Positions 1 through 33,650 of a stretch of 33,650 nucleotides of DNA are shown piece by piece (the first letter of the stretch is position 1; every line of letters starts with the position of its first letter). The notes beneath the pieces were generated by a model. The model was not told the DNA's origin, ran no database searches, and worked only from the letters and a program-made list of their open reading frames with translations. Position numbers and translations under genes: made by a program. Source of the DNA: Chromobacterium piscinae (lineage in GTDB: Bacteria; Pseudomonadota; Gammaproteobacteria; Burkholderiales; Chromobacteriaceae); the NCBI RefSeq assembly GCF_021129175.1, contig NZ_JAJOHV010000052.1:1-33650 (forward strand). The letters are read 5' to 3'.

Positions 1-835
1 CGGCAAGGAAGTGCTGGCGCGCGCCATCCACCAGGCCAGCCGCCGCGCCGGCCGGCCTTTCGTCGCCGTCAACTGCGGCGCGATTCCGGAAAACCTGCTG
101 GAGAGCGAGCTGTTCGGCCACGAAAAAGGCGCTTTCACCGGCGCCTCCGCCCGCCACGACGGCCTGATCCGCCAGGCCGACGGCGGCACGCTGTTCCTGG
201 ACGAGATCGGCGACATGCCGCTGCCGCTGCAGGTCAAGCTGTTGCGGGTGCTGCAAGACCGGGAAGTGCGGCCGGTGGGCGCCAGCCGGCCGCTGCCGGT
301 GGATATCCGGCTGCTGTCGGCCACCCACCGCGACCTGCCGGCCCGCATCGCCGACGGCCAGTTCCGCGAGGATCTCTATTACCGGCTGAACGTGGTGGCG
401 CTGACGCTGCCGCCGCTGGCCGAGAGGCGCGAAGACATCCCGCTGTTGGCCCAGCATTTCCTGCAACAGGTGGCGGCGCGCTACGGCAAGACGGTGACGG
501 GCTTCGCGCCGGACGCCCTCGCCTTCCTCGCCGCCGCGCGCTGGCCGGGCAATATCCGCCAGTTGGCCAATGTGGTGGAGCAGTGCTGCGTGCTGGCCAC
601 CGGCCCGCTGCTGACCCTGGCCCAGGTGGAGAAGGCGGTGGCCGGCGAATCCCGCGCCATCCCGACGCTGGCCGAAGCCCGCCGCGAGTTCGAGCGCGAC
701 TACCTGGAACGGCTGCTGCGCCTGACTGGCGGCAACGTCAGCGACGCCGCCCGGCTGGCCGACCGCAACCGCACCGAGTTCTACCGGCTGTTGCAGAAGC
801 ACGAGCTGCACGCCGCCGCGTTCAAGGACGACTGA
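1..835 (+). CDS. glrR: Sigma-54-dependent response regulator, GlrR/QseF type (5' truncated)
   Basis: This is the C-terminal part of a bacterial enhancer-binding protein. The reading frame is open from base 2 and begins inside the Walker A loop (GKE), so the receiver domain lies outside the window. In order it shows the sigma-54 contact loop GAFTGA, a Walker B region (TLFLDEIGD), an [10 protein letters not shown] segment carrying the Arg finger, sensor II (WPGNIRQL) and a C-terminal Fis-type helix-turn-helix. The tail ([20 protein letters not shown], then a KHEL and an FKDD end) closely follows what I recall of E. coli GlrR. GlrR is the response regulator of the GlrK/GlrR cell-envelope stress system and activates sigma-54 promoters from TGTC-N10-GACA sites. 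Two such sites and a sigma-54 promoter lie immediately downstream, which strongly supports GlrR over other NtrC-like regulators. The sensor kinase would be expected upstream, outside the window. Confidence 0.88.
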
Positions 836-840
836 ATGCC

Positions 841-858
841 TGTCGCCAAACAGCGACA
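841..858. promoter_or_regulatory. Predicted GlrR binding site 1 (TGTC-N10-GACA)
   Basis: The sequence TGTCGCCAAACAGCGACA matches the GlrR/QseF consensus TGTC-N10-GACA exactly and is almost a full inverted repeat, with outer arms CTGTCGC/GCGACAG at 840-859. It begins five bases after the stop codon of the glrR-like gene and is centred about 176 bases upstream of the predicted sigma-54 start site. It could also fold as a hairpin at the end of the glrR transcript, but no T-tract follows. Confidence 0.72.
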
Positions 859-907
859 GCGGCAAGTCATTGATTGGCATGAATTTTCAAGCAAGCGGCT
901 GGATCGC

Positions 908-925
908 TGTCGCCGAACGGCGACA
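908..925. promoter_or_regulatory. Predicted GlrR binding site 2 (TGTC-N10-GACA)
   Basis: The sequence TGTCGCCGAACGGCGACA is an 18-base perfect palindrome apart from its central AA. It differs from site 1 at only two positions, and both changes preserve the GlrR consensus. It is centred about 109 bases upstream of the predicted transcription start, a normal upstream-activator distance for a sigma-54 promoter. The two copies are 67 bases apart centre to centre. Confidence 0.75.
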
Positions 926-999
926 AATCCGGCTCCCTGGAGCGGCGCTTTCCCCGCCGTAAACCATCAAACAACTGATAAATAAGGAAAAACAAGCGC

Positions 1000-1015
1000 T
1001 GGCACGGCGCTTGCT
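1000..1015 (+). promoter_or_regulatory. Sigma-54 promoter for the BON-domain gene
   Basis: TGGCAC-N5-TTGCT matches the sigma-54 consensus at every core position. The -24 GG is at 1001-1002 and the -12 GC at 1013-1014, exactly ten bases apart. Transcription should begin near 1026, leaving a leader of about 120 bases before the BON-domain start codon. An AT-rich stretch at 961-990 between activator sites and promoter contains a weak IHF-like match (ATCAA-N4-CTG around 964-976), as expected for a looped promoter, but that site is not convincing on its own. Confidence 0.85.
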
Positions 1016-1147
1016 GTATCGGGAGTCAAGCGCGATTGGCCGCAAGGCGCTGCGGAACAGACGGCTCGGCGGAAATGCTTTCCTGCCGACACCGTCCCGG
1101 AACGCCGGCCGAACGCAACGACCTCACCCAGTCCTAGGAGACTCACC

Positions 1148-1498
1148 ATGCGCAAGACCCTGATCATCGCCAGCCTGATTCCCGCCCTGTACGCCGGCGC
1201 CGGCATCGCCGCGGAAACCAAGCAGACCGCCAGCTCGCCGGCGCAGGAACAAGCGGTTCAGAAGCACGCCGCCGCCACTCCCGCCGACGCGGAGCTGGGC
1301 CGCCAGATCAACGAAATCGTCGCCAAGTCCGCCGCTCAGCTGGGCGCCAAGGTCGAGGCTCAAGTCAACAACGGCGACGTGGTGCTGAACGGCACCGCGC
1401 CGAACCAGGACGTGGTCTCCCGCATCGCCGAGGAAGTGGCTCGCGTGCCGGGCGTGAAGAGCGTGCGCAGCCAAGTCAACCTGCTGCCCGCCGGCTAA
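1148..1498 (+). CDS. Secreted BON-domain protein (OsmY-like)
   Basis: This 116-residue protein has a signal peptide at residues 1-22 (MRKTLIIASLIPALYAGAG, cut near AGIAA/E), a short Gln/Ala-rich linker and one BON domain at about residues 47-116 with the typical G-V-x-L-x-G strand (NGDVVLNGTAP) and a VPGVKSV turn. BON domains are thought to bind phospholipid or other envelope surfaces, and OsmY has two; this protein has one and should be periplasmic. The start follows CTAGGAGACTCACC, a good ribosome binding site. It is a single-gene unit ending at a strong terminator. Control by the adjacent GlrR through sigma-54 is inferred from the sites upstream, which points to a role in envelope stress. 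Confidence 0.85.
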   Translation: MRKTLIIASLIPALYAGAGIAAETKQTASSPAQEQAVQKHAAATPADAELGRQINEIVAKSAAQLGAKVEAQVNNGDVVLNGTAPNQDVVSRIAEEVARVPGVKSVRSQVNLLPAG

Positions 1499-1546
1499 GT
1501 CAGATTTCGCCGTTCGTCTCGGACGGCAACCGTCCCGCATCCGTTT

Positions 1547-1570
1547 GCCCGCCGAAAGGCGGGCTTTTTT
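1547..1570 (+). terminator. Intrinsic terminator of the BON-domain gene
   Basis: A perfect 7-bp stem GCCCGCC/GGCGGGC with a GAAA tetraloop is followed by six T residues. It works in the plus direction only: read from the minus strand the stem is not followed by T residues. Confidence 0.92.
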
Positions 1571-1577
1571 CGCCCGC

Positions 1578-2378
1578 TCAACGCCACAGCGCCGTTTCGG
1601 TCTCCGCCGGCGTCATGTAGCGGCCGATCAGCCTGCGCATGGTGCCGTCCCGGTTCATCCTGTCCACCAGCGCCTGCCACTGGCCGATGTCCTGCTCGGA
1701 GAACGTCCGCTTGGTGAACACGATGCCGCGCGGACTGGGCGCCGAGATCTTGTCCCAATCAGCCACCCGCACGCGGTCTTCCAGGTTGAATTCGCGCAGT
1801 TTCTGGCGATAGACCATGGGCGTGGAAAAAATGCCGGCCACGCGGTCCTGCCCCAGCAAGCGGAACAGGAAGTCCTCCTCCGGCACCTCCACCACCCGGC
1901 CCTTCGCCGCCAGCTGGACCACCAACGGATCGTAATAGGCGCTGGTGCTGTAACTGCGGACAATGGCCCAGCGCCACGGGGCGCCGGCCTGGATGAAGCC
2001 GTCCATCGAATCGATGGCCGCCGGCAGCTTGGGAGACAGCAGCACATACTGTTTGAGCTGGATGTAGTTGAGAAACCAGTAGACGCGATCGCGCTCGGGG
2101 GTGGCGATGGCCGACAGCGTGATGTCCAGTCTGCCAGCCTCCAGCTCGCGCCAGATGCGGGCGCGCGGCATCACCTCGTATTCGAAGCGGCAGCCGCTGC
2201 GGCGGCGCAGCTCTTCGGCGACGTCCCAATCCAGGCCGTTGCGGTCGGTGTAGAACAGACCGATGCGGTAGAAGGCCAACCGTATCGGATGCGGCGGGCA
2301 ATGCAAGGGAGAGGCGAAGGCCGGCATGCCGCCCAAGCCGATTCCCAGCGCAACCGCAGCCACGCACCGCCTCCTCAT
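1578..2378 (-). CDS. Periplasmic solute-binding protein, family 3-like
   Basis: A 266-residue protein with a signal peptide (MRRRCVAAVALGIGLGGMPA, cut near AFA/S) and the two-lobe fold of family 3 extracellular solute-binding proteins. The lobe motifs are LDWDVAEELRRRSGC near the N-terminus, an RLDITLSAIATPERDRVYWF stretch, and a late region of the form GIVFTKRTFSE. No permease or ATPase gene is adjacent, so it is an orphan binding protein, possibly a sensor or a component used with a distant transporter. The ligand cannot be read from the sequence. It precedes no gene on its strand and follows ruvA by 52 bases, so it may be read through from ruvA. Confidence 0.75.
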   Translation of the reverse strand: MRRRCVAAVALGIGLGGMPAFASPLHCPPHPIRLAFYRIGLFYTDRNGLDWDVAEELRRRSGCRFEYEVMPRARIWRELEAGRLDITLSAIATPERDRVYWFLNYIQLKQYVLLSPKLPAAIDSMDGFIQAGAPWRWAIVRSYSTSAYYDPLVVQLAAKGRVVEVPEEDFLFRLLGQDRVAGIFSTPMVYRQKLREFNLEDRVRVADWDKISAPSPRGIVFTKRTFSEQDIGQWQALVDRMNRDGTMRRLIGRYMTPAETETALWR

Positions 2379-2430
2379 GCCCTCGCCCCCGTCGACGCGG
2401 CCTTGGGCGGCCGCATCGGCAGTATAGGCG

Positions 2431-3024
2431 TCAGACCTTCATCAAGCTCTTCAGGGCCAGACGCACGCCTTCGCTGACCGTAACGTCGGACGGCAGGCTC
2501 TTGGTGGCCGCCGCCGCTTCTTTCTCGTTGTAGCCGAGCGCCAGCAGCGCGTTGACGATGTCGCTCTTCTCGTCCGGCGTGGCGGCGAAAGCCAGGCCGC
2601 CCGGCACCGTCAGGTTGCCGCCGGTGGCGAGCTTGCCGCGCAGCTCCAGCACCAGCCGTTCGGCGGTCTTCTTGCCGATGCCCGGCACCGCCGACAAGCG
2701 CTTGATGTCCTCGCTGGCGACGGCGATCGCCAGTTCGTCGGCGGTCATGCCGGACAGAATCGCCAACGCGATCTTGGCCCCGATGCCGGTCACCTTGATC
2801 AGTTGGCGGAAGGTCTGCCGCTCCTCCTTGCTGGCGAAGCCGTATAGCAAATGGGCGTCCTCGCGCACCGCCAGGTGGGTGAACAAGGTGCAGGGCTGGC
2901 CCAGCGCCGGCAACTGGTAGAAGGTGGTCATCGGCACGTCCACTTCATAGCCGACGCCGTTCACGTCCACCACCACTTGCGGCGGCAATTTTTCGATCAG
3001 TTTTCCGGAAAGACGTCCGATCAT
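2431..3024 (-). CDS. ruvA: Holliday junction branch migration protein RuvA
   Basis: RuvA is the DNA-binding subunit of the RuvAB branch-migration complex. The frame is open further upstream, but the family always begins MIGRLxGxL, and that start (ATG at 3022-3024) gives the normal length of 197 residues. Visible are the N-terminal OB fold ([10 protein letters not shown]), two helix-hairpin-helix motifs ([12 protein letters not shown] and [15 protein letters not shown]), a variable linker and the C-terminal three-helix domain that contacts RuvB (ending LALKSLMKV). ruvB is not adjacent. ruvC lies 1.3 kb away on the same strand, with a protease gene on the opposite strand between them. Confidence 0.97.
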
Positions 3025-3544
3025 CTTGGCATTCTCGCAATCAGGCCCGCGCCGGACTGGCGCGGCTGCCGGCATTATCCCACAAGCCGCGCCCGCGCCC
3101 ACCTGGCTCGCCAGAGGGTCCACCCAACGGTGAAACCCCATCGCTGCCTGTCTTCGATATATCCAGACAAGCTATTCAAATATTTAAAAGTAACTACGCT
3201 TAAAATAAATAAAACCCAGACTATTTTCTGGCGCGCGCCGGTGAATATTAACAAGATGGCTATTTCATTTTATGCCATATCGCCCAGCGCCTGATATTCA
3301 GCCGATTCCGCGGCCACACGCTCAATATTCAAACAAAAACAAAATCAAACGTCATTCCAAAAACAAGCACCCATGCAAACCCTGCCATTCCACAATCGCC
3401 TCAGCTGGGCATAATGAATCGGCAAGGCCACTCTAATGAGAGTCAAGAATATCAATACTGAAAATATCAGCCCAAACTTGCTGGGATCAGTTTTGACAGC
3501 GGCCGCAAAGCCGCCTTGACTCCCCATCGACAAGGAATGCATCC
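3025..3544. other. 520-base AT-rich intergenic region
   Basis: From about 3150 to 3480 base composition drops sharply to AT-rich, unlike every flanking gene. I found no convincing gene: the open frames crossing it lack ribosome binding sites and resemble no family. It must contain the ruvA promoter (minus) and the protease promoter (plus), but I cannot place either firmly. Small symmetries are present: ACTCT-N4-AGAGT at 3430-3443, a direct repeat AATATCA at 3448 and 3463, and a short hairpin GCGGC-N6-GCCGC at 3499-3514 in the protease leader. The compositional break may mark foreign DNA or a silenced regulatory region. Confidence 0.6.
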
Positions 3545-4297
3545 GTGAAGAAACTGCTTGCCGTTTCATGCCTGTCGGCATTGTCCCATTTCGCCGCCGC
3601 CGCGCCGTTTTCGCCGCAGGAAACCAATTACATCAAGCTGGATTTTCAAAACCAGAATGGCAGCCGCAATATCTGCGGCGGCTCGCTGGTGGGCAAGGAT
3701 CTGGTGCTGACCGCCTCGCATTGCATCCTGGACAACTGGACCGGCGTCACCGCCTACTATGGCCGCAATTTCGAGAACCAGGCCAGCGCCCGGCGCGACA
3801 ACGCCCAACCCAACTGGATCAAGTTCGACCATCACGGCGTGGCCGTCGATCTGGCCTTGCTGAAGTTGTCCCAGCCCATCGCCGGCCGCAACGGCGCCAA
3901 GATCGTCCCGGTGGTGGCGCAGGAGGATTGCAATGCCGGCATCGGCGCGATGCAGGCGCAGCGCCGCATGGACGATCAGGGCTATCAACTTGGGCAGAGC
4001 CTGATGCAGGTCAGCGTCGCCAACATCGTCCGCCAGGGCCCGTCGCCGCTGGCCAACGGCGTCTCCTTGCTGGCCAACGGCAACGTCGGCCGCGGCGGAG
4101 ACTCCGGCAGCCCGCTGCTGTCGCCGCAAGGCGTGCAAGTGGGGGTGTACAACGGCAACGCCGGCAATGTTTCCGCCTTCGCCGCGCTGTGCAAATACGC
4201 CAGCAATATCCAGGCATGGTCGGAAACGCTCAGCCCGGGCGGCAGCCAGACGCCGCCTCCCGGCGACTGGGTGTGGCCCGACGCCCGGCGGCGCTGA
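3545..4297 (+). CDS. Secreted trypsin-like serine protease
   Basis: A 250-residue S1-family protease. It starts at GTG, eight bases after an AAGGA ribosome binding site, and has a signal peptide (MKKLLAVSCLSALSHFAAA). The full catalytic triad is visible: His59 in TASHC, Asp102 in VDLALLKL and Ser187 in GDSGSP. ICGGSLVGKDLVLTASHC is the standard N-terminal half-barrel. Cysteines at the CGG and SHC motifs should form the conserved disulfide. The start lacks a clear IVGG activation sequence, so it may be active once exported. The tail is Pro/Gly-rich (SPGGSQTPPPGDW). It should act outside the cytoplasm. It is a single-gene unit between the AT-rich gap and a strong terminator. Confidence 0.88.
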   Translation: MKKLLAVSCLSALSHFAAAAPFSPQETNYIKLDFQNQNGSRNICGGSLVGKDLVLTASHCILDNWTGVTAYYGRNFENQASARRDNAQPNWIKFDHHGVAVDLALLKLSQPIAGRNGAKIVPVVAQEDCNAGIGAMQAQRRMDDQGYQLGQSLMQVSVANIVRQGPSPLANGVSLLANGNVGRGGDSGSPLLSPQGVQVGVYNGNAGNVSAFAALCKYASNIQAWSETLSPGGSQTPPPGDWVWPDARRR

Positions 4298-4313
4298 GAA
4301 CTCCAGAAACGAC

Positions 4314-4338
4314 AAAAGCGGCCTGCGGGCCGCTTTTT
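4314..4338. terminator. Bidirectional terminator between the protease gene and ruvC
   Basis: The stem AAAAGCGGCC/GGCCGCTTTT with a TGCG loop has T residues following it in both directions (TTTTT on plus, TTTT on minus). It sits between two convergent genes. Confidence 0.92.
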
Positions 4339-4359
4339 CGCGAAGGGAGTCAGACCACG

Positions 4360-4890
4360 CTACACCAGCCGGCCGCCCTTCACCTTCAAGCCGCTCAAGG
4401 CCAGCTTGCCGATGGCGCCGCCGCTATGATTCGCGTGGGTCAGCGCCACCGCCAGCGCGTCGGCGGCGTCGGCCTGCGGCGTGCCGGACAGGTTGAGCAT
4501 GCGCACCACCATGTACTGCACCTGCTCCTTCGGCGCCTTGCCCTGGCCGACCACCGACTGCTTGACCTGCAGCGCGGTGTACTCCGCCACCGGCAGGTCC
4601 TTCAGCACCAGCGCCGTCATGCAGGCGCCGCGCGCCTGGCCCAGCATCAGCGTGGCGGCCGGGTTGACGTTGACGAACACCTGCTCCAGCGCCGCCTCGG
4701 TCGGCTGGTAAGTGTCGATGACTTGATGGATGCCGTTCACAATCACCTTGACCCGCTCGGCCAGGCTCGCGCCCTGCGGCGTGCGGATGGCGCCGGAGGC
4801 GACGTAATGGCGCTGGTTGCCCAGCACGTCGATGACGCCGAAGCCGCAGATGCGGCTGCCGGGATCGATGCCGAGAATGCGCCGGCTCAT
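4360..4890 (-). CDS. ruvC: Holliday junction resolvase RuvC
   Basis: RuvC is the endonuclease that cuts Holliday junctions with RuvAB. The protein is 176 residues, normal for the family. The start [19 protein letters not shown] is the family N-terminus. By alignment with the E. coli acidic quartet, the catalytic residues are Asp9, Glu69, Asp141 and Asp144 (in [11 protein letters not shown]). Its ATG overlaps the stop of murU by four bases (ATGA), so it is translationally coupled as the last gene of the amgK-to-ruvC operon. Conserved Gly/Gln positions such as GQARGA are intact. Confidence 0.97.
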
Positions 4891-5585
4891 GCCGTCCAGC
4901 CGGAGGCGATGCGGTCGGCCTCGGCCAGCCGCTCCGGCGTGCCGACGTCCAGCCACAGGCCCTGCTGCACTTCGCCGCGGATCCGGCCTTTTTCCATCGC
5001 GGCCAGCAGCCACGGCAGCAGGGGACTGGCCGCGCCGGGCTTCACGTCGCGGAAGAAGGCTGGATGGTAGGCGGCCAGGCCGCAGAAGGTATACGGCGTG
5101 TCGCCATCGCCGCAGGCGGCCACGCGGCCGTCGGCGCGCAGCGTCAGGTCGCGGCCGGTTGGATAGCCGGCCTTGGGCGTCAGCGCCAGGTGGGCCTGCG
5201 CGGCGTCGCCATCCAGCCGGCCCGCCGCCTCGATCAGCCGTTCGACCGGAAAATCCGCCAGCACGTCGCCGTTCAGCACCAGGAAAGGCGCGTCGCCGAG
5301 CAGGGGCAAGGCGGTGGCGATGCCGCCGGCGGTTTCCAGCGCCTGGCCTTCCGGCGAATAGGCGATGGCCGCGCCAAAGCGGCTGCCGTCCCCCAGCGCC
5401 TCCTCTATCCGCTCGCCCAGCCAGGCATGGTTGATCACCAGCTCGGTGACGCCGGCGCGAACCAGGCGCTCGATGTGCCACTGGATCAGCGGCTTGCCGC
5501 CGGCGACCAGCAAGGGCTTGGGCGTGTGGTCGGTCAACGGCCGCATCCGCTCGCCGCGGCCGGCCGCCAGTATCATTGCCTTCAT
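4887..5585 (-). CDS. murU: N-acetylmuramate alpha-1-phosphate uridylyltransferase MurU
   Basis: MurU converts MurNAc-alpha-1-phosphate plus UTP to UDP-MurNAc, the second step of the recycling route that bypasses de novo UDP-MurNAc synthesis. The 232-residue protein is a nucleotidyltransferase with the signature [20 protein letters not shown] at residues 7-26, LNGDVL (the metal-binding Asp) and a C-terminal [11 protein letters not shown]. The start MKAMILAAG is preferred because the family begins there; the open frame upstream runs into the preceding gene. amgK, its partner kinase, lies two genes upstream in the same operon, which distinguishes MurU from other sugar-nucleotide pyrophosphorylases. 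Confidence 0.92.
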
Positions 5586-5596
5586 ATTCTTCTCGT

Positions 5597-6253
5597 TCAT
5601 TTCGGGAACAGCCGCTCGGCCGGGAAATCGCCTTCGTTTTCCCAGAAACCGCGTTCGCTGCGCTCGGTCAGCCGCCATTGGCCATCCTGCAGCTTCAAGC
5701 GGCGATAGCTGACGCGGAAGGTTTCGCCGTCCCACTCGCCCTTGGCCGGAAAGTCCGGCGCGCACGACGCCAGCAGGAAGCCGTCCCGGCCCTCTCTCCA
5801 GCCGTTCTTCAACGAGCTGGTCATCACGAACGGCTTGGCCGGATCCGCGCCCTGCGGCTGGGCGAAGCGGATGCCGCGCGCGCCGACGGTGAACGGCCGC
5901 GCCTCGACGCCTGAATAGGAGCCGAAACCGGCCGAGCGGTCTTCCTCAAGCAGAAACACCGGCTTGCCGCCGTCGCTGAGCCGGGTGCGTTCCAGCTTCG
6001 ACAAGCGTCCGACCCGCAGGCGCGACAACTGGCCACCCTGACTGTCGTAGATTCGCAACTCTGCCTGCGCCAGGGCCAGTTTCCAACCATCGCCTTCGCT
6101 GTCGCCGCCAAAACCGCCATCCTGCCGCGCGGCCAGCCTGGCATCCTGCCACAGGCACACGCGCAACTCCTGCGCCGGGAAGCACTGCCGCTGCTTGAGA
6201 TCGGCGGCGCCGGCCGCCAACGGCAGCAACGGCAAAAGGAGCGGCCAGCGCAT
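5597..6253 (-). CDS. Unknown secreted protein between amgK and murU
   Basis: I do not recognise this 218-residue protein. It has a signal peptide ([17 protein letters not shown], cut near residue 17) and then a beta-rich soluble domain with alternating charged and aromatic residues. Three cysteines are in the mature part (Cys24, Cys33, Cys164). The C-terminal third reads like a [20 protein letters not shown] repeat of short strands. The start codon shares one base with the amgK stop (TGATG), so it is translationally coupled to amgK, and murU follows after 11 bases. The position suggests an envelope protein co-expressed with peptidoglycan recycling. No catalytic motif is apparent. Confidence 0.78.
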
Positions 6254-7287
6254 CACTGGCCCTTGACGCCCAGCACCGGGTAGCTGGACTGCAGTTCCTC
6301 GTCGGTGGCGTCGCGGCCCACCAGATCCACCAGCAGGTGGTAGAACGGCGCCAGCTCGACATAGCGGCGGGTGGTGCGCTTCAGGTACTTGATGAAGCGT
6401 GGGATCTCGGCGCGGTACTTGTCCTTGCCGTCGCGGTGGTGCAGGCGGGCGAAGATGCCCGCCACTTTCAGATGGCGCTGCACGCCCATCCATTCGAAGG
6501 CGCGGTAGAAGTCGTCGAAGGCCTCCGGCACCGGCAGGCCGGCGGCGCGCGCCTTCTCCCAGTAGCGGATCGCCAGGTCCAGCACGAACTCCTCTTCCCA
6601 CTCGATGAAGGCGTCGCGCAGCAGCGATACCGCGTCGTAGCTGACCGGGCCGTACACCGCGTCCTGGAAATCCAGCACGCCGGGCGCGCCGGGAGTCAGC
6701 ATCAGGTTGCGGACGATGAAGTCGCGGTGGACGAAGACCTTGGACTGGGCCAGCAGCGCCGGCAGCAAGGCCTTGACGCCGGCGTCCCACAGCTGGCGCT
6801 GCTTGAAATTCAACGGCTTGCCCAATTCCTTGGCGCAGAACCATTCCGGGAACAGGCTCAGTTCGCGGCTCAGCAGCGCTTCGTCGTATTCCGGCAACAC
6901 ATCCGGCTGGCTGCCCTTCTGGATCTCCACCAGCGTGTCCAGCGCCTCCAGCAATAGATGGCGGTGCACCAGGGCGCGCTCATCGTGCTGCAGCGCGGCC
7001 AAGTAGGTGACCTTGCCCAGATCCTCCATCACGATGAAGCCCTGTTCGCGGTCGCGCAGGTAAATCTCGGGCACTTTCACCATGGAGAAGATGTCTCGCA
7101 CCTTGATGTAGGCGTCGGTGCCGATGTGCTCCGGCGGCGCGTCCATCACGATGCGGCTTGCGCCATCGGGCCAGATTGCACGGAAATAGCGGCGGAAGTC
7201 GGCGTCGGCCGCGGCGAATTCAAGCTGGATTTCGTCGCCGGGATACTGTTGCGCCAGCCATTTCTTGAGCTGTTCCTGTCTTTGCAT
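6253..7287 (-). CDS. amgK: N-acetylmuramate/N-acetylglucosamine anomeric kinase AmgK
   Basis: AmgK phosphorylates MurNAc (and GlcNAc) at the anomeric carbon to give the alpha-1-phosphate used by MurU. The 344-residue protein has the aminoglycoside phosphotransferase fold: an N-terminal lobe with MDAPPEH at 49-54, a hinge region with FIVMEDLG, the catalytic loop HRDF at 187-190 (Asp189) and the metal-binding DFQDAVYGP at 206-214. The genetic neighbourhood (murU on the same strand, lptD-surA-pdxA divergent) matches the amgK-murU locus of Pseudomonas as I recall it. It is the first gene of the minus-strand operon. The pathway is known in pseudomonads to lower sensitivity to fosfomycin. Confidence 0.92.
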   Translation of the reverse strand: MQRQEQLKKWLAQQYPGDEIQLEFAAADADFRRYFRAIWPDGASRIVMDAPPEHIGTDAYIKVRDIFSMVKVPEIYLRDREQGFIVMEDLGKVTYLAALQHDERALVHRHLLLEALDTLVEIQKGSQPDVLPEYDEALLSRELSLFPEWFCAKELGKPLNFKQRQLWDAGVKALLPALLAQSKVFVHRDFIVRNLMLTPGAPGVLDFQDAVYGPVSYDAVSLLRDAFIEWEEEFVLDLAIRYWEKARAAGLPVPEAFDDFYRAFEWMGVQRHLKVAGIFARLHHRDGKDKYRAEIPRFIKYLKRTTRRYVELAPFYHLLVDLVGRDATDEELQSSYPVLGVKGQ

Positions 7288-7349
7288 GTCGCTTTATCGT
7301 GGTGCTGATAGAATTGGACGATTTTATACCGCCCACTGCCCCCCACGAT

Positions 7350-9623
7350 ATGGCTTTGTGCATGCACAGACAAAAACTGACTCCGCTGGCGCTGGCCCTG
7401 GCCGCCGCCTTTGCCCTGAACGCCCCCGCCGCTTTCGCAGATGACGAAGAGCCGCCGATCGCCGTCCCGGCCCCGCCCAAGGAGCCGGGACAGACCGTGG
7501 TCCACGCCGACGATCTGGACGGCGAAATGAACGTGATCCTCCACGCCAAGGGCAATGTGGTGGTGACCCGGGATGACCAGAAGGTGGAGTCCGATTGGCT
7601 GGACTACTACCAGAACAAGAACAGGGTGAAAGCCGGCGACCGCTTCCGCATGACCCGCGGCGGCGACGTGATCACCGGCACCACGCTGGACTACAACGTC
7701 GACACCTACAGCGGCACCGGCATGGATCCGGTATTTTCCATGGCCAGGCAGAACCAGACCGCCGCAAAACCGGCGCCCGGCGCGCAGCCCGCCAAGCCTG
7801 TCACTCTGCGCGGCGACGGCAGCCAGGTGGATTTCCAGGGCCAGAACCAATATCGGGTCTACGGCAGCCGGATGACTACTTGCGATCCCGGCGACGAAGC
7901 CTGGTATCTGAAGTCGTCGCGCACCGACCTCGATTACAACACCGGCGTCGGCGTCGCCCACAACGCCTGGATGCAGTTCTACGGCGTGCCCATACTGTAT
8001 TCGCCGTGGCTGGACTTCCCGCTCAACAGCAACCGCAAGTCCGGCTTCCTGATGCCGACCTTCAAGACCGGCAGCTCGGGCACGGAATTCTCGCTGCCCT
8101 ACTACTGGAACATCGCGCCCAATTACGACGCCACCATCACGCCGCACATCAACGTCAAGCACGGCAACATGCTGGCGGGCGAATTCCGTTACCTGCAGCC
8201 CGACTACAGCGGCCGCATCTACACCGAGCAGCTGCCCAAAGACAAGCTGACCGATCAGTCCCGCTACGCCTGGAGCGCCATCCATAGCCAGAACCTCGGC
8301 CACGGGCTGACCTTCGGCATGGATTTCAACCAGGTATCGGACAACAATTACTTCACCGATTTTGGCGATCAGGTGGCCATCGCCTCCAACGTCAACCTGA
8401 ACCGCGAAGCCTGGTTGAACTACGCGTTAAACTGGCAGGGCGGCGGCGGCAACGTCACCCTGCGCGCCCAGCGCTACCAGAACCTGACCATCAACCCAGG
8501 CTCCAACGACATCCCCTACGCCAAGATGCCGCAGCTGACGTTCAACGCGAACCAGAGCTTGCCGTCCGGTTTCTCGGCCAATCTGATCTCGGACCTGACC
8601 CGCTTCGACCACCCCACGCTGCAGAATGCGGAACGACTGGTGCTCTACCCCAGCGTCAGCTGGAACTTCGACCGCAGCTGGGGCTTTCTGCGGCCCAAGC
8701 TGGGCGTCAACTACACCCATTACAATCTGGATGCCTTCGGCGCCAATCCAAGCCATGTCCAGACCCGCACGCTGCCGATCTTCAGCACCGACGCCGGCCT
8801 GTATTTCGACCGCGACACCCAGTTCCTGGGACGGGACCACCTGATGACGCTGGAACCCCGGCTGTTCTACGTCAACATTCCCAACAACAAGGACCAGCTC
8901 TCGCTGCCGCAGTTCGATACCTCGCTCAACGACATCAACTTCGCGCAGCTGTTCACCGAAAACCGCTACTCCGGCTATGACCGCATCAACGGCGCCAACC
9001 AGATCACCACAGCGCTGACCAGCCGCTTCATCGACCAGAGCAACGGCCTGGAGCGGTTGCGCCTGGCGGTGGGCAAACGTTTTTATCTAAAAGACGATGT
9101 TACCCAGACCGTCAACCAGCCCAGCTCCGACCTGCTGCTGTCCGCCGGCGGCGATCTGACCCGAGAATGGCGCTTCGACAGCAGCTATCAATACAACCAG
9201 CAACTGGGCATGACCGAACGCTACAACGCCCAGCTGCGCTACAACCCGGCCGCCGGCAAGGTCGCCAGCGTGCGCTACCGCTACGGCCGCTACGAACAGC
9301 TGGACAACTCCAATAACTACGGCCCGATGCGCCAGGTGGACGTGGCCGCGCAGTGGCCGATCGCCCGCCGCTGGTACGCGATCGGCCGCTACAACTACTC
9401 CTTCATCGAGCGCAAGCCTATTGAGCGGCTGGCCGGCTTCGAGTACAACGATGGTTGCTGGTCGCTGCGGATGTACAGCCAACGCTATGTCACCGACCCG
9501 ACCACCACCAAGAACGCGTGGTTCTTCCAGCTGGAACTCAAGGGCCTCGGCGCCCTGGGCAACAACGGCGTGCAGGACACGCTGCGTCTGGCCGTACCCG
9601 GCTACACCAAGATTAACGAGTAA
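7350..9623 (+). CDS. lptD: LPS-assembly outer membrane protein LptD
   Basis: LptD forms the beta-barrel translocon that, with LptE, places lipopolysaccharide in the outer leaflet. From this ATG the protein has 757 residues: signal peptide (cut near AFA/D), an LptA-like periplasmic beta-jellyroll at about 45-135 (ILHAKGNVVVTRDDQKVESD) and the large barrel domain. Conserved features are the SPWLDFPLNSNRKSGFLMP segment and the C-terminal GFEYNDGCWSLRMYSQRY. A second in-frame ATG at 7362 is equally possible; neither has a clear ribosome binding site. The open frame also extends upstream to a GTG at 7299, which I reject as too far from the signal peptide. The mature protein has only two cysteines, at 178 and 703. 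Confidence 0.95.
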   Translation: MALCMHRQKLTPLALALAAAFALNAPAAFADDEEPPIAVPAPPKEPGQTVVHADDLDGEMNVILHAKGNVVVTRDDQKVESDWLDYYQNKNRVKAGDRFRMTRGGDVITGTTLDYNVDTYSGTGMDPVFSMARQNQTAAKPAPGAQPAKPVTLRGDGSQVDFQGQNQYRVYGSRMTTCDPGDEAWYLKSSRTDLDYNTGVGVAHNAWMQFYGVPILYSPWLDFPLNSNRKSGFLMPTFKTGSSGTEFSLPYYWNIAPNYDATITPHINVKHGNMLAGEFRYLQPDYSGRIYTEQLPKDKLTDQSRYAWSAIHSQNLGHGLTFGMDFNQVSDNNYFTDFGDQVAIASNVNLNREAWLNYALNWQGGGGNVTLRAQRYQNLTINPGSNDIPYAKMPQLTFNANQSLPSGFSANLISDLTRFDHPTLQNAERLVLYPSVSWNFDRSWGFLRPKLGVNYTHYNLDAFGANPSHVQTRTLPIFSTDAGLYFDRDTQFLGRDHLMTLEPRLFYVNIPNNKDQLSLPQFDTSLNDINFAQLFTENRYSGYDRINGANQITTALTSRFIDQSNGLERLRLAVGKRFYLKDDVTQTVNQPSSDLLLSAGGDLTREWRFDSSYQYNQQLGMTERYNAQLRYNPAAGKVASVRYRYGRYEQLDNSNNYGPMRQVDVAAQWPIARRWYAIGRYNYSFIERKPIERLAGFEYNDGCWSLRMYSQRYVTDPTTTKNAWFFQLELKGLGALGNNGVQDTLRLAVPGYTKINE

Positions 9624-9635
9624 CAAAGCCTGACC

Positions 9636-10925
9636 ATGAAAAAGACCCTGCTTGCCCTGTTGATCGCCAGCGTCATGCAAAGCGCGCTGGCGGCCCCCGC
9701 CACCCCGGTACGAGAAGTGGATCGCATCGTCGCCGTGGTCAACAAGAACGTGATCACCTGGCAAGAGCTGCAGGCGCGCGTGGACGAAGCGATCAAGCAG
9801 CTGGAATCGCAAAAGGTGGCCCCGCCGCCGCGCGAGGTGCTGGAGCGCCAGGTGCTGGAACAGATGATCACCGAGGAAGTGCAGCTGCAATACGCGGCCA
9901 GCGGCGGCCTGCGCATCGAGGACGCCGCGGTCGATCAGGCCGTGGCCAACCTCGCCAAGCAGAACAAGCTGAACGAAGCCGGCCTGAAGGCCCAGCTGGC
10001 CAAGGACGGCATCACCATGGACCGCCTGCGCGGCGACATCCGCCGCGAACTGACCATCTCCCGCCTGCGCGACAGCGAAGTGGCCTCCCGCGTCAACGTC
10101 AGCGACAGCGAAGTGGACCAGGCGCTGAAGAGCGCGCAGAGCGCCAACCGCACCGAATACCACCTGGCCAGCATCTTGGTCGCCGTGCCTGAGCGCGCCG
10201 ACGCCAAGCAGATCGACCTGCTGTCGCAAAAGGTGCACAAGGCCCAGGCCGACCTAGCCGCCGGCCAGCCGTTCGCCAAGGTGTCCGCCGCCTACTCTGA
10301 CGCGCCCAACGCGCTGAAGGGCGGCGACATGGGCTGGCGCAGCGCCACCTCGCTGCCGCAAGAATTCGTCCAATTGCTGGAACAGCTGAAAGTCGGCGCC
10401 GACACCGACGTGATTCGCACCCAGCAAGGCTTCTTCATCTTCAAACTGGTGGACAAACGCAGCGGCGGCGCGCCGATGATGGTGGAGCAGTACCACCCGC
10501 GCCACATCCTGATCCGCACCAACGAGGCGGTGTCCGAAGCCGATGCCAAGGCCCGCATCGACCAGGTGCGCGACCGCATCATGCGCGGCGCCAAGTTCGC
10601 CGACATGGCCAAGCTGTACTCGGAAGACGGCAGCAACGCCAAGGGCGGCGATCTGGGCTGGGTGAATCTGGGCGACCTGGTGCCGGAGTTCGAGAAGGTG
10701 ATGGTGTCGCAACCGATCGGCCAGGTGTCGCAGCCGGTGCGCACGCCGTTCGGCTGGCACTTGATCCTGGTAGAAGGCAAGCGCAACCAGGACGTCTCCA
10801 GCGACCACGAGAAGATGGCGGTCAAGCAGCAGATCCGCTCGCGCAAGATGGAACAGGCCTACACCGACTGGGTGCGCCAGCTGCGCGACTCCGCCTTCGT
10901 CGAAGAACATCTGGACGAGAAGTGA
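9636..10925 (+). CDS. surA: Periplasmic chaperone and peptidyl-prolyl isomerase SurA
   Basis: SurA escorts unfolded outer-membrane proteins to the BAM complex. The 429-residue protein has a signal peptide ([19 protein letters not shown]), an N-terminal chaperone domain from about 25 to 155 starting [18 protein letters not shown], two parvulin domains at about 175-275 ([10 protein letters not shown]) and 286-385 ([10 protein letters not shown]), and a C-terminal helix. Both parvulin copies keep the GGDMGW/GGDLGW motif. It lies 12 bases after lptD and overlaps pdxA by one base, consistent with the conserved lptD-surA-pdxA operon. Confidence 0.97.
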
Positions 10926-11911
10926 TGGCTAGCCGGCCCGTTCTGGCCGTCACCGCCGGGGAGCCGGCCGGCATCGGTCCCGACCTGGTTTTGCGGCTGC
11001 CGGAACTGGCGCCTGATACCCGCTGCGTAGCGGTGGCCGACCGCGGCCTGCTGGCCGGGCGCGCCGCGGCGCTGGGCCTGGATGTGGAACTGGCCGACTA
11101 CCGCCCCGGCCAACCGGCGCCCGCCGGCGCGCTGGAGGTGCTGCACGCGCCGCTGGCCGAGCCCGCTGAAGCCGGCCGGCTGAATCCGGCCAATGGCCGC
11201 TACGTGCTCGCCACGCTGGACGCGGCGATAGACGGCTGCGTGTCCGGCGAATTCGCCGCGATGGTGACCGCCCCGGTGCACAAGGGCGTGATCAACGACG
11301 CCGGGGTGCCGTTCACCGGCCATACCGAATACCTGGCCGAGCGCACCGGCACGAAAAAAGTAGTGATGATGCTGGCCGGCGGCGGCATGCGCGTCGCGCT
11401 GGCCACCACCCATCTGCCCTTGCGCGACGTCGCCGACACGATCACCGCGCCGCTGCTGTTCGAGGTGATCAGCATCCTGCACGCCGACCTGGCCGGCAAA
11501 TTCGGCATCGCCGCGCCGCGCATCCTGGTGGCTGGCCTCAACCCACACGCAGGCGAGAGCGGCCATATGGGCCGCGAGGAAATCGACGTCATCGAACCGG
11601 CGCTGGACGCGCTGCGCGCCGAAGGCATCCAGCTGATCGGCCCACTGCCGGCCGATACCCTGTTCAATCCCGACAAACTGGCGCAAGCCGACGCGGTGCT
11701 GGCGATGTACCACGACCAGGGCCTGCCAGTGTTGAAACACGCCAGCTTCGGCGCCGGCGTCAACATCACCCTGGGCCTGCCGATCATCCGTACCTCGGTC
11801 GACCACGGCACGGCGCTGGACCTGGCCGCCACCGGTCGCGCCGATCCGGGCAGCCTGGTCGAAGCGGTGCGGCTGGCGGCACAGCTTGCGCAACGCTCGT
11901 CGCGACGCTGA
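10925..11911 (+). CDS. pdxA: 4-hydroxythreonine-4-phosphate dehydrogenase PdxA
   Basis: PdxA oxidises 4-phosphohydroxy-L-threonine in the DXP-dependent route to pyridoxal phosphate. The protein has 328 residues from the ATG that shares one base with the surA stop (TGATG); a GTG three bases earlier is possible but less likely. Motifs include [11 protein letters not shown] at the N-terminus, the metal-ligand histidine in [27 protein letters not shown] and [11 protein letters not shown], which holds another metal ligand. In E. coli, surA-pdxA is followed by rsmA; here the next gene is convergent, so the operon ends at pdxA. Confidence 0.97.
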
Positions 11912-11926
11912 TCTGCGCCGCGCCGC

Positions 11927-12430
11927 TCAGCGCACCACCACCTGGTCCGGCAGCTCGTTGACGAAGGGCTCGCCGTCCCGCGGCGCGTGCTTCAGCAGCA
12001 CCTCGTGGATGCGGCTCAGCCCCAGCTCCAGTCCCGCCACGTGATCGCGGGCGGCGAAGGCCCGCTGCATCTCGGCGCAGATGCCGGCCCACTCGCCGGC
12101 CGCCACCCGGCGGTTGATGCCGCGGTCGGCAACGATTTCTATCCGCCGCTCGGCCAGCAACAAGTACACCAGCACGCCAGTGTTCTCTTCGGTGTCCCAC
12201 ACTCTCAGCTCGCCGAACCACTGCAGCGCCCGCTGGCGGGCGCTCATGCCGCGCCAGGCGGCGCGCCAGTCCAGCGCCGACTCCACCACGAAACGCAATT
12301 GCCCTCGATGCGCTCGCTCCGATTGGGCGATCTGTTGCTCCAGCCGCTTCAGCTGGGCCGCCGGGAATTGCCGCCGCGCCTGCCAGCCGGTGCTGCACAG
12401 GTGGCGCCATGCGCGTTGCCATCGATTCAT
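11927..12430 (-). CDS. TPM-domain protein (cytosolic-looking partner)
   Basis: A 167-residue protein with one TPM domain (formerly DUF477) at about residues 35-150. Characteristic pieces are LRFVVESALDW, the DTEENTGVLVYLLLAERRIEIVADRGI strand-helix unit and the acidic C-terminal helix. There is no signal peptide (start MNRWQRAWRHLC), and no strong membrane segment is seen. Members of this domain family include phosphatase-like and photosystem-repair proteins, but the substrate here is unknown. It follows the longer TPM gene after one base and completes the lemA-TPM-TPM operon. The ATG at 12428-12430 is preferred over the longer open frame, which would overlap the Gly-rich tail of the previous gene. 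Confidence 0.82.
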   Translation of the reverse strand: MNRWQRAWRHLCSTGWQARRQFPAAQLKRLEQQIAQSERAHRGQLRFVVESALDWRAAWRGMSARQRALQWFGELRVWDTEENTGVLVYLLLAERRIEIVADRGINRRVAAGEWAGICAEMQRAFAARDHVAGLELGLSRIHEVLLKHAPRDGEPFVNELPDQVVVR

Positions 12431-12431
12431 T

Positions 12432-13280
12432 TCACCAATCTCCCGAAGCGCCGCCGCCGCCGAAATCTCCGCCGCCGCCCGACCATCCGCTGCCGCCGGA
12501 GCCGGAGCTTCCCCCGCCCCCGCCGCCCCAATTGCCCCAGCTGGCCAGCGACAGGCCATGCTCGCCCAGCGCCAGGCACAGACCCGCGGCCACCGCGCCG
12601 ATCAGCAAGGCCATCATCACGCCTGCGCCCAGCACCACCGACAGGCCGATGCTGAGGCAGCCGATGATGAAGCTGCCCACCAGCCGGCCGAACAGCTTGC
12701 CGGCCACGCCGGAGCCTATCAGCAGGAAAAAGGCCAGCAACGGCCAGCTTTCGCCCCAGCCGCCGCCCTGCGAAGCTTGCCTGGCCGGCTCAGGCAGCTT
12801 CTCGCCGTCTATCAGGCCCTCGATCTGCGCCGTCGCCGCCTGGATGCCCTGGAAACGCAGGCCTTGCTTGAACAGCGGCCGCAAGGTGTCCTGCAGGATG
12901 CGCTTGGCGTAGATGTCCGGAATCGCGCCCTCCAGCCCGCGCCCGACCAGCAACTGGGTCTTGTGCGAATCGGCGACGATCAGCAGCAGCGCGCCGTCGT
13001 CCACGCCCTTGCGCCCCAGCTTCCAGCTGTCCATCACCCGGGTGCCGTAATCGAACGGCGTTTCCGGGTCGACAGCCGGCACGATCAGCACCGCCAGCTG
13101 GCTGCCCTTGCGCTGGTGGAAATCCAGCAGCTGCTTCTCCAGTTCACCGCGCTCGGCGTCGGTCAGGAAGGACGCCTGGTCGATCACCGGCGAAGTCGGC
13201 GGCGGCACCGCCAGCTCGGCCCGCGCGACGCTGGCCAGCAGGCACAGCGCGAGCCACAGCCAGGCCCATGCGCGGCTCAT
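12432..13280 (-). CDS. TPM-domain membrane protein, YgcG-like, with Gly-rich tail
   Basis: A 282-residue envelope protein. It has a signal peptide (MSRAWAWLWLALCLLASVARA), a TPM domain at about 30-150 that should face the periplasm (VIDQASFLTDAERGELE, ending near KRILQDTLRPLF), two or more hydrophobic segments at about 172-235 (WPLLAFFLLIGSGVAG and an IIGCLSIGLSVVLGAGVMMA run) and a tail of Gly/Ser repeats ending GGGGDFGGGGASGDW. This is the usual YgcG architecture. lemA is immediately upstream, as is typical for the family. The function is not established; a role in envelope quality control is often suggested. Confidence 0.87.
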   Translation of the reverse strand: MSRAWAWLWLALCLLASVARAELAVPPPTSPVIDQASFLTDAERGELEKQLLDFHQRKGSQLAVLIVPAVDPETPFDYGTRVMDSWKLGRKGVDDGALLLIVADSHKTQLLVGRGLEGAIPDIYAKRILQDTLRPLFKQGLRFQGIQAATAQIEGLIDGEKLPEPARQASQGGGWGESWPLLAFFLLIGSGVAGKLFGRLVGSFIIGCLSIGLSVVLGAGVMMALLIGAVAAGLCLALGEHGLSLASWGNWGGGGGGSSGSGGSGWSGGGGDFGGGGASGDW

Positions 13281-13281
13281 C

Positions 13282-13878
13282 TCACTTGCCTTGCTGGTCG
13301 AAGTTCACCTGCGGCGGCGCGGAGATCGCCTTCTCGTTCTCCACGGTGAAGTTGGGGCGGGTCTTCAGGCTGAACATCATCGCGGTCAGGTTGTTGGGAA
13401 AGCTGCGCACGGTGACGTTATAGGCCTGCACCGAATCGATATAGCGCTTGCGCGCCAGCGCGATGCGGTTCTCGGTGCCCTCCAGCTGCGCCTGCAGATC
13501 GCGGAACGACTGGTCGGCCTTCAGCTGCGGATAGTTTTCCGACACCACCAGCAGGCGGGACAAGGCCGAGCCCAGCTGGTTTTGCGCGGCGGAGAACTGC
13601 TTGAGCTTGTTCTCGTCGCTGGCCGCCGCCGCGTCCATCTGGATGCTGCCGACGCGTGCGCGGGCCTCGGTCACTTGGGTCAGCACGTCTTTCTCATGCT
13701 TGGCGTAGCCCTGCACCGTCTTCACCAGATTGGGAATCAGGTCGGCGCGGCGCTGGTACTGGTTCAGCACTTCGGACCAGGCAGCGTTGGCCGCCTCGTC
13801 CTGGGACTGCATCGCGTTGTACCCGCAGCCGCTCAGCGTGGCCGCCAGCGTGAAGGCCAGCAACAATTTTTTCCACAT
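13282..13878 (-). CDS. lemA: LemA family lipoprotein
   Basis: A 198-residue protein of the LemA family, named after a Listeria antigen, with an N-terminal segment followed by an extended helical domain. The start at ATG 13876-13878 is chosen because AAAGG lies nine bases before it; an ATG nine bases earlier would abut the ribosome binding site. The signal sequence MWKKLLLAFTLAATLSGC has a lipobox (LSGC, Cys18), so the protein is probably a lipoprotein. Family motifs include QYQRRADLIPNLVKTVQGYA and the conserved AYNVTVRSFPNNL. It heads the operon with two TPM genes, an association seen in many bacteria. Confidence 0.9.
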   Translation of the reverse strand: MWKKLLLAFTLAATLSGCGYNAMQSQDEAANAAWSEVLNQYQRRADLIPNLVKTVQGYAKHEKDVLTQVTEARARVGSIQMDAAAASDENKLKQFSAAQNQLGSALSRLLVVSENYPQLKADQSFRDLQAQLEGTENRIALARKRYIDSVQAYNVTVRSFPNNLTAMMFSLKTRPNFTVENEKAISAPPQVNFDQQGK

Positions 13879-14199
13879 GGTCGTCATCCTTTTAATAGCG
13901 CGAAACGCTTCTCGGAGAAGCGTTCAAAACCTATAGCTTACCGAAAAACGCTGGCGCGCCGGAAATCGAAAAAACTCATGGACATGGAAATCCATCGAGC
14001 AAAATGACGCGAATAGCGGCAGGCCGCGCCATTCCCATTAAATAAAAAATACCATTCAACTCTCATGAATATGGCTCATGCAAACCGGCAATATCTTGAT
14101 CTAAAGAGGAAAAAACCCTATTCAACTCGTATTTTTCGCAGCGCAGCAATTGGGATACACTGACAGGCATTCCTCTAATAAAACCCAGCTTGCGGACAA
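13879..14199. other. 321-base intergenic region between divergent lemA and the FAD dehydrogenase
   Basis: The stretch is moderately AT-rich from about 14035 and should hold both divergent promoters. I could not place a promoter with good spacing: GATACAC near 14154-14160 is the best -10-like element for the plus strand but has a poor -35. A nine-base direct repeat, ATTCAACTC, occurs at 14054-14062 and 14120-14128 and may be chance. No small gene with a ribosome binding site was seen. Confidence 0.5.
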
Positions 14200-17100
14200 A
14201 TGACAGCCATCACCAGCGAACAACGCCTGCGGGAGATCCCGTACAACTACACCTCGTACTCCGACCGCGAGATTGTGATCCGCCTGTTGGGCGAGTCGAT
14301 GTGGCAATTGCTGGACGAATTGCGCGGCGCGCGCAAAACCGGCCGCTCGGCGCGGATGCTGTTCGAGGTGCTGGGCGACATCTGGGTGGTGGACCGCAAT
14401 CCGTACCTGGTGGACGACCTGCTGGACAACCCCAAGCGGCTGGCCGCGCTGGTGGAGGCGATGCGCCACCGGCTGACCGAGATCGAGAAGCGCCGCGACG
14501 GCAACGACAAGGTGCAATTGATGATCGCCGCCGCCCGCGAGGCGGTGGACGAGTTCGCCCTCCAGTTCGAGCAAACCCGCGAGCTGCGCGCCCAGGTATT
14601 GAAAAAGCTGACCCGGCTGACCCGCCGCGACAATATCCAGTTCGATGGCCTATCCCGCGTCGCCCACGTCACCGACGCCACCGACTGGCGCGTCGAGTAC
14701 CCGTTCGTGGTGCTGAGTCCGGACAGCGAAGCCGAGATGGCGCCGCTGGTGCGCGCCTGCATCGAGCTCGGGCTCACCATCATCCCGCGCGGCGGCGGCA
14801 CCGGCTACACTGGCGGCGCGGTGCCGCTGGACCGGATGAGCGCGGTGATCAACACCGAGAAGCTGGACCGCCATCTGGGCGTGGAGCACATCGAACTGCC
14901 GGGGCTGGACGGCAAGCGCGCCACCATCCATTGCGGCGCCGGCGTAGTCACCGCCCGCGTCTCCGAAGCCGCCTACGCAGCCGGGCTGGTGTTCGCGGTG
15001 GACCCGACCTCGGCCGAAGCCTCCTGTATCGGCGGCAACATCGCGATGAACGCCGGCGGCAAGAAAGCCGTGCTGTGGGGCACCACGCTGGACAACCTGG
15101 CCAGCTGGAAGATGGTGGACCCGGACGGCCGCTGGCAACTGGTGGAGCGCATCGGCCACAACTACGGCAAGATCCACGACGTGGCCGAGGCGCGCTTCCG
15201 CGTGTCGCGGCTGGCCGACGACGGCAAGACCGTGGAGGAAAGCCGCGAACTGATCATTCCCGGCAGCGCCTTCCGCAAAGTGGGCCTGGGCAAGGACGTC
15301 ACCGACAAATTCCTGGCCGGCCTGCCCGGCGTGCAGAAGGAAGGCTGCGACGGCATCATCACCAGCGCCCGCTTCGTGCTGCACCGGATGCCGGGCCATA
15401 CCCGCACCGTCTGCCTGGAGTTCTTCGGCACCGTGGCCGAGGCCACGCCGGCCATCGTCGAGATCACCGACCTGTTCAAGCCGGGCGGCGCCTGTCTGGC
15501 CGCCGGCGTGCAGCTGGCCGGCCTGGAGCACCTGGACTGGCGCTACGTGCGCGCTGTCGGCTACGCCACCAAGGCCAAGAGCAAGGGCCGGCCGAAGATG
15601 GTGCTGATCGCCGACATCGTCTCCGACGACGAGAACGCCGCCGCCGAAGCCGCCAGCCAGGTGGTGCGCATCGCCAACGCCCGCCACGGCGAGGGTTTCA
15701 TCGCGGTGACGCCGGAGGCGCGCAAGACCTTCTGGCTGGACCGCAGCCGCACCGCGGCCATCGCCAAGCACACCAACGCGTTCAAGGTCAACGAGGACGT
15801 GGTGATCCCGCTGCCGCGCCTGGGCGACTACAGCGACGGCATCGAGCGCATCAACATCGAGCTGTCGATCGCCAACAAGATCGAACTGCTGGATACGCTG
15901 ACCGAGTACTTCCACGGCCGGCTGCCGGTGGACAAGATGGACACCAACCTGCCGTCGGAAGAACTGATCGGCGACCGCCGCGCCGCCGCGCTGTCGCTTT
16001 TGGCGGTGCACCGCGACCGCTGGCAGTGGCTGCTCGACCACATGGACGCGCACTTCCACGAATACGCGGCCCGCTGGCCCGAGGCGCCGCTGGAAGACGC
16101 CGCCGCGCGGCCGGACACCGTGTTCCACGCGCTGCGCGACTTCGCGCTGCGCGTCAGCTGGAAGCGCGAGGTACTGGCCGAGCTTGAGCAGATCTTCTCC
16201 GGCAACGCCGCCGCCGGCATCCGCGCCGCCATCCGCGAGCTTCAGCAGCACGTGCTGCGCGGCCGCGTGTTCGTCGCGCTTCACATGCACGCCGGCGACG
16301 GCAACGTGCACACCAACCTGCCGGTCAACTCCGACAACTACCGGATGCTGCAGACCGCCCACCACGCGGTGGAGCGCATCATGGCGCTGGCGCGGCGGCT
16401 GGGCGGCGTGATCTCCGGCGAGCACGGCATCGGCATCACCAAGCTGGAATTCCTCAGCGACGACGAGATCGGCCCGTTCCGCGTCTACAAGGAGCTGGTG
16501 GACCCCAACGGCCACTTCAACCGCGGCAAGCTGCTGCCCGGCGCCGACCTGCGCCTGGCCTACACGCCGTCGTTCTCGCTCTTGGGCGCGGAGTCGCTGA
16601 TCCTGGAGCAGTCCGACATCGGCGCGATCAACGATTCGATCAAGGACTGCCTGCGCTGCGGCAAGTGCAAACCGGTGTGCTCCACCCATGTGCCGCGCGC
16701 CAACCTGCTGTACAGCCCGCGCAACAAAATTCTCGGCGTCGGCCTGCTGACCGAGGCCTTCCTGTACGAGGAGCAGACCCGCCGCGGCGTCAGCCTCAAG
16801 CATTTCGAAGAACTGTCCGACGTGGCCGACCACTGCACGGTTTGCCACCGCTGCGTCAAGCCCTGCCCGGTGAAAATCGATTTCGGCGACGTGTCGGTGG
16901 CGATGCGCAATTTCCTGCGCAAGGCCGGCCAGAAGAAATTCAACCCCGGCACCGCGTTGGGCATGGCCTTCCTCACCGCCAAGGACCCGGCCACCATCAA
17001 AACCATACGCGCCGGCCTGGTCGGCGTCGCCTACAAGGCGCAACGCCTGGGCAACAGCGTCGGCAAGCGCCTGGGGCTGCTGGCCGGGCAGAAGAAACAG

Positions 17101-18054
17101 CCGCCGTCCACCGTCGGCCCGGCCCCGGTGAAGGAACAGGTGATCCACTTCATCAACCGGCCGATGCCGGGCGGGCTGCCGAAAAAGACCGCGCGCGCGC
17201 TGCTGGACGTGGAGGATCCGCACATCGTGCCGGTGATCCGCAACCCCAAGGCGGCGGAAGACGCCGAGGCGGTGTTCTACTTCCCCGGCTGCGGCTCGGA
17301 ACGGCTGTTCAGCCAGGTGGGCCTCGCCACCCAGGCGATGCTGTGGCACGTCGGCGCGCAGACGGTGCTGCCGCCGGGCTACCTGTGCTGCGGCTACCCG
17401 CAGACCAGCGCCGGCTACCAGGACAAGGGCGACGCCATCACCACCGAGAACCGCGTGCTGTTCCACCGCGTCGCCAATACGCTGAACTACCTGGACATCA
17501 AGACCGTGGTAGTCAGCTGCGGCACCTGCTTCGACCAGCTGGCGCACTATCGTTTCGAGGACATCTTCCCCGGCTGCCGCGTGATCGACATCCACGAATA
17601 CCTGATGGAAAAGGGAGTCAAGCTGGACGGCATCCAAGGCCAGCAGTATCTCTATCACGACCCCTGCCACACACCGATGAAGACCCACCAGCCGCTGAAG
17701 GTGGTCAACGAACTGATGGGCGGCGGCGTGCCGCTGTCCGATCGCTGCTGCGGCGAGGCCGGCACCTTCGCCGCCAGCAGGCCGGACATCGCCACCCAGG
17801 TGCGCGCGCGCAAGGAGGAGGAAATCCGCGGCAATCTGCAGACGCTGACGGGCGGCCAGCCCCCGGCCAAGCCGGTGAAGATCCTCACCTCCTGCCCATC
17901 CTGCCTGCAGGGCCTGTCGCGCTACAACGACGACACCGGCACCGAGGCCGACTACATCGTGGTGGAGATCGCCCGCCACCTGCTGGGCGAGAACTGGCTG
18001 CCCGAATACGTGGCACGCGCCCGCGACGGCGGCATCGAAAGGGTGCTGTTGTAA
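14200..18054 (+). CDS. Giant FAD/Fe-S/CCG dehydrogenase (DUF3683 family)
   Basis: A 1284-residue fusion that I recall as typical of betaproteobacteria. In order: a DUF3683 N-terminal region at about 1-170, an FAD-binding type 4 domain with GGGTGYTGG near 197 and [12 protein letters not shown] later, an FAD-oxidase C-terminal domain with [12 protein letters not shown] near 695-705 and SGEHGIGI, two 4Fe-4S motifs (Cys817, 820, 823, 827 and Cys879, 882, 885, 889) and two CCG cysteine-rich modules (CCGYP at 1063-1066 and CCGEAG at 1183-1188). The layout resembles D-lactate or D-2-hydroxyglutarate dehydrogenase joined to a GlpC-like electron-transfer subunit. The substrate is not readable. It is probably a membrane-associated respiratory dehydrogenase. 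Confidence 0.85.
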
Positions 18055-18060
18055 CTCCGT

Positions 18061-18091
18061 CCCCGGCCCTTCCGCCCAGGAAAGGCCGGGG
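18061..18091 (+). terminator. Strong hairpin after the FAD dehydrogenase gene, no T-tract
   Basis: CCCCGGCC (18061-18068) pairs with GGCCGGGG (18084-18091), and TTCC/GGAA extend the stem past one mismatch. No T-tract follows, so it may slow polymerase or protect the 3' end rather than act as a classic terminator. It directly abuts the MerR-type promoter. Confidence 0.5.
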
Positions 18092-18092
18092 C

Positions 18093-18123
18093 TTGACCTT
18101 GCCCTTGCGGCAAGGTCCAGACT
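18093..18123 (+). promoter_or_regulatory. MerR-type promoter with 19-base spacer and operator dyad
   Basis: The -35 is TTGACC (18093-18098) and the -10 is CAGACT (18118-18123), separated by 19 bases. The overlong spacer is the hallmark of MerR-family promoters, which the regulator activates by distorting DNA. Filling the spacer is a perfect dyad, ACCTTGCC at 18096-18103 and GGCAAGGT at 18109-18116, with a CTTGC centre. The arrangement is very close to CueR/MerR operators as I recall them. The MerR-family gene starts 30 bases downstream of the -10, so autoregulation is the simplest reading. Confidence 0.82.
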
Positions 18124-18153
18124 GGCTCCATCCGCCACCACCCGTTTCAACTC

Positions 18154-18948
18154 ATGCTCACCATCGGACAACTGGCCCGCTGCTACGGCCTCAGCACCAA
18201 GACGCTGCGCCACTACGACAGCATAGGCCTGTTCCGCCCGGCGCTGACCGGCCGCGGCAACGGCTACCGCTATTACCTGCCGGCGCAGGTGGCGGAGCTG
18301 GGCCGCATCGTCATGCTGCGCGAGCTGGGCCTGCCGCTGGACGAGATCGCCAGGCTGCTGCCCGCCGACGAAGCGGCCTTGCGCCGCGCGCTGCGCGGGC
18401 ATGCGGCGCGGCTGCGGGATGAGATCGAAACGCGGCGCGAGCGGATCGCGCGCATCGAGCGCCGACTCGACCAACCCGAATGGAGCCAGACCGCCATGCA
18501 AACGCCCGACATCGTCAACCTGCCCGCCTTCCGCGTCATCGGCCTCGCCTGGGGCCCCCAGGACGAGGGCGACATCCCGTCCATGTGGCAACGCTTCCTC
18601 GAACGCGAAAACGAGATCGCCGACGCCCGCCCCGGCAGCAGCTACGGCCTGTGCCAGCCGCTGCCCGACGGCGGCTGGCGCTATCTCGCCGCCTTGCAGG
18701 CGGCGGCGGACGCGCCGGTGCCCGATGGCATGGCGGCGGTCGACGTGCCCGCCCAACGCTACGCCCGCTTCTGCCACGTCGGCCCGGTGGACGGCCTGCC
18801 CGCCACCTTCCGCGCCATCCACGGCAGCTGGCTGCCGGCGGCCGGCCTGGAAGCGGTGGACGGCATCGAGTTCGAATACATGGACCAGCGCTTCATCGCG
18901 CCCGGCCATCCCGACTCGCTGACCGAGCTGTACATCCCGATCCGCTGA
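18154..18948 (+). CDS. MerR-family regulator with GyrI-like effector domain
   Basis: A 264-residue transcription regulator. Residues 1-70 form the winged helix (LTIGQLARCYGLSTKTLRHY, then GNGYRYYLPAQVAEL), about 75-110 is the dimerising coiled coil rich in Arg and Glu, and residues 115-264 are a GyrI-like/AraC effector-binding domain (RVIGLAWGPQDEGDIPSMW and a C-terminal DSLTELYIPIR). The BmrR and TipA type of MerR protein binds small hydrophobic or cationic drugs in this domain. No metal-binding cysteines in MerR positions are seen. No efflux or enzyme gene follows on the same strand within a short distance, so its target besides itself is unclear. Confidence 0.9.
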   Translation: MLTIGQLARCYGLSTKTLRHYDSIGLFRPALTGRGNGYRYYLPAQVAELGRIVMLRELGLPLDEIARLLPADEAALRRALRGHAARLRDEIETRRERIARIERRLDQPEWSQTAMQTPDIVNLPAFRVIGLAWGPQDEGDIPSMWQRFLERENEIADARPGSSYGLCQPLPDGGWRYLAALQAAADAPVPDGMAAVDVPAQRYARFCHVGPVDGLPATFRAIHGSWLPAAGLEAVDGIEFEYMDQRFIAPGHPDSLTELYIPIR

Positions 18949-18973
18949 CGAATAATCCATTCGCATAACGCGA

Positions 18974-18982
18974 TGTGATAAA
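18974..18982 (+). promoter_or_regulatory. Possible extended -10 for the clamp paralogue
   Basis: TGTGATAAA lies in the 66-base gap before the clamp gene and matches TGN plus four of six -10 bases. There is no good -35. The gene may instead be cotranscribed with the MerR-family gene. Confidence 0.3.
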
Positions 18983-19014
18983 TTGCCGGGTCCGCCACTC
19001 CGGAGAACCCGGCC

Positions 19015-20115
19015 ATGCTGCTTCGCACCGACCGCGACACCCTGCTCGCGCCGCTTTCCATCGTCTGCGGCGTGGCGCCGCGCCGCCACGCGCTTCCCGT
19101 CCTGTCTCACGCGTTGCTGGAAGCCGACGGCGAAAACCTGGCGCTGACCGCCAGCGATCTGGAAATCCAGCTGCGAAGCCGCCGGGCCGTCCCGACCGAC
19201 ACGCCGTTCCGCCTATGCCTGCCCGCGCGCAAGCTGCTGGACATCCTGCGCGCGCTGCCCGCCGGCTGCGAGCTGCAGCTGAAGCGCCATGGCAGCCAGC
19301 TGCTGTTGCTGGCCGCCGGCAGCCGCTTCCTGCTGCAGGCGCTGCCGGCCGACGACTTCCCGCTGCTGGAGGCCGATGCCGACACCGCCGCTCCGCTGCG
19401 GCTGGAGCAGGGCGAGCTGAAACGCAAGCTGGGCCAGATCCTGTACGCGCTGGCCGACAACGACATTCGCCCCTACCTCAACGCCCTGCTGCTGCAACTG
19501 GACGGCGGCGAGCTGCGGTTGATCGCCTCCGACGGCGTGCGGCTGGCCTTCCAACGCTATCCGCTGCCAGCCACGCAGCCGGGAAGAACGCTGCTGCTGC
19601 CGCGCAAGGCGGCGCTGGAACTGGCCAAGCTGCTGGGCGATCGGGACGCTCCCGTCCTGCTGGAGCCCGGCGCGCGGCAACTGGCCTGCGCGATCGGCGA
19701 CACCCTGCTGCGCTGCAAGCTGCTGGACGCCCGCGCGCCGGACTATCTGCGCCTGCTGCCGGAGCGCCACGACTGCGAGCTGACGCTGCCGCGCCTGCCG
19801 CTGCTGGAAGCGGTGCAACGGGTGGCGGTGCTGGCGCACGCCAAGTTCCGCCAGCTGGAACTGGCGATCCGCCCCGGCCAGCTGGCGCTGCGCTGTCGCA
19901 ACGCCGACCGCGAGGAGGCGGAGGAAACGCTGCCGACCGACTGGCAGGGCCCGCCGCTCGACGCCAGCTTCAATCTGCAATACCTGCAGGACGTGCTGAC
20001 CCATGTGCCGGCCGAGCATCTGCGCTTCGGCCTGGGCGGCGATCAACGCGGCATGCTGGTCACCAACCCCGACGATCCGCACTTCCAGTACCTTGCCATG
20101 CCGCTTCGTGGCTGA
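19015..20115 (+). CDS. DNA polymerase III beta sliding-clamp paralogue
   Basis: A 366-residue protein, the same length as E. coli DnaN, matching it along all three clamp domains: LPVLSHALLEADGENLALTA in domain 1 with PARKLLDILRALP, the peptide-pocket ASDGVRLAF in domain 2 (DGHRLAV in E. coli), RAPDYLRLLP, AHAKFRQLEL at the dimer face, and the C-terminal LAMPLRG (VVMPMRL in E. coli). Most pocket positions remain hydrophobic, so partner binding may be kept, although the pocket His has become Val and the final Leu is Gly. The clamp gene normally follows dnaA; here no dnaA or recF is near, so this is probably an extra clamp. That the organism has a separate dnaN is an assumption I cannot check. 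Confidence 0.85.
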   Translation: MLLRTDRDTLLAPLSIVCGVAPRRHALPVLSHALLEADGENLALTASDLEIQLRSRRAVPTDTPFRLCLPARKLLDILRALPAGCELQLKRHGSQLLLLAAGSRFLLQALPADDFPLLEADADTAAPLRLEQGELKRKLGQILYALADNDIRPYLNALLLQLDGGELRLIASDGVRLAFQRYPLPATQPGRTLLLPRKAALELAKLLGDRDAPVLLEPGARQLACAIGDTLLRCKLLDARAPDYLRLLPERHDCELTLPRLPLLEAVQRVAVLAHAKFRQLELAIRPGQLALRCRNADREEAEETLPTDWQGPPLDASFNLQYLQDVLTHVPAEHLRFGLGGDQRGMLVTNPDDPHFQYLAMPLRG

Positions 20116-20180
20116 CGCGCGGCCTCGCAACGCCTATCTTCATATTACGATCTGCGATTTTGCCATTCGGAAGGGTAGCC

Positions 20181-21659
20181 GTGTCCGGCCCATTGTCTCG
20201 TTATCGCCTGGCCATCATCGTCGCCCTGCTGTTGCTGGCTGGCATCATCGTCAATGCCGGCCTGTACTATCAGCAGGGCAGCCAGGACATCCGCCACGGC
20301 ATCGTCGAACAAGGCCTGCCGCTGACCGGCGACACCATCTTTTCCGAGATAGACAAAAGCATCCTGCGACCGTTGTCGGTGGCGTCGCTGATGGCCAACG
20401 ACACCTTCCTGCAAGACTGGCTCAAGGACGGCGAGCGGGACCCGAGCCGAGCCGCCCGCTACCTCGCCGCCATCAACGGCCGCTACGGCATCACCGGCAG
20501 CTTTCTGGTCTCGGAAAACAGCCGGCGCTACTACTACGCCGGCGGCGTGCTGAAAACCGTCAAACCGACCGATCCTGAAGACCGCTGGTACTTCCACAGC
20601 CTCCAGGTCGCCCAGAGCGACGCTTACGACATCGCGCTGGACGAAGACATGACCAATGGCGGCAAAACCACGCTGTTCATCAACCACCGCATCGTCGACA
20701 GCCAGGGCAAGCTGCTAGGCGTGATAGGCGTCGGCCTGCCCCAGGCCGAGCTGAGCGCGCAGCTGGCCGCGCACGAGCGGCGTTTCCAGCGCCGCATCTA
20801 CTTCATCGACCACGACGGCCGCATCGTGCTGGACAGCGCCGGCGCCGGGCAACGCAAGCTGCGCGACCTGCCTGGCCTGGCCCAGCTTGCCGACGCCATC
20901 CTGGCCGGCGGCCTCGAGCCGCGCAAGCTGGAGTACAGCCGCGACGGCAACCGCTACCTGCTGACCAGCCGCCTGCTGCCCGAGCTAGGCTGGCATTTGC
21001 TGGTGGAGCAGAACGAAACCCGCGCGCTGCAGCCGCTGCACGCCGCGCTGCAAGTCAATCTGGCCATCAACAGCACCATTCTGCTGCTGGTGCTGATCGC
21101 GGTGCTGGCCACCTTGCAGCACCACCAGCGGCGAATGCGGCAGCTGGCCACCACCGACCCGCTGACCGGCTGCCTGAACCGGCTGGCCTTCCTGGAGCTG
21201 CTGCCCGGCTGGCTGCGGGCCTGCGAACGCGCCAGCGCCGAGCCGCAGTTGCTGATGATAGACATCGACCACTTCAAGCAGGTCAACGACAAGCACGGCC
21301 ACCAGATCGGCGACCAGGTGCTGCGCGAGATCGCCGATCTGCTGCGCTCGCAACTGCGCGGCGGCGACCTGCTGATACGCTGGGGCGGCGAGGAGTTCGT
21401 GGTGCTGGTCCATAGCCACGGCGACGACGACGCGCTGGCCGAGCGCCTGCGCAGCATCGTCGCCAATCACATGATGAGCGCCTCCGGCAAGCGGCTGACG
21501 GTGACCATCAGCATCGGCCTGTGCCAATGGCTGCCGCCGGAAACGCTGGAGGCCGCCGTCGCCCGCGCCGACCTCGCGCTGTACGCCGCCAAGCAAGGCG
21601 GCCGCAACCGCGTCTGCCATGCCCAGCCTTACCACCCGCTGGACGAGCCCATCGCATGA
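20181..21659 (+). CDS. Membrane-bound diguanylate cyclase with dCache sensor
   Basis: A 492-residue enzyme that should make cyclic di-GMP from GTP. The start is the GTG following GGAAGGG, six bases upstream; the open frame extends much further upstream but overlaps the clamp gene and is a shadow. Order: membrane segment at about 8-28, a periplasmic dCache-type sensor at about 30-290 (DRWYFHSLQVAQSDAYDIAL and a GVIGVGLP strand), a second membrane segment at about 294-315, and a GGDEF domain. The active site GGEEF is at 402-406. An RGGD product-inhibition motif lies at 393-396, the correct five residues before it, so both activity and feedback control look intact. The signal sensed is unknown. 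Confidence 0.93.
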   Translation: MSGPLSRYRLAIIVALLLLAGIIVNAGLYYQQGSQDIRHGIVEQGLPLTGDTIFSEIDKSILRPLSVASLMANDTFLQDWLKDGERDPSRAARYLAAINGRYGITGSFLVSENSRRYYYAGGVLKTVKPTDPEDRWYFHSLQVAQSDAYDIALDEDMTNGGKTTLFINHRIVDSQGKLLGVIGVGLPQAELSAQLAAHERRFQRRIYFIDHDGRIVLDSAGAGQRKLRDLPGLAQLADAILAGGLEPRKLEYSRDGNRYLLTSRLLPELGWHLLVEQNETRALQPLHAALQVNLAINSTILLLVLIAVLATLQHHQRRMRQLATTDPLTGCLNRLAFLELLPGWLRACERASAEPQLLMIDIDHFKQVNDKHGHQIGDQVLREIADLLRSQLRGGDLLIRWGGEEFVVLVHSHGDDDALAERLRSIVANHMMSASGKRLTVTISIGLCQWLPPETLEAAVARADLALYAAKQGGRNRVCHAQPYHPLDEPIA

Positions 21660-21667
21660 TAAATGCT

Positions 21668-21673
21668 TATAAT
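21668..21673 (+). promoter_or_regulatory. -10 element for the D-2-hydroxyacid dehydrogenase gene
   Basis: A perfect TATAAT lies 27 bases before the start codon at 21700. A clear -35 at the usual spacing is absent, so strength is uncertain. The gap from the diguanylate cyclase stop is only 40 bases. Confidence 0.45.
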
Positions 21674-21699
21674 GTGGACTTTCATCGCGAAGTCCGCCC

Positions 21700-22671
21700 A
21701 TGCCCTTCATCCAGCTGCTGATCCCCGACGACTACCAGAACATCGGCCCCGAACTGGCCGAACTGCGCCAGAACCCCGGCTACCGCTGCGCCAGCGTCGG
21801 CGACCTGTCCCGGCTGCCGGACGCGGACGCCGTCCTGGCCGAAACCGACGCCCTGCTGCTGATCCGCGAGCGCACCATGGTGGACGCCGCGTTGCTGGCG
21901 CGGATGCCCGCGTTGAAGCTGGTCAGCCAGACCGGCAAGCTCGCCCGCAACATCGACGTGGACGCCTGCACTCGCGCCGGCGTCGCGGTGGTGGAAGGCA
22001 GCGGCACGCCGCACGCGCCGGCGGAGCTGGCCTGGCTGCTGATCATGGCGGCGCGCCGCCGGCTGGAGGAGAACATGGCCAGTCTGCGCGCGGGCCGCTG
22101 GCAGGGCCCGGTAGGCCATGCGGTGCGCGGCCAGACGCTGGGCATTCTCGGCTTCGGCAAGATAGGCAAGCTGGTGGCCGGCTACGGCAGCGCCTTCGGC
22201 ATGGAAATCCTGGTCTGGGGCAGCGAGCGCGCCCGCGAGGAAGCGCTGGCGCTGGGCTACCGGGCCGCCGCCAGCCGCGAGGCCTTCTTCGCCGACGCCG
22301 ACGTCGTCACTCTGCACCAGCGGCTGCTCCCCGCCACCGCCGGCAACGTGACCCGCGCCGATCTCTCGGCGATGAAGCCGGACGCGCTGCTGGTCAACAT
22401 CAGCCGCGCCGAACTGATCGCGCCCGGCGCGCTGGAAGCGGCGCTGGACGCCGGCCGCCCCGGCTTCGCCGCGCTCGACGTGTTCGAGCAGGAACCTATC
22501 TACGACGCCTGCCATCCGCTGCTGCGCCGCCCCAACGTGCTGTGCACGCCGCATCTGGGCTACGCCGAAGCCGACAGCTACCGCCAGTACCTGGAAATCG
22601 CCTACCGCAACGCGCTGCGCTTCTTCGAAGGCGACGCGTCGCATGTGCTGAACCCGGAAGCCCTGGCCTGA
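21700..22671 (+). CDS. D-2-hydroxyacid dehydrogenase family protein
   Basis: A 323-residue NAD(P)-dependent oxidoreductase of the D-isomer-specific 2-hydroxyacid dehydrogenase family. The dinucleotide site is GILGFGKIGK at 148-157. The catalytic residues are Arg236 (in NISRAEL), Glu265 (in FEQEP) and His285 (in TPHLGY). The N-terminal substrate domain begins MPFIQLLIPDDYQNI. The early part resembles phosphoglycerate-dehydrogenase-like members of mixed specificity; the substrate cannot be named. The start at ATG 21700 follows a promoter-like TATAAT. The gene is followed by an isochorismatase-like gene after 38 bases. Confidence 0.9.
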   Translation: MPFIQLLIPDDYQNIGPELAELRQNPGYRCASVGDLSRLPDADAVLAETDALLLIRERTMVDAALLARMPALKLVSQTGKLARNIDVDACTRAGVAVVEGSGTPHAPAELAWLLIMAARRRLEENMASLRAGRWQGPVGHAVRGQTLGILGFGKIGKLVAGYGSAFGMEILVWGSERAREEALALGYRAAASREAFFADADVVTLHQRLLPATAGNVTRADLSAMKPDALLVNISRAELIAPGALEAALDAGRPGFAALDVFEQEPIYDACHPLLRRPNVLCTPHLGYAEADSYRQYLEIAYRNALRFFEGDASHVLNPEALA

Positions 22672-22709
22672 GGCCCCCACCCTTTTCCCACACCTGCCGG
22701 AGAGCAAAC

Positions 22710-23234
22710 ATGTCAGATACCGCGCTGCTGATCATCGATGTACAAGCCGGCGTCGTCGAAGGCGAGCTTCGCGCCGCCCGCCTCGACGCCGTGCTCGACA
22801 ATCTCAACCTCGCCATCGCCAAGGCCCGCCAGCGCGGCATGCCGGTGATCTTCGTCCAGCACGAGGAGGACGATCTGCCGCGCGGCTCCGACGCCTGGCA
22901 GCTGCATCCCCGGCTCGCGCGCCAGGACGGCGACGCCATCGTCTACAAACGCTACGGCGACAGCTTCTGCGACACCGATCTAGCGCAATTGCTGTCGGCG
23001 CGCGGCGCGAGCAAGCTGTGGATAGGCGGCGCCGCCACCGATTTCTGCGTCGACAGCACGCTGCGCAACGCGGTGTCGCGCGGCTACCAAGCCACCGTGA
23101 TCGCCGACGGCCATACCACGCTCAGCGCCTTCGCCCTCGACGCCGAGCAGGTGATCGACCATTTCAACGCCGTCTGGCAAGCCTCCAGCGCCACGCCGCA
23201 ACCGCTGCGGGTGCTGCCGGCGGCCGAGCTGTGA
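22710..23234 (+). CDS. Isochorismatase-like cysteine hydrolase
   Basis: A 174-residue member of the isochorismatase/nicotinamidase superfamily. The catalytic triad is visible: Asp10 in LLIIDVQ, Lys80 in VYKRYGDSF and Cys113 in TDFCVDS, with a cis-peptide-type GGAATD just before it. Members hydrolyse amides or vinyl ethers; the specific substrate is not evident. The ATG at 22710 follows GGAGAG. It is probably cotranscribed with the dehydrogenase upstream and ends at a bidirectional terminator. Confidence 0.9.
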   Translation: MSDTALLIIDVQAGVVEGELRAARLDAVLDNLNLAIAKARQRGMPVIFVQHEEDDLPRGSDAWQLHPRLARQDGDAIVYKRYGDSFCDTDLAQLLSARGASKLWIGGAATDFCVDSTLRNAVSRGYQATVIADGHTTLSAFALDAEQVIDHFNAVWQASSATPQPLRVLPAAEL

Positions 23235-23251
23235 ATCCCGGCAGGCCATGA

Positions 23252-23279
23252 AAAACGGCGGGGCATGCCCCGCCGTTTT
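23252..23279. terminator. Bidirectional terminator between the hydrolase and chitinase genes
   Basis: A 28-base perfect palindrome, AAAACGGCGGGGCA followed by its complement TGCCCCGCCGTTTT, provides a long GC stem with T residues on both sides. It separates two convergent genes. Confidence 0.92.
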
Positions 23280-23294
23280 CTCATCCGCGACCGC

Positions 23295-24914
23295 TTACTT
23301 CTTCACCGCCCTGGCTTTCGCCACCGCGGCGGCCGCGCGGCGCTGGGCGGCGGTCGCCGCGTCCAGCCTCACCTCGGCGCTGGTCTTCAGCAAGGTCGCC
23401 TGCGCGTCGTCGCCGTCCAGCGACCAGCTGAACACGCCGCCCAGCTGCTGTGAACGGACGTAGTCAAGCTTGCCGCGGATGGTGGCCGGATCGTCGTAGC
23501 TCCAGAACTCGTTGCCGTCGTAGGTCCACAGTTGCTTGGCCACCGGGCTGTTGAACTGCTTGGCGCTGCGCTTCACCAGCACGCGGTAATCCTCGATGCC
23601 CTGCTCGTAGGTGCCCTTGGCCGGACCGGTGGCCACCTGGTACAGGCCATCGCCCTTCGGACCGGCGGCGACGCCAGCCCAGCCGCGGCCGTAGAACGGC
23701 AGGCCGACGTTGATTTTGGCGCGCGGCACGCCAGCGCCCACCAGGGTCTTCACCGCGTCGTCGACGTTGTAATAGACCTGGTCGCCAGTTACCGGCGCGG
23801 CCGGATCGCGGTAGAGGTTGGACTGGAAGTTGGTCGGCCCCTTGGCGTCCCAGCCGCCGTGGAAGTCGTAGGTCATCACGTTGATCCAGTCGAGATAGCC
23901 GCTGTACTTGTCCGGCTCGGTGTTGCGGATCTTGTCGACGCCGGAGCCGATGGCGGCGGTCAGGTAGTAGCGGCGCTTGTTGGCCGTGGACAGCGCGTTC
24001 AGCTGGTTGCGGAACTCGGCCATCAGCAGCGTGTAGTTCTGCTTGTCGTTGGGGTCGACGGTATTGGTCGGCAGGCCCCCGCCGCCCGGGTATTCCCAGT
24101 CGATGTCGAAGCCGTCGAACACGCCGAGCGCCGCCGCCTGGCCGCCGGCGCTTTCGCCCACCGGCAGGTTACCCTTGATGTAGAGATCGATGCACGAGCT
24201 GACCATCGCCTTGCGGCCAGCGTCGGTGGCGGCGAACTTGCCAAAGTTCTTCGACCAGGTCCACCCCCCCAGCGAGATCAATACCTTCAACGAAGGATTG
24301 GCCAGCTTCAGCTTGCGCAGCTGGTTGAAGTTGCCGCGCAGCGGATCGTTCCAGCTGTCGGCCTTGCCGTCCACCGACTCGTTGGCGGCGAAGGAGCGCT
24401 GGTAGTCGGCCCAGGCGTCGCCGCCGTCGCCGTTGCCGTTCTCGGCGCGGGTGACCATGCCGCACTTGCCGTCGGCATAGACGTTGCCGAACGCGTAGTT
24501 GAGGAAGGTCAGCTGCTTGTCACCGCCGGACTTCACCAAGTTGAAGACCTTGTAATTGCGGTCGTAGATGCCCCACTGGGCGAAGTAGGAGCCGACATGG
24601 CGGCCGACGGTGGGCTTGGGCTCGGGCGGCACGCCGCTGCCCGGCGTGCCCGGGGTGCCGGGATCGCCGCCATCAGGCACGCACTCGCTGGCCGGGCGCT
24701 CCTGCCAAGCGCCCCACTGGCTGCTGCCCGGCTGCTCGCCCTGGGTCCACCAGCTGGCGCGCCAGGTCTTGCCGTTGAAAGTGGCGTAGTCGCCGGCGTT
24801 ATAGACCTTGCCGGTCGCCCATGGCGAGCAAGACGGCGCGGCCCAGACCGCCTGGGACAACGCGAAGGCGGCGCCGACTGCCAGCAGCGCGCGCGACAAC
24901 GGAAATGGCATCAT
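23295..24914 (-). CDS. Secreted GH18 chitinase with N-terminal chitin-binding module
   Basis: A 539-residue enzyme that should hydrolyse chitin. The ATG at 24912-24914 follows AAGAGGAG at a good distance. Order: signal peptide at 1-25 (cut near AVWA), a carbohydrate-binding module of family 5/12 at about 29-73 (WATGKVYNAGDYATFNGKTW), a Pro/Gly/Thr-rich linker at about 82-100, and the GH18 barrel from about 105. The substrate-binding SLGG is at 214-217, and the catalytic DGFDIDWE is at 267-274 with Glu274 as acid. The MTYDFHGGWD motif and a late GVFSWSLDGDD strand are also present. The three-cysteine pattern is consistent with an extracellular protein. Regulation is discussed under the promoter entry. 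Confidence 0.95.
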   Translation of the reverse strand: MMPFPLSRALLAVGAAFALSQAVWAAPSCSPWATGKVYNAGDYATFNGKTWRASWWTQGEQPGSSQWGAWQERPASECVPDGGDPGTPGTPGSGVPPEPKPTVGRHVGSYFAQWGIYDRNYKVFNLVKSGGDKQLTFLNYAFGNVYADGKCGMVTRAENGNGDGGDAWADYQRSFAANESVDGKADSWNDPLRGNFNQLRKLKLANPSLKVLISLGGWTWSKNFGKFAATDAGRKAMVSSCIDLYIKGNLPVGESAGGQAAALGVFDGFDIDWEYPGGGGLPTNTVDPNDKQNYTLLMAEFRNQLNALSTANKRRYYLTAAIGSGVDKIRNTEPDKYSGYLDWINVMTYDFHGGWDAKGPTNFQSNLYRDPAAPVTGDQVYYNVDDAVKTLVGAGVPRAKINVGLPFYGRGWAGVAAGPKGDGLYQVATGPAKGTYEQGIEDYRVLVKRSAKQFNSPVAKQLWTYDGNEFWSYDDPATIRGKLDYVRSQQLGGVFSWSLDGDDAQATLLKTSAEVRLDAATAAQRRAAAAVAKARAVKK

Positions 24915-24999
24915 GGTGGTTCTCCTCTTCTTGATTGAGTGAATGGCGGAGGGATTCGCTCTGCCTATGCATACACCGAACATGAGCGTCTCATGTGGT

Positions 25000-25028
25000 A
25001 TTACATTGGTATCAGAATCGAATATCCA
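25000..25028 (-). promoter_or_regulatory. Chitinase promoter with direct-repeat operator over the -10
   Basis: On the minus strand the -35 is TGGATA (25023-25028, four of six matches) and the -10 is TGTAAT (25000-25005, five of six), with exactly 17 bases between. This predicts a start near 24993 and a leader of about 80 bases. A direct repeat flanks the -10: TGGTAT at 24996-25001 and TGGTAT at 25007-25012 on the plus strand, start to start 11 bases, one helical turn. A repressor on such a repeat would block the -10. The repeat resembles sites of GntR-type regulators of N-acetylglucosamine use as I dimly recall, which I cannot confirm. Confidence 0.55.
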
Positions 25029-25057
25029 GACACAAATTCAAGAACAGGCGCAAACGT

Positions 25058-25073
25058 CTGTCATTTCGTACAG
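25058..25073 (-). promoter_or_regulatory. CTG-N10-CAG LuxR-type box upstream of chitinase
   Basis: CTGTCATTTCGTACAG has the CTG-N10-CAG form of LuxR-family autoinducer receptor boxes such as CviR in Chromobacterium. It is centred about 72 bases upstream of the predicted start, a workable activator position. The inner bases are not symmetric. Its left half CTGTCATT also pairs with AATGACAG at 25089-25096 as a longer inverted repeat, an alternative reading. Confidence 0.4.
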
Positions 25074-25133
25074 GTTTTATTGATACTGAATGACAGATAT
25101 ACAACAGAATCTTCAAAAAGAACGCCAAAACAA

Positions 25134-25156
25134 AAAGGAGGCCTTAAGCCTCCTTT
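25134..25156 (-). terminator. Terminator of the Asr-like gene
   Basis: On the plus strand, GGAGGC (25137-25142) and GCCTCC (25148-25153) form the stem with a CTTAA loop, and AAA/TTT extends it. Read on the minus strand it ends in five T residues. Confidence 0.85.
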
Positions 25157-25184
25157 CTCTGACATCCGGAGATGACCCTGCCAA

Positions 25185-25433
25185 TCAGGCCGCTTTCTTC
25201 GCGTGGTGGTGGTGTTTCTTGTGATGGTGATGCTTGCCATGCTTCTTGGCGGCTTGCGCTTTTTGCGCGGCCGGAGCCGAGCTGGCCTTCTTGGCGTGGT
25301 GCTTCTTGTGATGCTTGTGGTGCTTGGCCGGAGCGGCGGCCTTGGCGGCCGGAGCGGAAGCGTCGGCGGCGTAGGTGGCGGCGGAACCCAGGCCCAGAGC
25401 GGCGGCCAGCAGAAGGGCGGTCAGTTTTTTCAT
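25185..25433 (-). CDS. Asr-like secreted His/Lys/Ala-rich protein
   Basis: An 82-residue protein of very biased composition: a signal peptide (MKKLTALLLAAALGLGSAATYA) and then a low-complexity region dominated by His, Lys and Ala, with the piece AQKAQAAKKHGKHHHHKKHH. The AQKAQAAKKH unit is a strong match to the enterobacterial acid-shock protein Asr. Asr is induced at low pH and is processed in the periplasm; its basic residues may buffer or stabilise periplasmic proteins. The histidine runs could also bind metals. The ATG at 25431-25433 is favoured over one two codons earlier because GGGAG is seven bases upstream only for this start. Confidence 0.68.
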   Translation of the reverse strand: MKKLTALLLAAALGLGSAATYAADASAPAAKAAAPAKHHKHHKKHHAKKASSAPAAQKAQAAKKHGKHHHHKKHHHHAKKAA

Positions 25434-25453
25434 GGTCATGCTCCCGAATGCGA

Positions 25454-25554
25454 GTGTAAGGATTCTGTTTCTGGGGTGCTGTTTTCTGCGCCCTTGAACC
25501 CATAGTAGGCAGGCCGCCCCACCCCGTCTGTGAGGCCTGTGTAAGCGGGTGTAA
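25454..25554 (-). promoter_or_regulatory. Tandem GTGTAA repeats upstream of the Asr-like gene
   Basis: GTGTAA occurs at 25539-25544 and 25549-25554 on the plus strand, ten bases apart, that is TTACAC-N4-TTACAC on the minus strand. A third copy at 25454-25459 lies just before the ribosome binding site. Tandem half-sites with one-turn spacing suit an OmpR/PhoB-type response regulator; in enterobacteria asr is activated by RstA at TTACA-type repeats. The exact factor here is unknown. Confidence 0.42.
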
Positions 25555-25566
25555 CCAATCGTAATG

Positions 25567-26883
25567 TCAGCGGGCGGACTCGCCTTCGGCCGGCGCCGGA
25601 GGGATCAGCGTCACCAGCAACTGGTCGATCCGGTAGTTGTCGATGTCCACCACCTCGAACTTGTAGCCTTCGAATTCCACGCTGTCGGTGCGCTTGGGAA
25701 TCCGGCGCAGCATGTACATCATGAAGCCGGCGATGGTTTCGTAGTTTTCGTCGTCGGGGAAGGATTCGATATCCAGCGCGCGCAGCACGTCCTCCACCGG
25801 CGTCGCGCCGTCCACTAGCCAGGAGCGGTCGTCGCGGCGAACAATCTGCTCCTCCTGGAACTGGCTGACCAGGTCGCCCATCACCGTGCTCATCAGGTCG
25901 TTCAGCGTGATCACGCCCACTACCAGCGCGTATTCATTCATCACCACCGCGAAGTCCTCGCGCGAGGCCTTGAAGCGCTCCAGCAGTTCGGACAAGGTCA
26001 GCGAATCGGGAATGATCAGCACGTTGCGTATCGTCAGCTCGCGCTTCATCGACAGACTCTGCTGGTTGATCAGCCGCATCAGGATGTCCTTGGAGTCGAC
26101 GTAGCCGATCACCGAGTCGATCACGCCGTCGCAGACCAGGAACTTGGTATGCGGATGCTCGGCGATCTTCTGCTTGATGCTGGCCTCGTCCTCATGCAGC
26201 GTAAAGTAGACAATGCTTTCGCGCGCGGTCATAGACGACGGCACGGTGCGGCTTTCCAGCTCGAACACGTTCTCGATCAGATGGTGCTCGCGCTGCTGCA
26301 GCACGCCGGCCTCGGCGCCGGCGTCCATCATCGCCACGATGTCGGCGGAGGTAAGATCGTCCGGTCGCCCGGTCGGCACCCCCAGCATGCGGAAAAATAC
26401 ATTGGCCAGACCGTTGAACAGCCACACCAGCGGCCGGAACACCCGCACGCAGAACATCATCGGCCTCACCACCAGCAACGCGATGCGCTCCGGCGCCACC
26501 ATGCCCAGCCGCTTCGGCATCAGGTCGGCGAACAGCACGAATAGCGAGGTCACACTCAGGAAGGACAGGATGAAGCTCAAGCGCTCGACCCAATCCGCCG
26601 GCGTCACCAGGTGCAGCATCGAGGCGAAATAGGGCGTGAACGCCGCCTCGCCCAGGATGCCCGCCAGAATGGCCACCGCGTTCAGGCCGATCTGCACTAC
26701 GGTGAAGAAATGTCCCGGCTGCTGCTGCAACTCCAGCACCCGCTCGGCGTTGGCGTTGCCTTCCTCGGCCAGCAGCCTGAGCTTGATCTTGCGCGCGGCG
26801 GCCAGCGAAATCTCCGACACCGAGAAAAAGGCGCTGGCGGCGATCAGCAGAAGGATGATGGAAAGATTGTTTGCAAGGCTCAC
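25567..26883 (-). CDS. ytfL: CNNM/CBS/CorC membrane protein of the YtfL (PaeA) type
   Basis: A 438-residue inner-membrane protein. The start GTG at 26881-26883 begins (M)SLANNLSIILLL, matching the compact N-terminus of E. coli YtfL; an ATG 69 bases upstream is in frame but adds a charged segment before the first membrane helix. Order: CNNM transmembrane domain at about 1-190 (SAFFSVSEISLAAARKIKLR and an LFADLMPKRLGM segment), a pair of CBS domains at about 205-335 (ENVFELESRTVPSSM and VIGYVDSKDILMRL) and a CorC/HlyC C-terminal domain (YKFEVVDIDNYRIDQLLVT). PaeA in Salmonella exports cadaverine and putrescine; other relatives move magnesium. Which applies is not readable. Confidence 0.88.
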   Translation of the reverse strand: MSLANNLSIILLLIAASAFFSVSEISLAAARKIKLRLLAEEGNANAERVLELQQQPGHFFTVVQIGLNAVAILAGILGEAAFTPYFASMLHLVTPADWVERLSFILSFLSVTSLFVLFADLMPKRLGMVAPERIALLVVRPMMFCVRVFRPLVWLFNGLANVFFRMLGVPTGRPDDLTSADIVAMMDAGAEAGVLQQREHHLIENVFELESRTVPSSMTARESIVYFTLHEDEASIKQKIAEHPHTKFLVCDGVIDSVIGYVDSKDILMRLINQQSLSMKRELTIRNVLIIPDSLTLSELLERFKASREDFAVVMNEYALVVGVITLNDLMSTVMGDLVSQFQEEQIVRRDDRSWLVDGATPVEDVLRALDIESFPDDENYETIAGFMMYMLRRIPKRTDSVEFEGYKFEVVDIDNYRIDQLLVTLIPPAPAEGESAR

Positions 26884-27045
26884 GATTGGTCCCGAACAAG
26901 TGCTGGCGCTGCGCCGCGAATAAGACCACCCGATTCGCGAGACTGAACGCATGAATTTGATGTCCAGTATAACAGAGCCGTTTTCGCCCACCGCCCCGCC
27001 AGCTCCGGCCACGCGTACAATCGGGCCATTTCATCGGAGAAACGT

Positions 27046-27447
27046 ATGAGCTGCGAGCTGTGCCGGCAACCCGCCGGCGATCTGCTGTACCAAAACGACG
27101 AACTGTGGGTGATGCTGGTGGACGAACCCGGCTACCCGGGATTCTGCCGCGTGGTCTGGAAAGCGCACGCCAAGGAGATGACCGACCTCGCTGCCGACGA
27201 GCGCCTGCGCCTGATGGACTGGGTATGGCGCGCCGAGGCGGCCATCCGCCAGACCATGCAACCGGCCAAGATCAACCTGGCCAGCCTGGGCAATGTGGTG
27301 CCACACCTGCACTGGCATGTGATTCCCCGCTTCGACGACGACGCCCACTTCCCCAGCCCGATCTGGGCCGCGCCGCGCCGCGAAGCGCCGGCGCGCGCCT
27401 GGCCGGACCTGGCCGACCGGCTGCGCCAGGCTCTGCAGGCCGGCTGA
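27046..27447 (+). CDS. HIT-family nucleotide hydrolase
   Basis: A 133-residue histidine-triad protein. The motif HLHWHV at 87-92 with His91 as nucleophile, preceded by GNVVPHLHWH, is diagnostic; CELC at the N-terminus may bind zinc. The NLASLGN unit just before the triad is usual for this subgroup, found beside many proteobacterial genes annotated as diadenosine tetraphosphate hydrolases. It probably cleaves AMP-linked nucleotides. The ATG follows GGAGAA. It is divergent from the YtfL-type gene and convergent with the chemoreceptor, with only seven bases between stops and no visible terminator. Confidence 0.92.
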   Translation: MSCELCRQPAGDLLYQNDELWVMLVDEPGYPGFCRVVWKAHAKEMTDLAADERLRLMDWVWRAEAAIRQTMQPAKINLASLGNVVPHLHWHVIPRFDDDAHFPSPIWAAPRREAPARAWPDLADRLRQALQAG

Positions 27448-27454
27448 CACAGCC

Positions 27455-29104
27455 TCAGGCGGTGCGGAAACGGCTGATCGCCTCGTCCAGGCCGTGCGCC
27501 AGTCCCGACAGCTGATTGGCCATCGCCGACGACGACTCCACCGACTGGCCGTTTTCCGAACCCATATTGGCGATGCGCTCGACGTTCTTCGCCGCCTCGT
27601 TGCTGGCGGTGCTCTGCTCGCGCATCGCCGCGGCGATCTCGCTGGTCTTGTCCAGCAGCCCGGCCGACAGCGTACGGATCTGCTCCAGCCTTTCGCTCAA
27701 ACGCCCGCTGAGCTCCACGCCGCTGGACACCCGCTCCGCCGCCTCCCGCATGCTGGCCGCCGCGGTGGAGGTGTCGCCCTGCACCGCCTGGATCTTCTCG
27801 GAAATCTCGCCGGTGGCCTGGGCGGTGCGCTCGGCCAGCTTGCGCACCTCGTCCGCCACCACCGCGAAGCCGCGGCCCATCTCGCCGGCGCGCGCCGCTT
27901 CGATCGCCGCGTTCAGGGCCAGCAGATTGGTCTGCTCGGCGATATCGTGGATCACGTCGACAATGTTGCCGATTTCGTCGGAGCGCTGGTTCAGGCCGCT
28001 GATGATGGTTTCCGAACGGCCGATCACCCGCGCGATCTCCTGCATCTGGCCGGCGGTCTCGCCCGCCGTCTCGCTGCCGCTGACCGCCGCGCTCATGCTG
28101 CTCTTGGCCTCGCTGGCCATTTCCGTCGCGTGCTCGGCCACCAGGTTGATGCTGACCGTCATCTGCTCCACCGCGGCCGCGGTGGACGAAGAGGCGTCGG
28201 TCTGCACCCTGGACGCCTCGGCGATGCGGCGCGACACCTCGGACAGCGCGTGCGCGGTGTCGTTGACCTGCTTCGCGTCGTCGCGGGTCTGGCCGATGAA
28301 GGCGCGCAGATTGGCCAGCAGCTGGGCCAGCGCGCGGCCGGTCTCGCTGACCTCGTCGCGGCCGGTCTGATCCACCGCGATGGTCAGATCGTTATGCTCG
28401 GCGGCGTGGCGCATGCTGTCCTGCATCGCCCGCAGCGGCGCGGTGATCGAGCGCACGATCACCCAGGCCAGCGCGACGCCGACCAGCAGCGCCAGCAGCA
28501 GCACCGTCAGCATGCCCTGCTGGGTGCGCGACATGCTGGTCTCCAGGCTGTCCTCCGCCTGCTGCGCGCTGTCGTCCGCCAGCTTGCTCAGCTTGTCCAG
28601 CGCGTCGCGCGCCGCGTACAGCTTGGGTTTGAACGACGCGATGCCGGCGTCGCCGACATTGGCGGCCGCGATCTCGCCGGCCGATATCTTCTGGTACAGG
28701 CCGCTCATGCCCTGTTCGTAGCCGGCGATGCCGTCCAGCATGCCGTCGAACTCGGCCTGATGGTCCGCCGCCATCGCCATGCCCTTGGCCTTGGCCACGC
28801 CGGTCCTGAAATCGCCGATGTGCTTATCCAGCAGCTGCTTGTTGGTCTGGATGCTCTGATCGGAATTGGCCGGATTGCCGATGCTGATGAAAACGTTCTT
28901 CTCATCCTGGCGAATGTGCAGCATGGTCCGCTGCAGATCGTCCATCTGGTGCCGGAACGCGATCTTCTGGTCGAACAGCGCCGTCAGCTCCCGGTTGATC
29001 TTGTCCATCGACCACCAACCTACGCCGCCCACCACGCCCACCGCCAACAGCAGGGCGCCCGCCAGCGCCGCGATGCGCTGGCCTATGGAAAATTGACTCA
29101 ACAT
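27455..29104 (-). CDS. Methyl-accepting chemotaxis protein
   Basis: A 549-residue chemoreceptor. Order: short cytoplasmic start, first membrane helix at about 12-32, a periplasmic four-helix-bundle sensor at about 33-195, a second membrane helix at about 197-217, HAMP domain at about 218-270 and a cytoplasmic signalling helix hairpin whose tip [19 protein letters not shown] is the contact to CheA and CheW. There is no C-terminal pentapeptide for CheR docking: the end is ISRFRTA. The ligand cannot be read. It is a single gene with an AT-rich upstream region of 216 bases. Confidence 0.95.
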
Positions 29105-29162
29105 GACTTCCCCGTCTCCGCTTGGTTTATGAGTTTTTTGAAATTTTACGCTGATAAATTCA

Positions 29163-29190
29163 CTGTCGATTTGATACTAATACTAATTTA
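29163..29190 (-). promoter_or_regulatory. Possible sigma-28 promoter for the chemoreceptor
   Basis: On the minus strand TAAA (29187-29190) is followed after 16 bases by ATCGACAG (29163-29170), which shares the CGA core and one other position with the flagellar sigma-28 -10 GCCGATAA. The spacer is one base over the ideal and the match is only partial, so this is a weak proposal. Confidence 0.25.
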
Positions 29191-29320
29191 TTCGGACTGT
29201 GAAAATTCCCCGCGCCCCGATGCATTTCGCCGGCAGCCCCAGACCTACGGACAGGCCGGGCTTGCCAAAGCCGTTGTGATAACCATAGGCTGGACGCTTC
29301 TTCGATACCAAGGCCGAGAA

Positions 29321-30157
29321 ATGTACACCACGCTGATTTCCTGCCAGCAGCTGATGGACGAACCTGGCGAATCGCTGATCGTGCTGGACTGCCGCTTCCA
29401 GCTGGACAATCCCGACTACGGCCACGCCGCCTACGAGCAGGGCCGCATTCCGGGCGCGCACTACCTCCACCTCGATTACCACCTGTCCGGCAGCAAGAAC
29501 GGCCAGAACGGCCGCCATCCTCTGCCGGACGGCCAGCGGCTGGCGGTGGACCTGGGCGCGCTGGGCGTGGGGGAAAACACCCAGGTCGTGGCCTACGACG
29601 ACGGGACGGGACAGTACGCGGCGCGCGCCTGGTGGCTGCTGCGCTGGCTAGGCCATGACAAGGTCGCCGTGCTGGATGGCGGCTTCGCCGCCTGGCAGGC
29701 CGCCGGAGGCGCGGTGGACGCGGAGCCTCCGCAGCGCCGTCCCTGCCGCTTCTCCATCCGCCGCTCGCTACAGCAGACCGTGGATGCCGGCGCGGTGCTG
29801 GCCAATCTGGACGAACAAGCGTTCACGGTGGTGGACGCCCGCAGCCCTGACCGCTTCCGCGGCGTGGGCGAGACGATAGACCCGGTCGGCGGCCACATAC
29901 CCGGCGCAGCCAACCGCTTCTTCATGGACAATTTGGACGCCGGCCGCTACAAGCCGGCCGCGCGGCTGCGCGCCGAGTGGGGGGCGCTGCTGGGCGAGGG
30001 TTTCGATCCCGCCGCCATCGTCCACCAGTGCGGCTCCGGCGTCACCGCCTGCCACAATCTGCTGGCGATGGAGATAGCCGGTTTTCCCGGCAGCCGGCTC
30101 TATCCCGGCTCCTGGAGCGAATGGTGCAGCGATCCGGCGCGGCCGGTCGCGCGCTGA
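29321..30157 (+). CDS. sseA: 3-mercaptopyruvate sulfurtransferase (two rhodanese domains)
   Basis: A 278-residue sulfurtransferase that moves sulfur from 3-mercaptopyruvate to a thiol acceptor or cyanide. It has two rhodanese domains: an inactive N-terminal one at about 5-130 (IVLDCRFQLDN, GHAAYEQGRIPGAHYLHLD) and a catalytic C-terminal one at about 150-270. The active loop is CGSGVTA with Cys237; a Gly-Ser after the cysteine marks mercaptopyruvate rather than thiosulfate as donor. The start is the ATG following GGCCGAGAA. A longer open frame extends upstream across the chemoreceptor and is a shadow. Confidence 0.92.
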   Translation: MYTTLISCQQLMDEPGESLIVLDCRFQLDNPDYGHAAYEQGRIPGAHYLHLDYHLSGSKNGQNGRHPLPDGQRLAVDLGALGVGENTQVVAYDDGTGQYAARAWWLLRWLGHDKVAVLDGGFAAWQAAGGAVDAEPPQRRPCRFSIRRSLQQTVDAGAVLANLDEQAFTVVDARSPDRFRGVGETIDPVGGHIPGAANRFFMDNLDAGRYKPAARLRAEWGALLGEGFDPAAIVHQCGSGVTACHNLLAMEIAGFPGSRLYPGSWSEWCSDPARPVAR

Positions 30158-30172
30158 ACCCGTCCGCATAAG

Positions 30173-30195
30173 AAAAAAGCCCGGCCAAGCCGGGC
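30173..30195 (-). terminator. Terminator of the hydrolase-xth operon
   Basis: GCCCGGC (30179-30185) and GCCGGGC (30189-30195) form a 7-bp stem with a CAA loop, and the A-tract at 30173-30178 becomes six T residues on the minus strand. Read on plus it has only two T residues, so it mainly serves the minus operon. Confidence 0.85.
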
Positions 30196-30230
30196 TTCCC
30201 GCCGACGATCGCGAGGGAACGGACTGTCCG

Positions 30231-30827
30231 CTACCCCAAGATCAAGCGCTGCAGCAGGCTCTGCCCCGCGGGCCAGCTGCCGAGGCCGGCGTGGCTGCCC
30301 ATATGGCCAGCCATGCCGCCGTCGACGAATTCCGCGCCCCACAACGCGGCCATCCGCCGCGCTTCGTCGAACTCGCAGAACGGATCGTCGCGGCTGGCCA
30401 CCAGCAGCGTCGGCACCGGCAGCTTGCGCTCCGGCAACGTCTCGAATCCGGCGAAGCTCGGCAGCGGCGCGCCTTCGGGCAGTTCGCCGCTGGCGCGGGC
30501 GCGCTCGTCGGTCAGCGGAATCGCCGGCGGCGCCACCAACAGCGCGCCCTTCAGCTTGCGCTGCTCCAGCAGCGAGGCCTGCAGCAGCCAGGCGACCGTC
30601 GTATGGCAGCCCAGACTGTGGGCGGCGATCACCAGTCGCCCCGGAATCTCCGCCACCGCCGCGGCCAGGCCGGCCACCCATTCGTCGCGGGTCGGGTACA
30701 GCCAGTCGCGCTGCTCCGCGCGGCGCGCCAGCGGATAGGTTTTTTCCCAATAGCCGTGCCAGTGCGTGTCGCCGGAATTGCCCCAGCCCGGCACCGTCAG
30801 CAGCGTGACGTCATCGTCGTCCCACAT
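30231..30827 (-). CDS. RBBP9/YdeN-type alpha/beta hydrolase
   Basis: A 198-residue serine hydrolase of the RBBP9/YdeN family. The nucleophile is Ser71 in AHSLGC, the acid is probably Asp147 or 148 in ASRDDPF, and the histidine is His175 in GHMGSHAGLGSWP, a family signature. The N-terminal VPGWGNSGDTHWHGYWE is equally typical. The substrate is unknown. Its ATG shares one base with the stop of xth (TGATG), so the two are translationally coupled. Confidence 0.9.
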   Translation of the reverse strand: MWDDDDVTLLTVPGWGNSGDTHWHGYWEKTYPLARRAEQRDWLYPTRDEWVAGLAAAVAEIPGRLVIAAHSLGCHTTVAWLLQASLLEQRKLKGALLVAPPAIPLTDERARASGELPEGAPLPSFAGFETLPERKLPVPTLLVASRDDPFCEFDEARRMAALWGAEFVDGGMAGHMGSHAGLGSWPAGQSLLQRLILG

Positions 30828-31603
30828 CACAGGCTCCGCCGGTAGTCGACGATCAGCGGCGCGTGGTCGGAGAATTTTTCGTCCTTGTACACGCTGGCGG
30901 ATTCGGCCAGCTCCATCAGCGACGGCGTGACGATCTGGTAGTCGATGCGCCAGCCCACGTCCTTGGCGTAAGCCTGGCCGCGGTTGCTCCACCAGGTGTA
31001 GCCGGGCGCTTCCGGATACAGATTTCGCCACACGTCGCGCCAGCCGACGCGGCCCAAGAGGTCGGTCATCCAGGCGCGCTCCTCCGGCAGGAAGCCGGAA
31101 TTCTTCAGGTTGCCCTTCCAGTTCTTCAGGTCGATCTCGTTGTGGGCGATGTTCCAGTCGCCGCAGATCACGATGTCGCGGCCGTCGGCGCGCAGCTTCT
31201 CCAGATGCGGCATGAACACGTCGAGGAAGTCGAACTTCACCTGCTGGCGCTCGTCGCTGCTGGAACCGGACGGCAGATACAGCGACACCACCGACAGTTT
31301 GCCGAAATCCAGCTGCAGGAAGCGGCCTTCGGAATCGATCCAGTCGACGCCCAGCCCCTCCACCACCGCATCCGGCTTATGCCGGGTGTAGACGCTGACG
31401 CCGCTGTAGCCCTTCTTCTCGGCGTAGTGGAAATAGCCGGCCAGCCCGTCCGGATTGCGCATCCGCTCGGACAGGTCGCCCGCCTGCGCCTTCAGCTCCT
31501 GTACGCAGACGAAGTCGGCGTCGATGCCGGCCAGCCAGTCGAAAAAACCCTTCTTGTCCGCCGAGCGGATGCCGTTTAGGTTGGCGGAAACGATTCGAAG
31601 CAT
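30827..31603 (-). CDS. xth: Exodeoxyribonuclease III (AP endonuclease)
   Basis: A 258-residue exonuclease III family enzyme of base-excision repair that cuts at abasic sites. Motifs: RIVSANLNGIRSA at the N-terminus, VCVQELKAQ with the metal-binding Glu, the GDWNIAH catalytic Asp/Asn, and the C-terminal SDHAPLIVDY catalytic pair. RIDYQIVTP is also conserved. The protein is complete. The start is ATG 31601-31603 after GGGAGA. It is divergent from pyrE with 74 bases between start codons, and the hydrolase gene follows. Confidence 0.95.
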   Translation of the reverse strand: MLRIVSANLNGIRSADKKGFFDWLAGIDADFVCVQELKAQAGDLSERMRNPDGLAGYFHYAEKKGYSGVSVYTRHKPDAVVEGLGVDWIDSEGRFLQLDFGKLSVVSLYLPSGSSSDERQQVKFDFLDVFMPHLEKLRADGRDIVICGDWNIAHNEIDLKNWKGNLKNSGFLPEERAWMTDLLGRVGWRDVWRNLYPEAPGYTWWSNRGQAYAKDVGWRIDYQIVTPSLMELAESASVYKDEKFSDHAPLIVDYRRSL

Positions 31604-31677
31604 TGAGTCTCCCGTGCTATGCTTGCGGCGGTTTTTTTCAGCCGTTCAAACAGTTAACGATTCGATAAGGAATGAGG

Positions 31678-32322
31678 ATGAGCGACTTTCGTCAGGATTT
31701 TATTCGTTTTGCGCTCGACAAGCAGGTGCTGAAGTTTGGCGAGTTCATCACCAAGGCGGGCCGCAAGTCGCCGTACTTCTTCAACGCCGGCCTGTTCAAC
31801 GACGGTCTGTCCACGCTAAACCTGTCGCGATTCTACGCCAAGTCCATCCAGCAAAGCGGCATCCAGTTCGACATGCTGTTCGGGCCGGCCTATAAAGGCA
31901 TCATCCTGGCCGCCGCCGCCGGCATGGCGCTGGCCGAGCAGGGCCGCAACGTGCCCTTCGCCTACAACCGCAAGGAAGCGAAGGACCACGGCGAGGGCGG
32001 CACCCTGGTCGGCGCGCCGCTGCAAGGCAAGGTGCTGATCATCGACGACGTGATCTCGGCCGGCACCTCGGTACGCGAATCGGTGGAGCTGATCCGCGCC
32101 GCCGGCGCCGAACCAGCCGGCGTCGCCATCGCGCTGGACCGGATGGAACGCGGCCAGGGCGAATTGTCGGCGGTGCAGGAAGTGGCCCAACAGCATGGCC
32201 TGCCGGTGGTGGCCATCGCCACGCTGAAAGACTTGCTGGGATTCTTGGAAAACAGCCCGGAACTGGCGGCTCACCTGGACGCGGTGCGCGCCTACCGCGC
32301 CCAATACGGAGTCGACGACTGA
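31678..32322 (+). CDS. pyrE: Orotate phosphoribosyltransferase
   Basis: PyrE joins orotate to PRPP to make orotidine monophosphate in pyrimidine synthesis. The protein has 214 residues. The ATG at 31678 is preferred over the one at 31672 because AAGGA lies six bases upstream and [13 protein letters not shown] fits the family start. Motifs: [42 protein letters not shown] (the catalytic loop) and the PRPP site [17 protein letters not shown]4124 gene follows after one base. Confidence 0.97.
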
Positions 32323-32323
32323 C

Positions 32324-32908
32324 ATGAAAGCGCTTGCCGGCCCCTTGTTGCTGCTGTGTTCGCTGGCCCAGGCCGGCGTCTACAAATGGGTGGACGAGGC
32401 CGGCAACACGCATTACAGCGACTCGCCGCCGCTGGAGAGCCAGAGCCGCGGCGTCGCCGAGCTGAGCAAGCAGGGCGCCGTCAACAAGCCGGCCGAAACC
32501 ACCGCCCAACGCCAAGCGCGCGAGGCGTCCGCCGCCGCCGGCCGCCAACAGCAGCAGCAACGGATGGACGCCGCCCGCCACGACCAGGCGCTGGTGCAAA
32601 GCTATCCGACGCTGGCCGAACTGCAGGCCGACCGCGAGCGCCAGCTGGCGGTGCTGCAGTCCTCTTATCACGCGCTGGAGCTTCGCAGCCAGGGGCTGGC
32701 GCTGCAACGCGGCCACCTGGAGCAGGATCTGGAACACGCCAGGCAATTCAAGCAGACGCCGCCGGCCGCGACCGTGCGCAATCTGCAGCTGCTGCGGCAA
32801 TCGCAGCAAGACCTCTTGCGGCAGATGGCGTCCAAACGCGCCGAGCTGGACGCGTTCCGCCAGCGGATGCAGCAGGACATCGCCCGCTACCGCCAGCTCA
32901 ACCCCTGA
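32324..32908 (+). CDS. Secreted DUF4124-domain protein
   Basis: A 194-residue envelope protein with a signal peptide (MKALAGPLLLLCSLAQA), a DUF4124 unit at about 18-45 (GVYKWVDEAGNTHYSDSPP) and then a long helical, Gln/Arg/Ala-rich coiled-coil region at about 65-190. DUF4124 is common in secreted proteins of beta- and gammaproteobacteria; its function is unknown. The single-base gap after pyrE indicates coupled translation. Confidence 0.88.
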   Translation: MKALAGPLLLLCSLAQAGVYKWVDEAGNTHYSDSPPLESQSRGVAELSKQGAVNKPAETTAQRQAREASAAAGRQQQQQRMDAARHDQALVQSYPTLAELQADRERQLAVLQSSYHALELRSQGLALQRGHLEQDLEHARQFKQTPPAATVRNLQLLRQSQQDLLRQMASKRAELDAFRQRMQQDIARYRQLNP

Positions 32909-33238
32909 TTACTGCCCGCCTTCCTTGCGCTGCCAGGCCTGGTTCAGCGTCTGGGTCGCCTGGTCCAGCGCCTGCTTGCCGCGCGATTGCGCGTCGGTGG
33001 CCGCCGCCAGCTCGGCGTTGGCCTTGTCCAATGCGGCTTGCGCGCCGGCCAGCCGTTGCTCGGCGACCGCCTTTTCGTCCTGCGCCGTCTTCAGCCTGCC
33101 ATCCAGCTGTCTTTGCTGGGTTTGCGCCTGCTGGAACGCCATCTGCGCCGCCAGCAGCTGTTCGTCGGCGCTCTGCGCCCAGGCCCCGCCGGCAGCCAGC
33201 GCCGCCAGCAGCGGCGCGCTCAACATCAGCTTGTTCAT
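32909..33238 (-). CDS. Small secreted coiled-coil protein
   Basis: I do not recognise this 109-residue protein. It has a signal peptide (MNKLMLSAPLLAALAAGGAWA) and then one continuous Ala/Gln/Lys-rich helix with heptad-like spacing (QRQLDGRLKTAQDEKAVAEQ), so a periplasmic coiled coil is likely. Its stop abuts the DUF4124 stop on the other strand. It has an AAGGGG ribosome binding site directly after a hairpin. It is probably cotranscribed with the TonB-like gene, which lies 58 bases upstream. Confidence 0.7.
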   Translation of the reverse strand: MNKLMLSAPLLAALAAGGAWAQSADEQLLAAQMAFQQAQTQQRQLDGRLKTAQDEKAVAEQRLAGAQAALDKANAELAAATDAQSRGKQALDQATQTLNQAWQRKEGGQ

Positions 33239-33249
33239 TGTGTTCCCCT

Positions 33250-33268
33250 TGTCGGCTGTCAGCCGACA
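33250..33268. other. Hairpin immediately before the coiled-coil gene's ribosome binding site
   Basis: TGTCGGCT and AGCCGACA form a perfect 8-bp stem with a GTC loop. On the minus strand it ends just before AAGGGG. No T-tract follows. It could be a weak terminator for the TonB-like gene, a leader structure or a protein-binding site. Confidence 0.5.
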
Positions 33269-33296
33269 TTATGCGGCAAGCCGGCTCCGGCGGGCA

Positions 33297-33650
33297 TTAC
33301 TGTTCGAGGAAGAATTCCACCGGCACCGCCAGTTCCAGCGTATCCGGCAACGCGTCGGGAATGCGCGGCAACGGCGCCGCGCGGTAGGCGGTGTCCAAGG
33401 CAGCCTGGTCCAGCGCCGGATGTCCGCTGCCACGGCTCAGCCGCGCCGCCAGCACACGGCCCTCGCGGTCGATGCGGATGGACAAGTAGGCCGTGCCTTC
33501 GTCGCCGCGCAGCCGCGACGTGGCCGGATATTGCCGATAGCGCTCCAGCCTGGCCAGCACCTTGGCCTCCCAACTGCTGCGGCCCTGGCTCACGCGCGGC
33601 CGGCTATCGTCCTGCGACGCGGCCTTGGGCGCGGCGGCCTGGCTGGGCGC
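33297..33650 (-). CDS. TonB-like energy transducer, C-terminal part (5' truncated)
   Basis: The frame is open to the window edge. The visible part has a Pro/Ala/Ser-rich stretch (APSQAAAPKAASQDDS) typical of the periplasmic spacer of TonB, then the TonB C-terminal domain with EAKVLARLERYRQYPATSR, a RIDREGRVLAARLSRGSG strand and a final PVEFFLE. TonB couples the proton motive force to outer-membrane receptors. The N-terminal membrane anchor is missing, so whether ExbB/ExbD genes accompany it is unknown. Confidence 0.85.
   Translation of the reverse strand, partial: APSQAAAPKAASQDDSRPRVSQGRSSWEAKVLARLERYRQYPATSRLRGDEGTAYLSIRIDREGRVLAARLSRGSGHPALDQAALDTAYRAAPLPRIPDALPDTLELAVPVEFFLEQ

What the first reader, a model, noticed from the sequence alone, without database searches (positions are those of the whole stretch)
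841..1498. Complete GlrR/sigma-54 circuit driving a BON-domain protein
Two near-identical palindromes match the GlrR consensus TGTC-N10-GACA exactly, followed by a perfect sigma-54 promoter and one secreted BON protein, all next to the GlrR-like gene itself. In enterobacteria GlrR is known mainly for glmY small RNA and rpoE. Here the closest target is an envelope protein, which suggests a local envelope-stress response in this lineage and a way to define GlrR's ancestral target. The motif matches are seen; regulation is inferred.
Basis: partly seen in the sequence, partly recalled or inferred. Interest (0 to 1): 0.75.

Follow-up and report, generated by a model that had tools for sequence, protein, structure and literature searches.

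The report
GlrR switch with swappable envelope targets
A bacterial stress regulator known from gut bacteria appears to switch on a small secreted envelope protein through a control stretch that is conserved in many relatives, while the gene wired to that stretch differs from lineage to lineage.

Summary
In detail: two TGTC-N10-GACA palindromes (841-858, 908-925), an exact sigma-54 promoter (1000-1015) and a lone BON-protein gene (1148-1498) directly follow a truncated glrR (2-835). In relative G012 glrR is complete and preceded by a histidine kinase and a lipoprotein in QseG's position. All 16 further GlrR-bearing family loci fetched keep the palindrome pair and promoter; GlrR and BON occur together in 17 of 37 family genomes and neither in 20. 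Palindrome-to-promoter distance varies in about 10.4-bp steps. The gene behind the promoter differs by lineage: BON, opgG or opgH (periplasmic glucans), bactofilin, glycine-zipper, EF-hand and, in one family, a candidate small RNA. So the circuit is well supported by comparison and conserved, but BON as ancestral target is not established. Regulation is inferred; there are no expression or binding data here.

The parts
2..835 (+). glrR-like gene, 3' part (AAA+ domain with GAFTGA, Fis-type HTH); 5' end lost at contig edge
   Evidence: Pfam Sigma54_activat, HTH_8; NCBIfam GlrR best; complete in G012, L057
841..858 (.). GlrR site 1, TGTC-N10-GACA
   Evidence: binding untested
863..875 (.). IHF-like site 1 between the palindromes, exact to YAANNNNTTGATW
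   Evidence: binding untested
908..925 (.). GlrR site 2, TGTC-N10-GACA, 67 bp from site 1
   Evidence: binding untested
968..980 (.). IHF-like site 2, one mismatch, at the commonest offset (-32 from the -24 box)
   Evidence: binding untested
1000..1015 (+). sigma-54 promoter TGGCAC-N5-TTGCT, 92 bp from the start of GlrR site 2
1026..1147 (+). 5' leader (start inferred from the -12 box), AGGAG at 1136-1140
   Evidence: read from the sequence; start site is inference
1148..1498 (+). single-BON-domain protein, 116 aa, signal-like N terminus
1543..1570 (+). rho-independent terminator-like site

Best explanation
A GlrK-GlrR two-component system drives its downstream neighbour, a secreted BON protein, by the mechanism known for glmY in E. 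coli. Phosphorylated GlrR binds two sites; IHF bends the DNA between them and again next to the promoter; the GlrR AAA+ assembly then contacts sigma-54 RNA polymerase and opens the promoter. The BON protein goes to the periplasm and most likely supports the envelope. Shown here: the parts, their spacing, their conservation and their linkage to GlrR. Inferred: binding, activation, the signal, export and the role of BON.
For: All 16 fetched GlrR-bearing family loci keep the pair (65-68 bp apart, at most 1 mismatch per site) and a sigma-54 box with at most 1 mismatch. GlrR (over 400 bits) and BON are both in 17 of 37 family genomes, neither in 20. Single palindrome plus promoter: 14 of the 17 and 2 of the 20, reversed-pattern control 0. 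Distance to the promoter is periodic: 10.4 bp, R 0.76 in 47 non-redundant promoters, 0 of 2000 random sets as high. IHF-like sites: 24 exact and 47 with at most 1 mismatch of 83 between the palindromes (shuffled 0.1, 2.9), 37 and 63 of 83 before the promoter (shuffled 0.5, 6.0). E. coli: IHF-assisted activation of glmY by QseF/GlrR (PMC6075780, passages). Own genome has rpoN.
Against: No expression or binding data. E. coli glmY differs: 63 bp between its last two sites and 107 bp from the last to -24, which does not fit the 10.4-bp series. Of 10 fetched order relatives with GlrR outside the family, 4 have a full pair with promoter just after glrR (one with 96-bp spacing), 3 a single palindrome with promoter and 3 neither there, though G051 and G049 also have a site divergent from the operon. 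Two GlrR-less family genomes, G008 and G035, match the looser pattern. GlrR is under the NCBIfam cut-off. The lipoprotein in QseG's position shows no detectable similarity to E. coli QseG and no family match, and the kinase is only 32-35% identical to the E. coli one over its matched parts. IHF-like sites are absent by my rule in G009 and G002; the IHF shuffles keep base composition only.
Confidence: 0.85

Rival explanations
1. The palindromes serve another enhancer-binding protein or a different DNA-binding protein, and proximity to glrR is incidental.
For: The genome has 7 places matching the activator query, GlrR included. Of the 118 pattern loci, 35 have no good sigma-54 box, among them Treponema and Stenotrophomonas loci; 19 of the 83 with a box have no GlrR within the fetched stretch.
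Against: 64 of 83 promoter loci found without reference to genes hold GlrR; exact pairs occur in 9 of 12 GlrR-bearing and 0 of 11 GlrR-less family genomes sampled; the motif is the published GlrR consensus (PMC4987338, passages).
Confidence: 0.06
2. The promoter is GlrR-dependent, but its main output is feedback on the kinase rather than envelope protection: the BON protein reports envelope state to GlrK.
For: The target usually lies beside the regulator genes (54 after glrR and 8 divergent, of 83); GlrK/QseE depends on a periplasmic partner in E. coli (PMC6075780, passages); the own genome has no second exact palindrome pair.
Against: Targets in other lineages include glucan-synthesis enzymes and bactofilins, unlikely as kinase partners.
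Confidence: 0.12
3. Chance: ordinary GC-rich sequence resembling three motifs.
For: 2 palindromes per window are reached in 5 of 100 shuffles.
Against: Conserved spacing, phase and linkage.
Confidence: 0.01

Closest known systems
GlrK/GlrR (QseE/QseF) with glmY in E. coli and other Enterobacteriaceae
   Same: kinase - lipoprotein - glrR gene order, TGTC-N10-GACA sites, IHF-like sites between and after them, sigma-54 promoter (PMC6075780 passages)
   Different: Target is a BON protein downstream of glrR instead of a small RNA upstream of the kinase gene; two sites instead of three; 92 bp instead of 107 bp to -24; the lipoprotein is not recognisably QseG by sequence
QseF/GlrR activation of rpoE P2 in E. 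coli
   Same: sigma-54 promoter with GlrR-type sites, envelope output (PMC6075780 passages)
   Different: Target is a sigma factor; rpoE sites were not inspected here
OsmY / DolP BON proteins (recalled from general knowledge)
   Same: BON domain, secreted
   Different: Single BON domain and GlrR-type control here; those have two BON domains and other control (recalled, no call)

Membership tests
GlrR response regulators | Receiver, AAA+ with GAFTGA, Fis-type HTH | tested here: met
   Full G012 protein aligns end to end with E. coli GlrR incl. receiver; AAA+ and HTH_8 in window
GlrR response regulators | NCBIfam NF011695 equivalog cut-off 763 bits | tested here: not met
   588.7 bits, though best of all models by 171 bits; hence GlrR-like orthologue candidate, not an equivalog by that rule
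GlrR response regulators | Histidine kinase gene upstream | tested here: met
   G012: 467 aa, HisKA and HATPase_c above cut-off; no GlrK-specific model hit; outside the window
GlrR response regulators | QseG lipoprotein gene between kinase and glrR | tested here: inconclusive
   162-aa protein with LLAAC box in that place; no family match and no similarity to E. coli QseG
GlrR response regulators | Binds TGTC-N10-GACA | not testable with these tools
   Sites present and conserved; binding untested
sigma-54 promoters | TGGCAC-N5-TTGC[AT] with GG and GC fixed | tested here: met
sigma-54 promoters | rpoN in the genome | tested here: met
IHF sites | WATCAANNNNTTR (consensus recalled), either strand | tested here: met
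   863-875 exact; 968-980 has one mismatch; binding untested
BON-domain proteins | Pfam BON above cut-off | tested here: met
   43.3 bits against 27; genome has 5 BON matches in 4 places
BON-domain proteins | Export to the periplasm | not tested
   Signal-peptide-like N terminus read by eye only

The most novel reading that the evidence does not exclude
GlrR in Betaproteobacteria is a conserved control module with an exchangeable output slot: two GlrR sites, two IHF-like sites and a helically phased sigma-54 promoter stay beside glrR, while lineages plug in different genes (BON, opgG or opgH, bactofilin, glycine-zipper, EF-hand) or, in one family, an undescribed small RNA that parallels GlmY.
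Probability: 0.7. Interest if true: 0.75.

Novelty: new variant of a known kind. Interest (0 to 1): 0.6.

Why it matters
GlrR is known from enterobacteria through small RNAs and rpoE. Here a very similar enhancer layout is found in many Betaproteobacteria with protein targets that point to the periplasm, envelope or cell shape. This gives a direct handle on what the kinase senses and a natural series of promoters in which enhancer distance changes by about whole helical turns. It also offers a clear case of output replacement behind a fixed regulatory stretch, and a candidate new small RNA family under the same control.

Tried and rejected
The first sigma-54 regex had a spacer of 4 instead of 5; its sigma-54 column was discarded. 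Chance alone: rejected on conservation. Palindromes as terminators or repeat elements: rejected because they stay paired, phased and GlrR-linked. BON as ancestral target: not established; with rows cut by locus ends left out (L123, G001, L148, L222) BON needs 5 changes on the GlrR tree (7 before), and both repeated gain and loss fit. The tree is the quick one; the careful search did not finish, and long branches may misplace deep rows. Rfam: no match in L149 at gathering score, while GlmY was found in the E. coli locus. RNAalifold on 7 small-RNA rows gave 12 pairs, 1 of them compensatory, so the RNA case rests on the promoter, the invariant 3' block, the terminator and the fold of one member (z -5.8). 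Short open frames of up to 43 codons start inside these RNAs and are not excluded as genes, but most run past the terminator. control: the pattern read backwards hit 2 of 399 genomes.

Rows dropped: 35 of 118 loci (28 without a box by my rule, 7 with two mismatches) left later counts. Of the 54 after-glrR sites 12 are 'other'; of these L123, L148 and L191 end too soon after the promoter, L222 is cut, and L149 is the small RNA. A look-alike of the L222 gene in G223 (L267) matches both my BON and EF-hand models (E 5e-18 and 3.8e-12), so those classes are not fully separate. G028 (259 bits) was not counted as GlrR; 34 of 399 order genomes matched the near-exact single-site pattern; reversed control 1 of 399. 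The class models were built from the same loci that they classify.

Full report
What is there. The window starts at the first base of its contig, inside a gene for a sigma-54 activator. Its last 277 residues (2-835) match Sigma54_activat and HTH_8. The gene is followed by TGTC-N10-GACA at 841-858 and 908-925, an exact TGGCAC-N5-TTGCT at 1000-1015, a 116-aa BON protein at 1148-1498 and a terminator-like site at 1543-1570. The next likely gene, 1578-2378, is on the other strand, so the BON gene stands alone. Two elements were not in the finding: an exact IHF-like site at 863-875 between the palindromes and a one-mismatch site at 968-980 before the promoter.

The regulator. In G012, nearly identical over the overlap (printed as 100%; I see at least one substitution against), the gene is complete. 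It aligns end to end with E. coli GlrR, including RNRTEFY-[RK]-LL in the DNA-binding domain and GAFTGA; identity of the window part to E. coli GlrR is 61.6%. NCBIfam GlrR is the best model by 171 bits, but its cut-off is not reached. Upstream in G012 lie a 467-aa histidine kinase (HisKA, HATPase_c), 32-35% identical over its matched parts to the E. coli kinase region, and a 162-aa protein with a lipobox in QseG's position. That protein has no family match and no detectable similarity to E. coli QseG, so only position and type agree. The own genome has one sigma-54 gene match. The genus is inferred: relative G007 carries a contig of the same length, 395,173, as one of Chromobacterium subtsugae.

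Conservation in the family. Of 37 family genomes searched, 17 have GlrR above 400 bits and the same 17 have a relative of the BON protein; 20 have neither. Because the genes are adjacent, one deletion can remove both. The 16 further GlrR-bearing family loci, all fetched, each have two palindromes 65-68 bp apart and a sigma-54 box, each with at most one mismatch. Fifteen of the 16 have a BON gene behind it; in G001 the contig ends there and a BON gene stands near the end of another contig. For exact pairs, 9 of 12 GlrR-bearing and 0 of 11 GlrR-less family genomes in that sample matched; the own genome has only this one place. With one palindrome plus promoter, 14 of 17 and 2 of 20 matched. Of 10 fetched order relatives outside the family, 4 have a full pair, 3 a single palindrome with promoter and 3 neither just after glrR.

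A gene-blind test. In 83 of 118 a sigma-54 box with at most one mismatch lies 55-130 bp beyond the second palindrome on the better of two strands; 0 of 714 single-strand control stretches had one, 15 had a two-mismatch one. In 64 of the 83 a GlrR gene of at least 55% identity lies in the same locus, in some cut by its end: 54 with the site within 500 bp after glrR, 8 with the site divergent upstream of the operon, 2 elsewhere. The other 19 have no GlrR within the fetched stretch.

Geometry. The two palindromes are mostly 65-67 bp apart, within a search range of 63-68. The distance from the second palindrome to the -24 box clusters at 60-62, 70-74, 80-84, 90-94, 101-103 and 110-114 bp, with a few values between or beyond (106, 118, 123, 127, 128). 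For 47 promoters left after merging similar ones, the best of the periods listed is 10.4 bp, R 0.76; 0 of 2000 random sets reached it; for all 83 the best is 10.2. The phase is the same with and without GlrR in the locus (R 0.80 of 31, 0.68 of 16). An IHF-like site lies most often 32 bases before the -24 box (43 near matches at that very offset). E. coli glmY shows an exact IHF-like site at almost the same place before its third GlrR site and a one-mismatch one before the promoter, but its 107 bp distance does not fit the series.

What the promoter drives. Of the 83 loci: BON 25, bactofilin 12, opgG 8, opgH 7, glycine-zipper 5, EF-hand 4, other 22. Names were checked on one representative each: BON, bactofilin, MdoG, glycine zipper and EF-hand by Pfam, MdoH by NCBIfam above cut-off (1250.6 against 829). 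Of the 54 after glrR: BON 22, opgG 7, opgH 7, glycine-zipper 4, EF-hand 2, other 12. All 8 divergent ones are bactofilins. On a quick GlrR tree of 82 rows the classes follow lineage: Chromobacteriaceae and Oxalobacteraceae mostly BON, Comamonadaceae opgG or opgH, Rhodocyclales bactofilin (one branch, support 95), glycine-zipper on deep branches; 20 changes in all against 45.4 in shuffles, 17 when four cut rows are left out. So the slot beside glrR has been refilled several times, mostly with genes that point to the envelope, periplasm or cell shape. Exceptions exist, such as a cyanophycin-synthase-like gene (L211).

A candidate small RNA in the same slot. In family f23 the promoter after glrR is followed by a 64-134 nt stretch (start inferred) that ends in an invariant AGAGTGCGCCTTG-N-GGGG and a terminator (L254-L259 and named MAG locus L149). 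None of my target-class models matches there, and no open frame of 55 codons or more starts within 450 nt in L149; short frames exist. The core occurs in 8 of 399 order genomes, once each, all 8 among the 12 f23 genomes of that sample. L277 and L281 also follow a glrR end, with weaker sites. One member folds far better than shuffles (z -5.8). This parallels GlmY in E. coli, but Rfam shows no match (L149 only).

How it most likely works. The kinase phosphorylates GlrR; GlrR binds the two sites; IHF bends the DNA; the AAA+ assembly opens the sigma-54 complex; the BON protein is made and exported. Site architecture is shown; binding, signal and output are inferred from E. coli and Salmonella work (PMC6075780, passages; PMC4987338, passages).

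Prior work. The GlrR consensus, glmY, glmZ and rpoE are published; GlrR is noted in beta-proteobacteria from KEGG (PMC8895600, passages). Searches found: GlrR with Betaproteobacteria, 0 papers; QseF with BON domain, 0; BON domain with RpoN, 1, unrelated by title; periplasmic glucans with sigma-54, 2, seen as listings and not opened; two mixed searches, 59 and 71 papers of which 12 each were listed. No listed title concerns these targets. Francke 2011 names a QseF-like class, and the passages seen name no BON or glucan target. The library lacks most subscription papers, so this is not proof of absence.

Noticed in passing
L254-L259, L149, L277, L281: Candidate new small RNA behind the GlrR promoter right after glrR, invariant AGAGTGCGCCTTG-N-GGGG before a terminator in 7 aligned members; core in 8 of 399 order genomes, all in family f23.
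   Followed up: partly
L062, L064, L065, L066 (G002, G005, G013, G018), downstream of glrR: In one Chromobacterium clade the BON protein carries a run of 17-18-residue repeats (such as DASAPAEQAQRATAAKG) before the BON domain.
   Followed up: no
L111:1603-1815, L112:1639-1815, L088:1264-1461: Second GlrR-type promoters away from glrR drive short signal-bearing Ala/Ser/Gln-rich proteins without Pfam match in G033, G025 and G032.
   Followed up: partly
L105, L106, L100, L107: Further GlrR-type promoters before a WecG/TagA-type glycosyltransferase, a bactofilin, a two-domain BON protein and an unknown protein of 424+ aa.
   Followed up: partly
L086 (Mitsuaria sp. 7 plasmid): Kinase, small protein and glrR-like gene followed by opgG and mdoH on a plasmid, with a palindrome pair (one mismatch in the second) and exact sigma-54 box between.
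   Followed up: partly
L113:2106-2306, L118:5648-5854, L185:1657-1854: Conserved ORF of 66-69 codons between the GlrR promoter and opgH in 6 Comamonadaceae loci.
   Followed up: no
window 991-1015: A 9-pair inverted repeat overlaps the sigma-54 promoter, with the -24 box in its loop.
   Followed up: no
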